A stretch of 64,000 nucleotides of DNA, taken from the NCBI RefSeq assembly GCF_018736105.1, contig NZ_CP076135.1, forward strand, positions 3,780,001 through 3,844,000, read 5' to 3'. Positions 1-64,000 of the stretch are shown piece after piece. This stretch comes from Bradyrhizobium sediminis (GTDB taxonomy: Bacteria > Pseudomonadota > Alphaproteobacteria > Rhizobiales > Xanthobacteraceae). Under the pieces are notes generated by a model. It ran no database searches, was not told where the DNA came from, and was given only the letters and a program-made list of their open reading frames with translations. Within the stretch, counting starts at the first letter, position 1; each line of letters opens with the position of its first letter. A program made the position numbers and the translations under genes.

Positions 1-3000
1 GACCATGGCCAGACGCGCCGCGACCTGGGCGCGCGCCGCGCCCTCCAGCCGCTTGTCGATCTGATATTGCAGGAGTTCGGCGGCCTGATCGAGCAGGTCG
101 ACCCCGACCAGCCGGTCGGCGAGCCGGCGGATCATCTCGTCGCCGCGCCGTCCGATCGGTGTCAGTTCGCTGAATTCGTAGAACATCGCAAGCGCGTCGA
201 CCGGCGGAAGATCGTCGCCCTTCGGGCTGAGATAGATCTGCGCAAACAGCGTCGCCGCCGCATCCTGCGCAGCCCGCGAAATTTCCGAATTCGGCTCCAT
301 CTTGGTCGCGGTCTTGGCCGCCGCCAGCGATTCGCCGTAGCGGCCGGTATCGGTGTAGATGCGCGCCAGCATCTGCAGCGTCCGGATCTCGACCGCGTCG
401 CCGCGCCACGTCACCGACAGCGTCTCGAGTTCACGCAAGGCGTCGGCCTGGCTGATCTCCTCGCGCCGCTGGCGCAGGAAGACATTGAGCAGCCTGGCTT
501 CGGCCGCGGCGGCGCGGTCGGAAGATTCGATCGCGGCCTTGTATTCGCCCTCGGCATCCTTGTCGTGGCCGAGAGCCTCGGCCAGCCGGCCGTGCAGCAC
601 CGCCATCGCCGGCTTCATCTCGGGCGGGATGCCGACCACCTGCAGATCGCTGCCGCGTTTGGCGGCGCCGGAAAAATCCCTGACCTCGAGGGAAGCCCGC
701 ATCGCCTCCGAAATCACGATGCGCTGCAGTTCGATCGGCAGCGAGGTGATGGCGAATTCGACGTTCTTGAATTTCTCCCGCGCTTCCGACCACTTGCCCT
801 GCCGCGCCAGGCCGAGCGCCTTCCACAGCTGCGAATCGTAATTCGATCCGATCACGGGATTGGCAAGTTCCTTCAGGCCCTGTTCGGGGCGGCCCATCGC
901 GATGCTCGCGACCGCCCGCACCATCAAAGCGATCGGATCTTCCGATCCCGACTTGACGTCGGCGAGCGCGAGATCGGCAGCACCTCTGGCCTCCGGATAC
1001 ATCCCGCGCGACATGTAGAAGCGGGCAAGGTCGAGCCGGGCCTGCGTGCGCCGATGGGGCTCGAGCGCACCTGCCGCGGCGATCAGCGCATCCCGGCGCG
1101 TGATAAAGTCCTCCGCCTGGTTCTTCCGCCATTCGGCGACATCGAAAATCGGCCGCACCGCGGTGGTCGCCCGCTCGGCGGCGGAGTCGGCCGATGACAG
1201 CGTCAGGCCGCCGGGCCTGCCGATGATGACCTTGTCGGGCGCGACCTCGGCGCGGACGTCTTCGGAATTGGGATGGATGGCGACGCCGTGGATCGACTCC
1301 AGCAGCGACATCTCGACAAAATCATGCCGCTTGATGAAGCCGCGGACCGGCAGCGGCGCGGTGACTACCAGCAGCGTATCGCCGGCATCCGGATCGGTAA
1401 GCCGATGCAGCAGGCCGGGCCTGGACAAGGGAACGGTGACATTGGCGAGCGCTGGATCGGTGATGTTCCGGACCACCACCAGCGGCTGCGGGGGCGCCTG
1501 TATCGTATCGGCGAAGGTGAGCGTCCAGCCCGAGCCGCCCTGATCGTCGCCGCTCAGCGACGGCATTTGCGGGCGGCTGAGGCGGATGCGGATCGCCTGT
1601 CCCTTGTCGAGCGGGATCCGGCTCACATCGCCCAGCAGCGCCCCGCCCTTGCTGCGGATCGGCGCGATGTCGATCGGCTTCGTCGTATCGAACACCAGCC
1701 AGACGGTGTCGGCGCGGCGAAACGCCGCCGCGGGCGTCACCGTGGCGAAGGCAAACGTCAGCCGCAGGCCATCGCTGTCCCGCCTGGCGCTGACGGTCGC
1801 AGCCGCTTCGCCGGCCGCCACGGCCGGCGGGGCCTGAACGACCGGCTGTGCTTGAATTGCCGGCGGCGCCTTGATCTCCGGCGCCGGTCCGGAAGCAACG
1901 GGCGCCATTATGGCCGGGGCTTCGGCGGCGGGAGCCGGCGCCTCCTTGGGCATCTCATTCGATGGCGGCGCGGGCTGCGGCGATTCCGGCGCGGGCACGC
2001 TCTTCGGCGCCGCCTCGGGATTGATTTCGATCTTCGCCTGCTTCGCGATCATCTCCGACGTCGGCGGCACGATCTCGCTCGCCTGCCGGGACGCCAGAGG
2101 CTCGACGGGCTTCGCGGCCGGGGGGGCTGTCGCCGGAGCGGCTGTCGCCGGAGCATGCGAGGTATCGGCGACCGGCGCCGGCGGCGTTTGCGGCTGCTGG
2201 AAAGCAACGTCGATGATGTAGTTCTTCTCCTCGCGGAAGGAATGAACGTCGACGTCGCCGATCAGCGTGACTTGCACCGCGGAAGTGTCGCCTTCGACCT
2301 TCTGATCGATCGAGGCGATGTTCGACGGCGCCGCCAGCTTGGCGTCCGCCAGATCGAAGTTGAGTGCGGCGTTGAACAGCAGCGACAGTTTCTGGTCGTT
2401 CAGCACGCTGGAGACGCCGACGCCGTCGGGCATTTCGAACACGAAGCGGACGAAGGTCGGCTGCACCGAGGCGCGGACGCGAATCGGCGACCGCTTCTGG
2501 GCCAGCGCGGCCGCGCGCTGCTGGCGCAGAGCGCGCTCGGCGGCCCGCGCGCGCTCGGACAATTCGCGCACCACTTCGGCAGGCAGCGCCGGCGGCGGGC
2601 CGGTCCATGTGTCGGGCAACAGGTCGACGAACACCCGCTCACCCGCCGTCATGGTGTTGATGGTCACCCTCCGCGCCAGCGACAGCCGGATCGCCGAGCC
2701 ATCGGGATCGCGCCGCGCCGACCCGACATAATCGGGCACCGCGTCGGACAGTTTTTCGACCGGAATATCCACCGGGCGCTTGAACCGGATCACGAGGATG
2801 GAGCCGGCGGTGGACACGTCGGACTCGACGTCCTCGGCGAGCTTGAGAACCAGCCGGGCGTAGCCGCCGGCAGCCGAAAACGTCGCGGCTCCCCTCACCG
2901 GCTCGGTCTGGGCCAGACCGGGCGAGGTCAGGCCGAACAGGACCAGCCCGGCGGCGAGCCATGACGTCCGGCCGGGACAACGCCGCGCCGTCCGCGCGCA

Positions 3001-3072
3001 AGCACGGCGTCGCGACCAGAATCCAGCGGCAGCCGTTCGCGCCATTTCAAGGAGTCTTTCAGCTTCGACCAT
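1..3072 (-). CDS. TPR-containing exported protein (C-terminus beyond window)
   Basis: The frame stays open from an ATG at 3072 to the first base of the window, so 1024 residues are visible and the stop lies outside. A basic N-terminus is followed by a hydrophobic segment (about residues 38-54) ending in an Ala-Gln signal-peptidase-like site, so the protein is probably exported. Next comes an AMIN/cohesin-like beta region, a Pro/Ala-rich linker (around residues 270-400) and then helical repeats of TPR type that run to the window edge. It lies 80 nt downstream of motE on the same strand, so it probably belongs to the fliL-fliM-motE transcript and may serve motor or envelope assembly (inference). 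An internal ATG at 3045 is an alternative start; neither has a clear ribosome-binding site. The exact function is unknown. Confidence 0.8.
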   Translation of the reverse strand, partial: MVEAERLLEMARTAAAGFWSRRRACARTARRCPGRTSWLAAGLVLFGLTSPGLAQTEPVRGAATFSAAGGYARLVLKLAEDVESDVSTAGSILVIRFKRPVDIPVEKLSDAVPDYVGSARRDPDGSAIRLSLARRVTINTMTAGERVFVDLLPDTWTGPPPALPAEVVRELSERARAAERALRQQRAAALAQKRSPIRVRASVQPTFVRFVFEMPDGVGVSSVLNDQKLSLLFNAALNFDLADAKLAAPSNIASIDQKVEGDTSAVQVTLIGDVDVHSFREEKNYIIDVAFQQPQTPPAPVADTSHAPATAAPATAPPAAKPVEPLASRQASEIVPPTSEMIAKQAKIEINPEAAPKSVPAPESPQPAPPSNEMPKEAPAPAAEAPAIMAPVASGPAPEIKAPPAIQAQPVVQAPPAVAAGEAAATVSARRDSDGLRLTFAFATVTPAAAFRRADTVWLVFDTTKPIDIAPIRSKGGALLGDVSRIPLDKGQAIRIRLSRPQMPSLSGDDQGGSGWTLTFADTIQAPPQPLVVVRNITDPALANVTVPLSRPGLLHRLTDPDAGDTLLVVTAPLPVRGFIKRHDFVEMSLLESIHGVAIHPNSEDVRAEVAPDKVIIGRPGGLTLSSADSAAERATTAVRPIFDVAEWRKNQAEDFITRRDALIAAAGALEPHRRTQARLDLARFYMSRGMYPEARGAADLALADVKSGSEDPIALMVRAVASIAMGRPEQGLKELANPVIGSNYDSQLWKALGLARQGKWSEAREKFKNVEFAITSLPIELQRIVISEAMRASLEVRDFSGAAKRGSDLQVVGIPPEMKPAMAVLHGRLAEALGHDKDAEGEYKAAIESSDRAAAAEARLLNVFLRQRREEISQADALRELETLSVTWRGDAVEIRTLQMLARIYTDTGRYGESLAAAKTATKMEPNSEISRAAQDAAATLFAQIYLSPKGDDLPPVDALAMFYEFSELTPIGRRGDEMIRRLADRLVGVDLLDQAAELLQYQIDKRLEGAARAQVAARLAMV

Positions 3073-3152
3073 CTGTTGTATCGACGGGACGCCCTCACCC
3101 CGCGCTTTCGAATCCTAGAATTGGCGAATTAAGAGGCTGTTAATTATTCCTG

Positions 3153-3923
3153 CTAATTGGACTTTTGCTGCAGCATCTTGCCCTCGATTTTCGGCAATTC
3201 GGTCATGGCGGCGGACTTGTCCGATCCGGCGCGGCGCGCCAGTTCGACCGTCAACCGCTCGGCCGCTTCCGGCTGCATCAGGCCGAGAATATCGGACATC
3301 TTGCGCGGCGCGATCTGCGAGGCGATTTCGAACAGCACTCCCATCTCGAGCCGGTCGAACACCTTGGCGGCATCCTTCGGCTTCATGCCCTCATACATGG
3401 TGATGATGCCCTTGAAACGGGCGGCGTCGGCCTCGCTCCTTTGCCCGGCTGCGGTGCTGATCCGCGATTCGACCGCCTTCAGCTCCTCGACCTTGGTTTC
3501 GATCCGCTTTTCGGCTGACTTGAGCAGGCTCTCGCGAATGTCGATTTCGCGCGCACGCGCCTCCAGTTCCTGCCGGCGCTGTTGCAGCCGTTCAAGGATC
3601 GCGCGCTCCGATGCCGACACCGGCGCGCTCTGTTCCGGACGGACTGCGACGCCGTCGGGCTTGGTCACTTCCGGCGGCGCGGCGGTGGGCTTGGGAGCCT
3701 CCTCCTTCTTCGCCGCGACCGAACCGGTGATGTCGGCGGGATCGGATTTACCTCCGACCGGAAAGTTCAGGGTTTCCTGCGCCCAGGATTTCTGGGTGCT
3801 GTGCGGCTGATAGTCGAACACGTAACCGCCATCGATCACCAGTCCGGCGACCTTGAGCACGGCAAGGCCGAGGATCGCGATCAGGACGACCGGGATAACG
3901 CGAATGTCACGAAAGGATTTCAT
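3153..3923 (-). CDS. motE: MotE family flagellar motor chaperone (MgtE N-domain-like)
   Basis: A 256-residue protein. It has one N-terminal membrane segment (about residues 9-30), a Pro/Ala-rich periplasmic linker, a charged coiled coil (about 105-165) and a C-terminal MgtE-N-like helical domain (about 170-240, with a MEGMKPKDAAKVFDRLE-like core). In alphaproteobacteria MotE is the periplasmic chaperone that stabilises and targets MotC for motor function. The start overlaps the stop of the upstream DUF6468 gene by 4 nt (ATGA), which points to translational coupling in the fliL-fliM operon. The annotation follows domain order and context. MotC is not in the window. Confidence 0.85.
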   Translation of the reverse strand: MKSFRDIRVIPVVLIAILGLAVLKVAGLVIDGGYVFDYQPHSTQKSWAQETLNFPVGGKSDPADITGSVAAKKEEAPKPTAAPPEVTKPDGVAVRPEQSAPVSASERAILERLQQRRQELEARAREIDIRESLLKSAEKRIETKVEELKAVESRISTAAGQRSEADAARFKGIITMYEGMKPKDAAKVFDRLEMGVLFEIASQIAPRKMSDILGLMQPEAAERLTVELARRAGSDKSAAMTELPKIEGKMLQQKSN

Positions 3924-4366
3924 GCAGCCAGGCCATCAGACCTTCTGCGCTCGGAGAACGCCTGCGCCGCCGCGGCAACCGCCTTGGCCGACGATACCCT
4001 GGGAGCCGCCGGCGCCACCGGTTCCAATTCGGACAACGGCCTTGCGGCGAGCGCGATCTTGGACAGTCGGCGGATGACGTTGTCGCCTTCGGCGAGATGT
4101 TTCTTCAGCTGCTGCGACATCTGGGCCGCCGCGGTCAGTTGGTTGCCGAGATTCTCGTTGACGTCGCGAACGGTGTGTTTGAGGCCGCCGATGGCGCGCT
4201 CGGCGATTTCGGTGGCGGTGATCAGTTCCCCGATCGTCGCCTTCAGCGAATGCTCGTCCGCCTTCAGCCGCTTCAGCCTGGTGTTCAGCAGCATGCAATA
4301 GCCGATCGTCAGCAGCAGCAGCACCGCCACCAGGCTCTCGATCACAATTCCAAATGAATGACTCAT
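3920..4366 (-). CDS. DUF6468 membrane protein of the fliM-motE operon
   Basis: A 148-residue protein with one N-terminal transmembrane segment (about residues 6-27). A mostly helical cytoplasmic or periplasmic region follows, with a heptad-like pattern (about 30-105), and then an Ala-rich tail. It matches the DUF6468 family, which in alphaproteobacteria sits between fliM and motE. Its start overlaps the fliM stop by 4 nt and its stop overlaps the motE start by 4 nt, so all three are likely made together. Its role is not established; the location implies motor or switch assembly. Confidence 0.8.
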   Translation of the reverse strand: MSHSFGIVIESLVAVLLLLTIGYCMLLNTRLKRLKADEHSLKATIGELITATEIAERAIGGLKHTVRDVNENLGNQLTAAAQMSQQLKKHLAEGDNVIRRLSKIALAARPLSELEPVAPAAPRVSSAKAVAAAAQAFSERRRSDGLAA

Positions 4367-5565
4367 TGGGCCTCCATCAACTTGGTTTGCTCATCGGCCT
4401 TCTCGAACATCGCGAAGGTGGTATTCGGCTTGCGGAGCTGTTTGGTGACGCGAATGGCGACCCGATCGCCGACGCGCCCCATCCGCCCTTCGGTCAGGGT
4501 GACGCTGCCGCAACGCACCGCGACCAGCGCGTCGGCGCGCATTTCGAGCGGCAGGGTGTCGCCGACCTTCAGCTTCATCAGCTGCTTGAGCGGGATATCG
4601 GCCTCATAGAGCACGGCATCGACCGAGATCTGCGCCTGCGCCACTTCCGTGGCGAAATGTCCTTCCCAGATCGGATCACGGCCGAATTTCTCGCCCATGA
4701 ACATCTGCAGCAGAACGGCGCGGATCGGTTCGATGGTCGCGTAAGGCAGCAGCAGTTCGATATTGCCGCCGCGGTCTTCCATGTCGATGCGCAGCCGCAC
4801 CAGGATCGCGGCATTGGCGGGCCGGCTGATGGCGGCGAAGCGCGGATTGGTTTCCAGCCGGTCGATCGTGAACTTGACCGGCGACAGCGGCCGGAACGCC
4901 TGCTCGGCGTCGGCCAGCACGACTTCGACCAGCCTCTTGACCAGATTGGTTTCGATCGTCGTATAGGGCCGGCCCTCGATGCGCAGCGAGGTCTGGCCGC
5001 GGCGGCCGCCGAGCAGAACGTCGATCATCGAATAGATCAGACTCGAGTCCACCGTGGCGAGGCCGAAATTCTCCCACTCCTCGGCCTTGAATACGCTGAG
5101 CACCGCCGGCAGCGGGATCGAATTCATGTAGTCGCCGAACCGCACCGAGGTGATGCGATCGAGCGAGACTTCGACGTTGTCGCTGGTGAAGTTGCGCAAG
5201 GAAGTGGTCATCAGCCGCACCAGGCGGTCGAAGACGATTTCGAGCATCGGCAGACGCTCGTAGGAGACCATCGCCGAATCGATGATGGCGCGAATGCCGG
5301 AATTGTCGTCGAGATTGACTTCGCCGACGGAGAAGCCGAGCAGATTGTCGATTTCCTCCTGCGACAGGACGCGCTCGCCGCCGTTCTTGCCGCCGCCGAA
5401 GTCGCGACTGCCATCTTCGACCATCGCGGCCCACTGCAGCGCCATGGTGCCGGAGATTTCGTTGGCGGCGGCCGCGGCCGCGGCTTCCGCCGGATCCTCG
5501 GAATCCAGGCTCGCTTCCCATTGGGCTGCGATTGCGTCCTGGTCGTCGAGTGGATTGCCCGCCAT
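4363..5565 (-). CDS. fliM: Flagellar motor switch protein FliM
   Basis: A 400-residue C-ring protein that binds phosphorylated CheY and sets rotation direction. The usual extreme N-terminal CheY-binding motif (LSQEEIDNLLG) is at residues 67-77, preceded by an acidic, Ala-rich extension of about 66 residues. The CheC-like middle domain (from about residue 90) and the C-terminal SpoA/FliN-like domain (about 300-385) follow and look complete. The extension is typical of the Bradyrhizobium form as I know it. The gene lies 18 nt downstream of fliL and overlaps DUF6468 by 4 nt. Confidence 0.96.
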   Translation of the reverse strand: MAGNPLDDQDAIAAQWEASLDSEDPAEAAAAAAANEISGTMALQWAAMVEDGSRDFGGGKNGGERVLSQEEIDNLLGFSVGEVNLDDNSGIRAIIDSAMVSYERLPMLEIVFDRLVRLMTTSLRNFTSDNVEVSLDRITSVRFGDYMNSIPLPAVLSVFKAEEWENFGLATVDSSLIYSMIDVLLGGRRGQTSLRIEGRPYTTIETNLVKRLVEVVLADAEQAFRPLSPVKFTIDRLETNPRFAAISRPANAAILVRLRIDMEDRGGNIELLLPYATIEPIRAVLLQMFMGEKFGRDPIWEGHFATEVAQAQISVDAVLYEADIPLKQLMKLKVGDTLPLEMRADALVAVRCGSVTLTEGRMGRVGDRVAIRVTKQLRKPNTTFAMFEKADEQTKLMEAQ

Positions 5566-5583
5566 GATGCTAGATCCGTCTGG

Positions 5584-6090
5584 TCACTGGACGACAATTT
5601 CCTTGAACAACACGGCCGAGACCGTATTCGGCGCGACCGCCACGTTGACCCGCTTGGTCAGTTCTTCCTTGAGGCGAAACAGGCCGGCGGAGCCGTAGAG
5701 ATCGGCCGGCCGCAGCTCGCGCAGGTAGGTCTGGAAGATGTCGGTGACGCGCGGCATCGCCGGCTTGATCGCCTCGACCTGCTTTTCTTCCCTGACCTCG
5801 AGCACGACCTTGACCTTGAGGTATTGCACGCGCTCACCGGGCAGCCCGACCAGATTGACCAGCATGTCCGGCACATCCATGAACACGGCCGGCTTCGCCG
5901 CCGGCGAAGCCTCGGCGTGCTTTTCCTCGCCGTGGCCGCCCTTGAAGAAGAGCAACCAGGCCCCGGCGCCGCCGCCGATGATGGCGAACAGGCCGAGGAC
6001 CGCGATGATCAGCTTGAGCTTGCCCTTCGGGGCCGGAGCCGCGGCTTCGCCGCCGTCAGCGCCGCCTTCCATCTGATCGTTGTCTGCCAT
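5584..6090 (-). CDS. fliL: Flagellar basal body-associated protein FliL
   Basis: A 168-residue single-pass inner-membrane protein. It has a short charged cytoplasmic N-terminus, a transmembrane helix at about residues 25-49, a linker and a periplasmic FliL domain (about 65-168) that contacts the stator. It is the first gene of the leftward motility operon. The region upstream carries a CGTTAACCAT motif at 6204-6213 but no clear sigma-54 element in this orientation. The start is the only ATG that leaves the family N-terminus intact; the Shine-Dalgarno is GC-rich and weak. Confidence 0.93.
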   Translation of the reverse strand: MADNDQMEGGADGGEAAAPAPKGKLKLIIAVLGLFAIIGGGAGAWLLFFKGGHGEEKHAEASPAAKPAVFMDVPDMLVNLVGLPGERVQYLKVKVVLEVREEKQVEAIKPAMPRVTDIFQTYLRELRPADLYGSAGLFRLKEELTKRVNVAVAPNTVSAVLFKEIVVQ

Positions 6091-6203
6091 CGCCCGCCCG
6101 CCGAAGTATTAGGAAACCAACCCGATGCCGTGAGGCAGGCTATGACGCGATACAAATGCCCCCAGCGCACACGCGCTCTCTGGATGGTGACGCTAAGGTA
6201 ATA

Positions 6204-6213
6204 ATGGTTAACG
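6204..6213 (-). promoter_or_regulatory. CGTTAACCAT motif, CtrA half-site-like, upstream of fliL
   Basis: On the minus strand the ten bases read CGTTAACCAT, 114 nt before the fliL start. The TTAACC core matches one half of the CtrA box. The same ten-mer, or one with a single change at the end, recurs before fliX, flagellin 1 and the Hpt gene. CtrA control of fliL-fliM is established in Caulobacter; here it is inferred. Confidence 0.45.
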
Positions 6214-6340
6214 GAACCTTTCTTTTGCCCAACGGGTAGGAAAAAACTGCCGGGCAAACATGGTCAACAAGACCTTATTGCCGCCCCTCCGGGCCCTCTC
6301 CGAAACACCTAAGCCATTCCAAACTGGAGATTTTCCCAAC

Positions 6341-6356
6341 TGGCACGGCTTTCGCT
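6341..6356 (+). promoter_or_regulatory. Sigma-54-type promoter of the flgF operon
   Basis: The bases TGGCACG-N4-TCGC fit the -24/-12 consensus TGGCACG-N4-TTGC, with a perfect -24 half, the invariant GC of the -12 half and correct spacing. It lies about 100 nt before flgF. The same variant (TCGC) occurs before flgI. Rod and hook genes are sigma-54 dependent in Caulobacter and relatives. Confidence 0.65.
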
Positions 6357-6456
6357 CTGAGTATGGCGAACCGCGGCTTGGGAGAGCCTTCGGTTCGGCA
6401 GGATCCGCGAACGGCTTGGGAGAGCCTCTTTCGGATCGATCAGGGGAGAACCACCG

Positions 6457-7221
6457 ATGGAGAATACGCTTCTCATCGGACTATCGCGGCAGATGGTGCT
6501 GGAACGACAGATGGATGTCGTCGCCAACAACGTCGCGAACGTCAACACGACGGGCTACAAGGCCGACCGCTCGCTGTTCGAGGAATTCCTCAACTCGCGC
6601 GCGCATGAAGACAATTTCGTCGGACGCGACCGCCGGGTCAGCTATGTGCAGGACCGCGGCACCTTCAAGGATTTCTCGCAGGGACCGGTCGAGCAGACCA
6701 AGAACCCGCTCGATGTCGCGATCGAGGGTAACGGCTTCCTGGTGGTGCAGACTCCGGCCGGCGAGCGCTACACCCGCGACGGCGGACTGCAGATCAACAA
6801 CCTCGGCCAGATCGTCAACGTCTCCGGCTACCCGGTGCTCGGCGCCAGCGGCCCGATCGTGATTCAGCAGACCGACAAGGCAGTCACCATCGCCGGCGAC
6901 GGCAACGTCACGGTCGTCGAGGGCAACAACCGGATCGACTCGGTGCGCGGCAAGCTGCGGCTGGTCTCGTTCGCCGACGCGCAGAAGCTGGTGAAGGAAG
7001 GCTCCAACCTCTATTCGGCCGGCGCCGGCACCGCGGCGCAGCCCGACACCGCCTCGAAGCTGCGCCAGGGCTTCATCGAAAAATCCAACGTCAATTCCGT
7101 GGCCGAGATGAGCCGCATGATCGAGGTGACGCGTACCTACACGCAGATCTCGTCCATGCTGCAGCAGCAGGGCGACCTGCGCAAAACCGCTCTCGACCGG
7201 CTCGCCGACGTTCCGGCGTAA
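6457..7221 (+). CDS. flgF: Flagellar basal-body rod protein FlgF
   Basis: A 254-residue proximal rod subunit. The N-terminal rod signature (residues 1-30, with NNVANVNTTGYKAD) and the C-terminal FlgE/F/G helix that includes MIEVTRTYTQISSM are both present. It is exported by the flagellar type III apparatus and so has no Sec signal. It is first in the flgF-flgG-flgA-flgH operon, with a sigma-54-like element upstream and GGGGAGA as ribosome-binding site. FlgG starts 12 nt after its stop. Confidence 0.95.
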   Translation: MENTLLIGLSRQMVLERQMDVVANNVANVNTTGYKADRSLFEEFLNSRAHEDNFVGRDRRVSYVQDRGTFKDFSQGPVEQTKNPLDVAIEGNGFLVVQTPAGERYTRDGGLQINNLGQIVNVSGYPVLGASGPIVIQQTDKAVTIAGDGNVTVVEGNNRIDSVRGKLRLVSFADAQKLVKEGSNLYSAGAGTAAQPDTASKLRQGFIEKSNVNSVAEMSRMIEVTRTYTQISSMLQQQGDLRKTALDRLADVPA

Positions 7222-7233
7222 GGAGAACCAACC

Positions 7234-8022
7234 ATGCGCATTCTTTACACCGCAGCGACCGGAATGGCGGCACAGGAACTCAACGTTCAGGTGATTTCCA
7301 ACAACATCGCGAACATGCGCACCACCGGCTACAAGAAGCAACGCGCCGCGTTCCAGGACCTGATCTACGACCACGTCCGCCGGGTCGGCGCCCAGGCCTC
7401 CGACCAGGGCACCATCCTGCCGGTCGGCATCGATCTCGGCGGCGGCGTCAAGACGGTGGGCACGCCCCGGCTGATGGGCCAGGGCTCGCTGCTGCCGACC
7501 GGCAACGAACTCGACATCGCGATCCGCGGCGAAGGCTTCTTCAAGATCCAGATGCCCGACGGCACCTACACCTATACCCGCGACGGCTCATTCCAGATGG
7601 ACGCGCAGGGCCGCGTCGTCACCGCGCAGGGCAATCCGGTGCAGCCGACGATCACGATACCGCAGAGCGCCTCCGGCCTGACTATCAACTCGCAGGGCCA
7701 GGTGACGGTGACGCTGCCGGGATCGACCACGCCGACCACCGTCGGCCAGATCGGGCTGACGCGGTTCATCAACAAGGCCGGCCTGCAGCCGATCGGCGAC
7801 AATCTGTTCACCGACACCCCGGCCTCGGGCACGCCGCAGGACGGCATCGCCAGCACCGATGGCTTCGGCGACATGCAGCAGTCCAACCTCGAACAGGCCA
7901 ACGTCGATCCGGTCTCCGAGATCTCCGACCTGATCGCGGCGCAGCGCGCCTACGAGATGAACGCCAAGGTCATCAGCGCCGCCGACCAGATGTTGCAATC
8001 CACTTCCAACATGTTCCGCTGA
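7234..8022 (+). CDS. flgG: Flagellar distal rod protein FlgG
   Basis: A 262-residue protein, the standard FlgG length. The N-terminal signature is SNNIANMRTTGYKKQ and the C-terminal motif is AQRAYEMNAKVI followed by a D0 helix. FlgG builds the distal rod that crosses the peptidoglycan and outer membrane inside the L and P rings. An AAGGAGA-type ribosome-binding site lies just before the ATG. It is tightly spaced between flgF and flgA. Confidence 0.97.
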   Translation: MRILYTAATGMAAQELNVQVISNNIANMRTTGYKKQRAAFQDLIYDHVRRVGAQASDQGTILPVGIDLGGGVKTVGTPRLMGQGSLLPTGNELDIAIRGEGFFKIQMPDGTYTYTRDGSFQMDAQGRVVTAQGNPVQPTITIPQSASGLTINSQGQVTVTLPGSTTPTTVGQIGLTRFINKAGLQPIGDNLFTDTPASGTPQDGIASTDGFGDMQQSNLEQANVDPVSEISDLIAAQRAYEMNAKVISAADQMLQSTSNMFR

Positions 8023-8033
8023 GGACGCTGAAA

Positions 8034-9101
8034 ATGTTCGTCCGTTCGCTTTCCCTCGCCATCGCCCTGCTCGCCGCCGCATCCGCGGCCGCATTGGGCC
8101 AGACCCGAGACGGCGCCATCGCGACGCCGGTGCTGCGCGCCAATGTCACGGTATCGGGCGACCTGGTGCGGATCGGCGACGTCATCGACAACGCCGGCCC
8201 CGCGGCGGGAATCGCGATCTATCGCGCGCCGGATCTCGGCACGACAGGGACGCTGCCGGTCGACCGGGTGCTGACCGCGTTGCGCGCGCACCAGGTGATC
8301 GGTGTCGACACCCGCGACCTCAGGGAGATTTCCGTCACCCGGCTGGCGCGGACGCTGGAGGGCAAGGACATCGAGCTCGCCGTCGCCCGTGCGCTGGAGC
8401 GCCGGAACGGCCTCGGCGACGCCGCCAATCTCGGCCTGACCTTCGACCGCGACGCCGGCGATGTCAGGCTGGACGCCGCCAACAGCGGCGCGCTGCACCC
8501 CGCTTCGGTGCGCTACGACGCGCGCAACGGCCGCTTCGACGTGACGCTCGAGATATCGAACGACGGCGGCGCGGCCCCGGTCAAGCTGCGCTTCGCCGGC
8601 ACCGTGATCGAGACCGTCGAGGCCGCGGTGCTGGCGCGCGGCGTCGAGCGCAATGAAGTGCTGAAAGCCTCCGACGTGGTGATCGAGCGCCGGCCGAAGG
8701 CCGAGGTCGGCAACGACGCCGCCCGCCGCGACCGCGCGGTCGGCATGCAGGCGCGCCGGCAGTTGCGCGCCGGCCAGGCGGTGCGGCTCGCCGATCTCGC
8801 CAAGCCCGATCTGGTGCAGCGCGACCAGAGCGTCACTTTGACCTACCAGGCCGCCGGACTCTATCTCACCATCCGCGGCAAGGCGCTGGAGAGCGGCACC
8901 GAAGGCGATGTCGTCAACGTGCTCAACCTGCAATCCAAGCGCACCATTTCCGGCGTCGTCACCGGCCGCGGCCAGGTATCGATCACGGTCGCGACGCCCC
9001 GGCTGCCCGACACCTCAGACGCGACCTCCGCCATCGACGCAGCGCCGGTCGCGGTCGCCGCCGCCAACGCCAATACGCCCGTGTCTCCAAAAGCCGAGTA
9101 A
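8034..9101 (+). CDS. flgA: Flagella basal body P-ring formation protein FlgA
   Basis: A 355-residue periplasmic chaperone for FlgI polymerisation. It has a Sec signal peptide (about residues 1-23) and a C-terminal SAF domain with the RAGQAVRLADLAKPDLV motif and the usual FlgA ending (about 215-325). It is longer than enteric FlgA because of an N-terminal domain and an Ala-rich tail, as is usual in alphaproteobacteria. It sits 11 nt after flgG, while its client FlgI is encoded about 15 kb away at 24451. Confidence 0.92.
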   Translation: MFVRSLSLAIALLAAASAAALGQTRDGAIATPVLRANVTVSGDLVRIGDVIDNAGPAAGIAIYRAPDLGTTGTLPVDRVLTALRAHQVIGVDTRDLREISVTRLARTLEGKDIELAVARALERRNGLGDAANLGLTFDRDAGDVRLDAANSGALHPASVRYDARNGRFDVTLEISNDGGAAPVKLRFAGTVIETVEAAVLARGVERNEVLKASDVVIERRPKAEVGNDAARRDRAVGMQARRQLRAGQAVRLADLAKPDLVQRDQSVTLTYQAAGLYLTIRGKALESGTEGDVVNVLNLQSKRTISGVVTGRGQVSITVATPRLPDTSDATSAIDAAPVAVAAANANTPVSPKAE

Positions 9102-9106
9102 TGTAG

Positions 9107-9859
9107 ATGTACGCTTCCCGTATCCATCGCTTCATCGTTACCGGCACGCTGCTGGCGACCGCAGCCCTTGCGAGCGGGTGTTCGTCGATCGACCGGCTGT
9201 CGCAGATCGGCGAGAAGCCGAAGCTGACCGAGATCGAGAATCCGACGGCGCAGCCGGGCTACAAGCCGGTGCAGATGCCGATGCCGAAGCCGGAGACCGC
9301 CTCCTACAACGCCAATTCATTGTGGCGCAACGGCTCCCGGGCCTTCTTCAAGGACCAGCGCGCCGCCAGGATCGGCGACCTGCTCACGGTGACCGTGAAT
9401 TTCACCGACAAGGCCAATATCGCCAACGAGACCCAGCGCAGCCGCACCAGCAAGGAAGATTCGGGCATCACCGACTTCATCGGCTCCCAAACGATCACGC
9501 AGCCCAACAAGATCCTGCCCGGCCGCCTCCTGACCACGGACTCCACGTCTTCCAGCGACGGCAAGGGTTCGGTCAATCGCCAGGAAGCCCTGCAGACCAG
9601 CGTCGCCGCCGTGGTCACGCAGGTGCTGCCGAACGGCAATCTCGTGGTCGAGGGCAAGCAGGAGATCCGGGTCAATTTCGAAATCCGCGAACTGATCGTC
9701 GCCGGCATCGTGCGCCCGGAGGACATCCAGAGCGACAACACCATCGACTCCTCGAAGATCGCGCAGGCCCGCATCGCCTATGGCGGCCGCGGCCAGATCA
9801 CCGACGTCCAGCAGCCGCGATACGGCCAGCAGGTGATGGACGTGTTGCTGCCGTTCTAG
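9107..9859 (+). CDS. flgH: Flagellar L-ring lipoprotein FlgH
   Basis: A 250-residue outer-membrane lipoprotein forming the L ring. A signal peptide with lipobox ASGC puts the acylated cysteine at about residue 25. The FlgH core includes SLWRNGSRAFFKDQRA, GDLLTV and the C-terminal region ending in the VMDVLLPF motif. It is the last gene of the flgF operon and is followed by a hairpin terminator at 9923. Next to it begins a block of non-flagellar genes. Confidence 0.95.
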   Translation: MYASRIHRFIVTGTLLATAALASGCSSIDRLSQIGEKPKLTEIENPTAQPGYKPVQMPMPKPETASYNANSLWRNGSRAFFKDQRAARIGDLLTVTVNFTDKANIANETQRSRTSKEDSGITDFIGSQTITQPNKILPGRLLTTDSTSSSDGKGSVNRQEALQTSVAAVVTQVLPNGNLVVEGKQEIRVNFEIRELIVAGIVRPEDIQSDNTIDSSKIAQARIAYGGRGQITDVQQPRYGQQVMDVLLPF

Positions 9860-9922
9860 TCGTTCGTTTCAAGAGCTCCCACACCTCATTGCGAACCTAG
9901 GCGCGATGAAGTGTTCCAACGC

Positions 9923-9951
9923 GGCCTCCGTCAGCTCCCCTGGCGGAGGCC
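9923..9951 (+). terminator. Hairpin terminator after flgH
   Basis: An 8-bp perfect stem GGCCTCCG/CGGAGGCC encloses a 13-nt loop and is followed by a weak T-rich stretch (TGGTTGTTT). It lies about 65 nt past the flgH stop and before the convergent gene ending at 10000. Confidence 0.6.
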
Positions 9952-9999
9952 GTGGTTGTTTCCGGCGCTACCGGGCGACGGCCGATAAACGCCGCCGGC

Positions 10000-11076
10000 C
10001 TACTTCCGCACGATATGTCTGGTCGGCGTCATCGTGCTGGCGGGTGCGGCCTCCGAGATCGAGAATGTCAGCCAGGTATTCCAGCCGGACGGCCGGTTGG
10101 CGGCGTCGAACTCGCCATATCCCTTCAGGCCGAGAAATGCCTGGTTGCTGCCGATCGGAAAGATATATCCGATCTGCGGGCCCGCGCCGAGAACGCGCGA
10201 GCGGAAGCCGCCGAGAATGGCGGGCTGACCGAAGTCGTCGGTGATCTGCTGGTAGGCGTAGCCGACGAAGCCGACAAAGACCTGCTTCGACAGGAACTGC
10301 GACACGCCCCAGTCGAAATGGAAATCGATGCCGCTCTGGTACTGGGTATCGGGGTTCTTGAAATTGTAGGTGAAGCCGCCGACGCCGGAGAATTCCGTGC
10401 CGGTCGCGGGATTCAAATAGGTGTAGCCGCCGCCGAAATCGATGGCGCCGTGACCGATGCCGATATTGGCCAGCCGGTTCGGATTGTAGTCGCCGACGGG
10501 AATGTCGCCCGCGCCGTAGACCATGTAGTTGTGGACGCCGTTGTTCCACTTCAGCTTCAAGGTCGGATAGAGATCGCCATAGGAGACGAGCGCGTCTTCG
10601 AGGAATCCATTGCGCGTGGTCACGATCGGCCCCGCCCCCACGGTCAGCGTGCCGTCGAGGCTCGCGGAATTCCGGCCGTAGACGCCGGCGAGCGTCGCCG
10701 ACAACTGGCCGCCGAGCACCGGCGTCGCGAAAGTATAGGTCGGCGCGATCAGCACCAGGTCGGCCTGGCCGCGCAAGGCCACATTGAGATCGATGTTGAC
10801 GGTCGGCGAAAATCTCCCGACCTGGAATTCCCGCGATGCGGCCGCCGCCCCCGAGGCGCCCACGGAGGTATGATAGTAGATCGCGGCGACCGACCAGCCC
10901 GGCGTGGCCGGCGTGGCGGCGAGGCTGCCGTACAATCCCGGAAGCCAGAACGAGACGCCGCTTTCGTCGGCACGCGCGATTTGAGGAGAAAGCGCAGCAA
11001 GCACGGTGGCGGCCAAGCCGGCGCTCAACTTTCGCCGCAAAATGCCGGATCTCAATACCGATATCTCAGGTTGCAT
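10000..11076 (-). CDS. Outer-membrane channel-like protein (SphA/MetA-pathway phenol-degradation family type)
   Basis: A 358-residue protein with a Sec signal peptide (cleaved after about residue 36, ARA-DES). Alternating beta strands follow (FWLPGLYGSLAA near the N-terminus; GGGYTYLNPATGTEFSGVGG-like strands later), which is typical of SphA-like transporters and MetA-pathway outer-membrane proteins. The start was placed at ATG 11076, where GGGGA precedes it; a longer frame to 11136 lacks this and disrupts the signal peptide. The next gene on the same strand upstream is an arylsulfatase, so it may import sulfate esters or other aromatics (inference). Confidence 0.7.
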   Translation of the reverse strand: MQPEISVLRSGILRRKLSAGLAATVLAALSPQIARADESGVSFWLPGLYGSLAATPATPGWSVAAIYYHTSVGASGAAAASREFQVGRFSPTVNIDLNVALRGQADLVLIAPTYTFATPVLGGQLSATLAGVYGRNSASLDGTLTVGAGPIVTTRNGFLEDALVSYGDLYPTLKLKWNNGVHNYMVYGAGDIPVGDYNPNRLANIGIGHGAIDFGGGYTYLNPATGTEFSGVGGFTYNFKNPDTQYQSGIDFHFDWGVSQFLSKQVFVGFVGYAYQQITDDFGQPAILGGFRSRVLGAGPQIGYIFPIGSNQAFLGLKGYGEFDAANRPSGWNTWLTFSISEAAPASTMTPTRHIVRK

Positions 11077-11266
11077 TGGCGGTCCCCGCAAGTTCGATGG
11101 CAAAGCCAGTTGATTCCTGGAGATTTCGCGACGCAAGATGAAAATGGCCCGAAGGCGTCGATCTATCCCGCGTGAGGCTTTGATGCCACATCCCGGCAGC
11201 GCGCAATTCGATTATTGCGCGCTGCACGAGACCGAGTCTTCACGCGACCGCCGGTTCGGCCGCATC

Positions 11267-13948
11267 TCACTTCATGCAGTTGCGGACGTACTGGACTCGT
11301 TCGACAAGCCCGAGGGCCAGCGCCTGGGCCTGCTTGCGGCAGCCCTCACGCTTGTCCAGGCGCAACTCCACCTTCTGAAGCAGGCTCAGGCCGACACCGC
11401 TCGAAACCTGCGGCGCGGCGGCCTCAGCCGAGGCACCGCCGGCATCGGCTGACGGTCCGTCGCCGGCCGCCCGCGCCGCGTCCTGCAGACGCTTGATGTC
11501 GGCGGGACTCAATTTCGGCCGGTCGATGGTCAGCGCGATCTTGTTCAGTGTGCCGGTGAAGGCGAACGGCGCGCTGTAGTCGTTGTCGTCGACCGGCGTG
11601 CCGGTGTCCGACCCGATATCGAGCGACTCATCCCATTGCAGGATGAAGGGAAGCGTATGCTCCATTTTCTCGGTCGCGACCATCTTGCCATCGACCTTGA
11701 GCTCGCCAGTGCCGCCCTTGCCGATGCCGCTGTAGTCGCCGAACGCTATCGTCGCGGCGCCCAGACCGTCATACTTGAAATCGAACTCGATCACGTGCTT
11801 GCCGGGGGTCAGCTCCGGCCCTTCCCAGCGCACGCGCTTGAGGTCGACCAGGTTCCAGGTGAACACCGGCTTGTTCTTCAGCACGTAGAGGCCGTAGCCG
11901 CCGAACCGCCCGCCTTGCGTGATCAGCATGCCCTCGGCGCCGCCTTGCGGAACCTCGACGTCCACCTTGAAATTGTAGGAGGCGTTGAGCAGGCTCGGCG
12001 CGTCGCCGTTCGGCGTTCCCGTGAGCGGGCGGATCCAGGTGAAGGAGGTGCGGCCGGCGCTCAGGCTCGGCCGTGGCGTGATCATCCGCGAGGCCATCGA
12101 CGAATCGAGCGGCAGCACCTGGTATTTCTGCGCTTCCTTCCAGAACAGCTCCTGCATCTCCTTCAGCTTGGCCGGATTCCTGGCCGCGACATCCTCATAT
12201 TGCGTCCAGTCGTTCTTGAGATCGTAAAGCTCCCAGGGATAGTCGAGCGGGCTCGGCAGCTTGGCAACCGTCACCCACGGCGGCCGCATGACCTTGGTAG
12301 AGGCGATCCAGCCGTCATTATAGATCGCGCGGTCGGCGAACATCTCGAAATACTGCGTCTTGTGTGTCGAGGGCGCGTTCGCATTCTTGGCATCGAAGGT
12401 GTACATCATGCTGACGCCCTCGATCGGGCTCTGCTTGATGCCGTCCACCATGGCCGGCTGCTTGATGCCGGCTGCCTGCAGGATCGTCGGCACGACATCG
12501 ATGACATGATGGAACTGATGGCGGATGCCGCCCTTGTCGGCGATCCCCTTCGGCCACGAGATCGCCATGCCCTGGCGGGTGCCGCCGAAATGCGACACTA
12601 TCTGCTTGGTCCAGGAGAACGGCGTGTCGAATGCCCAGGCCCAGCCGATCGACATATGGTTGTAGGTGCGGTCGGTGCCCCAGACGTCGTAGAAATATTT
12701 CAGCTGCTCCTCGACCGATGGGTTGGCCTGGTTGAACATCGCCACTTCGTTCGGCGTGCCGTTCGGCTGGCCCTCGGCGCTGGTGCCGTTGTCGCCGTTG
12801 ATGTAGATCACCAGCGTGTTGTCGAGCTTGCCAAGGTCGTCGATCGCCTGGATGACGCGGCCGATTTCATTGTCGGCGTAGGCGACGTAGGCGGCGAAGA
12901 TTTCGACCTGCCGGATGAACAGCTTCCTTTCGTCGGGGTTGAGCTGGTCCCATTCCTTGATCAGGTCCTTCGGCCACGGCGTCAGCTTGGCGTTCTGCGG
13001 AATGACGCCGAGCTTCTTCTGGTTTTCGAAGATGGTTTCCCGCAGCTTGTTCCAGCCCTGGTCGAACAGCTTCATGTCGCTGATCTTCTTGACCCACTCA
13101 GGCGTCGGATGGTGCGGCGCGTGGGTGGCGCCCGGCGCGAACTTGATCAGGAAGGGTTGCTCGGGCGACAATGTATGAACGCGATTGACGTAGTCGATCG
13201 CCTCGTCGGCCATCGCCGTCATCAGGTTCCAGCCGGGTTTGCCGACGTAGGGATAGATCGGCGTGGTGTTCTGGACCAGATTGCCCGGCTCCCACTGATT
13301 GGTGTCGCCGCCCATGAAGCCGTAGAAATATTCAAAGCCCATCCCGGTCGGCCACTGATCGAAGGGGCCTGCCTGGCTCGCCTGGTATTCCGGGGTGTTG
13401 TGGTTCTTGCCGAACCAGGCGGTGTGGTAGCCGTTGTCCTGCAGGATGCGGCCGATCGTGGCCTTGTCCTTGGTGATGACGCTGTCGTAGCCGGGAAAGC
13501 CAGTGGCCTGCTCGGCGATCACGCCGTAGCCGACCGAGTGATGGTTGCGGCCGGTGATCAGCGCGGCGCGGGTCGGCGAACACAGCGCAGTCGAGTGAAA
13601 ATTGGTGTAGCGCAGACCGTCCCTGGCGATGCGGTCGAGCGCCTGCGTCGGAATCACGCCGCCGAAGGTCGAAGGCACGCCATAGCCGGAATCGTCGGTG
13701 ATGATCAGCAGCACGTTCGGCGCGCCCTTCGGCGGCACGATCCGCGCCGGCCAATAGGGCGTCGACTTGGTCGCCTCGCGCTCGATCTTGCCGCCGAATT
13801 TCTCCGGCGGCGCCGGAAGCTGATCGCCGGGAATGGTTGTCGTAGCGCTGGGCGAGCCCGGAACGCCGGTGATCTGTTGCGCGCCTGCCGAAACGGAAAC
13901 CAGCAACGACACGCTCAATGCTGCGAAAACCGATTGATAGGATTTCAT
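11267..13948 (-). CDS. Arylsulfatase, exported (paralogue 1)
   Basis: An 893-residue type I sulfatase. It has a Sec signal peptide (residues 1-23), the metal-binding DD pair in LLIITDD (about 85-86) and the sulfatase signature LCSPTRAALITGRNHH, with the cysteine to be converted to formylglycine at about 123. It hydrolyses sulfate esters in the periplasm or outside the cell. The start was set at 13948, which has GGGAGAG before it and begins the signal peptide directly. The C-terminal third has a beta-sandwich-like region and then an Ala-rich linker and a cysteine-containing tail. It is closely related to the sulfatase at 16018 but divergently arranged. No formylglycine-generating enzyme is in the window. 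Confidence 0.93.
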   Translation of the reverse strand: MKSYQSVFAALSVSLLVSVSAGAQQITGVPGSPSATTTIPGDQLPAPPEKFGGKIEREATKSTPYWPARIVPPKGAPNVLLIITDDSGYGVPSTFGGVIPTQALDRIARDGLRYTNFHSTALCSPTRAALITGRNHHSVGYGVIAEQATGFPGYDSVITKDKATIGRILQDNGYHTAWFGKNHNTPEYQASQAGPFDQWPTGMGFEYFYGFMGGDTNQWEPGNLVQNTTPIYPYVGKPGWNLMTAMADEAIDYVNRVHTLSPEQPFLIKFAPGATHAPHHPTPEWVKKISDMKLFDQGWNKLRETIFENQKKLGVIPQNAKLTPWPKDLIKEWDQLNPDERKLFIRQVEIFAAYVAYADNEIGRVIQAIDDLGKLDNTLVIYINGDNGTSAEGQPNGTPNEVAMFNQANPSVEEQLKYFYDVWGTDRTYNHMSIGWAWAFDTPFSWTKQIVSHFGGTRQGMAISWPKGIADKGGIRHQFHHVIDVVPTILQAAGIKQPAMVDGIKQSPIEGVSMMYTFDAKNANAPSTHKTQYFEMFADRAIYNDGWIASTKVMRPPWVTVAKLPSPLDYPWELYDLKNDWTQYEDVAARNPAKLKEMQELFWKEAQKYQVLPLDSSMASRMITPRPSLSAGRTSFTWIRPLTGTPNGDAPSLLNASYNFKVDVEVPQGGAEGMLITQGGRFGGYGLYVLKNKPVFTWNLVDLKRVRWEGPELTPGKHVIEFDFKYDGLGAATIAFGDYSGIGKGGTGELKVDGKMVATEKMEHTLPFILQWDESLDIGSDTGTPVDDNDYSAPFAFTGTLNKIALTIDRPKLSPADIKRLQDAARAAGDGPSADAGGASAEAAAPQVSSGVGLSLLQKVELRLDKREGCRKQAQALALGLVERVQYVRNCMK

Positions 13949-14146
13949 GATGAAGCTCTCCCGGTACGATCGAACGCCGCCTGAAGCTGCGGCAACATTT
14001 GAGACATGTATTTTCATCGCGTGGAGCAGACAATTACAGGATGGCAGACGATGGCGCGTTTGCTCTCGATTCAGGTCAAATATCGGACGATTGGATTTTC
14101 GTGACCGCCCCGCGGTTCGTGCGGAACGGTCGCTACGTTCTTCGGC

Positions 14147-14821
14147 TCAATAGCAGGGTGGATAGGGGTAATAGCCGCATGCGGGGCGCGCATACGGGCC
14201 GTAAGCGGCGGCACCGACCGCAGCGGCTCCCACCGCCGCCGCGCCGGCATAGTAGGCCCCGCGATAGGCGGTACGGCGCGCGACGCCCGCGAACGACATC
14301 GGGGTGAACGGCCGGCCGATAATGTCGATGAAGACAGAGGCGGCGCCATCGGCCCCCTTCAAGTCGCCCTCGAGCACATCGACGTCGAATGTCAACTGTT
14401 CGCCCTCGAGCTTGGGACTCTTCAGCACGACCACGACATCCTTTACGCCGGAGCCGTCCTTGGTAAATCCCGAAACCGTGGCGTTCGGCGGATCCTTGGC
14501 GAAGTTATCGCTGCCCTTGGCCCAATCGTCGATGATGTGCGTGGTGAGATCATGACCGGCGGCGCGCACCGGGCGATCGGCGAAGACGATGGAATTCGGC
14601 GCCACTCCGGTCAACACCAATTTGTTGCCTTGCAGGCTCACACCTTTCGAATTCAAGACAATCAGCGACGGCACGACCTCGGGCTTGGCCTGCCCGCCGA
14701 TCGTCTTTTGCAGCGGAACATGCGGCGGGGCAGCGGGCGTTCCCTGGGCCAATGCCAAAGCCGGCACACAAAGAAGACCACCAGCGATAATCATCGTACG
14801 AATAATGGGAGAGCAATTCAT
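14147..14821 (-). CDS. Small exported protein of unknown function, predicted FNR/FixK-controlled
   Basis: A 224-residue protein with a clear Sec signal peptide (residues 1-26, cleaved after ALALAQ). The middle is beta-rich and has no family I can name. The tail is rich in Ala, Gly and Tyr and ends PACGYYPYPPCY. The ATG at 14821 was chosen because AGGAGG lies 6 nt before it; a frame extended to 14953 would run through the promoter. A perfect TTGAT-N4-ATCAA box (14877-14890) is centred 62.5 nt upstream, with CATAAG at the exact -10 position for an FNR-type class II promoter. It lies between two sulfatase genes. Confidence 0.82.
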   Translation of the reverse strand: MNCSPIIRTMIIAGGLLCVPALALAQGTPAAPPHVPLQKTIGGQAKPEVVPSLIVLNSKGVSLQGNKLVLTGVAPNSIVFADRPVRAAGHDLTTHIIDDWAKGSDNFAKDPPNATVSGFTKDGSGVKDVVVVLKSPKLEGEQLTFDVDVLEGDLKGADGAASVFIDIIGRPFTPMSFAGVARRTAYRGAYYAGAAAVGAAAVGAAAYGPYARPACGYYPYPPCY

Positions 14822-14876
14822 GAACCACCTCCTGCAGAATGCAAAAAACTTATGCCCCTTCAACTCGTAAAGCGGT

Positions 14877-14890
14877 TTGATTTGTATCAA
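14877..14890 (-). promoter_or_regulatory. FNR/FixK box upstream of the 14821 gene
   Basis: A perfect dyad TTGAT-N4-ATCAA. If centred at -41.5, the -10 hexamer should begin 22 nt after the box; CATAAG sits exactly there on the minus strand, and a 20-nt leader with AGGAGG follows. This is the target type of FixK2/FnrN in rhizobia. Confidence 0.75.
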
Positions 14891-14957
14891 GCGTGAATGA
14901 CGAACGCGTGATTGCATAAACCCCTTGCAAACATGTCGATGATCTTGCTTCATCTGT

Positions 14958-14978
14958 GTCAGCGATATTGACGCTGAC
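14958..14978. promoter_or_regulatory. 7-7-7 palindrome between the divergent small genes
   Basis: GTCAGCG and CGCTGAC form a perfect 7-bp dyad around a 7-nt centre, midway between the two divergent FixK boxes. It could be a second regulator site or a hairpin. The regulator is unknown. Confidence 0.35.
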
Positions 14979-15003
14979 GGAAGCCATGGACGATTTGGGA
15001 TCG

Positions 15004-15017
15004 TTGAGCTGAATCAA
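15004..15017 (+). promoter_or_regulatory. FNR/FixK box upstream of the 15074 gene
   Basis: TTGA-GCTGAA-TCAA matches the FixK2 consensus TTG(A/C)-N6-(T/G)CAA. Its centre is 63.5 nt before the ATG at 15074, almost the same geometry as the boxes at 14877 and 15570. A TGATAT/TATGCT -10-like sequence follows at about the right distance. Confidence 0.7.
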
Positions 15018-15073
15018 GCGTACCGTCGTAACCATCCGTCTGATATGCTTCTCACTTTTCGGAGGAGGCTCTG

Positions 15074-15445
15074 ATGAAGATTGCGCTGTTATCGATGGCG
15101 ATGATTGGCGGTCAAGTGGCGATCCCTGTCAGCGATCGCGTTCCCAAACTCAATGTCGAGGCGACATGCAGGGCGACGGTCGCAGCCGACAAGGCGATGG
15201 GCCTCGCCCTGCCCCAGAGCTACGAGGATTGCATGCGCGACGAGAATGACGCGCAACAACAGCTGAATTCCGTTTGGCTCTCGAACTCCAACGAGATCAG
15301 AGACCAATGCGAGGGCGAGGCGACGGCAGCCGGAAGCGACAGCTATGTCGACCTTCTTACTTGCATGCAAATGGCAGACGCGGCCAAGTTGCTTTCTCCC
15401 GCGCCTAAGCTCCGAGGCGCGAGCAAAAACCGAAATAGCAAATGA
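15074..15445 (+). CDS. Small secreted cysteine-containing protein, predicted FNR/FixK-controlled
   Basis: A 123-residue protein with a short hydrophobic N-terminus that may be a signal sequence. Four cysteines are spread through the chain (in ATCRATV, EDCMRDE, DQCEGEA and LTCMQMA). This is the pattern of small helical proteins common in Bradyrhizobium, whose function is not known to me. GGAGGAGG precedes the ATG, which fixes the start. It is divergent from the 14821 gene, and an FNR/FixK box lies at 15004-15017. Confidence 0.75.
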   Translation: MKIALLSMAMIGGQVAIPVSDRVPKLNVEATCRATVAADKAMGLALPQSYEDCMRDENDAQQQLNSVWLSNSNEIRDQCEGEATAAGSDSYVDLLTCMQMADAAKLLSPAPKLRGASKNRNSK

Positions 15446-15569
15446 CGCGCATGAGATGCGTCAGCTCAAGCGGTGCTATTCAAATGCCGCAGATAGGATC
15501 CCACCTCGCCGATCTTCCGACCCCGTCACAGACGGTTCGCGCCTTTCACTCAGGCCTACGGCTGACACA

Positions 15570-15583
15570 TTGACCTGCATCAA
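15570..15583 (+). promoter_or_regulatory. FNR/FixK box upstream of the 15639 gene
   Basis: TTGA-CCTGCA-TCAA matches the FixK2 consensus. The centre lies 62.5 nt before the ATG at 15639. A weak -10 (TCATTT) begins 22 nt after the box. It is the third such box within 710 bases. Confidence 0.7.
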
Positions 15584-15638
15584 CGAGCAGGTCATCCTGT
15601 TGGGGTCATTTGGGACTTCTGAAACAACGGAGACCGAC

Positions 15639-15878
15639 ATGAAGCTTTCGATAGCATTATCGGCACTGCTGGTAACCGGGTTCATGGCTGCTGGCACCAA
15701 ACAAGCCAGCGCCGTGGTTTACTGCCAATACATCGAGTACCCCGTCGGTTGCATCGTCAGGCCGGGCGTCGTGCTGCGGCCGCGGCCGGTCGCGCGAGCC
15801 GTGGTGACTCCCGGCGTCGGCGTCCGTGGCACGCCGATGAATCGCGGCGGTCCGGTCAATCGCGTCGGCAGGCGCTGA
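15639..15878 (+). CDS. Very small exported protein, predicted FNR/FixK-controlled
   Basis: A 79-residue protein. Residues 1-24 form a Sec signal peptide (MKLSIALSALLVTGFMAAG...ASA). The mature part is about 55 residues, has two cysteines (YCQYIEYPVGC) and is rich in Arg, Pro, Val and Gly. No family was recognised. The frame is open far upstream, but the ATG at 15639 has ACGGAG before it and starts a clean signal peptide. It lies between another small exported gene and sulfatase 2. Confidence 0.7.
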   Translation: MKLSIALSALLVTGFMAAGTKQASAVVYCQYIEYPVGCIVRPGVVLRPRPVARAVVTPGVGVRGTPMNRGGPVNRVGRR

Positions 15879-16017
15879 TTGGATCATGTTTCGAGGTGAC
15901 TGTCAGGGTAGCTGATTTCGAAAGGCTGTCGCTCTGCGGTCGTCATCTTTAACTACCTTCATCGACTACCTTCGTTGCCGGAAGGCGCTTTGCGATTCTC
16001 GTATAGGGGAAGTCATT

Positions 16018-18456
16018 ATGAAACGATCAGCCTTGTTCGTCCTGACACTTTCCTTGATGACGTCTTTCGGGTTTTCCGCAAACGCCCAGCAGGCCGCGCC
16101 CGCGGCCGTCGTCTTGCCGACCGATCGCTCGGTGCTGCCAATTCCAGAACCCCAGTATCCGCACAGCACCGTGTTTGACGCACGCAATGCGACGCCGCCG
16201 CCGCGATTCGAGGTCAAGGCGCCAGCCGCCGCGCCCAACGTTCTCATTGTGCTGATCGACGACATGGGCTTCGGACAATCGAGCGCATTCGGCGGGCCGG
16301 TAAGGATGCCAACGGTGGAGAAGCTCGCCAACGAGGGTCTGCGCTACAACGAGTTTCACACCACGGCACTTTGCTCGCCGACACGAGCCGCGCTGCTCAG
16401 CGGTCGCAATCATCACATGAACAACATGGGCTCGATTACTGAGACCGCTACCGCTTTCCCCGGGCAGACCGGGCAGCGCCCCAATAGCGTCGCGCCGGTC
16501 GCGGAGATGCTCCGGCTCAACGGCTACAGCACTGCTGCGTTCGGCAAGTCGCACGAGACCGCGGCTTGGGAGGTCAGCCCCTCCGGCCCGACCGACCGTT
16601 GGCCGACCCGCTCCGGCTTCGACAAATTCTATGGATTCATCGGTGGCGAGACCAACCAATGGGCGCCGCTGCTCTACGACGGCATGACCCTGGTCGAACC
16701 GTCGCAGGACCCGAACTATCATTTCATGAATGATATGACCAACCAGGCGATCGACTGGATCCAGTACCAGAAGTCGCTGACGCCGGATAAGCCGTTCTTC
16801 ATCTATTTCGCGCCCGGCGCCACCCACGCGCCGCATCAGGTGCCGAAAGAATGGATCGCCAAGTACAAGGGCAAGTTCGACCAGGGCTGGGACAAACTGC
16901 GCGAGGAAACGCTGGCCCGCCAGATCAAGCTCGGCGTGGTGCCCCCGGACACCAGGCTCGCGCCCAAGCCCGAAGCCATCAAGGATTGGGACAAGCTCGG
17001 CGCCGACGAGAAGAAGCTGTTCGCCCGGCAGATGGAAGTGTTCGCCGGCTTTGGCGAATACGCTGACACCGAGATCGGCCGCCTGATCGACGCCATCAAG
17101 GCGACCGGCCAACTCGACAACACGCTGGTATTCTACATCGTCGGCGACAACGGCGCGAGCGCCGAAGGCGGCATGAACGGGTTGTTCAGCGAGATGACCT
17201 ATTTCAATGGCGTGCAAGAGACCGTTCAGGACATCATCAAGCATTACGACGAACTCGGCAGCCCCTCGACCTACGGTCACTACGCCGCCGGGTGGGCGGT
17301 TGCGGGCGACACACCCTTCACCTGGACCAAGCAGGTCGCCTCCAGCTACGGCGGCACCCGCAACGGCATGGTGGTTCACTGGCCAAAGGGAATCGCGGCG
17401 AAGGGCGAGGTGCGCTCGCAGTGGCATCACGTCATCGACATCGCGCCGACGATCCTCGAAGCGGCTGGCTTGCCCGAACCGAAGAGCGTCAATGGAACGC
17501 CGCAGACTCCCATCGAAGGCGCGAGCATGGCCTATACCTTCGCCAATCCGAAGGCGCCGAGCACTCACACCACGCAGTATTTCGAGATCTTCGGCAACCG
17601 CGCGATCTACAGTGACGGCTGGCTGGCCGGCACGGTTCACCGGGCGGCGTGGGAAACCAAGCCGCGCCGGCCGCTCGAACAGGATATCTGGGAACTTTAC
17701 GATACGCGGTCGGACTTCAGCCTGAGGAATGATCTGGCTGCCAGGAATCCCGACAAGCTGAAGGAAATGCAGGAACTCTTCCTGAAGGAAGCGGTCAAAT
17801 ATACCGTTCTGCCGCTCGACGACCGGACCCTGGAGCGTACCAACGCCTTGCTCGTAGGACGCCCCGACCTGATGGCGGGCCGCACCTCCTTGACCGTTTA
17901 CCAGGGAATGCTCGGCATGTCGGAGAATGTCTTCATCAACCTGAAGAACCAGTCCCACACGATTACAGCGGACGTGGAAGTCCCGAAGACCGGCGCCAAC
18001 GGTGCGATCATTGCCCAGGCCGGGCGGTTCGGCGGCTGGAGTCTCTATCTGAAGGACGGCAAGCCGACCTACACCTACAATTTTCTCGGCCTGCAGCGTT
18101 ACACGATAGCCGCCAAGCAGGCGCTGCCTGCCGGGAAAGGGACGCTGCGCTTCGAGTTCGCCTATGACGGCGGCGGTCTCGGCAAGGGCGGCGTCGGCAC
18201 GATACTGTTCAACGGGAAAACCGTCGCCACCGGCCGCATCGATCGTACCCAGTGCTGCTTCTTCTCTGCGGATGACGGCACAGACGTCGGCGCGGATGAG
18301 GGCACACCCGTCACCGAAGCCTACAAGGTGCCCTTCAAGTTCACCGGAAAGATCGGCAAGGTCACGATTGAATTGAAGGAAATGAAGAAGGCCGATCGCG
18401 ACGACGCCGATAAAGCCCGAAAGGAAGCTGTCATCAAGAAAGCGTTGGCCGACTAG
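16018..18456 (+). CDS. Arylsulfatase, exported (paralogue 2)
   Basis: An 812-residue type I sulfatase with a Sec signal peptide (residues 1-23), LIDDMGFG metal ligands (DD about 81-82) and the signature LCSPTRAALLSGRNHH with the formylglycine cysteine at about 119. Like paralogue 1 it carries a C-terminal beta-rich region after the catalytic domain. AGGGGAAG precedes the ATG. A strong terminator follows at 18522. A direct repeat (ACTACCTTC twice, 15952-15973) lies in its leader. It has no FixK box at the position seen for its small neighbours. An open frame on the opposite strand is only its shadow. Confidence 0.94.
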   Translation: MKRSALFVLTLSLMTSFGFSANAQQAAPAAVVLPTDRSVLPIPEPQYPHSTVFDARNATPPPRFEVKAPAAAPNVLIVLIDDMGFGQSSAFGGPVRMPTVEKLANEGLRYNEFHTTALCSPTRAALLSGRNHHMNNMGSITETATAFPGQTGQRPNSVAPVAEMLRLNGYSTAAFGKSHETAAWEVSPSGPTDRWPTRSGFDKFYGFIGGETNQWAPLLYDGMTLVEPSQDPNYHFMNDMTNQAIDWIQYQKSLTPDKPFFIYFAPGATHAPHQVPKEWIAKYKGKFDQGWDKLREETLARQIKLGVVPPDTRLAPKPEAIKDWDKLGADEKKLFARQMEVFAGFGEYADTEIGRLIDAIKATGQLDNTLVFYIVGDNGASAEGGMNGLFSEMTYFNGVQETVQDIIKHYDELGSPSTYGHYAAGWAVAGDTPFTWTKQVASSYGGTRNGMVVHWPKGIAAKGEVRSQWHHVIDIAPTILEAAGLPEPKSVNGTPQTPIEGASMAYTFANPKAPSTHTTQYFEIFGNRAIYSDGWLAGTVHRAAWETKPRRPLEQDIWELYDTRSDFSLRNDLAARNPDKLKEMQELFLKEAVKYTVLPLDDRTLERTNALLVGRPDLMAGRTSLTVYQGMLGMSENVFINLKNQSHTITADVEVPKTGANGAIIAQAGRFGGWSLYLKDGKPTYTYNFLGLQRYTIAAKQALPAGKGTLRFEFAYDGGGLGKGGVGTILFNGKTVATGRIDRTQCCFFSADDGTDVGADEGTPVTEAYKVPFKFTGKIGKVTIELKEMKKADRDDADKARKEAVIKKALAD

Positions 18457-18521
18457 ATCCCTCAGGCAATTACGTCGTCCAGAGTATCTTACACTCTCCC
18501 CCATGAGCAATCTGGACGAAG

Positions 18522-18556
18522 GGCCGTCGCCGCTCCCCCGGCGGCGGCCATTTTTT
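18522..18556 (+). terminator. Rho-independent terminator after sulfatase 2
   Basis: An 11-bp stem (GGCCGTCGCCG/CGGCGGCGGCC, one G-T pair) with a short C-rich loop is followed by A and six Ts. It lies 66 nt past the sulfatase stop. Confidence 0.88.
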
Positions 18557-18674
18557 CGTCTGGCGACCTGGCGAGCATTGCCCCGGGGAATCCCCGACTC
18601 GGCTGCGCGGCATCTCGATCGAGATAGCCTCCCTGGGTTAGTTGTCCTAGATTGCGCCGGGAAGGACTGTTCGC

Positions 18675-21149
18675 TTGGCAAAATCCCGACGTTCTCGCAG
18701 CGGCAAAGATTCGATTAAGCGCTCCGAGCCTAACTCCGCGGTTTCAAAACGGGAGACGCCGGACGGCGTTGCAAAGCCGTTCACAATGCGCGCCATGGTA
18801 CTCGCGGTCGCTGCCGTTGCCATGGCTGTGTTCGCCGGCGGCCTGTTATGGCAATCGTGGTTCAATGGCAAACCGTCGCCAACCCGTCCCGAAACTGCCA
18901 CCGTTGCCGTCGCGACCTTCGTCGGCAGCGAGACTTGCGCAGGCTGCCATCAGGCGGAGGCAAAGCTGTGGAATGCCTCGCAGCACAAGGCCGCGATGCA
19001 GCACGCCACCGACAAGACCGTGCTCGGCGATTTCAACGACGCCAGCTTCGACTATTTCGGCGTGCGTTCGCGCTTCTTCCGCAAGGATGGCAAATTTCTC
19101 GTCGAGACCGACGGCCCCGACGGCAAGCTCGCCGTGTTCGAGGTGAAATACACTTTCGGCATCGATCCGCTGCAGCAATATCTCGTCGAATTCCCTGACG
19201 GACGCATCCAGGCGCTGTCGCTCGCCTGGGATTCGAGGCCGTCAGCCAAAGGCGGCCGCCGCTGGTTTCACCTCTCACCCAACGAGGAAATCCGTCACGA
19301 CGATATCCTGCACTGGACCAAACTGAACCAGAACTGGAATTTCATGTGCGCGGAGTGCCACTCCACCGGTGTCGCCAAAAACTACGACGCCAAGGCCGAT
19401 CGCTTCGCCACCACATGGGCGGAAATCAGCGTCGGCTGCGAGGCCTGCCATGGCCAGGGCTCGCATCACGCCGCATGGGCGCGCGGCCGGCAGAGCTGGT
19501 GGCCGTTCGGCAAGCAGCAGGATTCGAGCAAGGGATTGCTGGTGCGTTTCGACGAGCGTCGCAACGTCGCCTGGCCGATCGACGCGCAGACCGGAAACGC
19601 ACGGCGCAGCCTCGCGCCGGCGACGCTGCGCAAGGAAGTCGAGACCTGCGGCCTGTGCCACGCGCGCCGCGCCGCGTTCCACGCCGGTTGGGTGCCCGGC
19701 CAGTGGCTGTCGCAGACCCACGCGGTCGAAGCGCTGGCGCGCACCACCTATCATGCCGACGGCCAGCTTCGCGACGTCGAGGAGCCGTATAATTATACGC
19801 CGTTCAAGCAGGGTAAGATGTTCGCCGCCGGCATCACCTGCAGCGATTGCCACGAGCCGCACAGCGCGAAGCTTCGCGCTTCAGGCGAAGGCGTCTGCCT
19901 GCAATGTCATGCGTCCGACAAGTATGCCGACGCCGGACATCGCCGTCACGCCAGCGCCGACGCAGCCCCGACCTGTATCTCGTGCCACATGCCGGCCCGC
20001 ACCTACATGGTGGTCGATATCAGGCACGATCACGCCTTTCGCGTGCCGCGTCCCGATCTGTCGGTTACGCTGGGGACGCCGAACGCCTGCAACGACTGCC
20101 ACCGCGACAAGCCGGCGCAATGGGCCGCCGCCGCGGTCGAGCGATGGTTCGGTCCCGACCGCAAGGGCTTGCAGAACTATGGCGCGGCGTTCCATGCCGC
20201 GCGAACCGATGCGGCCGATGCCGCAGCCCTGCTCGGCGTGATCGCCGCGGACAAGAATGCGCCGGCCGTCGCGCGCGCCGGCGCGCTTTCAGAACTCGCC
20301 TCCCGCATCTCCCCGGCCAACATCGCGACCGCGCGAGCAGCCCTTGCCGATCCCGATCCGATGGCGCGGATCGGCGCGCTCGACATGCTGGAGAACGTGC
20401 CGGCCAATCAGATCTGGCCGATTGCCTCTCCGCTGCTCGCCGATCCCGTGCGCGGCGTCCGGATCAGGGCGGCCTCATTGCTCGCGGCCGTCCCCACCGC
20501 AAGCCAGCCGCCGGCGGATCGCGCGCGCTTCGACCAGGCGGCCACGGAATTCATCGCGGCGCAGCGCGCCAATGCCGAGCGGCCGGAAGCCCGCACCTCG
20601 CTGGCAAATTTTCTCGCCCAGCGCGGGCGGAGCGACGATGCCGAGACCGAGTACAAGGCCGCGCTGAAACTCAGCCCGCAATATGCGACGGCGGCGATCA
20701 ATCTGGCCGACCTCTATCGGCAACGCGGTCGTGACACCGACGGCGAGGCCGTGCTGCGCGCCGCGCTCGGTGCGTCGCCGCGCGATGCCGCCGCGCATCA
20801 CGCCCTCGGCCTGACCTTGAGCCGGCTCATGCGGCCGGATGACGCGCTCGCCGAATTGCGCAAGGCGGCCGAGCTCGAGCCGGATCAAGCGCGCTACGCT
20901 TATGTCCACGCCGTCGCGCTCAATTCCGGCGGACGCCGCGACGAAGCGATGGCCGTTTTGAAGGAAGCCTTGAAGCGCCACCCCAACGATCGCGACATCC
21001 TGGGGGCGCTGGTTTCGTTCAGCCGCACCGCCGGCGATGCCGGCGCCGCGCTCGGTTACGCCGAACAGCTCGCGATCCTCACGCCGGAAGACCGGAATTT
21101 GGCGGCGCTGATCGGGGAACTCAAGCGGCAGACGGGCAAGGCGAATTAG
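18675..21149 (+). CDS. Membrane-anchored octaheme cytochrome c with TPR domain
   Basis: An 824-residue protein with an N-terminal anchor or uncleaved signal (about residues 39-61). Eight CxxCH heme-binding motifs follow in order: CAGCH, CAECH, CEACH, CGLCH, CSDCH, CLQCH, CISCH and CNDCH, the first at about residue 88. After the heme part come HEAT-like repeats (about 510-620) and then several TPR units to the end. It is therefore a periplasmic multiheme electron-transfer protein or reductase fused to an interaction scaffold; the substrate is unknown. The start is TTG with GGAAGGA before it; ATG at 18786 is a possible shorter start. It follows sulfatase 2 in the accessory block. Confidence 0.88.
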   Translation: MAKSRRSRSGKDSIKRSEPNSAVSKRETPDGVAKPFTMRAMVLAVAAVAMAVFAGGLLWQSWFNGKPSPTRPETATVAVATFVGSETCAGCHQAEAKLWNASQHKAAMQHATDKTVLGDFNDASFDYFGVRSRFFRKDGKFLVETDGPDGKLAVFEVKYTFGIDPLQQYLVEFPDGRIQALSLAWDSRPSAKGGRRWFHLSPNEEIRHDDILHWTKLNQNWNFMCAECHSTGVAKNYDAKADRFATTWAEISVGCEACHGQGSHHAAWARGRQSWWPFGKQQDSSKGLLVRFDERRNVAWPIDAQTGNARRSLAPATLRKEVETCGLCHARRAAFHAGWVPGQWLSQTHAVEALARTTYHADGQLRDVEEPYNYTPFKQGKMFAAGITCSDCHEPHSAKLRASGEGVCLQCHASDKYADAGHRRHASADAAPTCISCHMPARTYMVVDIRHDHAFRVPRPDLSVTLGTPNACNDCHRDKPAQWAAAAVERWFGPDRKGLQNYGAAFHAARTDAADAAALLGVIAADKNAPAVARAGALSELASRISPANIATARAALADPDPMARIGALDMLENVPANQIWPIASPLLADPVRGVRIRAASLLAAVPTASQPPADRARFDQAATEFIAAQRANAERPEARTSLANFLAQRGRSDDAETEYKAALKLSPQYATAAINLADLYRQRGRDTDGEAVLRAALGASPRDAAAHHALGLTLSRLMRPDDALAELRKAAELEPDQARYAYVHAVALNSGGRRDEAMAVLKEALKRHPNDRDILGALVSFSRTAGDAGAALGYAEQLAILTPEDRNLAALIGELKRQTGKAN

Positions 21150-21156
21150 GGACGAG

Positions 21157-21224
21157 AGCTGGATTGCGTCGCGGAGCCTGTCATCGGGCGCGATTTCGCG
21201 CGACCCTCCTCGCAAAGCAATGAC
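21157..21224. repeat. Degenerate intergenic repeat with GGGCGCG/CGCGCGACC hairpin
   Basis: The stretch from GGATTGCGTCGCGGAGCC to CGCAAAGCAATGACG resembles an intergenic repeat I know from Bradyrhizobium-type genomes, in which a conserved GGATTGC...GCAATGACG frame encloses a GC-rich hairpin. It lies between two convergent genes. The identification rests on memory and was not searched. Confidence 0.4.
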
Positions 21225-21240
21225 GTCGAAGCGAGGCCTC

Positions 21241-21489
21241 TCAATACGACCGGCGCGTGCCGCGAACGGCCTTCGGCGGGCCAGCCATTTCCTCTTCGCG
21301 CAACGCCTTGCGCACGCCGCGCGCCGAGGTCATCGCGCGCTTGATATTCTTGTCGGGGGAGGTTTCCTCGAAGAACAGCACCACCTCGCAACAGGGGCAC
21401 TGTCTGGAATAGCCGTTCTGAAGCCGTCGCGCCCGATCCCGGAACACGTTCCTGCAGCGGGTGCAGTGGACCTGAACTGAATCGTCCAT
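21241..21489 (-). CDS. Small zinc-ribbon-like protein
   Basis: An 82-residue protein. Two cysteine pairs, CTRC (residues 9-12) and CPCC (31-34), about 19 residues apart, suggest a zinc ribbon. The rest is basic and ends RGTRRSY. No function can be assigned; similar small proteins occur in Bradyrhizobium genomes as I recall. It stands alone between the cytochrome and the hydratase gene. Confidence 0.65.
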   Translation of the reverse strand: MDDSVQVHCTRCRNVFRDRARRLQNGYSRQCPCCEVVLFFEETSPDKNIKRAMTSARGVRKALREEEMAGPPKAVRGTRRSY

Positions 21490-21686
21490 CGGTGGGCTCT
21501 CGCTCGCAGAGGATCGGTGCGCTTTCCGATGCCGCCCGCCTCGCGACGCGCGGACACCTGCGCCATCAACGCGGAGAACCCTAAACGAATATCAAATGCC
21601 GGGCCGGATCGACCGATGTCGCCGATCACAACGGGGTTCCCGGTTAAGAAATCCTTTCGCCGGCCCGGGATCGCGTCATCGTCGTG

Positions 21687-22472
21687 TCAGGTGAATGCGA
21701 CTTCCACATTCCCCAGCCCCGCCAGCTCCATCGTCACGCTGTCGCCGGCCTTGAGCCACACCGTCTTCACCAGGCTCCCGGTCAGCACGATCTGCCCGGC
21801 ATGGAGTCCCCTGCCCTCGGCGGCGAGATGATTGGCGAGCCAGGCGAGCGCATTATGGGGATGGCCGAGCACGTCGTCGCCGGTACCGCGGCCGGCCTCG
21901 ACGCCGTTGATGACGGCGCGGCCGGTGACCTTGAGCAGGTCGGGCGCTTTGGTTCGCTCCACGGCCTCGCCGAGCACGCAGCCGGCGGCGAAGAAATCGT
22001 CGGCCACCAGAGTGGGCGCGCCCATGGTTTCCCATTTGACGTAGCGGTCGTCGACGATCTCGATCGCGGGGTAGTAGGCCTCGACCGCTTCGCCCACCCA
22101 CTCCGCGGTGAAAGGCGCTTCCGTCGGCAGCAGGTCGCGCGCCAGCTTGACCGCGATCTCGCATTCGACGCCGACGCGAACGTAGTCGCTTGCCGCAAGC
22201 CGCGTCCCGCTGTCGTGCACGCCCTTGGCGAACACGCCGCCGCCGCAGGGGTGCGGGATGTCGAGGTATCGCTGCATCACCGCAGAGGTGCAGCCGATCT
22301 TGTAGCCGACCATGGCGCCGGCATGCGGCAACAATAGATCGTGCAGCGCGCGCTGAATGCGGTAGCCCTCGGCCTCGTCCCGCGGGGCGATGTCGGGCGG
22401 CAGCGCGGCGAGCGGCGTTCGATTGCGGCGGGCGGTAGCGATGGCCTTTGCGGCCGCGAGAATTTTGTCCAT
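21687..22472 (-). CDS. 2-keto-4-pentenoate hydratase / fumarylacetoacetate hydrolase family protein
   Basis: A 261-residue protein of the MhpD-like hydratase/decarboxylase branch. The core includes GYKIGCTS (about residues 56-63), GVECEIAVKLARDL, with the metal-ligand acidic residues, and the C-terminal TGSLVKTVWLKAGDSV loop. Family members act on 2-hydroxy-dienoates in meta-cleavage of aromatics. No other pathway gene is adjacent, so the physiological substrate is unknown. Only 80 nt separate it from the divergent parDE pair. Confidence 0.85.
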   Translation of the reverse strand: MDKILAAAKAIATARRNRTPLAALPPDIAPRDEAEGYRIQRALHDLLLPHAGAMVGYKIGCTSAVMQRYLDIPHPCGGGVFAKGVHDSGTRLAASDYVRVGVECEIAVKLARDLLPTEAPFTAEWVGEAVEAYYPAIEIVDDRYVKWETMGAPTLVADDFFAAGCVLGEAVERTKAPDLLKVTGRAVINGVEAGRGTGDDVLGHPHNALAWLANHLAAEGRGLHAGQIVLTGSLVKTVWLKAGDSVTMELAGLGNVEVAFT

Positions 22473-22497
22473 CGGACAAGGCCTTTTTGGGTCAACT

Positions 22498-22514
22498 GTA
22501 TGACATCGTCATAC
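22498..22514. promoter_or_regulatory. Probable ParD operator palindrome
   Basis: GTATGAC-ATC-GTCATAC is a perfect 7-3-7 dyad 38 nt before parD, beside an AT-rich -10-like TATGCT. ParD antitoxins of ribbon-helix-helix type bind such palindromes to repress their own operon. Confidence 0.65.
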
Positions 22515-22552
22515 TCATATGCTAAACTCGTTGGTGAACAGGGAACCAGACT

Positions 22553-22828
22553 ATGCGTACAAGCAAGCCTATCACAGTTACACTCGGACCGATGCAGGCG
22601 AGCCTCGAAAAGCGGCTCAAGTCAGGTAGCTATGACAACGCCAGTGAAATACTGCGTTCGGCACTGCGGGCGCTCGACCGGGAAGAAGCGGCTATCGAAG
22701 ACCACCTCCGTACCAAGGTGGCTGCTTCGCTTGCCGATCCTCGGAAGAGCGTTCCTGCAGCTGACGTGTTCAAACGTCTGCGGGCGGTTCATGGAAGGAC
22801 GATGAAGACGAGCAAGCGTGGCACTTAA
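22553..22828 (+). CDS. parD: ParD-type antitoxin
   Basis: A 91-residue protein with an N-terminal ribbon-helix-helix DNA-binding fold (about residues 6-50, SNASEIL-like helix as SYDNASEILRSALRAL) and a flexible C-terminal part that would wrap the toxin. It binds DNA and neutralises the partner ParE. It overlaps the toxin gene by 11 nt, the standard antitoxin-first order. An operator-like palindrome lies 38 nt upstream. Confidence 0.88.
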   Translation: MRTSKPITVTLGPMQASLEKRLKSGSYDNASEILRSALRALDREEAAIEDHLRTKVAASLADPRKSVPAADVFKRLRAVHGRTMKTSKRGT

Positions 22829-23138
22829 GGTCTTCTTTCGGCCACAAGCCGAAGCGGACCTGCTCGCGCTTTATCGCTACATCGCCGAAGCATCCGGTTT
22901 GGCCAATGCAGGCGGCTACATCGACCGCATCGAGGTTGCTTGCACGTCGCTGGGAACGTTTCCAAATCGGGGCACCAGGCGCGACGATCTCACGCCGGGG
23001 CTACGCACGGTTGCCTTCGAACGGCGCGTGACCATCGCCTATCGGGTGCTGAAAACGCGGGTAGAAATCGTGACGATTGCCTATGCCGGACGCGACTACG
23101 AGACCGACCTTCGCGCCGATCGGGAAACGAAGCGATAA
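22818..23138 (+). CDS. parE: ParE/RelE-superfamily toxin
   Basis: A 106-residue protein with the ParE pattern: FFRPQAEADLLALYRYIAE helix pair, FPNRGTRRDDL and the C-terminal RVEIVTIAYAGRDYE strands. ParE family toxins inhibit DNA gyrase. The start is GTG inside the end of parD, giving translational coupling. The module lies at the edge of the accessory block next to the conserved dksA-fliX region. Confidence 0.88.
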   Translation: MALKVFFRPQAEADLLALYRYIAEASGLANAGGYIDRIEVACTSLGTFPNRGTRRDDLTPGLRTVAFERRVTIAYRVLKTRVEIVTIAYAGRDYETDLRADRETKR

Positions 23139-23171
23139 CCGCCAAACGGGTCCGCAAACGAGACAACAAAA

Positions 23172-23190
23172 TGGCCGCACGCGGCGGCCA
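23172..23190 (-). terminator. Hairpin terminator of dksA
   Basis: A TGGCCGC/GCGGCCA stem with a 5-nt loop is followed on the minus strand by TTTTGTTGT. It begins 3 nt past the dksA stop and also faces the parE end, so it may act in both directions. Confidence 0.7.
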
Positions 23191-23193
23191 CAA

Positions 23194-23604
23194 TTACTCG
23201 TCGCGATAGACCTTCTCGCGTTTCTCGTGGCGCTCCTGGGCTTCCACCGAGAGCGTCGCGATCGGGCGCGCTTCCAGCCGCTTCAGCGAGATCGGCTCGC
23301 CGGTCTCCTCGCAATAGCCGTAGGTGTTGTCCTCGATGCGCTGCAGCGCTGCGTCGATCTTGGAGATCAGCTTGCGCTGGCGGTCGCGGGCGCGCAGTTC
23401 GATCGCGCGGTCGGTTTCCGACGAGGCGCGGTCGGCGAGATCGGGGTGATTGACGTTCTCTTCCTGCAGCGTCTGCAGCGTGATGCGGGATTCGCGCAGG
23501 ATTTCGTCCTTCCACGCCAGAAGCTTGGCGCGAAAATAATCGCGCTGGCGGTCGTTCATGAAAGGCTCTTTTTCGGAGGGTCGATAATTCTTCAACTTTT
23601 CCAA
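23194..23604 (-). CDS. dksA: RNA polymerase-binding transcription factor DksA, cysteine-poor form
   Basis: A 136-residue DksA. It has the long coiled coil with LADRASSETDRAIELRARDR and a C-terminal globular region with RLEARPIATLS. Where E. coli DksA has four zinc-binding cysteines, only one (in GYCEETGE) remains; the others are Thr, Ser and Ala. This is a zinc-independent variant, usual in alphaproteobacteria. It acts on RNA polymerase with ppGpp. The start is TTG at 23604; ATG at 23559 (MNDRQ) is an alternative. In Caulobacter dksA also sits by fliX/flgI. Confidence 0.92.
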   Translation of the reverse strand: MEKLKNYRPSEKEPFMNDRQRDYFRAKLLAWKDEILRESRITLQTLQEENVNHPDLADRASSETDRAIELRARDRQRKLISKIDAALQRIEDNTYGYCEETGEPISLKRLEARPIATLSVEAQERHEKREKVYRDE

Positions 23605-23779
23605 GGCCAGCCCATCTTCACGTGCAAGGCGGGCGGAAATGGTCCGTCCGCGCGCGCCTTATATAGCGACGTGTTGTGACAGACAATATCGCCCGAAGCG
23701 GGAAAGCCTGCGGGCGCAAGGGTTTCCCGGGGTTTCGCGCAGGAACCTGTGAAAAAGCGCCGCCCCGGCCTGGGCGGGG

Positions 23780-24190
23780 TCAGAACTGCCCGGCTTTGGC
23801 CAGTTCGACTTCGACCCGCAGCTCGATCTCGGACAGGACCGCGTCGAGGCCGGGATCGCCGGAGGAGGTTTTGAGGTTGGCGGCGGCGTCGCGCAGCCGG
23901 CTCACCGTGGAAGCGTCGAAATTGCCGGACAACAGCCCCAGTTTGAGGTCGTCCAGCACGTCAAGCGCGCCTCTACCGCGCTGCACCGAACGTTTGCGAC
24001 GCTCGACCGGGTCCTCGACGCCCTGCAGCGCCAGCAGCGCATCGATGTTCCCGGCTGCCTTCGGCGGCGCAGCGGAACGGGTCTCCGCGGTCGGATTGGT
24101 GTCGGGCAACGCAAAACCGGTCGAGGAGGTGCGCTTGGTATTGCCGGTCTGAGACCCGATTGTGGTGCCGTTCGGTCCGTAGATGCGCAT
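23780..24190 (-). CDS. fliX: Flagellar assembly regulator FliX
   Basis: A 136-residue protein beginning MRIYGPNG, typical of FliX, with ALLALQGVEDPVERRKRSVQRG and LDVLDDLKLGLL motifs. In Caulobacter FliX couples basal-body assembly to FlbD-dependent sigma-54 transcription. It is divergent from flgI, as there. The start at 24190 was chosen for the family N-terminus; the frame runs 63 nt further upstream without a ribosome-binding site. A CGTTAACCAC motif lies 41 nt upstream. Confidence 0.92.
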   Translation of the reverse strand: MRIYGPNGTTIGSQTGNTKRTSSTGFALPDTNPTAETRSAAPPKAAGNIDALLALQGVEDPVERRKRSVQRGRGALDVLDDLKLGLLSGNFDASTVSRLRDAAANLKTSSGDPGLDAVLSEIELRVEVELAKAGQF

Positions 24191-24230
24191 CGTGCTGTCT
24201 CGCGGGTGTAGGCGGCAGCTTCGCCCCCTT

Positions 24231-24240
24231 GTGGTTAACG
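24231..24240 (-). promoter_or_regulatory. CGTTAACCAC motif upstream of fliX
   Basis: The minus strand reads CGTTAACCAC, 41 nt before the fliX start. It is one of four near-identical motifs before minus-strand motility or signalling genes in this window, with a TTAACC core like half of a CtrA box. Confidence 0.4.
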
Positions 24241-24364
24241 AAGCGTAAATCACCCGGCAGAATCTGCCGGGATGCGGCAGTTTCGCCGTTGCGGCGGCGC
24301 AGAGGCGCGTCGAACGCGTAACGATTATTATTATATATCAATATCTTACGAGATAAGCAGGGCG

Positions 24365-24380
24365 TGGCACGGAGCTCGCA
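24365..24380 (+). promoter_or_regulatory. Sigma-54-type promoter of the flgI operon
   Basis: TGGCACG-N4-TCGC with consensus spacing lies 71 nt before the flgI ATG. The -24 half is perfect, and the -12 half has the same single change as the element before flgF. Confidence 0.65.
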
Positions 24381-24450
24381 TAGTTAATGCCGGATCGCCG
24401 TCATGGGAGTGGCCAGGCGGTCCAGCCGAAGACCTCGTGGGGAGCAGAGG

Positions 24451-25575
24451 ATGCCAAGCGTCCGTTCGAACACCGTGTTTGGAGTGGCCTGCGCCGCGCT
24501 GCTGGCGCTGGCGCTATCGGCCATGCCCGCGGGCGCGACCTCGCGGATCAAGGATCTCGCCAACATCGAGGGCGTGCGCCAGAATCAGCTGATCGGCTAC
24601 GGCCTCGTCGTCGGCCTCAACGGCACCGGCGATACCCTCAACAACATCCCCTTCACCAAGCAGTCGCTGCAGGCGATGCTCGAGCGCATGGGCGTCAATA
24701 TCCGCGGCGCCACCATCCGAACCGGCAACGTCGCCGCCGTGATGGTGACCGGCAACCTGCCCGCCTTCGGCACCCAGGGCACGCGGATGGACGTCACGGT
24801 CTCCGCGCTCGGCGACGCCAAGAACCTGCAGGGCGGCACCCTGCTGGTCACCCCCCTGCTCGGCGCCGACGGCAACGTCTATGCGGTGGCGCAGGGCTCG
24901 CTCGCGATCTCCGGGTTCCAGGCCGAGGGCGAGGCCGCCAAGATCGTCCGCGGCGTGCCGACCGTCGGCCGCATCGCCAACGGCGCCATCATCGAGCGCG
25001 AGATCGAATTCGCGCTCAACCGCCTGCCCAATGTGCGGCTGGCGCTGCGCAATGCCGATTTCACCACCGCCAAGCGCATCGCCGCGGCGGTCAACGACTT
25101 TCTCGGCGTCAAGACCGCCGAGCCGATCGATCCCTCCACCGTGCAGCTGGCGATCCCTTCGGAATTCAAGGGCAATGTCGTCGCCTTCCTGACCGAGATC
25201 GAGCAGTTGCAGGTCGATCCTGATCTCGCCGCCAAGATCGTGATCGACGAACGTTCCGGCATCATCGTGATGGGCCGCGACGTCCGCGTCGCCACCGTCG
25301 CGGTCGCGCAGGGCAATCTCACCGTGACGATTTCCGAAAGCCCGCAGGTCAGCCAGCCCAATCCGTTCTCGCGCGGACGAACCGTGGTGACGCCGCGAAC
25401 CAGCGTCGGCGTCTCCGAGGACGGCAAGAAATTCGCGGTCGTCAAGGACGGCGTATCGCTGCAGCAGCTGGTCGACGGCCTCAACGGCCTCGGCATCGGC
25501 CCGCGCGATCTGATCGGCATCCTGCAGGCGATCAAGGCCGCCGGCGCGATCCAGGCCGACATCGAGGTGATGTGA
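24451..25575 (+). CDS. flgI: Flagellar P-ring protein FlgI
   Basis: A 374-residue periplasmic protein with a Sec signal peptide (cleaved after AGA, about residue 29) and the family hallmarks RIKDLANIEGVRQNQLIGYGLVVGLNGTGD and IVIDERSGIIVMGRDVR. It forms the P ring around the rod with FlgA help. The start at 24451 has GGGAGCAGAGG before it; a frame extension to 24403 lacks this. The stop overlaps the rod-binding gene by 4 nt. Confidence 0.96.
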   Translation: MPSVRSNTVFGVACAALLALALSAMPAGATSRIKDLANIEGVRQNQLIGYGLVVGLNGTGDTLNNIPFTKQSLQAMLERMGVNIRGATIRTGNVAAVMVTGNLPAFGTQGTRMDVTVSALGDAKNLQGGTLLVTPLLGADGNVYAVAQGSLAISGFQAEGEAAKIVRGVPTVGRIANGAIIEREIEFALNRLPNVRLALRNADFTTAKRIAAAVNDFLGVKTAEPIDPSTVQLAIPSEFKGNVVAFLTEIEQLQVDPDLAAKIVIDERSGIIVMGRDVRVATVAVAQGNLTVTISESPQVSQPNPFSRGRTVVTPRTSVGVSEDGKKFAVVKDGVSLQQLVDGLNGLGIGPRDLIGILQAIKAAGAIQADIEVM

Positions 25576-25937
25576 TGCCGGCCAGCCTGATCAACCCGGC
25601 CACCGGCGCGACGCCCGCCAAGGCAGCGATGCCGATGCGCTACGGCCGTCCGGATTACCAGCTCGCCGAGGCGCTGACGAAGGTCTCGCCGCAGGCGCAG
25701 GCCAAGGCCAAGGCTTCGTCGCAGGACTTCGAGGCGGTGTTCCTGAATTCGATGTTCGCGCAAATGACCAGCGGCATCAAGGGTGAAGGCCCGTTCGGCA
25801 GCACGACCGGCACCGGCGTTTGGCGCTCGATGCTGACGGAACAATATTCGAAGAGTTTCGCCAAGGCCGGCGGCATCGGTATTTCCACCGACGTCTATCG
25901 CACGCTGATCCTGCAGCAAGCCAAGCGCGCCGGCTGA
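25572..25937 (+). CDS. Rod-binding protein (FlgJ N-domain type)
   Basis: A 121-residue protein with the FlgJ rod-binding motif QDFEAVFLNSMFAQM (about residues 49-63) and a C-terminal LTEQYSKSFAKAGGIGIS helix. The peptidoglycan hydrolase domain of enteric FlgJ is missing, which is normal in alphaproteobacteria, where a separate enzyme opens the wall. It caps the growing rod. Its start overlaps flgI (ATGA) and the FlgN-like gene follows 17 nt later. Confidence 0.9.
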   Translation: MMPASLINPATGATPAKAAMPMRYGRPDYQLAEALTKVSPQAQAKAKASSQDFEAVFLNSMFAQMTSGIKGEGPFGSTTGTGVWRSMLTEQYSKSFAKAGGIGISTDVYRTLILQQAKRAG

Positions 25938-25954
25938 TCGAAAGGGATACCGAC

Positions 25955-26446
25955 ATGAATGCGCAACCTCAATGGCAGCAGGCGCCCGCGCCGATTCCGG
26001 TGGCATCGTCCCCCGCCGAGGCCCGCAAGCTTGCCGAGAGCCTGATGGACGCCATGAACGCGCTGCTCGCCGTCATCGAGCGCGAAACCGAGCTGGTTCG
26101 CGCCGGCAAGGTGCGCGAAGCGATCGCGCTCGAAGCGCAGAAGGCCGAGCTGTCCCGCTGCTATCTCGGCGCGGTCGCGCATCTGAAGGCCAGCCAGCAT
26201 TATCTCACGCAAAAGGCACCCGAGCTTCTGACCACGCTGCATCGTCATCACGATACATTTCGCGCCATGCTGCAGGTCAACCTCACGGTGCTGGCGACGG
26301 CGCACGCGGTGTCCGAAGGCATCGTGCGCGGCGTCAATACCGAGATTCAGCGCCGCAACATTCCCAGCACCTACACGGCTTCCGGACAGCGCGCGACTCC
26401 GGGACCGCGCAACATCACGCCGCTGACGGTCAGCCGCTCACTCTGA
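25955..26446 (+). CDS. FlgN-like flagellar export chaperone
   Basis: A 163-residue, mostly helical protein. The central helix (about residues 20-60: LAESLMDAMNALLAVIERETELVRAGK) matches the FlgN pattern, in which the chaperone binds the hook-junction proteins FlgK and FlgL before export. The C-terminus is Pro/Thr rich. AAAGGGA precedes the ATG at 25955, and the operon position after flgI-flgJ fits. Sequence identity to enteric FlgN is low, so the name is by pattern and context. Confidence 0.72.
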   Translation: MNAQPQWQQAPAPIPVASSPAEARKLAESLMDAMNALLAVIERETELVRAGKVREAIALEAQKAELSRCYLGAVAHLKASQHYLTQKAPELLTTLHRHHDTFRAMLQVNLTVLATAHAVSEGIVRGVNTEIQRRNIPSTYTASGQRATPGPRNITPLTVSRSL

Positions 26447-26612
26447 GCAAGCCGCAGCTCGCGGCGCCAAATACCGACAATTTTCATCAAACTGACGCGC
26501 CGATTTCAGCGCCGCATTCATCGCATTCTCTAACTCAGTGTTGAGAGGTACCGGGCATAGTTGCGCCCAGAGAGGGGTTGGGATTTGACTCGAGGGAAGC
26601 CAGGAGGCTGCC

Positions 26613-26978
26613 ATGAGTATGGATTTCAACATCAGACCGGTGGGGGCGCCGGTTGCCACACCGGTGGCGCCGCCCGTCAGCGAAGCGGCTGACCAGGCGG
26701 TCGCGACCGAACTGCCGCAGGCGCAAAGCGTCACGGTGGTGGACGCGAGCCTGCGTGCGCGGATCGATTCCGACGTCGCCAACTCTTCGATGTCGCATCA
26801 GGTGGTGATCGATCGCGCCGCGGCGTCGATCGTCTATCAAGTGGTCGACGAAAAAACGAGCCTGGTGGTGAGGCAATTTCCCGACGAGGCGATCCTGCGC
26901 CGCCGCGCCTATTTCCGCACCCTCGACCTGACGAGGGGGGCGCCGACGCGGCTACTCGCCACCGACCGCAAGGCTTGA
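26613..26978 (+). CDS. FlaG-family flagellar protein
   Basis: A 121-residue protein. A Pro/Val/Ala-rich N-terminus leads to a FlaG-like core (about residues 63-98) with VIDRAAASIVYQVVDEKTSLVVRQ and FPDE. FlaG proteins influence filament length or flagellin handling. AGGAGG precedes the ATG. It lies 166 nt after the FlgN-like gene, the two separated by a gene-free stretch in which no promoter was recognised. Confidence 0.72.
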   Translation: MSMDFNIRPVGAPVATPVAPPVSEAADQAVATELPQAQSVTVVDASLRARIDSDVANSSMSHQVVIDRAAASIVYQVVDEKTSLVVRQFPDEAILRRRAYFRTLDLTRGAPTRLLATDRKA

Positions 26979-26990
26979 TCCAAGGGGGCA

Positions 26991-27014
26991 CGTTCAAGAT
27001 CGCGATCTCGAACG
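26991..27014. repeat. 24-bp near-perfect palindrome after the flaG-like gene
   Basis: CGTTCAAGATCGCGATCTCGAACG is a dyad with a single mismatched pair. It lies between the convergent flaG-like and flaF genes, so it may act as a hairpin that ends or protects both transcripts; there is no T-run. Confidence 0.4.
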
Positions 27015-27098
27015 ATTCGACGTTGGCGAACTAACCGGTCCAGTTGCCTTGATAAAGCAGGATCGACCATCCCGCTCCTTACCAAAGCCCTCCAGCCA

Positions 27099-27464
27099 TC
27101 AGACCTTGCCTGACAGACCCGCGGCGAGGTTGCAATTGATGTCAATCAGCGACTTCAGTTTTGCCGGATCCGGATTCAGCTGCATGTCGACCGTCTGCTT
27201 CATCACGAACACGCCGATATTGGCGATGTTCTGACGAATTTCCAGCGGCTGCGGGTTGTCGTTTGTCTCGACCGCGCTCATGAAGATCGACCACAGCCGG
27301 CGATTGAAGAGCAGCGCGTCGTGCATGTTCTTGTCGGGACCGGTCCAGTTGGCCTGGACGTCCAGAAGCTGTCTCGCAGCCTTCAGGAGCGCCTGCGCCT
27401 CGATTTCACGGGGAGATGCCGTCGCATGTGACGTACGCGCGTAGGCTTGGGCGGCATTGGACAT
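27099..27464 (-). CDS. flaF: Flagellar biosynthesis regulator FlaF (paralogue 1)
   Basis: A 121-residue helical protein with the FlaF signature IEAQALLKAARQL, LLFNRRLWSIFMSAV and IRQNIANIGVFVMKQT. FlaF binds flagellin as a secretion chaperone and promotes flagellin synthesis opposite to FlbT. A second copy, roughly half identical by eye, lies at 28098 beside flbT, so this one is the detached paralogue. GAGGTC precedes the start. A degenerate GCTAACCAT motif is about 85 nt upstream (27547-27555). Confidence 0.9.
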   Translation of the reverse strand: MSNAAQAYARTSHATASPREIEAQALLKAARQLLDVQANWTGPDKNMHDALLFNRRLWSIFMSAVETNDNPQPLEIRQNIANIGVFVMKQTVDMQLNPDPAKLKSLIDINCNLAAGLSGKV

Positions 27465-27614
27465 TCACGACCTCAATGGAGCGGTTCGCAGGACCGCTGG
27501 GGAACTTCAAAACTGCCCAACTTTCATACAATCCGTGCCTTTAAATATGGTTAGCAACGGTTACCAAATGTGACGGAATCCGGGCATTGGCGGCCTTGCT
27601 CGCTACGTGGAGCC

Positions 27615-27644
27615 AAAAAAAAGCGGCGGAGTTTTCCCCGCCGC
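27615..27644 (-). terminator. Terminator of the flbT-flaF-27699 transcript
   Basis: A GCGGCGG/CCGCCGC stem is followed on the minus strand by eight Ts. It lies about 55 nt past the stop of the 121-residue unknown gene. Confidence 0.85.
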
Positions 27645-27698
27645 ATTCGATCGCTGGTGGTCGTGATGTTGATCGCGCCGAAGCAAAGTTCGCAACAA

Positions 27699-28064
27699 TC
27701 AGGTTCTATCGACCGGCGCCGAGTTAAGGGTCGACTGCCCGGTGGCGGGATTGGTGACCACGGTCTTGATCGTGCCGTGGCCGGCCTTCGACAGCAAGAA
27801 TTTAGAGTCGCCCACCCTGAAGGCGTTGTCCTTGATCAGGACGTCCTGGTATTTGATCGGACCGTTGCCGCTCTGATATCTCACCTTCGCGCGAAATCCC
27901 TCCACGTTGGACACCGTGAAGGAAAACTTCTCGCCCGTCGAATAGGTCCCCTTCCAGGTTCCTTCCCACAGCGTGGCATCGACGGGCACGTAGGTCGTGT
28001 GCGACGGGGGCGTCGGGGGTTTGGCCGTGTAGCCAGCCGCGAGAACGCTGAAGATGTCACCCAT
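27699..28064 (-). CDS. Unknown 121-residue protein in the flbT-flaF operon
   Basis: A protein of 121 residues with a Pro-rich N-terminus (about 12-25) followed by a compact beta-rich region (LWEGTWKGTYSTGEKFSFTV, FRAKVRYQSGN, FLLSKAG). It looks like a small beta-barrel or carbohydrate-binding-like fold. No signal peptide is evident, so it could be cytoplasmic or exported through the flagellar apparatus. GGAAGG precedes the ATG. It starts 33 nt after flaF (28098) and ends before a terminator, so it is the third gene of flbT-flaF. I cannot name a family. Confidence 0.7.
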   Translation of the reverse strand: MGDIFSVLAAGYTAKPPTPPSHTTYVPVDATLWEGTWKGTYSTGEKFSFTVSNVEGFRAKVRYQSGNGPIKYQDVLIKDNAFRVGDSKFLLSKAGHGTIKTVVTNPATGQSTLNSAPVDRT

Positions 28065-28097
28065 AGCTCAACCTTCCGGCTTGATGCCCGCTGCGAC

Positions 28098-28466
28098 TCA
28101 CATGCGGCCGCTGAGGCCGGCCGCGAGATTGCGGTTGATCTCGATCAGCGGCTCGATGTGCTCGACCTGCGGGCTGATCTGCAGCGCCATGGTCTGGGTC
28201 AGAACGAAGATACCGATGTTGGCGATGTTCTGTCGCACCTCCACCGGCTGCTGGTTTTCGTCGCGCAAGACGTCGCCGAGAAAGATCGCCCACAGCTTGC
28301 GATTGAACATCAGCGCTTCGGAGGTCTGCTCGATCGTCGCATTTTCATTGGTGACGATAGCCTGCAACTTGTTCGCCGCCTTCAGCAGGGCCTGGGCTTC
28401 GATATCACGGGGGGAGGCGGTGGTGGTCGCAACACGTGAGTAGGCCTTGGCGGCAGCACTAGACAT
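28098..28466 (-). CDS. flaF: Flagellar biosynthesis regulator FlaF (paralogue 2)
   Basis: A 122-residue FlaF with IEAQALLKAANKL, LMFNRKLWAIFLGDV and IRQNIANIGIFVLTQT-like motifs (VRQNIANIG). It lies 3 nt after flbT, the canonical flbT-flaF pair of alphaproteobacteria, in which FlaF and FlbT act oppositely on flagellin translation. The copy at 27099 is its paralogue. GAGGTGACG precedes the start. Confidence 0.92.
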   Translation of the reverse strand: MSSAAAKAYSRVATTTASPRDIEAQALLKAANKLQAIVTNENATIEQTSEALMFNRKLWAIFLGDVLRDENQQPVEVRQNIANIGIFVLTQTMALQISPQVEHIEPLIEINRNLAAGLSGRM

Positions 28467-28469
28467 TCG

Positions 28470-28847
28470 TCACCTCAGCAACTCCTCTTCCAGCTTGATA
28501 AGCTTGCGGATTTCCTTTAGCGAATTGTAAAGCGAGCCGCTTAAAATTAGCTTACTTGAGGCCTCGATCTGCGGCCTGAAGCTCGGCACCGCCTCCAGCA
28601 AATCTTTGACGAAGCCCATATAAAGCTCCTGGTACTTCGGGATGTCCTTCTCCAGATACATCATCTGTACGCAGAGATAGAGCCGCTTCACCGGGGAATT
28701 GGCCGTCTCCGCCGTCAAGATATCCTTCTCGCGCAGGATCGGCGCTTCGCCCTCGATAAAAAAGTGGGTTCGCGTCTCCGAATTGGTGATGACGCTTTCG
28801 CCGATAATGATCCGCTCGAACGGCCTCAATTCAATCTTCAGCGCCAT
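28470..28847 (-). CDS. flbT: Flagellin post-transcriptional regulator FlbT
   Basis: A 125-residue protein starting MALKIELRPFERIIIGESVI, the FlbT hallmark, with RLYLCVQMMYLEKD in the middle. FlbT binds the 5' leader of flagellin mRNA and limits its translation until the hook is complete. The start was set at 28847 (GGGATGAGG before it); the open frame extends 57 nt further. It is first in an flbT-flaF-unknown operon beside both flagellin genes. Confidence 0.94.
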   Translation of the reverse strand: MALKIELRPFERIIIGESVITNSETRTHFFIEGEAPILREKDILTAETANSPVKRLYLCVQMMYLEKDIPKYQELYMGFVKDLLEAVPSFRPQIEASSKLILSGSLYNSLKEIRKLIKLEEELLR

Positions 28848-29023
28848 CGCCTCATCCCTTGCAAACCGCAGCGTCGCAGAGCGCGTGTCCGGAAACGATT
28901 TCACGAATCATCAGGAACAATACCCGAACATTCGAATGCAAAACTGCATCAAAAAAAAGGCTTTTGCTTCATCAACGGAGCAAGTTATGGGTGTTGCCGG
29001 CCGGCTCCGTCGCGGCTTCAATG

Positions 29024-29050
29024 AAAAACGGCGGGACCCTGCCCCGCCGT
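29024..29050 (-). terminator. Terminator of flagellin 1
   Basis: An ACGGCGGG/CCCGCCGT stem is followed on the minus strand by five Ts and lies 27 nt past the flagellin stop. Confidence 0.88.
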
Positions 29051-29076
29051 TTTGATGGCTCGAACGTTGCTCCGGT

Positions 29077-30336
29077 CTACTGCAGGAGCTTGAGCACGCT
29101 CTGCTGCGACTGGTTGGCGAGCGCGAGCGCGGAGACCGCGATCGACTGCCGGGTCGACAGCGCCTGGCTGTTGGCCGCCTCCTCGTTGGAGTCGGCCAAG
29201 GTCAGGTTGGACGAACCGGTCTGCAGCACATTGATGATGTTCTTCGCGAAATCCTGACGAATCTGCACGATCGAGAGGTTGGCGCCGAACGCCGAGGCCT
29301 GTGAGCGCAGCGTGGCGCTGGCGGCGTTGAGCGCCGTCAGCACCTTGCCGGTCAACACGTTGTCGATGAAATCGGTGCCGGCGGTGAGCGTTGCGAGTCC
29401 GAGGCCGTTCGGGTCGAAGTTGACCCCCGCAATCGTCAACGTCGACTTGCCGGTTTCGTTGAAGATCAGCTTCAGCGAGTTGCCGTCCAGCAGGTTGATG
29501 CCGTTGAACGATGCATCCTGCGCCGTGGTCGTCAGGTTCTGGATGACCTGATTGTACTGCGCGACGAGCGTGGCGCGCGCATTCTGGGACACCGCATCGG
29601 GAACCGCTGCAACGACTGCACCGCCGGCGCCGCCACCGAGCGCGTTCGCGCTGATGTTGATCGCGTCGAGCGCCGCCGGCGCGGTTGGAGCCGCAGTGCC
29701 GGTGATCGTCTGACCCGCACCATCGTTGGTGGACGTGAAGGTCAGATCGTCCGGGCCGGTGATCGAACCCGACAGGTTGACGCCCGCCACTGCCAGCGCC
29801 GTGTTGAGCTGGTCGAGAGTTTTGACGGTCGCCGTCTTGGTCGTGGGATCGAAGGCCGCGGCAGCCGTGCCGACAGTGATCGTCACAGCGGTGCCCGCGG
29901 AATTGGTGAAGGTGAAAACACCACCGTTGAGCTTGCTGCTCGCGAGGTTGGCGGCAGTCGCCGGACCTGCGGGGGCGGCCCCGACGCCCGTGCCGGTGAA
30001 TTGAATGCTGGACTTGGTGCTGTAGCCCGTCGGCTGCTGCAGCGCCTGGTTGGCAATCGACTTGGCGGTGTCGACCAGCTTCTGCAGCGAGGTGATGCCG
30101 GTGTTGGCGGCCTGCAGCACCTGCACGCCGTTGCCGATGCTGTCGAGCAGATTGCTGATGTCGCCGGCGCGGGCATCGAGACCGGCGGCGGTGAAGTAGT
30201 TGGTCGGGTTGTCGAGCGCGCTGTTGACCTTCTTGCCAGTGGCGAGGCGGGTCTGCGTGGTCGAGAGCAGATCGGCGGTGTTCTGCAGGGACAGCAGGTT
30301 CTGGCGGACTGCCGCCGTCAGGACGATATCGGACAT
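29077..30336 (-). CDS. fliC: Flagellin 1
   Basis: A 419-residue filament subunit. The N-terminal D0/D1 region (about 1-105: QNLLSLQNTADLLSTTQTRL, GKKVNSALDNPTNYF) and the C-terminal region (about 325-419, ending SVLKLLQ) are typical. The central part is Ala/Thr/Gly rich and variable. ATG 30336 has GAGGAAGG 8 nt before it; an upstream TTG in frame is less likely. It is very similar to flagellin 2 at both ends but differs in the middle. A TTAA-N7-TTAT and CGTTAACCAC motif lie about 105 nt upstream. Confidence 0.95.
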   Translation of the reverse strand: MSDIVLTAAVRQNLLSLQNTADLLSTTQTRLATGKKVNSALDNPTNYFTAAGLDARAGDISNLLDSIGNGVQVLQAANTGITSLQKLVDTAKSIANQALQQPTGYSTKSSIQFTGTGVGAAPAGPATAANLASSKLNGGVFTFTNSAGTAVTITVGTAAAAFDPTTKTATVKTLDQLNTALAVAGVNLSGSITGPDDLTFTSTNDGAGQTITGTAAPTAPAALDAINISANALGGGAGGAVVAAVPDAVSQNARATLVAQYNQVIQNLTTTAQDASFNGINLLDGNSLKLIFNETGKSTLTIAGVNFDPNGLGLATLTAGTDFIDNVLTGKVLTALNAASATLRSQASAFGANLSIVQIRQDFAKNIINVLQTGSSNLTLADSNEEAANSQALSTRQSIAVSALALANQSQQSVLKLLQ

Positions 30337-30436
30337 ATTCAACGCCTTCCTCAAGTGTGCATCGCCGGCGACTTCTCCCGCGCCAACGGACTACGTGACT
30401 TCACCCAGAGACGTTATGAACGAAAGCTTTTAAAAG

Positions 30437-30446
30437 GTGGTTAACG
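30437..30446 (-). promoter_or_regulatory. CGTTAACCAC motif, near-CtrA box, upstream of flagellin 1
   Basis: On the plus strand TTAA-CGGTACC-TTAT (30441-30455) is one base from the CtrA box TTAA-N7-TTAA. The minus strand reads CGTTAACCAC here and CATTAACCAT at 30461-30470, both upstream of flagellin 1. Confidence 0.45.
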
Positions 30447-30510
30447 GTACCTTATTGGGCATGGTTAATGCCCCGCTCGCGCCGGTTTTCGGCGCCAGGA
30501 CCTCAGACAC

Positions 30511-30539
30511 AAAAAAACGGCGGGGCCGAAGCCCCGCCG
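30511..30539 (-). terminator. Terminator of flagellin 2
   Basis: A 9-bp perfect stem GCCCCGCCG-type with TTCG loop is followed on the minus strand by seven Ts. It lies 28 nt past the flagellin 2 stop. Confidence 0.92.
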
Positions 30540-30567
30540 CCGTGATGGATCGAATAGTTCGCTGAAA

Positions 30568-31818
30568 TCAGCGCAGGAGTTGCAGAACGCTCTGGTTCGA
30601 CTGGTTGGCGAGCGCGAGCGCGGAGACCGCGATCGACTGGCGGGTCGACAGCGCCTGGCTGTTGGCCGCTTCCTCGTTGGCATCGGCCAAGGTCAGGTTG
30701 GACGACCCGGTCTGCAGCACGTTGATCAGGTTCTTCGAGAAGTCCTGACGGATCTGCACGATCGAGAGGTTGGCACCGAAGGCCGAGGCCTGCGAGCGCA
30801 GCGTGGTGCTGGCGGTGTTCAGCGCGGTCAGCACCTTGTTGGTGGCGACGTTGTCGATGAAGTCAGTGCCCACGGTGGCCGCGCCCAGGCCGAGACCGTT
30901 CGGATTGAAGGTCACGCCTGCGATCGTCGACGTCGACTTGCCGGTTTCGTTGAACACCAGCTTCAGCGTGTCGCCGTTCAGCAGGTTGACGCCGTTGAAG
31001 GACGCGTCCTGCGCCGTCGTCGTGATCTGCTGGATGATCTGGTTGTACTGAGCAACGAGACCCGCACGGGTGTTCTGCGAGTTGACGTCGGCGACCGCCG
31101 CGGTAACCGCCGCAGTGGTGCCAACCGTGCCGGAAATATCCACCGAGCTCGACGAACCAGCGGGCGGCGCAGCGAAGGCGCCGGTCTTGGTGATGGTCTG
31201 CGAAGCCGCATCGTTGGAAGACGTGAAGGTAATCGCACCCGTAGTGTCAACGCTTGCGGTCAGTTGAACGCCAGCCGTCGAAAGCGCCGTGTTGATCGCG
31301 TCGATCGAGTTGACATTGCCGGCACCGGCCACATTGCTGATGGTCAGTGTAGTCGTCGCGGTCGCTGAGGTCTTGAAGATCAGCGTCTTACCTTGCAGCG
31401 AGTTCGTGCCGGCGTTGGTCAGATCGGTGGCGGTACCTGGGGTGGCGAGCGCACCGGCGCCGGACGGCGCGTCAGTTTTGAGGCTGGCTTTGGTGCTGTA
31501 GCCGCCCGGCTGCTGCAGCGCCTGGTTGGCGATCGACTTCGCGGTATCGACCAGCTTTGACAGCGAGGTGATGCCGGTGTTGGCGGCCTGCAGCACCTGG
31601 ACGCCGTTGCCGATGCTGTCGAGCAGGTTGCCGATGTCGCTGGCGCGGGCGTCGAGGCCGGCGGCGGTGAAGAAGTTGGTCGGGTTGTCGAGCGCGCTGT
31701 TGACCTTCTTGCCGGTGGCGAGGCGGGTCTGCGTGGTCGAGAGCAAGTTCGCGGTGTCCTGCAGCGAGAGCAGGTTCTGGCGAACCGAAGACGAGAGCGT
31801 AATGTTGGAGAGAGACAT
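30568..31818 (-). CDS. fliC: Flagellin 2
   Basis: A 416-residue flagellin. Its N- and C-terminal D0/D1 regions nearly match flagellin 1 (QNLLSLQDTANLLSTTQTRL; ending SVLQLLR), while the centre differs. The start is ATG 31818 after an AAAGG leader; the frame is open 69 nt further upstream. It has its own promoter (31919-31947) and terminator, so it is a separate unit. A hairpin in its leader is a candidate target for FlbT-type control. Confidence 0.95.
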   Translation of the reverse strand: MSLSNITLSSSVRQNLLSLQDTANLLSTTQTRLATGKKVNSALDNPTNFFTAAGLDARASDIGNLLDSIGNGVQVLQAANTGITSLSKLVDTAKSIANQALQQPGGYSTKASLKTDAPSGAGALATPGTATDLTNAGTNSLQGKTLIFKTSATATTTLTISNVAGAGNVNSIDAINTALSTAGVQLTASVDTTGAITFTSSNDAASQTITKTGAFAAPPAGSSSSVDISGTVGTTAAVTAAVADVNSQNTRAGLVAQYNQIIQQITTTAQDASFNGVNLLNGDTLKLVFNETGKSTSTIAGVTFNPNGLGLGAATVGTDFIDNVATNKVLTALNTASTTLRSQASAFGANLSIVQIRQDFSKNLINVLQTGSSNLTLADANEEAANSQALSTRQSIAVSALALANQSNQSVLQLLR

Positions 31819-31849
31819 GGACACAACCTTTCTGGTGTTACGCAACAGC

Positions 31850-31866
31850 GCGGCCTTCTTGGCCGC
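31850..31866 (-). promoter_or_regulatory. Leader hairpin of flagellin 2 mRNA
   Basis: A GCGGCC/GGCCGC stem with a 5-nt loop lies 32-48 nt before the start codon, inside the predicted 5' leader of about 93 nt. FlbT acts on flagellin leaders in Caulobacter; a link here is inferred. Confidence 0.45.
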
Positions 31867-31918
31867 ACCCGGGCACCCTGAAACCAAATGATCAATGAAA
31901 AATGAATCGGACCCGGCA

Positions 31919-31947
31919 GATATACGGTGCTACCGCGCCGGTTCCAA
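31919..31947 (-). promoter_or_regulatory. Probable promoter of flagellin 2
   Basis: On the minus strand TTGGAA and TATATC are separated by exactly 17 nt, close to housekeeping -35/-10 elements. It is about 100 nt before the start codon. No sigma-54 element was found here. Confidence 0.5.
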
Positions 31948-32251
31948 AATCATGGTGAAGAAAAGGTGAAGATGGTGGGGAGTATCCGAAGCCATCGGCG
32001 GGCGAGCCGGCGTTCAGGTCTTAAGCAAATCCGAACATTGCGCGTGGGGCGCCGTTCCTGAGGCGCCCTTCGCTCGCACTTCGGCGCAGGCTGGAAACGT
32101 GTCGTGCTTTTCAATCCCCGGGAAAGCGCAGACGATCCTGTTGTTCGTCGTTGCCGGGCGTGAAGGCCGAAAACGCTGGAAGCGCGGGTCTGCGCGCCAC
32201 CCCAAATGGCCCGCCCGATGCGCCGAGCAAACCTAGGCCGGACAGCACACC

Positions 32252-33739
32252 CTAGAGGTATCTCAGCAGCGTGGTTTGGAACAGCATCGCAGTCGTCTGG
32301 TACGACGCGTTGAGGCTGTTCTGCACGGCGAGCAGTTTCGCCGTGACCTCCGCGTCGGTGACGCCTTCGATCGATTGCAGCATCGTCTCCGCGGTGTTCC
32401 GGGTCTGGGTCTGGCGATCTGCTGCCGACTTCATCGCGGTTTGCGCACCGGCAAAATCCGCCGCTATGTCCTGGACGCTCTGCTGGCCGGTCTGCACCAG
32501 AAGTTTTGTCGCGACCCGCTGATAAAGCGCGCCGATCTGGGCGCTGGCGTTCGGGTCGCCGGTCGTGGTGGTCATGGCGGCCATGGCCGCGATGGTCTGC
32601 AATTGCGCCGTCAGCGCCGGCTCGTTCGCGCGGGCGCCATATTGCACGGTGATGGCGTCGTCGACGCGTGCCACTGCGGTGCCGCGCGCGGAGTCGGTGC
32701 CGGTTTCACCACTATACCAGGAGAGCGTATTCGCAGCCGTGCCGGGCACCTGCGCCGTCGCGGTGGCGAACGGCGGACCGCTGACGCGCGGCACCGGGCT
32801 GCCGCTGAAAAATTCGCTGGACGCCTTCATCGCGGACGCCGCGACCAGGGCGCCGTTGGCGAGGCCGTCGACGGCGGTGGTCAACGCAGTGTTGAGGTTG
32901 GCGGCGGTCGCGGTCGAGTTGGCGCCGATCAGGAACTGGCCGGCCTGCGGCGGCGTCGTCGTGGTCGCGGTCAACTGCACGTTTTCGGTGGTGCCGTCCG
33001 GTAGATTGAACGCCAGCGTGATGGTGTCGCCAGCGTTCAGGTTGGTCGCGCCGAGATCGAGCGACTCGGTGGCCGGCGAGCCGGCCGGCCCGGTGATCGT
33101 GACGCTTGCGGCCGACGAGGTGATCGCGACGAGCTTCAGGCCAAACGGACCGGCGTCCTCGGTCAATGAAATCGACGTCGCCGTCGGCGTCGCCTGTGTC
33201 AGCCGACCGGTGCCGGAGCCGACGTCGGCCTGCTTGCGCTCCGCGATCAGCTGCTTGAGGCCCGCCTGCGCGCCGACGCCGTTGAGAATGTCGTCGGTCG
33301 CCGCCGCGGCCGGCGTGTCGGTGGCGCGCCCGGAAAACAGATAGCGATCGCCCGACCGGCTGTTCAGCAGGCTCAGCATCTCGTCGAGCGAACTGCGTGC
33401 CGTACCTTGGGCAATGGTCTGGCCATTGCTGGTGATCTGGGTCGAGGACGTCGTCGCCGCGCCCTGCACCGTGGTTCCGATCCCGACAATCCGCGTCAGT
33501 GCTGCGTTGGCGACGTCGATGCGCGTTCTGACGTTGGTCATCGTGTCCGCGAAAGCGTCGATGTTGCTGATCTGCGCACGCAACCCGATGGCGAAGCCGC
33601 GGTTGGCGCCCATGCCGGCATAGGTGTTCGATTTCTTGCCAGTGGCCAGCTGAGTCTGCAGATCGTCGAACCGGCTTTGCAGATTCAGGATTCGCGATGC
33701 CAGAATTGATGTCTTGATGCCTACGCCGCTGACCGTCAT
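32252..33739 (-). CDS. flgL: Hook-filament junction protein FlgL
   Basis: A 495-residue flagellin-like protein. The N-terminus has SRILNLQSRFDDLQTQLATGKK, and SGDRYLFSGRATDTP is the FlgL/HAP3 hallmark. The C-terminal D0 helix ends FQTTLLRYL. It joins the hook to the filament with FlgK. It follows flgK by 24 nt with TTTTGGAG before the ATG. It is longer than enteric FlgL because of an expanded central domain. Confidence 0.93.
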   Translation of the reverse strand: MTVSGVGIKTSILASRILNLQSRFDDLQTQLATGKKSNTYAGMGANRGFAIGLRAQISNIDAFADTMTNVRTRIDVANAALTRIVGIGTTVQGAATTSSTQITSNGQTIAQGTARSSLDEMLSLLNSRSGDRYLFSGRATDTPAAAATDDILNGVGAQAGLKQLIAERKQADVGSGTGRLTQATPTATSISLTEDAGPFGLKLVAITSSAASVTITGPAGSPATESLDLGATNLNAGDTITLAFNLPDGTTENVQLTATTTTPPQAGQFLIGANSTATAANLNTALTTAVDGLANGALVAASAMKASSEFFSGSPVPRVSGPPFATATAQVPGTAANTLSWYSGETGTDSARGTAVARVDDAITVQYGARANEPALTAQLQTIAAMAAMTTTTGDPNASAQIGALYQRVATKLLVQTGQQSVQDIAADFAGAQTAMKSAADRQTQTRNTAETMLQSIEGVTDAEVTAKLLAVQNSLNASYQTTAMLFQTTLLRYL

Positions 33740-33763
33740 GATGTCCTACTCCAAAACATAACG

Positions 33764-35620
33764 TTAGATCTGCAGCAACGCGTCGAACATCTGCTTGACG
33801 GTCGACATCACCCGCGCGTTCGCCGCATATGCATTCTGCAGCGACAGCAAGTGCGCCATTTCTTCGTCGATGTTGACGCCGGACTGGGTGTTGAACTTCT
33901 CTTGCAGCGTGCTCAGCACCACGTCCTGACCGTCGGCGATCTGCTTGGCGGTGTCCGCCGCCTGGCCCTGGGCGCTGGCGATCTGCTGCGAGAAATTCGA
34001 CAGCGTCGCCTGGAACGGCGTCGCCGAGGTGCCAAAACCGGTCGACGCCGGATACAGCGACTTGCCGGTGGTGAGCTGCTGGTAGAGGAAATCCGGTCGC
34101 ATGGTGTCGCCGGACGGCGTCGTCGCGTTGTACTGCACCAGCTTCGACGGATCACCGACGATCTGGCTGTTCACCCGGATGCGCGCCGCGAGCCCCACCG
34201 ACTGCTGGCCCGCCGCGGTGATGGCGCCGGTATAAAGGCTGTTGCCGTCGGTGAACAACGGCACCTCGCCGCTGCCACCCAGCAGCGATGATGTGGTCGA
34301 CGTCACGGAGGCGGCGTTCACGGTCGCCGTCCCGGTGCCGTCGTCGAGCACCCGCAGCGTCGAGCCGACGTTGGAGAATTGCAGGCCGGCCGAGCCGAGC
34401 GCCGCATTGAGCTGGCTCGTCACCGAAGCCATGCCGGCGGAGAAATCGATACCGATCACCTGATCGTTGGGATCGGTAGTGACGCTGTTGGACAAGGGCA
34501 GCACCGACGGATCGTCGACCCGCAGCAGCGACAGCTGATGCTGGACGTTGCTGGCATCCGTATAGGTGAGATGGATTACATTGCCGTTCTGCAGGCCGGA
34601 CAGATCGAGATCGAAGCCGTTCGACGGCCCCGAGCTCACCGCAGTACCCGCCGTGGTCTTGTCGGACAACAGGCTCGACATGTTGGCGGCAAACTGGTCA
34701 AGCTGGGTTTGCGCCTGCACCAGCGTGTTGTCGCGCAGCTCGAGATAGCCGGCGATGGTGCCGGAGCGGATCGAATTGGTCTGAATCAGGTTGAGCGAAC
34801 CGCCGTTCGGGAAATTGAGCGTGAGGGTGCCGAGCGTGCTCTTGGTCGGGTCGGCGTCCCACTGGGTGTTCGGTGTCACCGTGCCTTGCGGATTGAACGA
34901 CAGCGTCGAGGCCTGGGCACCGACCAGTTGCACGCCGGAATTGGTGAAGATCTGGATCTGATTGTTGCCGTTGTCGATGACGCGGATGTCCATCAGTTGC
35001 GACAACTGATTGACATACTGGTCGCGCTGGTCCTTCAGGGCCGCGGCCGCGGCATCGGTGGTGTTACCACTCTGAAGCTGGGCGTTGAGATCGGCGATCT
35101 GCTGCATCGCGGTGTTGGCGGTGCTGACCGCCGAATTGAGCCCGGATTCCGCCTGGCTGCGCAGCGACTGGATGCCGCCCGACATGCTGTTGAGCTGCTG
35201 CGTCAGTGATTGCGCTGCATTGAGCACGCCGATCCGCGCCGACTGGCTGTCGGAGCTGGTCGAAAGCGCTTGCACCGCGGTGACCAGCTTGTTGAACGCG
35301 GTTTCCAGCGTTCCGGTGTTGCCGGGGGCGCCGTAGATCGACTGCAGGCTGCTCAGGATCGAGGAGCGCAGGTCGGCGTACGACGCGCCGGACTGCTCGG
35401 TGCGTATCTGCTGCTGCAGATACAGGTCGAGTTCGCGATTGACGCCGGTGACGCTGACGCCGGCACCGATCGCCCCGGAGACCGTCTGCACCTGGTTGAC
35501 GGTCTTGCGAATGTAGCCAGGCGTGTCGGAATTGGCGACGTTCGACGAGGTCAGCGACAGCCCAAGCTGGTTGGCGCGCAGCCCCGACATGGCAATCGAA
35601 AGGGCTTGACTGAGACTCAT
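33764..35620 (-). CDS. flgK: Hook-associated protein FlgK
   Basis: A 618-residue HAP1. The N-terminal rod/hook signature includes SNVANSDTPGYIRKTV, and the C-terminal FlgE/K helix includes EEMAHLLSLQNAYAANARV. The middle is Gln/Ser/Thr-rich beta structure. It is exported through the flagellar apparatus and links hook and filament. GGGAAG precedes the ATG. It forms flgE-flgK-flgL, read leftward from the sigma-54-like promoter at 37552. Confidence 0.95.
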   Translation of the reverse strand: MSLSQALSIAMSGLRANQLGLSLTSSNVANSDTPGYIRKTVNQVQTVSGAIGAGVSVTGVNRELDLYLQQQIRTEQSGASYADLRSSILSSLQSIYGAPGNTGTLETAFNKLVTAVQALSTSSDSQSARIGVLNAAQSLTQQLNSMSGGIQSLRSQAESGLNSAVSTANTAMQQIADLNAQLQSGNTTDAAAAALKDQRDQYVNQLSQLMDIRVIDNGNNQIQIFTNSGVQLVGAQASTLSFNPQGTVTPNTQWDADPTKSTLGTLTLNFPNGGSLNLIQTNSIRSGTIAGYLELRDNTLVQAQTQLDQFAANMSSLLSDKTTAGTAVSSGPSNGFDLDLSGLQNGNVIHLTYTDASNVQHQLSLLRVDDPSVLPLSNSVTTDPNDQVIGIDFSAGMASVTSQLNAALGSAGLQFSNVGSTLRVLDDGTGTATVNAASVTSTTSSLLGGSGEVPLFTDGNSLYTGAITAAGQQSVGLAARIRVNSQIVGDPSKLVQYNATTPSGDTMRPDFLYQQLTTGKSLYPASTGFGTSATPFQATLSNFSQQIASAQGQAADTAKQIADGQDVVLSTLQEKFNTQSGVNIDEEMAHLLSLQNAYAANARVMSTVKQMFDALLQI

Positions 35621-35673
35621 GACAAGCTTCCCGTTTCAATTCCCTGTCGGATCAGACCGTCCATGTACGCGAC

Positions 35674-37479
35674 CTATCGCATCACGTTCAGCAGATCCTG
35701 AACCATCGAGTTGGCTGTGGTGATCACCTTCGTGTTGGCCGAATAGGCCTGCTGGGTGACGATCAGCTTGGTGAACTCGTCAGCGATGTCGGTGTTGGAG
35801 CTTTCCAGCGACGAGCCGACGATCGTCCCGCCGCTGCCGTACAGCGCCGAGCCGGACTGGTCCGTCGCCTCGAACGCGCCGCCGTCGATGCGTTTGAGGA
35901 AGTTGGTGCCGTTGAAGGTCGCGACCGAGATCTGCGCCAGATCGATGTTGCGGCCGTTGGAGTAGTTGCCGACCACGCGGCCGTTCTCGCCGATCGACAC
36001 GGTCTGCAGTGACCCCGCCGGAAAGCCATCCTGCTGGATCTGGTTGACTTTCACGTTGCCGTTGGAGTCGGCGAACTGGGTGACACCGCCGGCGCCGAAG
36101 TTGATCGCGATGTTGCCGAGCGGCACGCCGCCGATGGTCGGCGCGGTCAGAGTGATGCCGGCGATCGCCGGGTTCATCTGGCCGTTCGGCGAGAAAGTGA
36201 AGTCGGTGTTGACGTTCTGCCAGGCGAGATTGGCGCCGGTGGCGTTGGAATTGACCTGGTAGAACAGATTCCAGGTATCCGTGTGGCCGGCGCCGAGCGA
36301 CGAAGTGTCGACCTTGGCCCAGCGCAGTTGCAGGCTGACCGGCGAACCGGAGATGTCGTAGGCCGTCACCGCTCCGCCGCTGACGGATTCGTTGATGAAG
36401 GCCTGGAGATCGCTGCCGAGCACCTGTCCGGTGCCAGCCGTGCCGCCGCCGCTGCGCAACACGTTCACGGGGCTGTTCAGGCCGAGTGCCCCGAACGCCG
36501 TGGTGTTGGAGCTGGTGACGCTCAGATCGGACGTAATGCCGGTGTGCAGGGTAATGGCGCCGCTGGCGTTGATCGACGACGCAGTTGCCGTGCCGGTGAT
36601 CGAATCGATCTTGGCCAGCAGCGTTCCGATGTTGTCGGTGACGTTCAGCTGGTTGCCGACCGCGCCCGCCGCCACGAAGGTGATGACGATGCTGTTGACC
36701 GTGATGGTGTCACCGGCGACGAAATTCGTTGTCAGCGAATCCGTGCCGATCGCACCGGACAACAACGTCGCGGCGGTGTTCGCCGCCGGGATCGCCGCCT
36801 TGTTATTCCTGGCGGCGCCCGTAGTCGTCGCATCGACGTAAGGCGCTGCGGGCGTGCCGAGCGAGCGCGGATTGCCGGACGCGAAATCCGCCGGCCGCAG
36901 CAATTCCGAGCCCGGAACGGAATTGTCGTGCCTGGTGGTCAGCGGATAGCTCGCCAGGTTGGCGCGATAATTCACCACCGATGTCGGCACTGCCGGCAGG
37001 AAGTCGTTGGCGAACTTCAAGACCTGCGGCACGCTGCCGGTCATGTTGCCGGTCGCCGGATCGATCCCGACGCCTTCGACATAATAGCCCGCGCCATTGA
37101 CCAGGTAGCCGTTCTTGTCCAGCGCGAAGTCGCCGCGGCGGGTGTAGTTGTCGACGCCCGAGAATACCGGCTGGTTGTCGGTGAAGCTGCCGGGCTTCTG
37201 CACCACGAAGAAGCCGTTGCCGTTGATCGCCATGTAGGTGGACACCGACGCGCTCTGCACGTCGCCCTGCACCGTGTTGGTCTCGCGCGATCCGGTAGTG
37301 ACGCTGCCGGCGAGCTGATTGTTGACGCCGGTGTCCGGAATCAGATCGAGGAAGCTGGTGTCGATCCGCTTGAAAGCGGTGGTCTGCGAGTTGGCGATGT
37401 TGCCGGAGATGTTTTCCAGCGCATAGGACTGCGCGCGCAGGCCCGAGACGGAGGTCGTAAGAGCGCCGAAAATACCCAT
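35674..37479 (-). CDS. flgE: Flagellar hook protein FlgE
   Basis: A 601-residue hook subunit. The N-terminus has SGNIANSQTTAFKRIDT and the C-terminus has TKLIVTQQAYSANTKVITTANSM, both family hallmarks. A long central insertion of Ala/Thr/Gly-rich beta domains makes it larger than enteric FlgE, as is usual in rhizobia. TTTGGAG precedes the ATG. A well-spaced sigma-54 element lies 73-88 nt upstream, so it leads the hook operon. Confidence 0.95.
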   Translation of the reverse strand: MGIFGALTTSVSGLRAQSYALENISGNIANSQTTAFKRIDTSFLDLIPDTGVNNQLAGSVTTGSRETNTVQGDVQSASVSTYMAINGNGFFVVQKPGSFTDNQPVFSGVDNYTRRGDFALDKNGYLVNGAGYYVEGVGIDPATGNMTGSVPQVLKFANDFLPAVPTSVVNYRANLASYPLTTRHDNSVPGSELLRPADFASGNPRSLGTPAAPYVDATTTGAARNNKAAIPAANTAATLLSGAIGTDSLTTNFVAGDTITVNSIVITFVAAGAVGNQLNVTDNIGTLLAKIDSITGTATASSINASGAITLHTGITSDLSVTSSNTTAFGALGLNSPVNVLRSGGGTAGTGQVLGSDLQAFINESVSGGAVTAYDISGSPVSLQLRWAKVDTSSLGAGHTDTWNLFYQVNSNATGANLAWQNVNTDFTFSPNGQMNPAIAGITLTAPTIGGVPLGNIAINFGAGGVTQFADSNGNVKVNQIQQDGFPAGSLQTVSIGENGRVVGNYSNGRNIDLAQISVATFNGTNFLKRIDGGAFEATDQSGSALYGSGGTIVGSSLESSNTDIADEFTKLIVTQQAYSANTKVITTANSMVQDLLNVMR

Positions 37480-37551
37480 GACACTTTCTCCAAATTCAAT
37501 CCGGGCGGCCCGCCGATCCCTTGAACCATGGCCGCAATCGAAGGAAAGTGT

Positions 37552-37567
37552 CGCAAGCGCTATGCCA
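37552..37567 (-). promoter_or_regulatory. Sigma-54-type promoter of flgE
   Basis: On the minus strand TGGCATA-GCGC-TTGC keeps the GG and GC invariant pairs of the -24/-12 consensus at exact spacing, with a full TTGC. It leaves a leader of about 60 nt before flgE. Confidence 0.75.
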
Positions 37568-37600
37568 GATTAAAAATCGATATGAATCAGCTGCTTAAAT

Positions 37601-37627
37601 AAAAAGCCCCGGTCCAGAGACCGGGGC
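37601..37627 (-). terminator. Terminator of msrB
   Basis: A 9-bp perfect stem GCCCCGGTC/GACCGGGGC with a 4-nt loop is followed on the minus strand by TTTTTATTT. It lies about 48 nt past the msrB stop and isolates it from the flgE promoter. Confidence 0.9.
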
Positions 37628-37674
37628 ACAATTGCCGGGGCGGGCAACAATTGCCGGGCGCACGGCCCTCGGGA

Positions 37675-38175
37675 TCAGGTCGCCGAGGCTGCGGCCGGAT
37701 GAAACACCAGGCCGAAGCCGTCGATGCAGTAGCGCAGGCCGGTCGGCTTCGGGCCGTCGTCGAAAACGTGGCCGAGATGGCCGCCGCAACGGCGGCAGTG
37801 CACTTCGGTCCGCAACATCCCGTAGGCCCGGTCTTCGGTCTTGCCGAGGGCGTTCTCCAGCGGCTGATAGAAGCTTGGCCAGCCGGTGCCGCTCTCGAAC
37901 TTGGTTTCCGAGGAAAACAGCGGAAGGTCGCAGCCGGCGCAGGCGAATATGCCCTTGCGGTGCTCTTTGAGGAGCGGGCTAGATCCCGGGCGCTCGGTGC
38001 CATGCTTGCGCAGGATTTCGTACTGCTGCGGCGTCAGCTGCGCGCGCCATTCGGCATCGGTCTTCTCGATCTCGAACTTTTCGGCGGCCTGTGCGGGCGA
38101 GGCTCGCAGCCAGCGGAAGGCGGCGAGGCCGAGCAAACTGGCGACGGATGCGAGCAGGATACGGCGGTCGATCAT
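37675..38175 (-). CDS. msrB: Exported peptide-methionine (R)-S-oxide reductase MsrB
   Basis: A 166-residue MsrB with an N-terminal signal containing an RR pair (DRRILLAS, residues 3-10) and ending ASPAQA, so it is probably exported by Tat or Sec. Two zinc-binding CxxC motifs are seen ([11 protein letters not shown] and [13 protein letters not shown]). The catalytic cysteine lies in [13 protein letters not shown]. It reduces methionine-R-sulfoxide in periplasmic proteins. GGAG precedes the ATG, and it has its own terminator. Confidence 0.93.
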
Positions 38176-38308
38176 GATGGTCTCCGTGCGAAGCGAAATG
38201 GCGGTTCGCTGCTAAATACGGCGCGCGCCCGCGGAAGTTACACGGATATCGAACGAAATTTCTCACTTTGTTGCGAGGATCCCACCCTCTCCGGCTTGCG
38301 CGGGAATT

Positions 38309-39757
38309 CTAGGGCGGAGATCCCTCGGCGTCGGCGGCATTCGCTGCAGGCGGCGGCTGCGGACGCGGTCGGCCCGGCGGCGGGCGGGGACGAGGCGGCC
38401 GGGTCCCGGCCTGCCGGTTGGCCTCGGCCAGACGCGCCTCGCGCAGCTGCTCCTTGAGCCGCGCCCTCTCCCGGTAACGGGCCAGCGCACCGGCGGCGGC
38501 GGCACTTCCCCGCCCCCACAGCCCGATGGCATATCCGGCGGCGCGGCCGGTGGCGCCGCCCGCCCAGACCAGTTCGAACGGCGAGAACAGCCGCCAGCGC
38601 TCGTCGCCCCACAGGATGCTTCGCGCCACCAGCAGTCCGGCCATCGCCGTCGTGTTCAAGCCCTGGCGGCCGAAGCCGCTGGCGACCCACAGCCCCTTAC
38701 GCAACTGGCCGATCTGCGGCATGCCATGCACGGTCTCCCCGACCACGCCGCCCCAGACCTCTGACATCCCGACCTTTCCGAGTTGCGGGAAGATGGTCTG
38801 GATCCGGCGCTGGATCGCCGGCGCAAAGCGCTCCGGCCGCGCCGCCCAGGTGGTTTCGGGACTGGCCCACATCAGCCGGTCGCCCTCGACGATCCGGAAA
38901 TGGTCGATGCCGTCGCTGTCGCTCACCGATCCCCGGAACGTCACGGCATCGGCCAGGCGCCCGCCGAGCGGCTCGGTCACCGCGGCGTAGCGCCAGACCG
39001 GCAGCAGTGTCTCCGACAGCCGCCGCAGCGGCGCACCGAGATGGACGTTGCCGGCGAGCACGATATGCGATGCGCGCAGCCGCGCCGATGGCGTCACGAT
39101 CCGCTTGCGGATGCCCGAAGGATCGATGCTGACCACCGGGGTGTCCTCGAAGATCCGCGCCCCTGCCCGTCGCGCCATCTCGGCAAGACCGTGGAGATAT
39201 TTGCGGCCGTCGAGCTGGAACGCCCTCGGATAATACACACCGTGGAAATAATGATCGGTCTTGAGCTCGGCGCGCACGCGGTCGACCTGCCAGCCCTCGA
39301 CTTCGGTATCGAAGTCCCCGCCGAGCATCTGCAGCCGGCTGATCAACGCGTCGCCGGCCTCGACATTGGAGACCTCCAGCGCCCCCTCGCTCAGCGCGAT
39401 GCCCGGAATCTGCTCCTCGGTGGCATTGGCCCGGACATATTCGGCGCCTTCCTTCGACAGCGACCACAGTTCGCGGGCATCATCGAGGCCGATACGCGCG
39501 ATCAGCTCGCCGATCGGAAGACTGTAACCCGGCATGACCGTGCCGAGTTGGTGGCCGGACGCGTTCCAGCCGATATGCCGGCCCTCGAGCACGGCGACGC
39601 TGGCGCCGAGCCGGGCGGCCTCCAGCGCCACCGTGAGGCCGGCAAGCCCCGCCCCGACCACGCAGATATCGACATCCAGATCGAACGAAAGCCGCGAGCG
39701 CGCCGGCATCCCGGCGGCATCGGCTCCGTTGGTCGCGCTTGTGAAAGTCTCGCTCAT
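38309..39757 (-). CDS. FAD-dependent oxidoreductase (DAO/glycine oxidase-like)
   Basis: A 482-residue protein. The FAD dinucleotide fold starts with CVVGAGLAGLTVALEAARLGASVAVLE (about residues 32-58), and the C-terminal FAD part has GLWVASGFGRQGLNTTAMAGLL. This places it with DadA/PuuB-type amine or amino-acid oxidoreductases. The last 40 residues form a Pro/Arg-rich tail outside the fold. The substrate cannot be told from sequence. It is not clearly in an operon; msrB lies 133 nt downstream. Confidence 0.85.
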   Translation of the reverse strand: MSETFTSATNGADAAGMPARSRLSFDLDVDICVVGAGLAGLTVALEAARLGASVAVLEGRHIGWNASGHQLGTVMPGYSLPIGELIARIGLDDARELWSLSKEGAEYVRANATEEQIPGIALSEGALEVSNVEAGDALISRLQMLGGDFDTEVEGWQVDRVRAELKTDHYFHGVYYPRAFQLDGRKYLHGLAEMARRAGARIFEDTPVVSIDPSGIRKRIVTPSARLRASHIVLAGNVHLGAPLRRLSETLLPVWRYAAVTEPLGGRLADAVTFRGSVSDSDGIDHFRIVEGDRLMWASPETTWAARPERFAPAIQRRIQTIFPQLGKVGMSEVWGGVVGETVHGMPQIGQLRKGLWVASGFGRQGLNTTAMAGLLVARSILWGDERWRLFSPFELVWAGGATGRAAGYAIGLWGRGSAAAAGALARYRERARLKEQLREARLAEANRQAGTRPPRPRPPPGRPRPQPPPAANAADAEGSPP

Positions 39758-39854
39758 GTCGTTTTCTTACGGACCGATCCGGCGCTTGTCACCTTGTCCC
39801 GGGCATGAGCTTGTACATTAATCCGCGATGCCTGAAACGAATCGAGATAGCGCC

Positions 39855-40397
39855 ATGCGCCGTTTGATGCTGCTGCGTCACGCCAAGACCGAACACGACG
39901 CGCCCTCGGGCCGCGACCAGGACCGCCGGCTGGACAACCGCGGCCGGAACGATGCCGCCGAAATCGGCGGCTGGATCGGCCGGCATCCGCCGTTCCCCGA
40001 TTTCGTGCTGGTATCGACGGCGGTTCGGGCCAACCAGACCTGGGACATCGCCTGGGAGGCGATGAAGGCTCTGGCGCCACAGCCCGAGGTCGAGCTCTCG
40101 CCGGAGCTCTATGGCGCCGAACCGTCGCAACTGCTGGAAGCCGTTCACGCCGCGGCAACAACCGATCCGAAAGTCCTGCTGATGGTCGGACACAATCCCG
40201 GAATGCATGAACTGGCGCTGATGCTTGCCGGCAGCGGCGACGCCGCGGGGCGCAAGGCGCTCTCGGACAATCTGCCGACATCCGGCCTTGCGATATTCGA
40301 CTTCGAGGTCGACGACTGGGGCGACGTGGCCTTCCGCCGCGGACGGCTGGCGAAATTCGTCAGCCCGAAGCTGCTGAAGCAAACTTCGGGCGACTGA
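39855..40397 (+). CDS. SixA-type histidine phosphatase
   Basis: A 180-residue phosphohistidine phosphatase of the histidine phosphatase superfamily. It has the catalytic RHAK motif near the N-terminus (LMLLRHAKTEHD), a second conserved arginine (STAVRANQT) and MVGHNPGMHEL. SixA enzymes dephosphorylate Hpt domains or PTS proteins. A lone Hpt protein is encoded 17 kb away at 56687. The start is MRRLMLL; an in-frame ATG 27 nt upstream is possible. It is 52 nt before the Usp gene, on the same strand. Confidence 0.87.
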   Translation: MRRLMLLRHAKTEHDAPSGRDQDRRLDNRGRNDAAEIGGWIGRHPPFPDFVLVSTAVRANQTWDIAWEAMKALAPQPEVELSPELYGAEPSQLLEAVHAAATTDPKVLLMVGHNPGMHELALMLAGSGDAAGRKALSDNLPTSGLAIFDFEVDDWGDVAFRRGRLAKFVSPKLLKQTSGD

Positions 40398-40449
40398 GCC
40401 GGACACAAGGCGTTTTTATGCTAGGCTGATCGCGGAAATGGAGGGGCAG

Positions 40450-40875
40450 ATGTTCAAGTCCATTCTCGTGCCGATCGATCTCGCCGATACCGATCTGGCG
40501 AAACCCGCGATCGCGACGGCGGCGACGCTGTCGCAGACCTGGAGCGGCGCGGTCCGCCTTCTCAACGTCTTGCCGATGACGCCGGTGATGCTGGCGGAAT
40601 ATGTGCCCGCCGATTTCGATACCCAGCAGCGCGAAGCCTCCGAGGAGGCGCTCACCATCGTGGCGCGGGAATCCGGCATCGAGCCGTCGCGCATCTCGAC
40701 CGTGGTGCGTCAGGGCGGCATTTATCACGAGATCCTCGAGGAAGCCGCGGCGATGAAGGCCGACCTGATCGTGATGACGTCGCACCGGCCGGCGATGCGG
40801 ACCTATTTCCTCGGCTCCAACGCCGGGCATGTGGTGCGCTACGCCAAATGCTCGGTGCTGGTGGTGCGGCACTGA
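40450..40875 (+). CDS. Universal stress protein, UspF/UspG type
   Basis: A 141-residue Usp. It starts MFKSILVPIDLAD and ends with TSHRPAMRTYFLGSNAGHVVRYAKCSVLVVR, the pattern of the UspF/G branch. GGAGGGG lies before ATG 40450, which decides the start. Such proteins bind nucleotides and respond to oxygen or growth stress. It is in line with the SixA-like gene. Confidence 0.92.
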   Translation: MFKSILVPIDLADTDLAKPAIATAATLSQTWSGAVRLLNVLPMTPVMLAEYVPADFDTQQREASEEALTIVARESGIEPSRISTVVRQGGIYHEILEEAAAMKADLIVMTSHRPAMRTYFLGSNAGHVVRYAKCSVLVVRH

Positions 40876-40918
40876 GCGCCTACACAAAATCGCGAAAACG
40901 ACCCCATGCAAAGTAGAA

Positions 40919-41155
40919 TTATCGCATCCGTCCCATATCCGGATTGAACGCGCCGCCGACCGCAGACTCGATCTGGCTGCGGTGCAGCCCGATGTCGCGC
41001 AGCGCGCGGTCATCCAGTTCCCGGAGCGCCTTGATCGCGGCCCGGCGCACCCAAAAAGCGGCCAAAGCGTGCGCCCAAATCCCGATCCAGCGGACGAATC
41101 CGCCCGACGTGCCTGACATCGCGGGTTGGATGGTGCTCGGGGAAAACATGGTCAT
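40919..41155 (-). CDS. DUF1127 small basic protein
   Basis: A 78-residue protein. The C-terminal half carries the DUF1127 pattern: RRAAIKALRELDDRALRDIGLHRSQIESAV. Proteins of this type are arginine-rich and bind RNA or modulate metabolism in alphaproteobacteria. The start at 41155 has GGAGAAGAAAG before it; the frame is open for nearly 900 nt upstream, across the MocR gene. It is divergent from the MocR regulator, and the two share a control region with three direct repeats. Confidence 0.88.
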   Translation of the reverse strand: MTMFSPSTIQPAMSGTSGGFVRWIGIWAHALAAFWVRRAAIKALRELDDRALRDIGLHRSQIESAVGGAFNPDMGRMR

Positions 41156-41259
41156 CTTTCTTCTCCAATGCTTCCGCGCGGCAAGGCGCGGCCGTTCGCG
41201 CGAGACGCTGGTCGCAGCGGCTGCACGCGTTTCGTGACCTCGGATTGCTTTCGCTTTCC

Positions 41260-41339
41260 TCGGTACAATCGTGGACTTGATGAGCTCCAAATGCTCCTGT
41301 AAGTGTATCGGTGCAAGTGAAACATTGCTCTCGGTGCAA
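41260..41339. promoter_or_regulatory. Three TCGGT(A/G)CAA direct repeats, likely MocR operator
   Basis: TCGGTACAA at 41260-41268, TCGGTGCAA at 41308-41316 and TCGGTGCAA at 41331-41339 point in one direction. The last two are 23 nt apart, about two helical turns, and the last touches the start codon. MocR regulators often bind spaced direct repeats and repress their own gene. Confidence 0.6.
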
Positions 41340-41341
41340 TA

Positions 41342-42691
41342 ATGTCGAAGTTCGAATATCTGAAGCTTGCCGACGCCGTTGCCGCCGAGATCGAAAACGG
41401 CGCGCTCAAGCCCGGCGACCGGCTGCCGCCGCAACGCAGCTTTGCCTATGAGCGCCGGATCGCCGTCTCGACGGCGAGCCGGGTCTACACCGAACTGTTG
41501 CGCCGCGGCCTCGTGGTCGGCGAAGTCGGACGCGGCACGTTCATTTCCGGAGAAGCGCGCCGCGGCATCGCCGCCCCGACCGAGCCGCGCGGCGCGCGCA
41601 TCGACCTGGAGTTCAACTATCCGCTGCTGCCGAAGCAATCCGCGCTGATCGCAAGGAGCCTCGAGGGACTGAACCGGCCCGAGGCGCTCGATGGCGCATT
41701 GCGGCAGGCGACCAGCATCGGAACCCAGGCGGTACGGAATGTCGCCGCCGATTATCTCACCCGTCAAAACCGGGACTGGTCGCCCAGGCCGGAGCAGATG
41801 GTGTTCACCGCCAACGGCCGGCAATGCATCGCCGCCGCACTTGCCGCTGTGGTGCCGGCCGGAGGCCGCTGCGGCGTCGAGACCCTCACCTACCCGTTCA
41901 TCAAGGGCATCGCCGCCCGGCTCGGCGTGACACTGGTGCCGCTGGCGATGGATGAAGACGGCGTTCGTCCGGATGCGGTGCAGAAGGCGCACCGCGAGGC
42001 GCATCTGTCCGGGCTGTACATTCAACCCGTCATTCAGAACCCGCTGGGCATCACCATGCCGCCTGAGCGCCGCGCCGATCTCCTGCGCGTCGTCGAGAAG
42101 CTCGATCTCACCGTCATCGAAGACATGGTCTACGGGTTTCTCGACGACGCGCCGCCATTGGCCGCACTGGCGCCGGATCGTTGCGTGGTGCTCGACAGCC
42201 TTTCCAAGAAAGTGGCGCCCGGGCTGTCGCTCGGCTTCGTCGTTCCGCCGCCTCGCCTGCGCGAAAGCGTCATGGCGTCAGTCCGCTCCGGCGGCTGGAC
42301 CGCGTCGGGATTTGCCTTCGCGGCCACGCAACAGCTGATGGGCGACGGCACGGCGGCCGAGCTTGCCAGGTTGAAGCGGATCGATGCGCAGGAACGTCAG
42401 AAGATTGCGGTCGCCTGCCTCTCCGGTTTCGAGATCCAGACCAGCAGCAAATCGTACCATCTCTGGCTGACCTTGCCCTCGCACTGGCGGTCGCAGACCT
42501 TCGTCGCGGCCGCGGCCCGGCGCGATATCGCGCTCACGCCATCGACGACGTTTGCGGTCAGCCCCGGCCATGCACCGAACGCCGTGCGGCTGGCATTGGC
42601 GGCGCCTCCGATCGAACAACTCGATACGGCGCTGCGCACGCTTGCGGGAATTCTGCGTTCGAAGGAAGAGGATTTCGACTCCACCGAATAG
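41342..42691 (+). CDS. MocR-type (GntR/aminotransferase) transcriptional regulator
   Basis: A 449-residue regulator. It has a GntR winged helix-turn-helix (about residues 5-72: GALKPGDRLPPQRSFAYE, GLVVGEVGRGTFISG) and an aminotransferase class I/II-like domain (about 90-440). The pyridoxal-phosphate lysine is in LDSLSKKVAPGLSLGF, at about residue 289. MocR proteins control PLP, amine or amino-acid metabolism. It is divergent from the DUF1127 gene, with TCGGTRCAA repeats between them. No metabolic target is adjacent. Confidence 0.93.
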   Translation: MSKFEYLKLADAVAAEIENGALKPGDRLPPQRSFAYERRIAVSTASRVYTELLRRGLVVGEVGRGTFISGEARRGIAAPTEPRGARIDLEFNYPLLPKQSALIARSLEGLNRPEALDGALRQATSIGTQAVRNVAADYLTRQNRDWSPRPEQMVFTANGRQCIAAALAAVVPAGGRCGVETLTYPFIKGIAARLGVTLVPLAMDEDGVRPDAVQKAHREAHLSGLYIQPVIQNPLGITMPPERRADLLRVVEKLDLTVIEDMVYGFLDDAPPLAALAPDRCVVLDSLSKKVAPGLSLGFVVPPPRLRESVMASVRSGGWTASGFAFAATQQLMGDGTAAELARLKRIDAQERQKIAVACLSGFEIQTSSKSYHLWLTLPSHWRSQTFVAAAARRDIALTPSTTFAVSPGHAPNAVRLALAAPPIEQLDTALRTLAGILRSKEEDFDSTE

Positions 42692-42763
42692 CGCTGGCAC
42701 CCGGAATCATAAATCGGTACAGCAGCCCATCCTTCGAGACGCCGCGCAAGGGCGCGGCTCTTC

Positions 42764-42950
42764 AGAGTCTGACCGAAAAAGCAGCCAATATTTTCAGGCT
42801 CTCACTTTCCGTCATGGCCGGGCTTCGTCCCGGCCATCCACGTCTTACTTGCTTGGACGCAGCTAAGACGTGGATGCCCGGCACAAGGCCGGGCATGACG
42901 AGCTTTGCTTGAGAGGCCTATTTCACTGGCTGCTTTTTCGGTCAGACTCT
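42764..42950. mobile_element. MITE-like element with 24-bp perfect terminal inverted repeats
   Basis: The ends (42764-42787 and 42927-42950) are perfect 24-bp inverted copies starting AGAGTCTGACCG. No gene lies inside; instead there is a second imperfect inverted repeat (42811-42847 and 42864-42899; GTCATGGCCGGGC... and ...GCCCGGCATGAC). Flanks CCATCCTTCGAGACGC... on the left and CTCAGGATGAGG on the right look like two halves of another intergenic repeat, with TCAG repeated at both junctions. The 301 bases between the MocR gene and the 42993 gene hold nothing else. Confidence 0.75.
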
Positions 42951-42992
42951 CAGGATGAGGTTCAACTTGCATCGCGAAGTCTGGGCTGCCGG

Positions 42993-43610
42993 CTACTTGC
43001 CTATCGGCAGCAATGCCTGCGGCAAATGGTCGAACGTATAGCTCTGCGGCCGGTTGCGCTGGATGAAGCCGCCGATCTGCCAGCCGAACAGCGCGGCAAA
43101 TCCGACCAGGAACAAGGCGCCGCCGTATTCGCCGGTAGCGATCGCGCGCGCGAGCAGCCCGGTGATGGCGACCGCGACCAGCGCCACCAGCGCGACACCT
43201 GCGGCGTAGAGGCCGGGCTTGATGCCGCCGATCAGCGCGGCCTTGCTGCCGGCCTGTTTCATTCGTTCATGCAGCTGGGCGATGAAGGCGCTGTATTCCC
43301 GATCCTGCGGCGCCATCAATGTCACCGTCTGCCAGCTGGTCGACAGGATGGCGACGCGCTGACGGTCCTTGCGTTCGATGTCGGCGCGGAACCGGCGCGG
43401 CTGCATCGACATCGGCCGATAGGTGAGACGCACCGCTGTGATATCGGCATAGGGCCAGACGCCGGACCTGCTGCCGACCTTCCACTTAAGCCCCTCATCC
43501 GTCAGTTCGAATTGATGGGCACTGCCGATCAGCGACGCCTTGTAGGCGTAACGGGTGACGGGAGCTTCGTCCTGCGACGTCGTTAGATGGTCCTGGCGCG
43601 GTTCTGGCAA
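42993..43610 (-). CDS. Membrane protein with PH-like N-domain
   Basis: A 205-residue protein. The N-terminal 110 residues are beta-rich with a PH-like pattern (SAHQFELTDEGLKWK, GVWPYADITAVRL). Two transmembrane helices follow (about residues 145-168 and 175-195), and the protein ends LLPIGK. The start is uncertain: TTG at 43610 with CCGGGA before it is preferred, because the open frame continues into the divergent gene. Function unknown. Confidence 0.65.
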   Translation of the reverse strand: MPEPRQDHLTTSQDEAPVTRYAYKASLIGSAHQFELTDEGLKWKVGSRSGVWPYADITAVRLTYRPMSMQPRRFRADIERKDRQRVAILSTSWQTVTLMAPQDREYSAFIAQLHERMKQAGSKAALIGGIKPGLYAAGVALVALVAVAITGLLARAIATGEYGGALFLVGFAALFGWQIGGFIQRNRPQSYTFDHLPQALLPIGK

Positions 43611-43681
43611 TTCGATAAATCCCGGTCGTAGCTGGTTACGTCGGCTTGCGCGCACCGCAGGCTTTATCTTACAAGCGAGCC

Positions 43682-44116
43682 ATGGCCGAGACGACCTATT
43701 TTCCGCGCCGCCTGATCCTCGCCGGCGCGATGATTTCCGGCGTGTTGCTGGCGCTCGCCGTGCACATGCTGGGCGCACGCTACGGCCTCGACCTCGGCGG
43801 CCTGTGGCGCTCCGACATCAGGGAATTCATGCCCGCGGGAGCCGCCATCGCCTGGTGGCTGATTGCGACCGTCGGCTTCTCCGGCGGCTATTTCACCGCG
43901 ACGCTGATGGACAGCGCCGTATCGGGGCAAATCCCGCAGCGGATGCGGCAGTTCCTGATCGCCGTCGGCGTGCTGGTGCTGGCAGGCGCGGGCCAGGCGG
44001 CCTCCGCGCCCAGCCCGATCCCGTCGATCTCAGGCGTGCTCGCAGGCCTGGCCGCGCTGTGCCTCGGCGCGGCGATGGCGTTCTGCGGCGCGTATTTCGC
44101 GTTGCGCAAGGCTTGA
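43682..44116 (+). CDS. Four-helix membrane protein of unknown function
   Basis: A 144-residue protein starting MAETTYFPRRLILAGAMISG. Four hydrophobic segments (about residues 11-29, 48-70, 82-100 and 112-138) make it an integral inner-membrane protein. It is divergent from the 43610 gene, with about 70 nt between them. No family recognised. Confidence 0.65.
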   Translation: MAETTYFPRRLILAGAMISGVLLALAVHMLGARYGLDLGGLWRSDIREFMPAGAAIAWWLIATVGFSGGYFTATLMDSAVSGQIPQRMRQFLIAVGVLVLAGAGQAASAPSPIPSISGVLAGLAALCLGAAMAFCGAYFALRKA

Positions 44117-44196
44117 GGCGCCATCTCCTGCGCGGGGGTGAGAATGAGCGCAGTTCACACTCACCTGTCGTCGCCCGGCGCTCGCTCCACCACAAG

Positions 44197-44500
44197 TCGT
44201 CGTCCCTGCGAACGCAGGGACCCATACGCCGTGCCGTCGATGTTGTGGATGGTGCGAAAGGACTTGTTGAACCAGCGTGTCGTCACAATAACCGCCCGGG
44301 GTTATGGGTCCCTGCGTTCGCACTATTGCATGCACACATCTCAAAAGCCGAATCTAGAACAGGGACTTAGATGCCCCCTGTTTTGGACCGATCTCGGGCT
44401 GGGTTGCGCGGGGATCATTGAAAAGACTCGCACTTTTCTCGGATGCGGCGAGCCAACCAAAAGATGTGTGCATGCAATAGTGCGTTCGCAGGGACGACGA
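44197..44500. repeat. Intergenic inverted-repeat element with 30-bp perfect arms, interrupted
   Basis: The left arm begins TCGTCGTCCCTGCGAACGCA (44197-44226). The right arm is its exact reverse complement over 30 nt once a 168-nt insertion (160-nt element plus one copy of the duplicated 8 bp) is removed. The ends resemble a repeat I know in Bradyrhizobium intergenic DNA. It carries a second element at 44322-44481 inside its right arm. Confidence 0.75.
44322..44481. mobile_element. 160-bp MITE with 20-bp inverted repeats and 8-bp target duplication
   Basis: Perfect 20-bp terminal repeats (ACTATTGCATGCACACATCT and its complement) lie at 44322-44341 and 44462-44481. GCGTTCGC is duplicated directly outside (44314-44321 and 44482-44489). 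Removing the element and one copy restores a perfect 30-bp arm of the host repeat. There is no gene inside, so it must be mobilised in trans. The 8-bp duplication limits the candidate transposase families, but none can be named from this. Confidence 0.85.
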
Positions 44501-45013
44501 AAGGGGATTCGAATTTCAAACAACGCGTGTCCGCAGACACGGCTTCGCGATCTCGCGGCGCGATTCGCCCGAGGTTTGCTATCGAAATTCCTCGGCCCTC
44601 CATTCAGAGGGCGCAGGGAAGACCGGGTGCGCGCTGCACCCGCGGTCTCGTGTGCAAATGCACATAAAGAACACGCACACGAGCATACAGGTTCAGCGGG
44701 AGCATCCCGGCCTTCCCTGCACAATGGTTTTACGGCTTACTCCGCGCTCCCCGGCGATCCGGATTTGATTGTCACCGTCGCCGGCAGTTGCCCGCCGACT
44801 TGACGCCAACCCTGAGGCAGTCAGGACCACACGGCTTCGCCGTCCGCTAGCTGCACGCCCGTCTCGCGCGCCGCCGCGTCCACCGCATCCCCGGCCCCCA
44901 TTCATTCCTGGCGATTGTCCCCACAGGCCTATCGGTTGTACCGGATTTTGGTTGCGCCGCTTCGTTGCATTTGCCCGCTGAATCGGGCTTGATTGCGTGG
45001 GGAGTAACCTGAC
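44501..45013. repeat. Gene-free repeat-like DNA before the restriction-modification genes
   Basis: No supportable gene. From about 44516 to 44910 the DNA (GTCCGCAGACACGGCTTCGC, then GCGCAGGGAAGACCGGGTGC) resembles a long intergenic repeat I know from Bradyrhizobium-type genomes, often seen beside islands. Open frames here lack ribosome-binding sites. GGGGAGT at 44998-45004 is the ribosome-binding site of the next gene. The identification of the repeat is from memory. Confidence 0.45.
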
Positions 45014-47272
45014 GTGCAACTTTCGGACAAAGAAAAACAAGAACTCAAGGATCTGATCGACCGCGGCGAATCTTTGCCGGCCAAGTACCGGCACCTGCTG
45101 TTCGCAGAGCCTCACGAGGCAGAGCTGATCTGGCCCGGAAAGACGCACGAGGTCACCAACGTCGTGCTTCCGTTCCAGTCGATCGAACAGATCGACGAGC
45201 CTCGTTCAGGCACCGCTGCTGCGCAATCCGACCTGTTTCAAATGGACCGTGCGACCGGCCGACAAAGCGGCGGGTGGACCAACAAGCTTATTTGGGGAGA
45301 CAACAAGCTTGTTCTTTCATCGCTCAAGAATGGCCCATTGCGACGCGAGATTGAGAAGGCAGGTGGTCTAAAGCTCGTCTATATCGATCCGCCGTTCGAT
45401 GTTGGCGCTGATTTTTCCTTTGATCTTGAAATTGGCGAGTCGGATCGTTTGCATAAAGAGCCGAGTATCATTGAAGAGCTAGCATACCGCGATACTTGGG
45501 GGCGCGGCGCCGACTCTTATTTGACAATGATCTATGAGCGCTTATCCATCATTGCGAACCTGATGGCTCCTGATGCAAGCATCTACGTCCACATTGGCCC
45601 GAACATCGGTCCATTGGTCCGCATAGTGTTAGACGAGCTTTTTGGCACTCATAGCCCATCGGCTGAGATCGCTTGGAAACGTGTCACGGCGCACGGCGAT
45701 AGTAAGCGATGGGGCATTATTCACGACTACATTATTTGGAAAACCAAATCTGACGACTTTATTTGGAATCCCCAGTTCGAGCCATACTCACCAGAATACG
45801 TAAAGGACAAGTACAGCAACGTTACTTCGGATGGACGGCGATACATGCTTGATAACATGACCAGTCCCAATCCACGTCCGAACATGATGTATGAATGGCG
45901 CGGTCATAAGCCGCCTCGCTTGGGATGGAGATATGAGCTCCAGACGATGGAGCGACTCTTTGCGGAAGGTCGTATTGAACTGGCGAAGAAAGAAGGAGGA
46001 CGACCTCGCTTGCGGCGTTTCTTGGATGAGATGCCCGGCATTCCAATCGGAAGTATTTGGGCAGATATTCATCCTGTAAACTCGCAAGCTTCAGAAGACA
46101 CAGGCTACGACACCCAAAAGCCAAAAGCTCTGCTAGAGCGCGTCCTGAAAGCTTCCTCGAATCCTGGTGACCTTGTTGCTGACTTCTTTTGTGGCTCTGG
46201 CACCACTCTAGCTGTTGCCGAGGAACACGGGCGCAAATGGATCGGTTGTGACCTTGGTCGCTTTGCCATTCATACGGCCCGCAAGCGGTTGATAGGTGTG
46301 CAGCGTGAGCTGAAAGCTGTAGGCAAGCCCTATCGGTCGTTCGAAATTCTCAATCTCGGCAAGTACGAGCGACAATATTTTGTAGGCATCGATCCCACGT
46401 TACCGGACGCCGAGCGCATTGCACTTTCCACACAGAAGGAGGAACACTACGTTTCTCTTATTCTGTTCGCATATAAGGCCGAACGCGTGTTCCAGTCGCC
46501 ACCGTTCCACGGGCGCAAGGGCAGCAGTTTTATCATTGTGGGTCCGCTCGACGCGCCGGTAACGCGTTTCCAGATCGAAGAAGCAGTGGAAGCCTGTCGT
46601 AAATTGAAGTCTTCGCGCCTCGACGTCCTTGGTTTCGAATTTGAAATGGGGCTTAGCCCGAAATGCGTAGATGAAGCGAAGGCCAAAGGCGTCAGCTTGG
46701 CATTGCGTTATATTCCCAAGGAGGTTTTTGACAAACGCGCAGTCGATAAGAACCAGGTGGCGTTTTACGACGTGGCCTACGTCGAGGTACAGCCGGTCGT
46801 GAAAGGGCGCAAAGTAACGGTGAAGCTTAAGGATTTCGGGGTTTCATACCGCCAAGACGACATCGACGTGTTAGCGGGTGAGATGAAGGCCGGCACCAAG
46901 GTCACGATCGCAGATGGTCAAGTAGTTAAGATTACCAAAGACAAGGCCGGCATTATCAAACGCGATACCCTTACAAAGAAGTGGGAAGACTGGATCGATT
47001 ATTGGGCGGTCGATTTCGACTATCATTCCCGGCCGGAGACGATCATCGTCACAATGCCGGATGCCACTGGCCGAATGGTCGACCGGCCTCAACGCACCGG
47101 TGGGTTCATCTTCGAGAATGAATGGCAGAGCTTTCGGACGCGGCGCGATCGCAAGCTCGAGCTTGAAAGCGCCTCATATGAATACCCAGCAAAGGGAAAG
47201 TACAAGATTGCAGTCAAAGTAATCGATATCTTCGGCAATGACACCACGAAGGTCGTAGAGGTTAGCATCTAG
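45014..47272 (+). CDS. Site-specific DNA methyltransferase (beta-class, type III-like Mod) with long C-terminal extension
   Basis: A 752-residue amino-methyltransferase. The catalytic motif IV is LVYIDPPFDV (residues 122-130), and the SAM-binding motif I, DFFCGSGTTLA, comes later (390-400). This order defines the beta class, which methylates adenine or cytosine N. About 330 residues follow the catalytic domain and end with a PKD-like strand pattern (GKYKIAVKVIDIFGND). The start is GTG with GGGAGT before it. Codon choice is visibly more AT-rich than in neighbours, a sign of transfer. It leads a three-gene operon with a 72-residue protein and a helicase-nuclease. Confidence 0.93.
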   Translation: MQLSDKEKQELKDLIDRGESLPAKYRHLLFAEPHEAELIWPGKTHEVTNVVLPFQSIEQIDEPRSGTAAAQSDLFQMDRATGRQSGGWTNKLIWGDNKLVLSSLKNGPLRREIEKAGGLKLVYIDPPFDVGADFSFDLEIGESDRLHKEPSIIEELAYRDTWGRGADSYLTMIYERLSIIANLMAPDASIYVHIGPNIGPLVRIVLDELFGTHSPSAEIAWKRVTAHGDSKRWGIIHDYIIWKTKSDDFIWNPQFEPYSPEYVKDKYSNVTSDGRRYMLDNMTSPNPRPNMMYEWRGHKPPRLGWRYELQTMERLFAEGRIELAKKEGGRPRLRRFLDEMPGIPIGSIWADIHPVNSQASEDTGYDTQKPKALLERVLKASSNPGDLVADFFCGSGTTLAVAEEHGRKWIGCDLGRFAIHTARKRLIGVQRELKAVGKPYRSFEILNLGKYERQYFVGIDPTLPDAERIALSTQKEEHYVSLILFAYKAERVFQSPPFHGRKGSSFIIVGPLDAPVTRFQIEEAVEACRKLKSSRLDVLGFEFEMGLSPKCVDEAKAKGVSLALRYIPKEVFDKRAVDKNQVAFYDVAYVEVQPVVKGRKVTVKLKDFGVSYRQDDIDVLAGEMKAGTKVTIADGQVVKITKDKAGIIKRDTLTKKWEDWIDYWAVDFDYHSRPETIIVTMPDATGRMVDRPQRTGGFIFENEWQSFRTRRDRKLELESASYEYPAKGKYKIAVKVIDIFGNDTTKVVEVSI

Positions 47273-47282
47273 GGAGAGAGCA

Positions 47283-47501
47283 ATGGCGGCGGTTACATTC
47301 CAGACATCAGCTCACGAGCTTCGCAAGGAACAGAGGCCGATTACGTTTTGGGCCGACAATAACAACGGCCGGATTGGCAGGCTTGTTGTCAGCAAGGGCG
47401 GGCTACGCTGGTATTCCGGAAAATCACTCAAGAGACACCGCTTTCTGACTTGGTCACAATTGGAGAAGAAGCTTCCTCAAATAGCCAAGCTAACATCGTG
47501 A
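47283..47501 (+). CDS. 72-residue protein between Mod and Res
   Basis: A small basic protein starting 10 nt after the methyltransferase stop, with AGGGAGAG before the ATG. Residues 28-60 have a compact pattern, NGRIGRLVVSKGGLRWYSGKS and a Lys/Arg-rich strand, that could bind DNA or a partner. I know no characterised family. Its tight position between modification and restriction genes suggests a part in assembly, specificity or control of the system. Confidence 0.75.
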   Translation: MAAVTFQTSAHELRKEQRPITFWADNNNGRIGRLVVSKGGLRWYSGKSLKRHRFLTWSQLEKKLPQIAKLTS

Positions 47502-47517
47502 CCTTACGTACCTTTTC

Positions 47518-50196
47518 ATGCCGCTAAGCGAGCATTTCCCCACCGATCCATACGTCATTCTCGATCCCGCGATACGCTGGTATCCCGGCGACGAATTGCT
47601 GCTGACCGAACTCCGTGGAAAGCTGATCCCGCCGCTGGTCGAAAAAGTCCGCCGGGGCGTAAAGGCGTGGCGCGACAGCGGTTATACAGGCGGATCGGAA
47701 ACGACGCGGGCATTGCTCCGCTTCTGGTTTCAGCAGGAGCATCTTGTGCCCCAGGCGGACGGAACGATCGGTCCCTTCCGCTGGTATTTCGCCCAGCGCG
47801 AAGCGGTGGAATCCGCAATCTGGCTCTACGAAATCGAGAGCGCGCGCAGCCCCTACGCCATGATGAAATACGACTCGTCGGACGCTATCTCCAAGCAAAT
47901 GTTCGACGAGGATTGGGCACGCTATGTGATGAAGCTCGCCACGGGGGCGGGCAAGACCAAGGTCATCAGCCTGCTTTTGACCTGGTGCTATTTCCACAAG
48001 CTCTACGAGCCGGACTCCCCACTCTCGACCAATTTCCTTCTCGTCGCGCCGAACATTATCGTTCTTGATCGGCTGCGGACCGACTTCGACGGCGGAAAGA
48101 TATTCCGGGATGATCCGCTGTTGCCGCCGGATGGTTACGAAGGGCGAGATTGGGATAGCGACTTCCAACTCACGGTGCATATCCAGGACGAAATCGGGTT
48201 CGTGCCGGAACAAGGTAATTTGTTCCTGAGCAACATTCATCGCGTTTACGAGGGAGGCAAGGACCCTTCATTCGACGACGAAGACACGACGGATTACTTT
48301 CTGGGAAAGAAGCCGGTTGCAAAGACTACGGATTCCAGCATCGATCTCGGCGTCATCATCCGGGACGTGAACGATCTCGTGGTGTTCAATGACGAAGCGC
48401 ACCATCTGCATGATCCCAACAGCGCATGGTTCAAGTCGATTGAAGATATTGCCATGCGACTCCGGCAGAAGGGCTCCGACCTGTCGGCGCAATTCGACCT
48501 GACGGCGACGCCTCGTCGCAACGACGGGTCCATCTTCGTGCAAACCATCAGCGACTATCCGCTGGTGGAGGCGATCCGTCAGGACGTGGTGAAGACGCCG
48601 GTGCTTCCCGACGCGGCATCGCGGGCGAAGCTCACTAAACACACTTCATCGAAATTCACCGAGGAGTATGCCGACTATCTTCATCTCGGCTTCCTCGAAT
48701 GGAAAAAATCCTACGACGAACTCGCCAAGATGGAGAAGAAGGCCGTCCTGTTCGTAATGACGGACGATACGAGGAACTGCGATGAGGTGGCCGCGCATCT
48801 GGAGGCACGTTACCCAGAATTGAACGAGGCGGTTCTCGTCATTCATACCAAGAACAACGGCGAAATTTCGGAAAGCGCGTCCGGGAAGAGCAAAGAGCAG
48901 CTAAACCAGTTGCGGGAGCAGAGCAAAACCATCGACCACTGGGACAACAAGCATAAGGCTGTCGTGTCCGTGATGGTGCTGCGCGAAGGCTGGGACGTGC
49001 AAAACGTCACGACCATTGTAGGCCTGCGGGCTTACACCAGCGAAGCCAAGATTTTGCCCGAACAGACACTAGGGCGCGGATTGCGACGGATGTTCCGGGG
49101 CCAAGGCATCGACGAGAAAGTTTCGGTTGTCGGTACGGACGCTTTCATCAATTTCGTGGAGGGCATCAAAAACGAAGGCGTGGACCTTGATTACCGACCG
49201 ATGGGAGACCGGACACCAGGCGCCGGTCCGATGGTCATCGAGGTAGACCGCGAGAACAAGGCAAAAGATATCGAGGCGCTAGATATCGAATTGCCGCGGC
49301 TGACGGCTCGCATCGAGCGCGAGTATAAAAATCTCGATGCACTCGATCCGCTAACGTTCGGCAACAAGCGGCTTCCCGTGAAGAATTTCTCCGAGGCCGA
49401 GCAACGCGATATCGTATTCACGGACCTCGACACCGGCGATCAGAGTCACATCACCCGCATGGATATCGGATTTAATCCAACGTACCAGAACGTCGTAGGG
49501 TTTTTTGCGCGCACCATCATGCGCGACCTGCGATTGGTCGGCGGTCAGGATATTCTGTTCGGGAAGATCAAGACGTTCATTCAAGACCGCCTTTTCGAGA
49601 AGTCGATCGACCTCGAGGAGCTGAATATCCTCAGAAACCTTTCGGAGATCGCGGCGACGAGGACGATCTTCGAAACGTTCAAGAAGGCGATCAATGATCT
49701 GACGGTGGTCGATCGCGGCAATTCGCAAGTCCGGGACCGGATCAAGATGAGCCAGTCGCGTCCCTACGCCGTCAAGCAACAAGGATACGTACTGGCCAAG
49801 AAGTCGATCTTCAACAAGGTTGTCGGCGACAGCGATTTTGAACTCAAGTTCGCCAGCTATCTGGATGGCTGCGACGACATCGTGTCTTTCCTCAAGAACG
49901 ACCGTCAGATGAACCCGAGCTTGTTCATTGAATACCAGAATGCAGACGGTTCGATCTCTAATTACTTCCCGGATTTCCTGCTGAAACGATCCGCGAAAGA
50001 AATCTGGGTCATTGAGACAAAAGGTCGGGAGGACCTGGACGACCCGCGAAAGTGGGAGCGCTTGAAGTCATGGGTTGCCGACGCCACCGCCCGAACCGAA
50101 GGCATTGTCTACAAGGCCATGTTTGTGCGGGAAGAGGAATGGGAAAAACGGAAATTACACGGTTTTGATCAGGCCATCGCGGCGTTCGCCGATTAG
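47518..50196 (+). CDS. Type III-like restriction enzyme: SF2 helicase fused to PD-(D/E)xK nuclease
   Basis: An 892-residue restriction subunit. It has Walker A ATGAGKT (residues 141-147), DEAH (292-295), TATPRR (329-334) and EQTLGRGLRRMF (motif VI, near 515). At the C-terminus NYFPDFLL (about 816-822) and VIETKG (about 831-836) form the PD-(D/E)xK nuclease site. It probably cleaves DNA lacking the partner methyl mark, using ATP. It resembles the family listed in databases as BPTD_3080-type restriction endonuclease (from memory). No clear ribosome-binding site precedes the ATG, so translation may depend on the gene before it. Confidence 0.93.
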   Translation: MPLSEHFPTDPYVILDPAIRWYPGDELLLTELRGKLIPPLVEKVRRGVKAWRDSGYTGGSETTRALLRFWFQQEHLVPQADGTIGPFRWYFAQREAVESAIWLYEIESARSPYAMMKYDSSDAISKQMFDEDWARYVMKLATGAGKTKVISLLLTWCYFHKLYEPDSPLSTNFLLVAPNIIVLDRLRTDFDGGKIFRDDPLLPPDGYEGRDWDSDFQLTVHIQDEIGFVPEQGNLFLSNIHRVYEGGKDPSFDDEDTTDYFLGKKPVAKTTDSSIDLGVIIRDVNDLVVFNDEAHHLHDPNSAWFKSIEDIAMRLRQKGSDLSAQFDLTATPRRNDGSIFVQTISDYPLVEAIRQDVVKTPVLPDAASRAKLTKHTSSKFTEEYADYLHLGFLEWKKSYDELAKMEKKAVLFVMTDDTRNCDEVAAHLEARYPELNEAVLVIHTKNNGEISESASGKSKEQLNQLREQSKTIDHWDNKHKAVVSVMVLREGWDVQNVTTIVGLRAYTSEAKILPEQTLGRGLRRMFRGQGIDEKVSVVGTDAFINFVEGIKNEGVDLDYRPMGDRTPGAGPMVIEVDRENKAKDIEALDIELPRLTARIEREYKNLDALDPLTFGNKRLPVKNFSEAEQRDIVFTDLDTGDQSHITRMDIGFNPTYQNVVGFFARTIMRDLRLVGGQDILFGKIKTFIQDRLFEKSIDLEELNILRNLSEIAATRTIFETFKKAINDLTVVDRGNSQVRDRIKMSQSRPYAVKQQGYVLAKKSIFNKVVGDSDFELKFASYLDGCDDIVSFLKNDRQMNPSLFIEYQNADGSISNYFPDFLLKRSAKEIWVIETKGREDLDDPRKWERLKSWVADATARTEGIVYKAMFVREEEWEKRKLHGFDQAIAAFAD

Positions 50197-50578
50197 CGTG
50201 TAGGGCGTATAAGCCGAAGGTGCAATCCGCGGATGCGCAGAGTGGAGCCGACGGATTACGCTTCGCCGTTTCGTCCTCGCGGCCCTTCGCTGCGGGATGT
50301 TTCTGGCACTCGCCAAAACCTCGCGGCGGAACGCCGGAACACCGCCCGTCCGGAACGATTGACACCGGTCAATGCCGGGACTCGAATCTTCCGCGTTAAG
50401 GCATATGTACGGAGTGTGACAGCCGCGCCGGCGAAGCACCAAGCTGGCGTTGTCAAGGGACTGCACAACGCGGCTTTTTTGCCCTATGGGTCTTCGGATA
50501 TCGGGCGATTGGGGTAATGCCTGTCATCGATCGCTGCGAAAAGGCCTGCAACTGGTTGCCGCCCTGCCGGGAGGACGA
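50197..50578. other. Intergenic stretch after the restriction gene
   Basis: These 382 bases have no supportable gene. The part at about 50205-50275 (TGCAATCCGC...ACGGATTACGCTTCGC) looks like a decayed intergenic repeat common in the group. A terminator-like hairpin lies at 50447-50480. The next gene's ribosome-binding site, GGGAGGA, lies at 50569-50575. Confidence 0.5.
50447..50480 (+). terminator. Hairpin with T-run between the R-M island and the next gene
   Basis: GCGTTGT and ACAACGC form a 7-bp stem with an 11-nt loop, followed by GGC and six Ts. It could end read-through from the restriction gene 250 nt upstream. Confidence 0.5.
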
Positions 50579-51640
50579 ATGCATCGACTGCTGACCGCGC
50601 TGAGGCGTGGCTTCAAGGAACGGATCGGCTGGAAACGGCTTGGAATCGCCGCGAGCCTCGTCATCATCTTCTTCGCCATCAACACGATGGTTCGCACGCT
50701 GCGGGGCGTCGATACCGGCGTCATCCTCACCGCATTGACCGAGATTCCTCCTGCGAACATCGCGCTCGCCGCGCTGTGCGTGATCGGCGCCTTCTGCACG
50801 CTGACATTCTATGATTTCTTCGCGCTGCGGACCATCGGCAAGAAGCACGTGCCCTATCGCATCGCAGCACTTTCGAGCTTCACCAGTTACACCATCGGAC
50901 ACAATATCGGCGCCACCGTTTTCACCGGCGGCGCGATCCGCTTCCGGATCTATTCGGATTACGGCCTCTCCGCCATCGACGTCGCCAAGATCTGCTTCCT
51001 TTCCGGGCTCACCTTCTGGCTCGGCAATCTGTTCGTGCTGGGATTCGGCATGGCCTGGCATCCATCGGCCGCATCCGCGATGGACTTGCTGCCGCCGGCC
51101 ATGAACCGGCTGATTGCGCTCGGCTGCCTCGCGGGCATCGCCGCCTATTTCGTCTGGCTCGTGACCGGCAAAAAACGCCGCGAGCTCGGGCAGAACGGCT
51201 GGAAGGTGGTGCTGCCCTCGGCGCGGCTGACGCTGCTGCAGGTCCTGATCGGCGTGGTCGATCTGGGTTTCTGCGCGCTTGCGATGTATCTGCTGATGCC
51301 GGCGCAGCCCGGCATCGATTTCATCTCGCTGGCGGTGGTGTTCATTCTGGCGACCCTGCTCGGTTTCGCCAGTCATGCGCCCGGCTCGATCGGCGTGTTC
51401 GACGCCGCCATGCTGGTGGCGCTGCCGGAATTCGGCAGGGAACAGCTGCTGGCCACGCTGGTGGTGTTCCGGATCCTGTACTTCCTGATCCCCTTCGCCA
51501 TCTCGATCTCGATCATGGGCACCCGTGAGATATGGCTCAGCGTCGTGCTGCCCTGGCAGGAACGCCGCCGGCTGAGCGGGGCCTGCACGGCTTCCGCCGC
51601 GGCGCGGCGGCCGGTGCGGAAACGGCAGGCGCAGGGGTAA
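50579..51640 (+). CDS. Polytopic membrane protein, lysylphosphatidylglycerol synthase TM-region family
   Basis: A 353-residue protein with about eight transmembrane helices. GGAIRFRIYSDYGLS (about residues 118-132) and GFASHAPGSIGVFDAAML (about 260-277) are hallmarks of the UPF0104/MprF N-domain family. The lysyltransferase C-domain of true MprF is absent. Members flip or bind lipids, or are of unknown role. GGGAGGA precedes the ATG at 50579; the open frame upstream crosses the intergenic hairpin. Confidence 0.85.
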   Translation: MHRLLTALRRGFKERIGWKRLGIAASLVIIFFAINTMVRTLRGVDTGVILTALTEIPPANIALAALCVIGAFCTLTFYDFFALRTIGKKHVPYRIAALSSFTSYTIGHNIGATVFTGGAIRFRIYSDYGLSAIDVAKICFLSGLTFWLGNLFVLGFGMAWHPSAASAMDLLPPAMNRLIALGCLAGIAAYFVWLVTGKKRRELGQNGWKVVLPSARLTLLQVLIGVVDLGFCALAMYLLMPAQPGIDFISLAVVFILATLLGFASHAPGSIGVFDAAMLVALPEFGREQLLATLVVFRILYFLIPFAISISIMGTREIWLSVVLPWQERRRLSGACTASAAARRPVRKRQAQG

Positions 51641-51717
51641 TAGCCACGTAACGGCCACGTTATCCGGTCCGTTATGGGTTCTCTTATTTTCGCCCCACCG
51701 GTAACGTCAAACGCGTC

Positions 51718-53718
51718 ATGGCCCGAACTCCTGTCCGCCTCATTGTGCTCGCAGCGCTGCTCGCGGCGGCGCCGGCCGCGCTGCCGGTGCAACCGGCGGC
51801 GGCGCAGACCGCCCCCTCAGCGGTAGAGCAGAGCGCGCCGGCGGCAGCACAGGGTGCGCCGGCGGCAGCGCAGGGCGCGCCGGATGCACCGATGCAGATT
51901 TCGTGGGAGGTCCGCAACCGCTTCCGGCTGTTCCGCGAGGAGCGCGATTTCCTGCTCCATACCGATGCGGCGCCTGGCCGCAGCATTCTCGCTTCCGAAC
52001 AGGCGCTGGAGCTGCAGAGCGACGGCCGCGGCTGGGCCCGCAATACGGTGAACCGGCTCTGCATCGACCTGTTGGGCCGCGTCAGCGAGCCCTGCACCCG
52101 CGACAGCATCAAGGAAAGCTACCTGACGCCGACGGAACATCCCGTCACCCTCCGGCTGACCGGCCAGGTTCCGGTCGGCGCCACCTGCGCCTGGACGCTC
52201 GACGATGGCGACGGTCCGCGGCAATCCACCTTCGACTGCGCCGAGCCGGTCAATTTCCGCGCCCGCTACGGCCGGCCCACCGTCGCCAGTGTGGAGGTCT
52301 CCTCCGGTCCCGACGCGCCGCAGCGCGTCTCCACCGAGGTCATGGTGCGCGATATCTTCATCGCCGGCCTCGGCGACAGTATCGCCTCAGGCGAGGGCAA
52401 TCCGGACCGGCCGATCGCCCTGTCGGATGAGGGCTTCTGCTTCCGCTTCTATCTCAGCAGCGCCAGCGCCCAATACTACCGCCCGAGCCGCGCCGGCTAT
52501 AAGGGCGGACGGGCCTGCGAGGCGCCGGATACGGTGCAGAATTGGCAGCGCCAGAGCGCGCTCTGGTTCAATTCCGCCTGCCATCGCTCGCTGTACAGCT
52601 ACCAGACCCGCACCGCGCTGGCGCTCGCCGTGCAGCATCCGCACATCGCGGTGACCTATCTGCCGCTCGCATGCACCGGCGCCACCATCGCCGACGGGCT
52701 GTTCGGCTCGCAGCGCGCACGCGAATGTCCGCCGACCAAGGCCGGGGCCAGATGCTCCGGCACGGTCAGCGCGCAGCTCGCCGAATTGCGCGAAGCCGTT
52801 ACCGCGGCGAAGCGCCGGCAGCCCGAGCGCAGTCTCGATCTCGTGCTGCTGTCGGTCGGCGCCAACGACATCAATTTTTCCGGACTGGTCGCCGACGTGA
52901 TCGTGGACACTTCCACCGAGCGCGTGCTGTTCCGGCGCTCGGGCGTGATCGGATCGGTCGACGATTCCCGCGCGGTGATGGCGCGCGACCTGCCGCAGGG
53001 ATTCGCCAAACTGCGCGAGGCGCTGAAGCCGCTGGTCGGCGACATGTCGCGGGTGGTCTATGTCTCCTATGCCAACCCGACGCTCGCCGAAGGCGGCGCG
53101 CCCTGCCCCGGCGGACGCGCCGGCTTCGACATTCACCCCTCCTTCAACGCGCGGCCGCAGCGCCTCGCCAACGTCTCCGATTATGTGCAGAACGAATTCC
53201 TGCCGCAGCTGAAGGCGCTGGCGCTGTGTCAGTCGGGCATCCTGTGCCGCGACCCGGCAGCCGATCGCATGACCTTCGTCGATGCCCATCAGGCGGCATT
53301 CGCAAACCACGGCTTCTGCGCGCGCGCGCCAACCGATCCGGAATTCGACCAGGCGTGTTTTTCAGCCACCGGCGAAAGCTTCGATCCCGACATCGTCGCG
53401 GCGGCCAGCCAGCCGATGCTGTGCGGCCGCAGCGCCGGAGAATACCGCGCCTATCTTCCGCGCGCGCGCTGGATTCGCGACGCCAATGACAGCTACTTCG
53501 CCGCGATGACCTATCCGGGCGGGCTGCCCGCTTCCAGCCAGCCCACCGATATCCATGACGCGACCTGGGGGGTGCTTTCCGCGGTGTATGGCGGCGCCGT
53601 TCACCCCTCCGCCGAGGGACACGCCGCGATGGCGGACGCAGCATTGCCGGCGGTGGCCTCGGTGCTGCAGCTCGATGCGGTCGAATCCGGGATCAACCCG
53701 GAGCCGGCGGCGCGCTGA
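51718..53718 (+). CDS. Exported SGNH/GDSL-like hydrolase
   Basis: A 666-residue protein with a signal peptide (residues 1-29, ending PAAAQ). A short Ala/Gln/Gly-rich stretch holds a direct repeat (AAAQGAP twice). A beta domain (about 60-210) precedes the hydrolase. The nucleophile block is GLGDSIASGEGN (Ser about 221), block III is GANDINFSG (381-389), and the catalytic His is in HPSAEGH (about 629-635). It probably cleaves esters on a secreted or envelope substrate. Many cysteines suggest disulfides. It ends 6 nt from the convergent DUF2147 gene. Confidence 0.85.
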   Translation: MARTPVRLIVLAALLAAAPAALPVQPAAAQTAPSAVEQSAPAAAQGAPAAAQGAPDAPMQISWEVRNRFRLFREERDFLLHTDAAPGRSILASEQALELQSDGRGWARNTVNRLCIDLLGRVSEPCTRDSIKESYLTPTEHPVTLRLTGQVPVGATCAWTLDDGDGPRQSTFDCAEPVNFRARYGRPTVASVEVSSGPDAPQRVSTEVMVRDIFIAGLGDSIASGEGNPDRPIALSDEGFCFRFYLSSASAQYYRPSRAGYKGGRACEAPDTVQNWQRQSALWFNSACHRSLYSYQTRTALALAVQHPHIAVTYLPLACTGATIADGLFGSQRARECPPTKAGARCSGTVSAQLAELREAVTAAKRRQPERSLDLVLLSVGANDINFSGLVADVIVDTSTERVLFRRSGVIGSVDDSRAVMARDLPQGFAKLREALKPLVGDMSRVVYVSYANPTLAEGGAPCPGGRAGFDIHPSFNARPQRLANVSDYVQNEFLPQLKALALCQSGILCRDPAADRMTFVDAHQAAFANHGFCARAPTDPEFDQACFSATGESFDPDIVAAASQPMLCGRSAGEYRAYLPRARWIRDANDSYFAAMTYPGGLPASSQPTDIHDATWGVLSAVYGGAVHPSAEGHAAMADAALPAVASVLQLDAVESGINPEPAAR

Positions 53719-53724
53719 CCGGCG

Positions 53725-54336
53725 TCAACGCGCGGGTGCTGGTGCGCCGGGTGTCGGCGCCGGTGCGCCGGTCTTCTTCGGGGCGACGGGCGGCTTCCCG
53801 GGCGGCTTCATCGCTGCGGCCTGCGCCGGCAGGTATTTCGCAATGATGCCGGGATCGAGCTGGGCCATCGCCGTATCCGGCAACCGGACCCAGGTCTCGT
53901 CCTTGCCGAACAGCGCGATACCGAGATAGCCGCGCATGGTGAGCGTCTGCCCATCCGGGCTCACGGTCATTTTGGCCTTGTAGATCTTGCCGTCGCGCGG
54001 ATCGAGAACGTTGCCGTTGTCGTATTTCAGTCCGTCGCGTTTCATGTCCCTGATGAAGGAAATGCCGAGCACCGGCGCGTTCTTGCGGTCGTCGACGCAC
54101 TTGCTGCAAATCTCGTTGGGATCGTCACCCGGCCTTGGAAAGGTCTTGGCGATCACGCCTTCGAAGATTCCGTCGCGATCGACGAAAAGAAACCATCCGA
54201 CCGTCTTGCCGTCTTCGATCTTCTGCCAGAGGCCGGCGGCCGTCGGCTGTGCGACCTGCCCTGCCGCCATCGTCGGGAACGACAGCGCCAGGACAATGAA
54301 CGGCAGGGCCATGAATCTGGATTTCGCAGTCCGCAT
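53725..54336 (-). CDS. Exported DUF2147 protein
   Basis: A 203-residue protein with a signal peptide (about residues 1-28, [18 protein letters not shown]...AAG). The DUF2147 beta domain follows ([40 protein letters not shown]), with a CSKC pair and then a Pro/Ala/Lys-rich tail. The start at 54336 has AGGTGGTG before it. The family is of unknown function, often lipid or metal related. It converges with the hydrolase gene. Confidence 0.82.
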
Positions 54337-54473
54337 CGTCACCACCTGATCAATCCACAAAACAATGGCCCCAGACTAAGGCCATTTCGCGGATGGTTCC
54401 AGTGTTGCCGGCCGGCGACCGGAGGCGGCCGGGGCGGCCCGGCACGGCCCGATTGAACGGCATTTGCAGGCCG

Positions 54474-55532
<1,059 letters not shown>

Positions 55533-55682
55533 CTAGGCCAGAGGTCGCTTTTTGGCTGCGCCTGTCTAGCCAACGCTGCCGGTTGAGGAAAGCCATAAAT
55601 GGGCGGCTGGGCTGTCCGGCAACCCCTTGCCGGGTTTGCATAACTGGGCTGTAACCGCACCAAACCTACGGAGACTGCCCCC

Positions 55683-56138
55683 GTGAACGCTCCTGCCCGT
55701 CTCGATTCGACCCCGCGCCTGGAAGATTTCCCCTACCGTCTTGCGGACAATGTTCGGTTTGCCGACCTCGACCCCAACCAGCACGTCAACAACGCGGTAT
55801 ATGCAACCTATTTCGAGACCGGCCGCGTCACCCTGATGAAAGACCGCAGTTACGGCCTGATGCCGTCAGGCGTCACCTGGATCATGGTGCGGCTCGACAT
55901 GCATTTCCGCGCCGAGCTGCGCTGGCCCGGCACGATCGAGATGGGGCTCGGCGTCGTGAAATTCGGCCGCACGTCGGTGACGTTCGATCAGGTGGTGTTT
56001 TCCGAAGGCGTCTGCGTCGCCTCGGCGCGATCGGTATCGGTGCTGCTGGACGAGGCGACGCGCAAGCCGACCGCGCTCACCGAGGATATCCTCAAGAATT
56101 TCCAGCCCTGGCTGCGGCGAGGGTTCGACAGAGCCTAG
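55683..56138 (+). CDS. Acyl-CoA thioesterase, hotdog fold
   Basis: A 151-residue protein with the 4-hydroxybenzoyl-CoA thioesterase-like motif FADLDPNQHVNNAVYATYFETGR (Asp as the catalytic residue in DLDPNQHVNN). The hotdog core continues with FGRTSVTFDQVVF. It hydrolyses acyl-CoA. The start is GTG with CGGAG before it. It lies between the ferredoxin reductase and the ferredoxin gene but on the opposite strand. Confidence 0.88.
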   Translation: MNAPARLDSTPRLEDFPYRLADNVRFADLDPNQHVNNAVYATYFETGRVTLMKDRSYGLMPSGVTWIMVRLDMHFRAELRWPGTIEMGLGVVKFGRTSVTFDQVVFSEGVCVASARSVSVLLDEATRKPTALTEDILKNFQPWLRRGFDRA

Positions 56139-56213
56139 GCGGCGAAGCGCCCGCAGCGTTTTCGAGCGAAGTGGGCACCGGTTCGCGTGAAGAAAACGCG
56201 TCAAGACAAGAGA

Positions 56214-56534
56214 CTAAGCCTGCCGCTCCGGCGTCGTAACGATCAGGCCGTCGAGTTCGTCGGTCACCTTGATCTGGCACGACAGCCGCGAATTCGGCCG
56301 CACGTCGAAGCCGAAATCCAGCATGTCCTCTTCCATCGGCGACGGTGCGCCGACCTTCTCGCGCCAGGCTTCATCGACATAGACGTGGCAGGTCGCGCAG
56401 GCGCAGGCGCCGCCGCACTCGGCCTCGATGCCCGGGATGGCGTTGCGGATCGCCGCTTCCATCACGGTCGCGCCGTTCTCAACGTCAATGATGCGGGTTT
56501 CGCCGTTATGGTCGACAAAGTGAATCTTGGCCAT
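56214..56534 (-). CDS. 2Fe-2S ferredoxin, adrenodoxin type
   Basis: A 106-residue ferredoxin. The cluster ligands fit C-x5-C-x2-C-x36-C at residues 40, 46, 49 and 86 ([21 protein letters not shown]). The sequence around [16 protein letters not shown] is typical of FdxB/adrenodoxin-like proteins that serve P450s or iron-sulfur assembly. The reductase at 54474 could reduce it. Confidence 0.93.
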
Positions 56535-56686
56535 GATTGCTCGTATTGTCGGGGGATTAAGACAGGTCCGGGCAGTCCTATAACGGGTCGATCCGCTCCG
56601 CGCCAGCGCCGGGAAGGAAAACCTGCGGCGCGGTTTTGGCGGGCCCCGGGAGCGGCCCGATCATACTGCCGGGAATCTGGACCGGA

Positions 56687-57064
56687 TCAGGATCGGCGCA
56701 GGATCGCGTCGATGGCGCTGCGCGCTTCGGCCACCGCAGCCGCGAGCCCGGCAAGCGCCTCTGCCGGATCGTCGCCGCTGTGGATGGCGGCTTCCAGCCT
56801 GGCGGCGGTATCGGCCACGGCGAACGCGCCGATCGCGCGCGCCGAGCCCTTCAGGGTATGCACCAGGGCGCCGGCATCCGCGGGCATGGCGGCGAGAGCG
56901 CCGATCAGGCTGGCGGTCTGGGCCGAGAACATCGCCAGCACCTCGTGCTCGAGGCCGACATCGCCAAGTGTCATGCGGCGAAGGTGTTCGAGATCGAGCG
57001 GACCGTCATCGGGAGCGAGCGGCGGCGATGGCATCCAGTCAATCCGTTGCAGATGAAGCGGCAT
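56687..57064 (-). CDS. Single-domain Hpt phosphotransfer protein
   Basis: A 125-residue protein that is mainly one Hpt four-helix domain. The phospho-accepting His is at about residue 69 in LVHTLKGSARAIGAF, and GAFAVADTAARLE completes the signature. It would relay phosphate between a hybrid kinase and a response regulator; none is adjacent. The start was set at 57064; the ribosome-binding site is weak. CGTTAACCAT lies 68 nt upstream. Confidence 0.88.
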   Translation of the reverse strand: MPLHLQRIDWMPSPPLAPDDGPLDLEHLRRMTLGDVGLEHEVLAMFSAQTASLIGALAAMPADAGALVHTLKGSARAIGAFAVADTAARLEAAIHSGDDPAEALAGLAAAVAEARSAIDAILRRS

Positions 57065-57131
57065 GGCGTTAGCCCAGATCTCCCGGCTCGATCGATCCGG
57101 GCGGCGATGTTTGCGCCAGCCAATCACGGAA

Positions 57132-57141
57132 ATGGTTAACG
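57132..57141 (-). promoter_or_regulatory. CGTTAACCAT motif upstream of the Hpt gene
   Basis: The minus strand reads CGTTAACCAT 68 nt before the Hpt start, identical to the site before fliL. Confidence 0.42.
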
Positions 57142-57264
57142 GAACGTTTGGCGTACCCGCCGCAAGTTCGCCTTGTTTTCGGCGAAGAGTTGCCGCAATT
57201 AACCGACCGAAACGAGAATTTTGTGGAACCGTAAGGCCTTACGCGGCCCTGCTGTTAACGATGA

Positions 57265-57279
57265 TTAAGATTGTATTAA
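57265..57279 (+). promoter_or_regulatory. Perfect CtrA-type box upstream of the giant coiled-coil gene
   Basis: TTAA-GATTGTA-TTAA fits the TTAA-N7-TTAA CtrA consensus exactly. Another TTAA lies at 57255-57258, at N6 spacing from the first. The box is 182 nt before the ATG at 57461, inside a 396-nt gene-free stretch shared with the divergent Hpt gene. Confidence 0.65.
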
Positions 57280-57460
57280 TCGCAGGCATTTCATTCGCAT
57301 CGCTCTGCCAATAGGATGTTTGCGGATGTTAGCGGAGAAGGCGAGCAACGGCCGCGCTTTCGCTCCGCGCAGGGCACGACACCGGTTTCGAGCTTGCGAG
57401 GGGGCGTTCCAGCAAGACCGGCCCGGGTGCGTAAAAGTAGAACGAGGGCTCAGACTGAAC

Positions 57461-60400
57461 ATGGCGAACAATCCCAAAAAGGTCAAAGACCCTACCGAAG
57501 TCGCGCTCTCCGCCATTCAGGAAGCGCTCAACATCAGCGACGCGCCCGCCCCCGACAGCGCGCGCGGTTCGGTCCGCAGCGATGCGGCGCCCTCCAATGC
57601 GTCCGCGACGCCGACCTACAACGACAGCTTCGACACCCGCCCCAGCGACGACCGCCAGATCTACGAGCCGATCGAGGAGCCGCGCCCGGCCCGGCGCGCC
57701 GCCAATGACGACCGCGAAACCATCGGGCAGATCCTGCAGGCGATTCAGAAGGGCCGCCCCGCCCGCAACGTCTATACGCTTGCCACGCTTTTTGCCGGCG
57801 TCTGGCTGCTCGGCTGCGCGCTTCTGACCGTCAGCTTCTTTGCCTCGCTGCAGGCCGCGATCGGCCAGGGCCCCGGCGGCACGCTGGTGCTGGCCGGCCT
57901 TGCCGCGCTGTTCTTTGCGCCGGTGCTCTTGTTCTACTTCCTGGCGAGCCTGGCCTGGCGCGGCCAGGAGTTGCGCATGATCGCGCAGTCGATGGCTCAG
58001 GTCGCGATCCGTTTCTCGGAGCCCGAGGGCGCAGCCTCCGACTCGATGGTGACCGTCGGCCAGGCGATCCGCCGCGAGGTCGCGGCGATGGGCGACGGCG
58101 TCGAACGCGCCATCGCGCGTGCCGGCGAACTGGAAACCCTCGTCGCCAACGAAGTCTCCGCGCTCGAACGCGCCTACAGCGACAACGAAGTGCGCATCCG
58201 CGCCCTGCTGCAGGATATCGCCCACCAGCGCGACAACCTGGTCGGACAGGCCGAACAGGTTCGCAGCGCCATTTCCGGCGTGCAGATCGATCTGCGTCAC
58301 GACATCGCGCTGATCTCGGACGCGATCGCCTCGCGCGTCGACGAAGTCGCGAAAAGCATCACCGGCGCCCTGGAAGAACGCGGCGCGCATATCACCGGCG
58401 CGCTCAGCCATGCCGGCGACAACATGATCCTCGCGCTCGGCGAGCGCGGCGGTGACCTGCTCGACCGTCTCGAGGAAGCCAGCGCCGAGACCACGCGCGC
58501 CGTGCTCGACGCCAGCGAACGCCTCACCACCAGCCTCAATTTCAAGACCGGCCACGTCCACGACGAGTTCGTCGATCTCGCCGATCGCGTGCATGAGATG
58601 CTGAACGAGCGGATCGACCGCATCACCAGCGAATTCGAGCAGCGCTCCTCCACCATCGTGGACGGCATTTCCGACCGCACCGAACAGGTTCACGACTCGC
58701 TGAAGAATTCCAGCGACTCCCTGCTGCTCGAACTCGAACTGCGCAGCGGCGACCTCGTCAACAAGATCGACGATGCCGGCAACCGCCTCGCGACCCAGAT
58801 ACTCACCTCAGGCGACAAGGCCAGCGAGGCGCTCGACGTCACCGTGAATTCGCTGGTGGCGAAGGTCGTCAGCCAGACCGAAACCGCGCACGACACGCTC
58901 TCGCTGCAGATGAGCGCGTTCGACGAACTGGTGAAGAACCAGGGCGGCGAGCTGGCCGAGAAATTCGCGCGCGACAGCGGCACGCTGGGCGCCCTGATCA
59001 CCCGCCACATCTCTGAATTCGACCGCACCGTCAAAACCTTCGGCGGCGAAATCGTCGACCGCATGGGCCAGCGCACCCAGGACATCGCGGAAACGCTCAA
59101 GACCTATGTCGACACCTTCGACACTCGCCTGACCTCGAACGGCGGCGAGATCACCGCTTCGCTCGACCAGCGCCTGATGCAGTTCGAGACCACGCTGGAA
59201 AGCCGCGTCGCCAATCTCGACACTTCGCTCGACGGCAAGATCAAGTCCTTCGACGAATCGATCGACGGCCGGCTCAAGTCGCTCGAACAGAATTTCGACA
59301 CCCGGGCGAAGTCGGTTACCGAGACCATCGACAACCGTCTCGGCACGCTGGCCTCGTCGCTGACCGACGGCGCCTCGCAGGCCGTCAATCTGCTCGACTC
59401 GCGACTGGCCCACCTCACCTCTTCACTGACCGACGGCACCGCGCAGGCGATCCAGTCGATCGACTCGCGGCTCACCCATCTCACCACGTCGCTGACGTCG
59501 GGCGCCGCGCAGGCGATCGAAGCCGTCGACCAGCGCATTGCCAGCGTGACCCAGACCATCGATGGCCGCAGCGCTCACCTGACCGACACCATCACGGCGC
59601 GGTTCCAGGAAATCCATCAGGGCATCGAAACCCGGGTCGGCGCGGTCGCCGGCGACATCGACATGCGCGTCGCGCAGTTCGAGGATCTGCTCGGCTCGCG
59701 CGTCGAAGCGGTGGCAGGCCGCATCGAGAGCAGCGGCCGGCAGGCCAGCGAAGGCCTGATGGCACGCGCCGAGGAATTGTCGCTCGGGATCAGGTCCCAC
59801 GTCGAGGATGCGGAGCGTTCGCTGACCAACCTCGTGGTCAACACCAGCGAGACCATCCAGACCGGCGCCCGCGCCGCGCAGCAGTCGCTGCTGAACGTCT
59901 CGTCCGATGTCGGCGCCCAGCTCAAGCTGACCTCGGCGGAAGTCGAGCGCGCCCTCACCGCTGTCGGCACCGGCGCTGCAAACTCGATCCTGACCAGCGC
60001 CCGCGATGCGCAGTCGACCCTGGTGTCGGCTTCCACCGAGGCCGCCAACCAGATCAAGTCGCTGTCTGCCGACGTCGAGCGCACGCTCTCCGCAGCCGGC
60101 ACGACGACCGCGAATTCGATCGTCTCCGGCGCCCGCGAGGCGCAGACCACGCTGGTTACCGCTTCCGCGGATGCGGCCAACCAGGTCAAGTCGTTGGCAG
60201 CCGACGTCGAGCGGTCGCTGTCGATTGCCGGGACTTCCACCGCCGAATCGATCACCGCAGGCGCGCGCGAAGCCCAGAGCACGCTGGTCAACGCTTCCAC
60301 CGATGCGGCCAACCAGGTCAGATCGCTGGCCGCCGACGTCCAGCGCTCGCTGTCGATCGCCGGAACCTCCACCGCCGAGGCGGTCACATCAGGCGCCCGC

Positions 60401-62623
60401 GAGGCCCAGTCCACGCTGGTCGCCGCCTCCTCGGAGGCCGCCAACCACGTCAAGTCGCTTGCGATCGATGTGGAACGCACCTTGACGGCAGTCGGCGTCG
60501 ACACCGCAGCGTCGATCCTCGCCAGTGCGCGCGAGGCGCAAACCTCGCTGACGGCGACGTCGGCGGATGCCGCCAGCCAGATCAAGGCGATCGCAACCGA
60601 CATCGAGCGTTCGCTCGGCGTCGTCACCGCCAACACCACCGACAATATCCAGGCCAGCGCCCTCAACGCGCAGAGCGCGCTGGTGGCCGCATCGAACGAA
60701 GTCAGCTCCAAGGTCAAGTCGACCTCGGCTGAAGTCGAACGGACGGTTCTCGCCGCCAGCGGCACCTTCGGTTCCACCATGACCGGCAAGACCGACGAAA
60801 TCGTCACCTATGTGCAGCAGCAGACCGATCGTCTGTCGCAGATCATCGATGGCAAGCGCGGAACGCTGGTTGAGGCGATCGGCTCCAAGACCAACCAGCT
60901 CACGATCGACATCGACCGTGTCACCGCCGATGCCCTGAAATCGATCGAGACCAGGGGCCAGGCGTTCTCGCAGTCGATGATGACCAACGGCTCCGACGTC
61001 GCGCGGACCATCACCTCCGCCGGCGAACTCGCCTCCGGCGCGGTCAACAAGTCGCTCAAGGACCTCGAGCAGGCATCGCGCGCGGCGATCGACCAGTCGC
61101 GCCAGGTGTCGATCGCGGCGGTGACCGAAATGCAGGAAACCAGCAAGATCCTGCGCACCGACACGGTCGCCCTGTTCGAGCGGCTGCGCGAAGGCAACAT
61201 CCTGCTGCAGGAAGTGCTGACCGGCGCGCACGACAACCTCAACTCGCTGGAACGTGCTCTGGTGACCCGCGTGGCCGACTTCGTCTCCGCCATGAACGAC
61301 GTCACCTCGCGCAACGGCGTCGCCACCCAGACCCTGGAAGACCAGTTGTCGATCTTCAACTCCAAGACGTCGAAGGCGCTGGAAGACCTCGGTTCGCTGT
61401 CCAGCCAGTTCGAGCATCACGGCCACGCGCTGGTCGAGGCAGCCGCAGTGGTCGAGCAAGCCAACCGCAGCACCACCGCCTCCGTCGCCGAGCGCAAGTC
61501 GGCGCTGGAATCGCTGGTCACCACCATCGATCTGCGCACCACCGATCTCGATCAGCGGCTGTCGCGCTTCACCAGCCTGCTGGATGAATCGCTGGCCGCC
61601 GCCGAAGAGCGCGCCCGCGACATCGCCCGCGTGGTTGCGGAAACCGCTGGCGCAGGTTCCGCCGCCATCAGCCACCAGTTCGAGGTGGTTCGTGAAACCG
61701 CCGAGGAAGAACGCCGGCTAACGGCGGAGACCATGACCGCGCTCTATCAGCAGAGCACGGAGGAAGCCGACGCGATGTTCAAGCAATCCGCGGACAAGTT
61801 CGCCCATATGGTGGCGAGCATGAAGCAGATGGCCGCGGAGATGCACAACGAGCTCGAAGCCACCCGCAACGAGCTGCGCCGTGGCGTGCTGGAGATGCCG
61901 CAGGAGGCCGCCGAGAGCACTGCGCAAATGCGCAAGGTGATCGTCGACCAGATCGAGGCCCTGGCCGAACTGAACCGGATCGTGGCCCATCACGGCCGCG
62001 GGCTGGACGTCATGACGACCTCCGGCCGCGCCAGCGTGCAGCGCGAGGAAGAGCCGCTGCTGGTCGCTGCCGGCGGACAGTCCCGTACCGCGTCGCGCGG
62101 CTCAGCCTCGAACCTGCCGCCGCCGGATCTCGGCATGCCGGCCCCGCGCCGCACCGAAGCCCCGCCGGTCAGCCCGGCGAGCTCCGACCAGGGACGCGAC
62201 GGCTGGCTTTCCGACCTGTTGAGCCGCACCGATGCCGGCGCCAACCAGGCCCCGCGCGGCCGCGCACCGCAGCAGGCCGCAGGCGAAAATCCGCTGGCGT
62301 CGCTGTCGCTCGACATCGGCCGCCTGATGGATCGCAATCTCGCCGCCGAGATGTGGGATCGCTATCAGCGCGGCGAGAGCAAGGCCTTCACCAAGCGGCT
62401 CTACACCCCGGCCGGCCAGAAGGCCTTCGACGAGGTCGCCCGCAAGTACCGCGCCGACCGCGGCTTCAAGCAGACGGTCGACCGCTACATCGCCGAGTTC
62501 GAACGCCTGCTCGACGAAGTCGCGCGCGACGAACGGGGACCTGCGATGCTGCGCAGCCACCTCACCTCGGAGACGGGCCTGGTCTACACCCTGCTCGCGC
62601 ATGCGGCGGGACGGTTGGGGTAA
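57461..62623 (+). CDS. Giant membrane-anchored coiled-coil protein with 11/22/44-residue repeats
   Basis: A 1720-residue protein. An acidic cytoplasmic N-terminus (1-100) is followed by two transmembrane helices (about 104-130 and 140-165). About 1350 residues of helix follow, built on 11-residue periods as in apolipoprotein-like proteins: three 22-residue units (59357-59554) and seven exact 44-residue units (59864-60787). A Pro/Ser-rich linker precedes a compact C-terminal domain (about 1610-1720: LAAEMWDRYQRGESKAFTKRLYTPAGQ). The start at 57461 was chosen for MANNPKKVKD; no strong ribosome-binding site is seen. Related giant proteins occur in rhizobia; a role in envelope or cell-cycle structure is inferred from the CtrA box. 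Confidence 0.88.
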   Translation: MANNPKKVKDPTEVALSAIQEALNISDAPAPDSARGSVRSDAAPSNASATPTYNDSFDTRPSDDRQIYEPIEEPRPARRAANDDRETIGQILQAIQKGRPARNVYTLATLFAGVWLLGCALLTVSFFASLQAAIGQGPGGTLVLAGLAALFFAPVLLFYFLASLAWRGQELRMIAQSMAQVAIRFSEPEGAASDSMVTVGQAIRREVAAMGDGVERAIARAGELETLVANEVSALERAYSDNEVRIRALLQDIAHQRDNLVGQAEQVRSAISGVQIDLRHDIALISDAIASRVDEVAKSITGALEERGAHITGALSHAGDNMILALGERGGDLLDRLEEASAETTRAVLDASERLTTSLNFKTGHVHDEFVDLADRVHEMLNERIDRITSEFEQRSSTIVDGISDRTEQVHDSLKNSSDSLLLELELRSGDLVNKIDDAGNRLATQILTSGDKASEALDVTVNSLVAKVVSQTETAHDTLSLQMSAFDELVKNQGGELAEKFARDSGTLGALITRHISEFDRTVKTFGGEIVDRMGQRTQDIAETLKTYVDTFDTRLTSNGGEITASLDQRLMQFETTLESRVANLDTSLDGKIKSFDESIDGRLKSLEQNFDTRAKSVTETIDNRLGTLASSLTDGASQAVNLLDSRLAHLTSSLTDGTAQAIQSIDSRLTHLTTSLTSGAAQAIEAVDQRIASVTQTIDGRSAHLTDTITARFQEIHQGIETRVGAVAGDIDMRVAQFEDLLGSRVEAVAGRIESSGRQASEGLMARAEELSLGIRSHVEDAERSLTNLVVNTSETIQTGARAAQQSLLNVSSDVGAQLKLTSAEVERALTAVGTGAANSILTSARDAQSTLVSASTEAANQIKSLSADVERTLSAAGTTTANSIVSGAREAQTTLVTASADAANQVKSLAADVERSLSIAGTSTAESITAGAREAQSTLVNASTDAANQVRSLAADVQRSLSIAGTSTAEAVTSGAREAQSTLVAASSEAANHVKSLAIDVERTLTAVGVDTAASILASAREAQTSLTATSADAASQIKAIATDIERSLGVVTANTTDNIQASALNAQSALVAASNEVSSKVKSTSAEVERTVLAASGTFGSTMTGKTDEIVTYVQQQTDRLSQIIDGKRGTLVEAIGSKTNQLTIDIDRVTADALKSIETRGQAFSQSMMTNGSDVARTITSAGELASGAVNKSLKDLEQASRAAIDQSRQVSIAAVTEMQETSKILRTDTVALFERLREGNILLQEVLTGAHDNLNSLERALVTRVADFVSAMNDVTSRNGVATQTLEDQLSIFNSKTSKALEDLGSLSSQFEHHGHALVEAAAVVEQANRSTTASVAERKSALESLVTTIDLRTTDLDQRLSRFTSLLDESLAAAEERARDIARVVAETAGAGSAAISHQFEVVRETAEEERRLTAETMTALYQQSTEEADAMFKQSADKFAHMVASMKQMAAEMHNELEATRNELRRGVLEMPQEAAESTAQMRKVIVDQIEALAELNRIVAHHGRGLDVMTTSGRASVQREEEPLLVAAGGQSRTASRGSASNLPPPDLGMPAPRRTEAPPVSPASSDQGRDGWLSDLLSRTDAGANQAPRGRAPQQAAGENPLASLSLDIGRLMDRNLAAEMWDRYQRGESKAFTKRLYTPAGQKAFDEVARKYRADRGFKQTVDRYIAEFERLLDEVARDERGPAMLRSHLTSETGLVYTLLAHAAGRLG
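59357..59554 (+). repeat. Three 22-residue units in the coiled-coil gene
   Basis: Units start SLTDGASQAV, SLTDGTAQAI and SLTSGAAQAI at exact 66-nt steps, each two 11-residue turns, as in apolipoprotein amphipathic helices. Confidence 0.85.
59864..60787 (+). repeat. Seven 44-residue (132-bp) units in the coiled-coil gene
   Basis: Units begin GARAAQQSLL, SARDAQSTLV, GAREAQTTLV, GAREAQSTLV (twice), SAREAQTSLT and SALNAQSALV at exact 132-nt steps, with an internal (A/S)ADVERSL-like core. The central units are the most alike, which suggests recent duplication or homogenisation. Confidence 0.92.
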
Positions 62624-62648
62624 GGCTCGAGCCGATTGCGGAATCGAA

Positions 62649-62674
62649 ACGGAGGCAGCGATGCCTCCGTTTTT
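62649..62674 (+). terminator. Rho-independent terminator of the coiled-coil gene
   Basis: A 9-bp perfect stem ACGGAGGCA/TGCCTCCGT with a GCGA loop is followed by TTTT. It begins 26 nt past the stop. Confidence 0.92.
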
Positions 62675-62758
62675 GTTATCGGGCGCCAAAACTCGCTTTC
62701 GCTCGCAGCGCGTTGGTCGGCATGCGGCTGTGCAAGGTTGTTCGAAGCCCGTCTCGCC

Positions 62759-63259
62759 TCAGCGCAGCGCCTGCAGGAACTGCCCAATATTCTCGCGCAT
62801 CGCACGCTCGTTGGCGATGCGAATACGGTCGACCGCAATCGGTGAATCGGAGAACGTCGCGGTGGCCTGGGCCTTGACCGGATATGACGCAGCCGGTCCA
62901 ACGCCCGAGATATTGTAGGTAACATCTGCGATCACAGTCAGATCCAATCCCATCAAGGGCTGATCCAGATTGCGGATTTCGGCATCGAGATAGAATTTAG
63001 GTGTGCCGGACGTGGCGAGATAGCCGTTGGCCGAGAGTGTCGCCTCAAGCGCTGCCTTGAACGGCTCGTTGGCGACGCCCGGCACCGTCAGAATATTCAT
63101 CACCTGGCCGCCGCTGACCGAGCGGACGGCGATCGCCTTGCGGTATTTCGGACTCGGATTGGCAATCGCGCCGCTGCCGACCGTCATCCCTCCCGATGTG
63201 GCGCAGGCGGCCAGCGCCGGCGCCAGCAACGCCAGCATGAACATTTTTCCGTAACGCAT
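62759..63259 (-). CDS. Small exported lipoprotein
   Basis: A 166-residue protein. The signal peptide ends in lipobox LAAC (cysteine about residue 19). The mature domain alternates strands and helices (KAIAVRSVSGGQVMNI, FYLDAEIRNLDQPLMGLDLTV) and resembles small outer-membrane lipoproteins whose family I cannot name. The start at 63259 begins the signal peptide; the open frame extends further upstream without support. Confidence 0.78.
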   Translation of the reverse strand: MRYGKMFMLALLAPALAACATSGGMTVGSGAIANPSPKYRKAIAVRSVSGGQVMNILTVPGVANEPFKAALEATLSANGYLATSGTPKFYLDAEIRNLDQPLMGLDLTVIADVTYNISGVGPAASYPVKAQATATFSDSPIAVDRIRIANERAMRENIGQFLQALR

Positions 63260-63472
63260 TGAAGACTTGCCCCGCCACACCCGTATACATATATCAGAGG
63301 TTGTATCGAAGAGCGGATAAGCAATCAACAGCCCCCGCGAATGTCGGATCGGCTTCCGAGCGCGCCGATCATCGCGCGGTCAGCTCATCAGAGCTTCCCG
63401 ACATCATCGGGCATCCCGTTTCAACCCCCTCAAGTCGTGCCGTGAGTACCTTGACCCCATGCGAGGAGAATC

Positions 63473-64000
63473 ATGACCAACGGATGGAATGAATCAGCTT
63501 CGAACTGGATCACCGATATCGGCACCGAAGGTGACTTTGGCCGAAAATTCGTGCTCGACCCACCGATGATGGAGCGCGTAACGGGAAAAGGATATCGGCG
63601 GGCGCTAGACGTGGGCTGCGGGGAAGGACGCTTCTGCCGAATGCTCAACGCGTTGGGGATTCAGGCAGTTGGGATCGACCCCACCGAGGCCCTCATCGAG
63701 CACGCTTGGCAGCAAGATCCAACCGGTGACTACCGTATTGGTCGTGCGGAGAAGCTGGAATTCGCCGACAGTTCTTACGACCTCGTGATCAGCTACCTAT
63801 CGATGATCGATATTCCGGACATAGGTAAGGCTATTGCGGAGATGACCCGTGTCCTCGAGCACGGCGGCACACTGCTCATCGCCAATCTCACCAGCTTCAA
63901 CACCGCCGGCCAACCTGCCGGCTGGTGTGCGGACGCGGACGGACAGCCACGTTTTTGCATCGATCATTATATCGATGAGCGGGTCGAGTGGGTGAGCTGG
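63473..64000 (+). CDS. Class I SAM-dependent methyltransferase (C-terminus beyond window)
   Basis: From ATG 63473, with GAGGAGA before it, 176 codons stay open to the last base of the window. The SAM-binding motif I is RALDVGCGEGRFCRML (about residues 43-58), followed by GIDPTEALIEHA (motif II) and YDLVISYLSMIDIPD (motif IV). It is a UbiE/BioC-like small-molecule methyltransferase; the substrate is unknown. Codon use is slightly less GC-rich than its neighbours. The preceding 213 bases hold no other gene. Confidence 0.85.
   Translation, partial: MTNGWNESASNWITDIGTEGDFGRKFVLDPPMMERVTGKGYRRALDVGCGEGRFCRMLNALGIQAVGIDPTEALIEHAWQQDPTGDYRIGRAEKLEFADSSYDLVISYLSMIDIPDIGKAIAEMTRVLEHGGTLLIANLTSFNTAGQPAGWCADADGQPRFCIDHYIDERVEWVSW

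Follow-up and report, generated by a model that had tools for sequence, protein, structure and literature searches.

Three genes of Bradyrhizobium sediminis, here called g1, g2 and g3, lie between two sulfatase genes in a stretch of 64,000 nucleotides (the window, by which we mean the whole of the DNA analysed), and each is preceded by a palindrome of the FixK/FNR type. The question raised by this locus is whether the palindromes are regulatory sites and, if so, which protein would act at them and what the genes under their control would have in common. The answer we favour, with a probability of about three in four, is that they are class II activator sites for a FixK-type regulator, likely FixK2, and that they would serve a low-oxygen module for sulfate-ester hydrolysis in the periplasm or envelope. 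The regulator, most probably the FixLJ-dependent FixK2, would bind to a site centred at about -41.5 and reaching the -35 region of a sigma-70 promoter, and at low oxygen would switch on three transcripts with short leaders. One would run leftward through g1 and sulfatase A, perhaps reaching the gene of a PF13557 protein; the second would run rightward through g2; and the third, also rightward, would carry g3 and sulfatase B and end at the terminator at 18522. The products would be two formylglycine-type sulfatases and small exported accessories, of which g1 would be beta-rich, g2 a cysteine-paired helical bundle and g3 tiny and basic.

The boxed genes and their neighbours

An earlier note on this DNA had described three perfect TTGA-N6-TCAA boxes, one facing left and two facing right, at nearly the same distance from their start codons. 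All were found in the sequence, and recomputing the distance from box centre to start gave the same values for g1, g2 and g3 (Table 1). The three boxes match the palindrome TTG(A/C)-N6-(T/G)CAA of FixK2-type class II promoters, the form in which the FixK2 box of B. diazoefficiens is given in passages of two reports (PMC9104804, PMC5582078). The window holds four perfect boxes, compared with a mean of 0.70 (sd 0.87) in shuffled sequence, and four were reached in 1 of 100 shuffles.

The placement of the three genes between two sulfatases and near an octaheme cytochrome was likewise borne out, since PF00884 was matched by both sulfatases (173.1 and 212.6 bits; cut-off 25) and eight CXXCH motifs were counted in the cytochrome. 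Inclusion of the cytochrome in the g3 transcript was rejected because a strong terminator-like hairpin lies between them, in a region whose terminator-like sites (9, against 10.2 in shuffles) show no overall excess.

Table 1. Features of the locus, with positions counted from the first letter of the window.
Feature	Position	Strand	Remarks
PF13557 protein (Phenol_MetA_deg)	10000-11136	-	probable outer-membrane protein; behind sulfatase A; start uncertain; recurrent neighbour in relatives
Sulfatase A	11267-13948	-	PF00884, CSPTR motif; behind g1
Degenerate box of sulfatase A, TTGACCTGAATCGA	14066-14079	-	7/8 letters; 124.5 nt before sulfatase A start
g1	14147-14821	-	224 aa; N-terminal signal-like stretch
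-10 element of g1, CATAAG	14849-14854	-	at -12 to -7 if box centre is -41.5; A(-11) fits, G instead of T at -7
FixK/FNR box of g1, TTGATTTGTATCAA	14877-14890	-	perfect TTGA-N6-TCAA; centre 62.5 nt before ATG 14821
FixK/FNR box of g2, TTGAGCTGAATCAA	15004-15017	+	perfect TTGA-N6-TCAA; centre 63.5 nt before ATG 15074
Possible -10 element of g2, TGATAT	15041-15046	+	putative; one base downstream of the usual module position
g2	15074-15445	+	123 aa; Cys 32, 53, 79 and 97 invariant in 30 homologues
FixK/FNR box of g3, TTGACCTGCATCAA	15570-15583	+	perfect TTGA-N6-TCAA; centre 62.5 nt before ATG 15639
Possible -10 element of g3, TCATTT	15606-15611	+	putative; from the -10 columns of 60 module promoters
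g3	15639-15878	+	79 aa; predicted exported, basic; two Cys invariant in 24 homologues
Sulfatase B	16018-18456	+	PF00884, CSPTR motif; behind g3; without a box of its own
Intrinsic-terminator-like hairpin	18522-18549	+	after sulfatase B; strong; 11 pairs, 10 of them G-C; T6 tail
Octaheme TPR cytochrome	18675-21149	+	8 CXXCH; start uncertain; recurrent neighbour; no box here

Use of the box in the genome and candidate regulators

The host genome (5.45 Mb, a single contig) contains 156 perfect TTGA-N6-TCAA boxes, as against 18 for the control, the same pattern read backwards; the site is therefore one that the host genome uses. Within a subset of 68 of these boxes, four were intragenic according to a crude gene caller. 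Because this caller trims starts, the distances quoted here rely on named start codons or on alignments to the first residue.

An orthologue of FixK2 is encoded in the genome (whole-length match to B. japonicum FixK2, PDB 4i2o, E 3.9e-126), with a Cys where the 4i2o chain has Ser; passages of PMC9104804 give C183 as the redox-sensitive residue of FixK2 and the solved structure as that of the C183S variant. Next to the FixK2 gene are FixJ-like and FixL-like genes and genes of a fixNOP-type cbb3 oxidase, followed by fixG, all names assigned from reading the translations. The fixN box lies 62.5 nt and the fixG box 63.5 nt upstream of the respective start, that of fixN being taken as Met 24 of the listed frame. 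As this is the spacing seen at g1, g2 and g3, equal spacing was rejected as a peculiarity of the three genes. The arrangement is like the FixLJ-FixK2 regulon of B. diazoefficiens, as far as the sources used describe it, in its box, in comparable box distances, and in the presence of FixK2 and of fixN and fixG boxes in the host genome. For that regulon, rows of Table 2 of PMC9104804 place the target boxes mostly at -47 to -150 before the start, with a full range among those rows of -22 to -287.

The excess of 156 boxes over 18, the close FixK2 orthologue and the fixN and fixG boxes at 62.5 and 63.5 nt make it unlikely that the three boxes arose by chance. An explanation of them as random matches, or as relics without promoter function, could appeal to the roughly 0.7 occurrences expected per window for a 14-mer with eight fixed letters. 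Such boxes are, however, enriched over controls genome-wide, at sulfatases and near g2 homologues, they recur in other genera, and a -10 element lies at class II distance from them (see below). The chance explanation was rejected on the shuffle, reversed and spacing-variant controls, and we give it hardly any weight.

The boxes may instead be real and serve another protein of the CRP/FNR family, either an FNR-type protein encoded at C1:4017066 or a nitric-oxide-responsive paralogue, in which case anoxia or NO might be the signal in place of the microoxia sensed by FixLJ. The palindrome bound by FixK is also recognised by FNR-type proteins. The genome has 19 matches to HTH_Crp_2, 16 of them above the cut-off, and the protein at C1:4017066 has an N-terminal Cys cluster (CTDC...C) and a gene flanked by two boxes. 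Set against this are the presence of the FixK2 orthologue and a spacing equal to that at fixN and fixG; fixNOQP and fixGHIS are listed as FixK2-activated in B. diazoefficiens in the part of PMC9104804 used here. We consider a regulator other than FixK2 unlikely. A response of the module to oxygen would follow from the family to which its regulator belongs.

Promoter anatomy and conservation of the boxes

Module genes supplied 79 promoters whose box lies 55-85 nt ahead of the start, and thinning to flanks less than 70% identical left 60 of them. When these were aligned on the box centre, 43 of the 60 had T at +34.5 and 29 had A at +30.5. With the box centre set at -41.5 these positions become -7 and -11, and T(-7) and A(-11) are the two strongest letters of the -10 element. 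The p value for T at +34.5 was 9.5e-14 on the assumption of independent promoters, which related sequences are not; under the strictest thinning T was still present in 32 of 48. The column was contributed by g1 (4/6), g2 (6/8), g3 (11/18) and the sulfatases (22/28). Alignment on the ATG gave a best T column of merely 27/60, and the G columns of the Shine-Dalgarno sequence showed up instead. Among the window's three promoters, the T at +34.5 is matched exactly by g3 alone; the g1 promoter has a G in that column, and g2 is one base off. The note had placed CATAAG at the class II -10 position of g1, which holds for its location and for A(-11) but not for the letter at -7. As a reported case, nosR has one transcription start 40.5 nt from its box and another at 67.5, according to a passage of PMC5582078. 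As far as sequence can tell, class II promoters of the FixK/FNR type at the module genes are strongly supported, because the boxes are conserved, the -10 element of module promoters is positioned as such promoters require, and the same spacing is found at fixN and fixG.

Among 146 genomes of the genus, matches at E <= 0.001 were obtained in 110 for g1, 84 for g2 and 119 for g3, many of those to g1 spanning just its C-terminal 50-60 residues. Presence of the boxes in relatives that keep the genes had been set as a test beforehand, and the outcome was mixed. Of the best 30 loci for each gene, own locus included, 17 for g3, nine for g2 and five for g1 had a perfect box between 40 and 200 nt ahead of the start; the remaining 21 g2 and 25 g1 loci had none in that range. 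Of the five boxed g1 copies, all but L017 were flanked by other module genes. In g2 relatives of at least 70% identity the box, if present, lay at 70-77 or 102-106 nt, compared with 63.5 in the window's own copy, and in L032 and L039 the boxless g2 lay downstream of a g3 that has a box and the same orientation.

The neighbours of g2 gave a broader view of the set. At 67 loci with g2 homologues, all in Bradyrhizobium, the PF13557 protein, sulfatases, a multiheme TPR cytochrome, g1 and g3 were found nearby. One of these loci, L111 of B. nitroreducens TSA1, combines g2 with sulfatase B, g3, the cytochrome and the PF13557 gene. Perfect boxes 40-260 nt upstream were counted for 26 sulfatases and for 65 of the 67 g2 loci; hits that failed to align within residues 1-60, or that had less than 150 nt of upstream sequence, were left out, as were sulfatase hits below 35% identity or 250 aligned residues. 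Boxes were present at 19 of 26 sulfatases, 5 of 8 g1, 4 of 7 g3, 15 of 65 g2, 5 of 16 PF13557 and 2 of 15 cytochrome genes. Of the control patterns, those with N5 or N7 spacers and the reversed one gave 0/26 at the sulfatases, and TCAA-N6-TTGA gave 1/26. The 67 loci held 95 boxes, and 49 of these lay 20-300 nt upstream of module genes, as compared with 1.1 from genome density. The remaining 46 also exceeded the 22.5 that genome density gives for all 785,690 bases, and further FixK targets are therefore probably to be found nearby.

Relatives of sulfatase A at E <= 1e-100 were found in 89 of the 146 genomes. A perfect box lay 30-300 nt upstream in 25 of the best 30 loci (reversed control, 0/30), a count that is not independent of the 19 of 26 above because the two sets share genomes (L114/L222, L118/L248, L122/L250). 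The window's own sulfatase A is among the five boxless copies, having a 7/8 box and lying behind the boxed g1; the other loci were boxed in 25 of 29 cases. PF00884 is matched eight times in the host genome, five times by a large protein (C-x-P-x-R was examined in the window's two); two further host sulfatases are preceded by boxes, at 72.5 and 96.5 nt from the ATG, and the fifth large one has no box. The note had proposed an oxygen-responsive envelope module of three genes, a proposal that agrees with our interpretation of the promoters but was too narrow as drawn, because it is at the sulfatases and g3 that the boxes are kept best. On this evidence the set is larger than g1, g2 and g3, with the two flanking large sulfatases apparently at its core and the cytochrome and the PF13557 protein as looser neighbours.

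The association extends beyond the genus. Relatives of sulfatase A at E <= 1e-100 occurred in 50 of 198 genomes of the family, and 8 of the 28 loci examined had a box 30-300 nt upstream (reversed control, 0/28), these eight being made up of two of three loci in the same genus and six of 25 in other genera. Three loci from as many other genera (L273-L275) repeat the order of the window, in which box, g3 and sulfatase B follow one another; their boxes precede g3 by 64.5, 64.5 and 76.5 nt, and their sulfatase B is 83-86% identical.

The small proteins might still be independent FixK-regulated envelope proteins that lie among the sulfatases, the locus being a hot spot of the regulon and no functional module. 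Half of the 20 g3 loci without a sulfatase in their 1.5-kb flanks were boxed (one, L062, is cut by a contig end), that is 10 of all 30 g3 loci, and boxed g2 copies without sulfatase neighbours were seen in L034-L036 and L038. In Fisher tests sulfatase adjacency and box presence were not significantly associated at any gene (g3, p 0.26; g1, 0.31; g2, 0.74). On the other hand, g3 lies directly before sulfatase B not only here and in the three other genera but also, with its box, in four related loci (L063, L064, L067, L076), and a g3-g2-cytochrome order opposes a sulfatase B in L081 and L084. We regard independent proteins at a hot spot as possible, if doubtful. Gene order is suggestive of a functional link between the small proteins and the sulfatases, and a role of the former as accessories, like the co-transcription of g1 and g3 with the sulfatases behind them, would belong to the low-oxygen module that we favour.

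The small proteins, sulfatase maturation and oxygen

In agreement with the earlier view that the three proteins have no known function, g1, g2 and g3 gave nothing above any cut-off in Pfam and NCBIfam; there was one sub-threshold Pfam hit, of g2, at E 0.24. PHROGs yielded no useful match, and a PDB profile search with g1 returned a single one, at E 0.44. The families are nevertheless sizeable, with 437 homologues for g2, 2238 for g3 and 6349 for g1. The structure model of g2 has a four-helix core, with pLDDT block means of at least 85 across residues 21-100; that of g1, of low confidence (pLDDT 57), has a beta-rich core and a C-terminal Gly/Ala helix. The mature form of g3 has a predicted pI of 11.5. 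The three had been called small exported proteins. By a simple scan for a hydrophobic N-terminus and an AxA site, used in place of a signal-peptide predictor, this description suits g3 and, with the reservation that 224 aa is not very small, g1; export of g2 is doubtful, its hydrophobic stretch being short and an AxA site around residue 20 being absent. That g1, g2, g3 and the sulfatases lie behind apparent FixK-type boxes retained in many relatives suggests an undescribed set of envelope proteins made when oxygen is scarce.

Oxygen is the substrate of the classic formylglycine-generating enzyme (FGE). The genome has four PF03781 matches, none of which shows the cysteine pair of FGE; the best NCBIfam matches of these segments were PvdO (three) and EgtB (one), all below cut-off. 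The anSME model TIGR03942 reached 34.4 bits in the genome against a cut-off of 349.45. Since neither a canonical FGE, as judged by the cysteine pair, nor an anSME above cut-off was found in the host genome, activity of the window's sulfatases is not assured. A more far-reaching proposal, which we put forward tentatively and hold to be less probable than its opposite, is that Bradyrhizobium and neighbouring genera possess an undescribed low-oxygen sulfatase system, in which FixK, and not a shortage of sulfate, turns on the sulfatases and three new families of small envelope proteins work with them. As no FGE or anaerobic maturase can be recognised in the genome, such a system would need an unrecognised route of maturation at low oxygen, in which these small partners or the PvdO-like PF03781 proteins may have a part.

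If the module that we favour is real, a genus common in soil and nodules would hydrolyse sulfate esters in its envelope in response to a lack of oxygen rather than, or as well as, a lack of sulfur; the families of g1, g2 and g3, whose homologues number from hundreds to thousands, would acquire their first regulatory context; and the maturation of FGly-type sulfatases under scarce oxygen would become testable. The word 'sulfatase' is absent from the main texts of five FixK2-related papers (PMC6515984, PMC10454721, PMC6710368, PMC9104804, PMC10888616), the strain studied in which may lack the module. A search of the literature on the FixK2 regulon, on sulfatases and arylsulfatases, on low-oxygen FNR control and on octaheme proteins in Bradyrhizobium gave, among the papers listed, no link between sulfatases and FixK; a prior mention is possible, for example in the original FixK2 regulon study of Mesa et al. 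(2008). Nor was literature found that joins an arylsulfatase with a multiheme cytochrome and tetratricopeptides.

Among solved structures, those closest to sulfatase A are chains labelled arylsulfatase, including 1hdh (E 1.1e-48, 536 aa), which we take to be the P. aeruginosa arylsulfatase PAS. The P. aeruginosa arylsulfatase cluster is a member of the cys regulon, to judge from a title in the reference list of PMC4053727. Unlike that sulfur-regulated cluster, the sulfatases here are accompanied by oxygen-type boxes, and they are longer (812-893 aa). The arylsulfatase-ssu clusters of Sinorhizobium medicae are linked to sulfonate transporters, and the part of PMC4053727 that describes them makes no mention of a FixK box, a multiheme cytochrome or g1-g3. 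The same source reports that sulfatase activity was measured in nodules, discusses rhizobial arylsulfatases, and states that B. japonicum expresses organic-sulfur genes in symbiosis (PMC4053727). Sulfatase activity in nodules and symbiotic expression of organic-sulfur genes, as described there, are consistent with use of the sulfatases at low oxygen.

Shared C-terminal region of g1

The final ~57 residues of g1 form a Gly/Ala stretch terminating in CGYYPYPPCY. This C-terminal segment was found again on other short reading frames within the genus, in many cases at ~75% identity. The g1 C-terminus is a C-terminal module common to these reading frames. The basic tails that end g2 and g3 are strongly conserved, and may possibly have polyanions as ligands.

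Sulfatases and their maturation

There were eight PF00884 matches in the B. sediminis genome; the check for the active-site motif covered the two window sulfatases, and both have CSPTR. The FGE cysteine pair was found in none of the four PF03781 proteins of this genome, and no anSME scored above the cut-off there.

Perfect FixK boxes outside the module

Dense clusters of perfect boxes occur in two ~25-kb regions of the same genome. The fourth perfect box of the window is distant from the module.

Features of the window and of the B. sediminis genome (contig C1)
Feature	Position	Detail
g1 C-terminal part	window 14150-14320	
g2 basic tail	window 15410-15442	LRGASKNRN
g3 basic tail	window 15840-15875	NRGGP..R.GRR
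PF03781 protein, L197	C1:1103544	
PF03781 protein, L198	C1:2066665	
PF03781 protein, L199	C1:5381582	
PF03781 protein, L200	C1:3675438	
Box cluster	C1:2221939-2246360	11 sites
Box cluster	C1:2764566-2789371	10 sites
Fourth perfect box	window 50359-50372	TTGACACCGGTCAA
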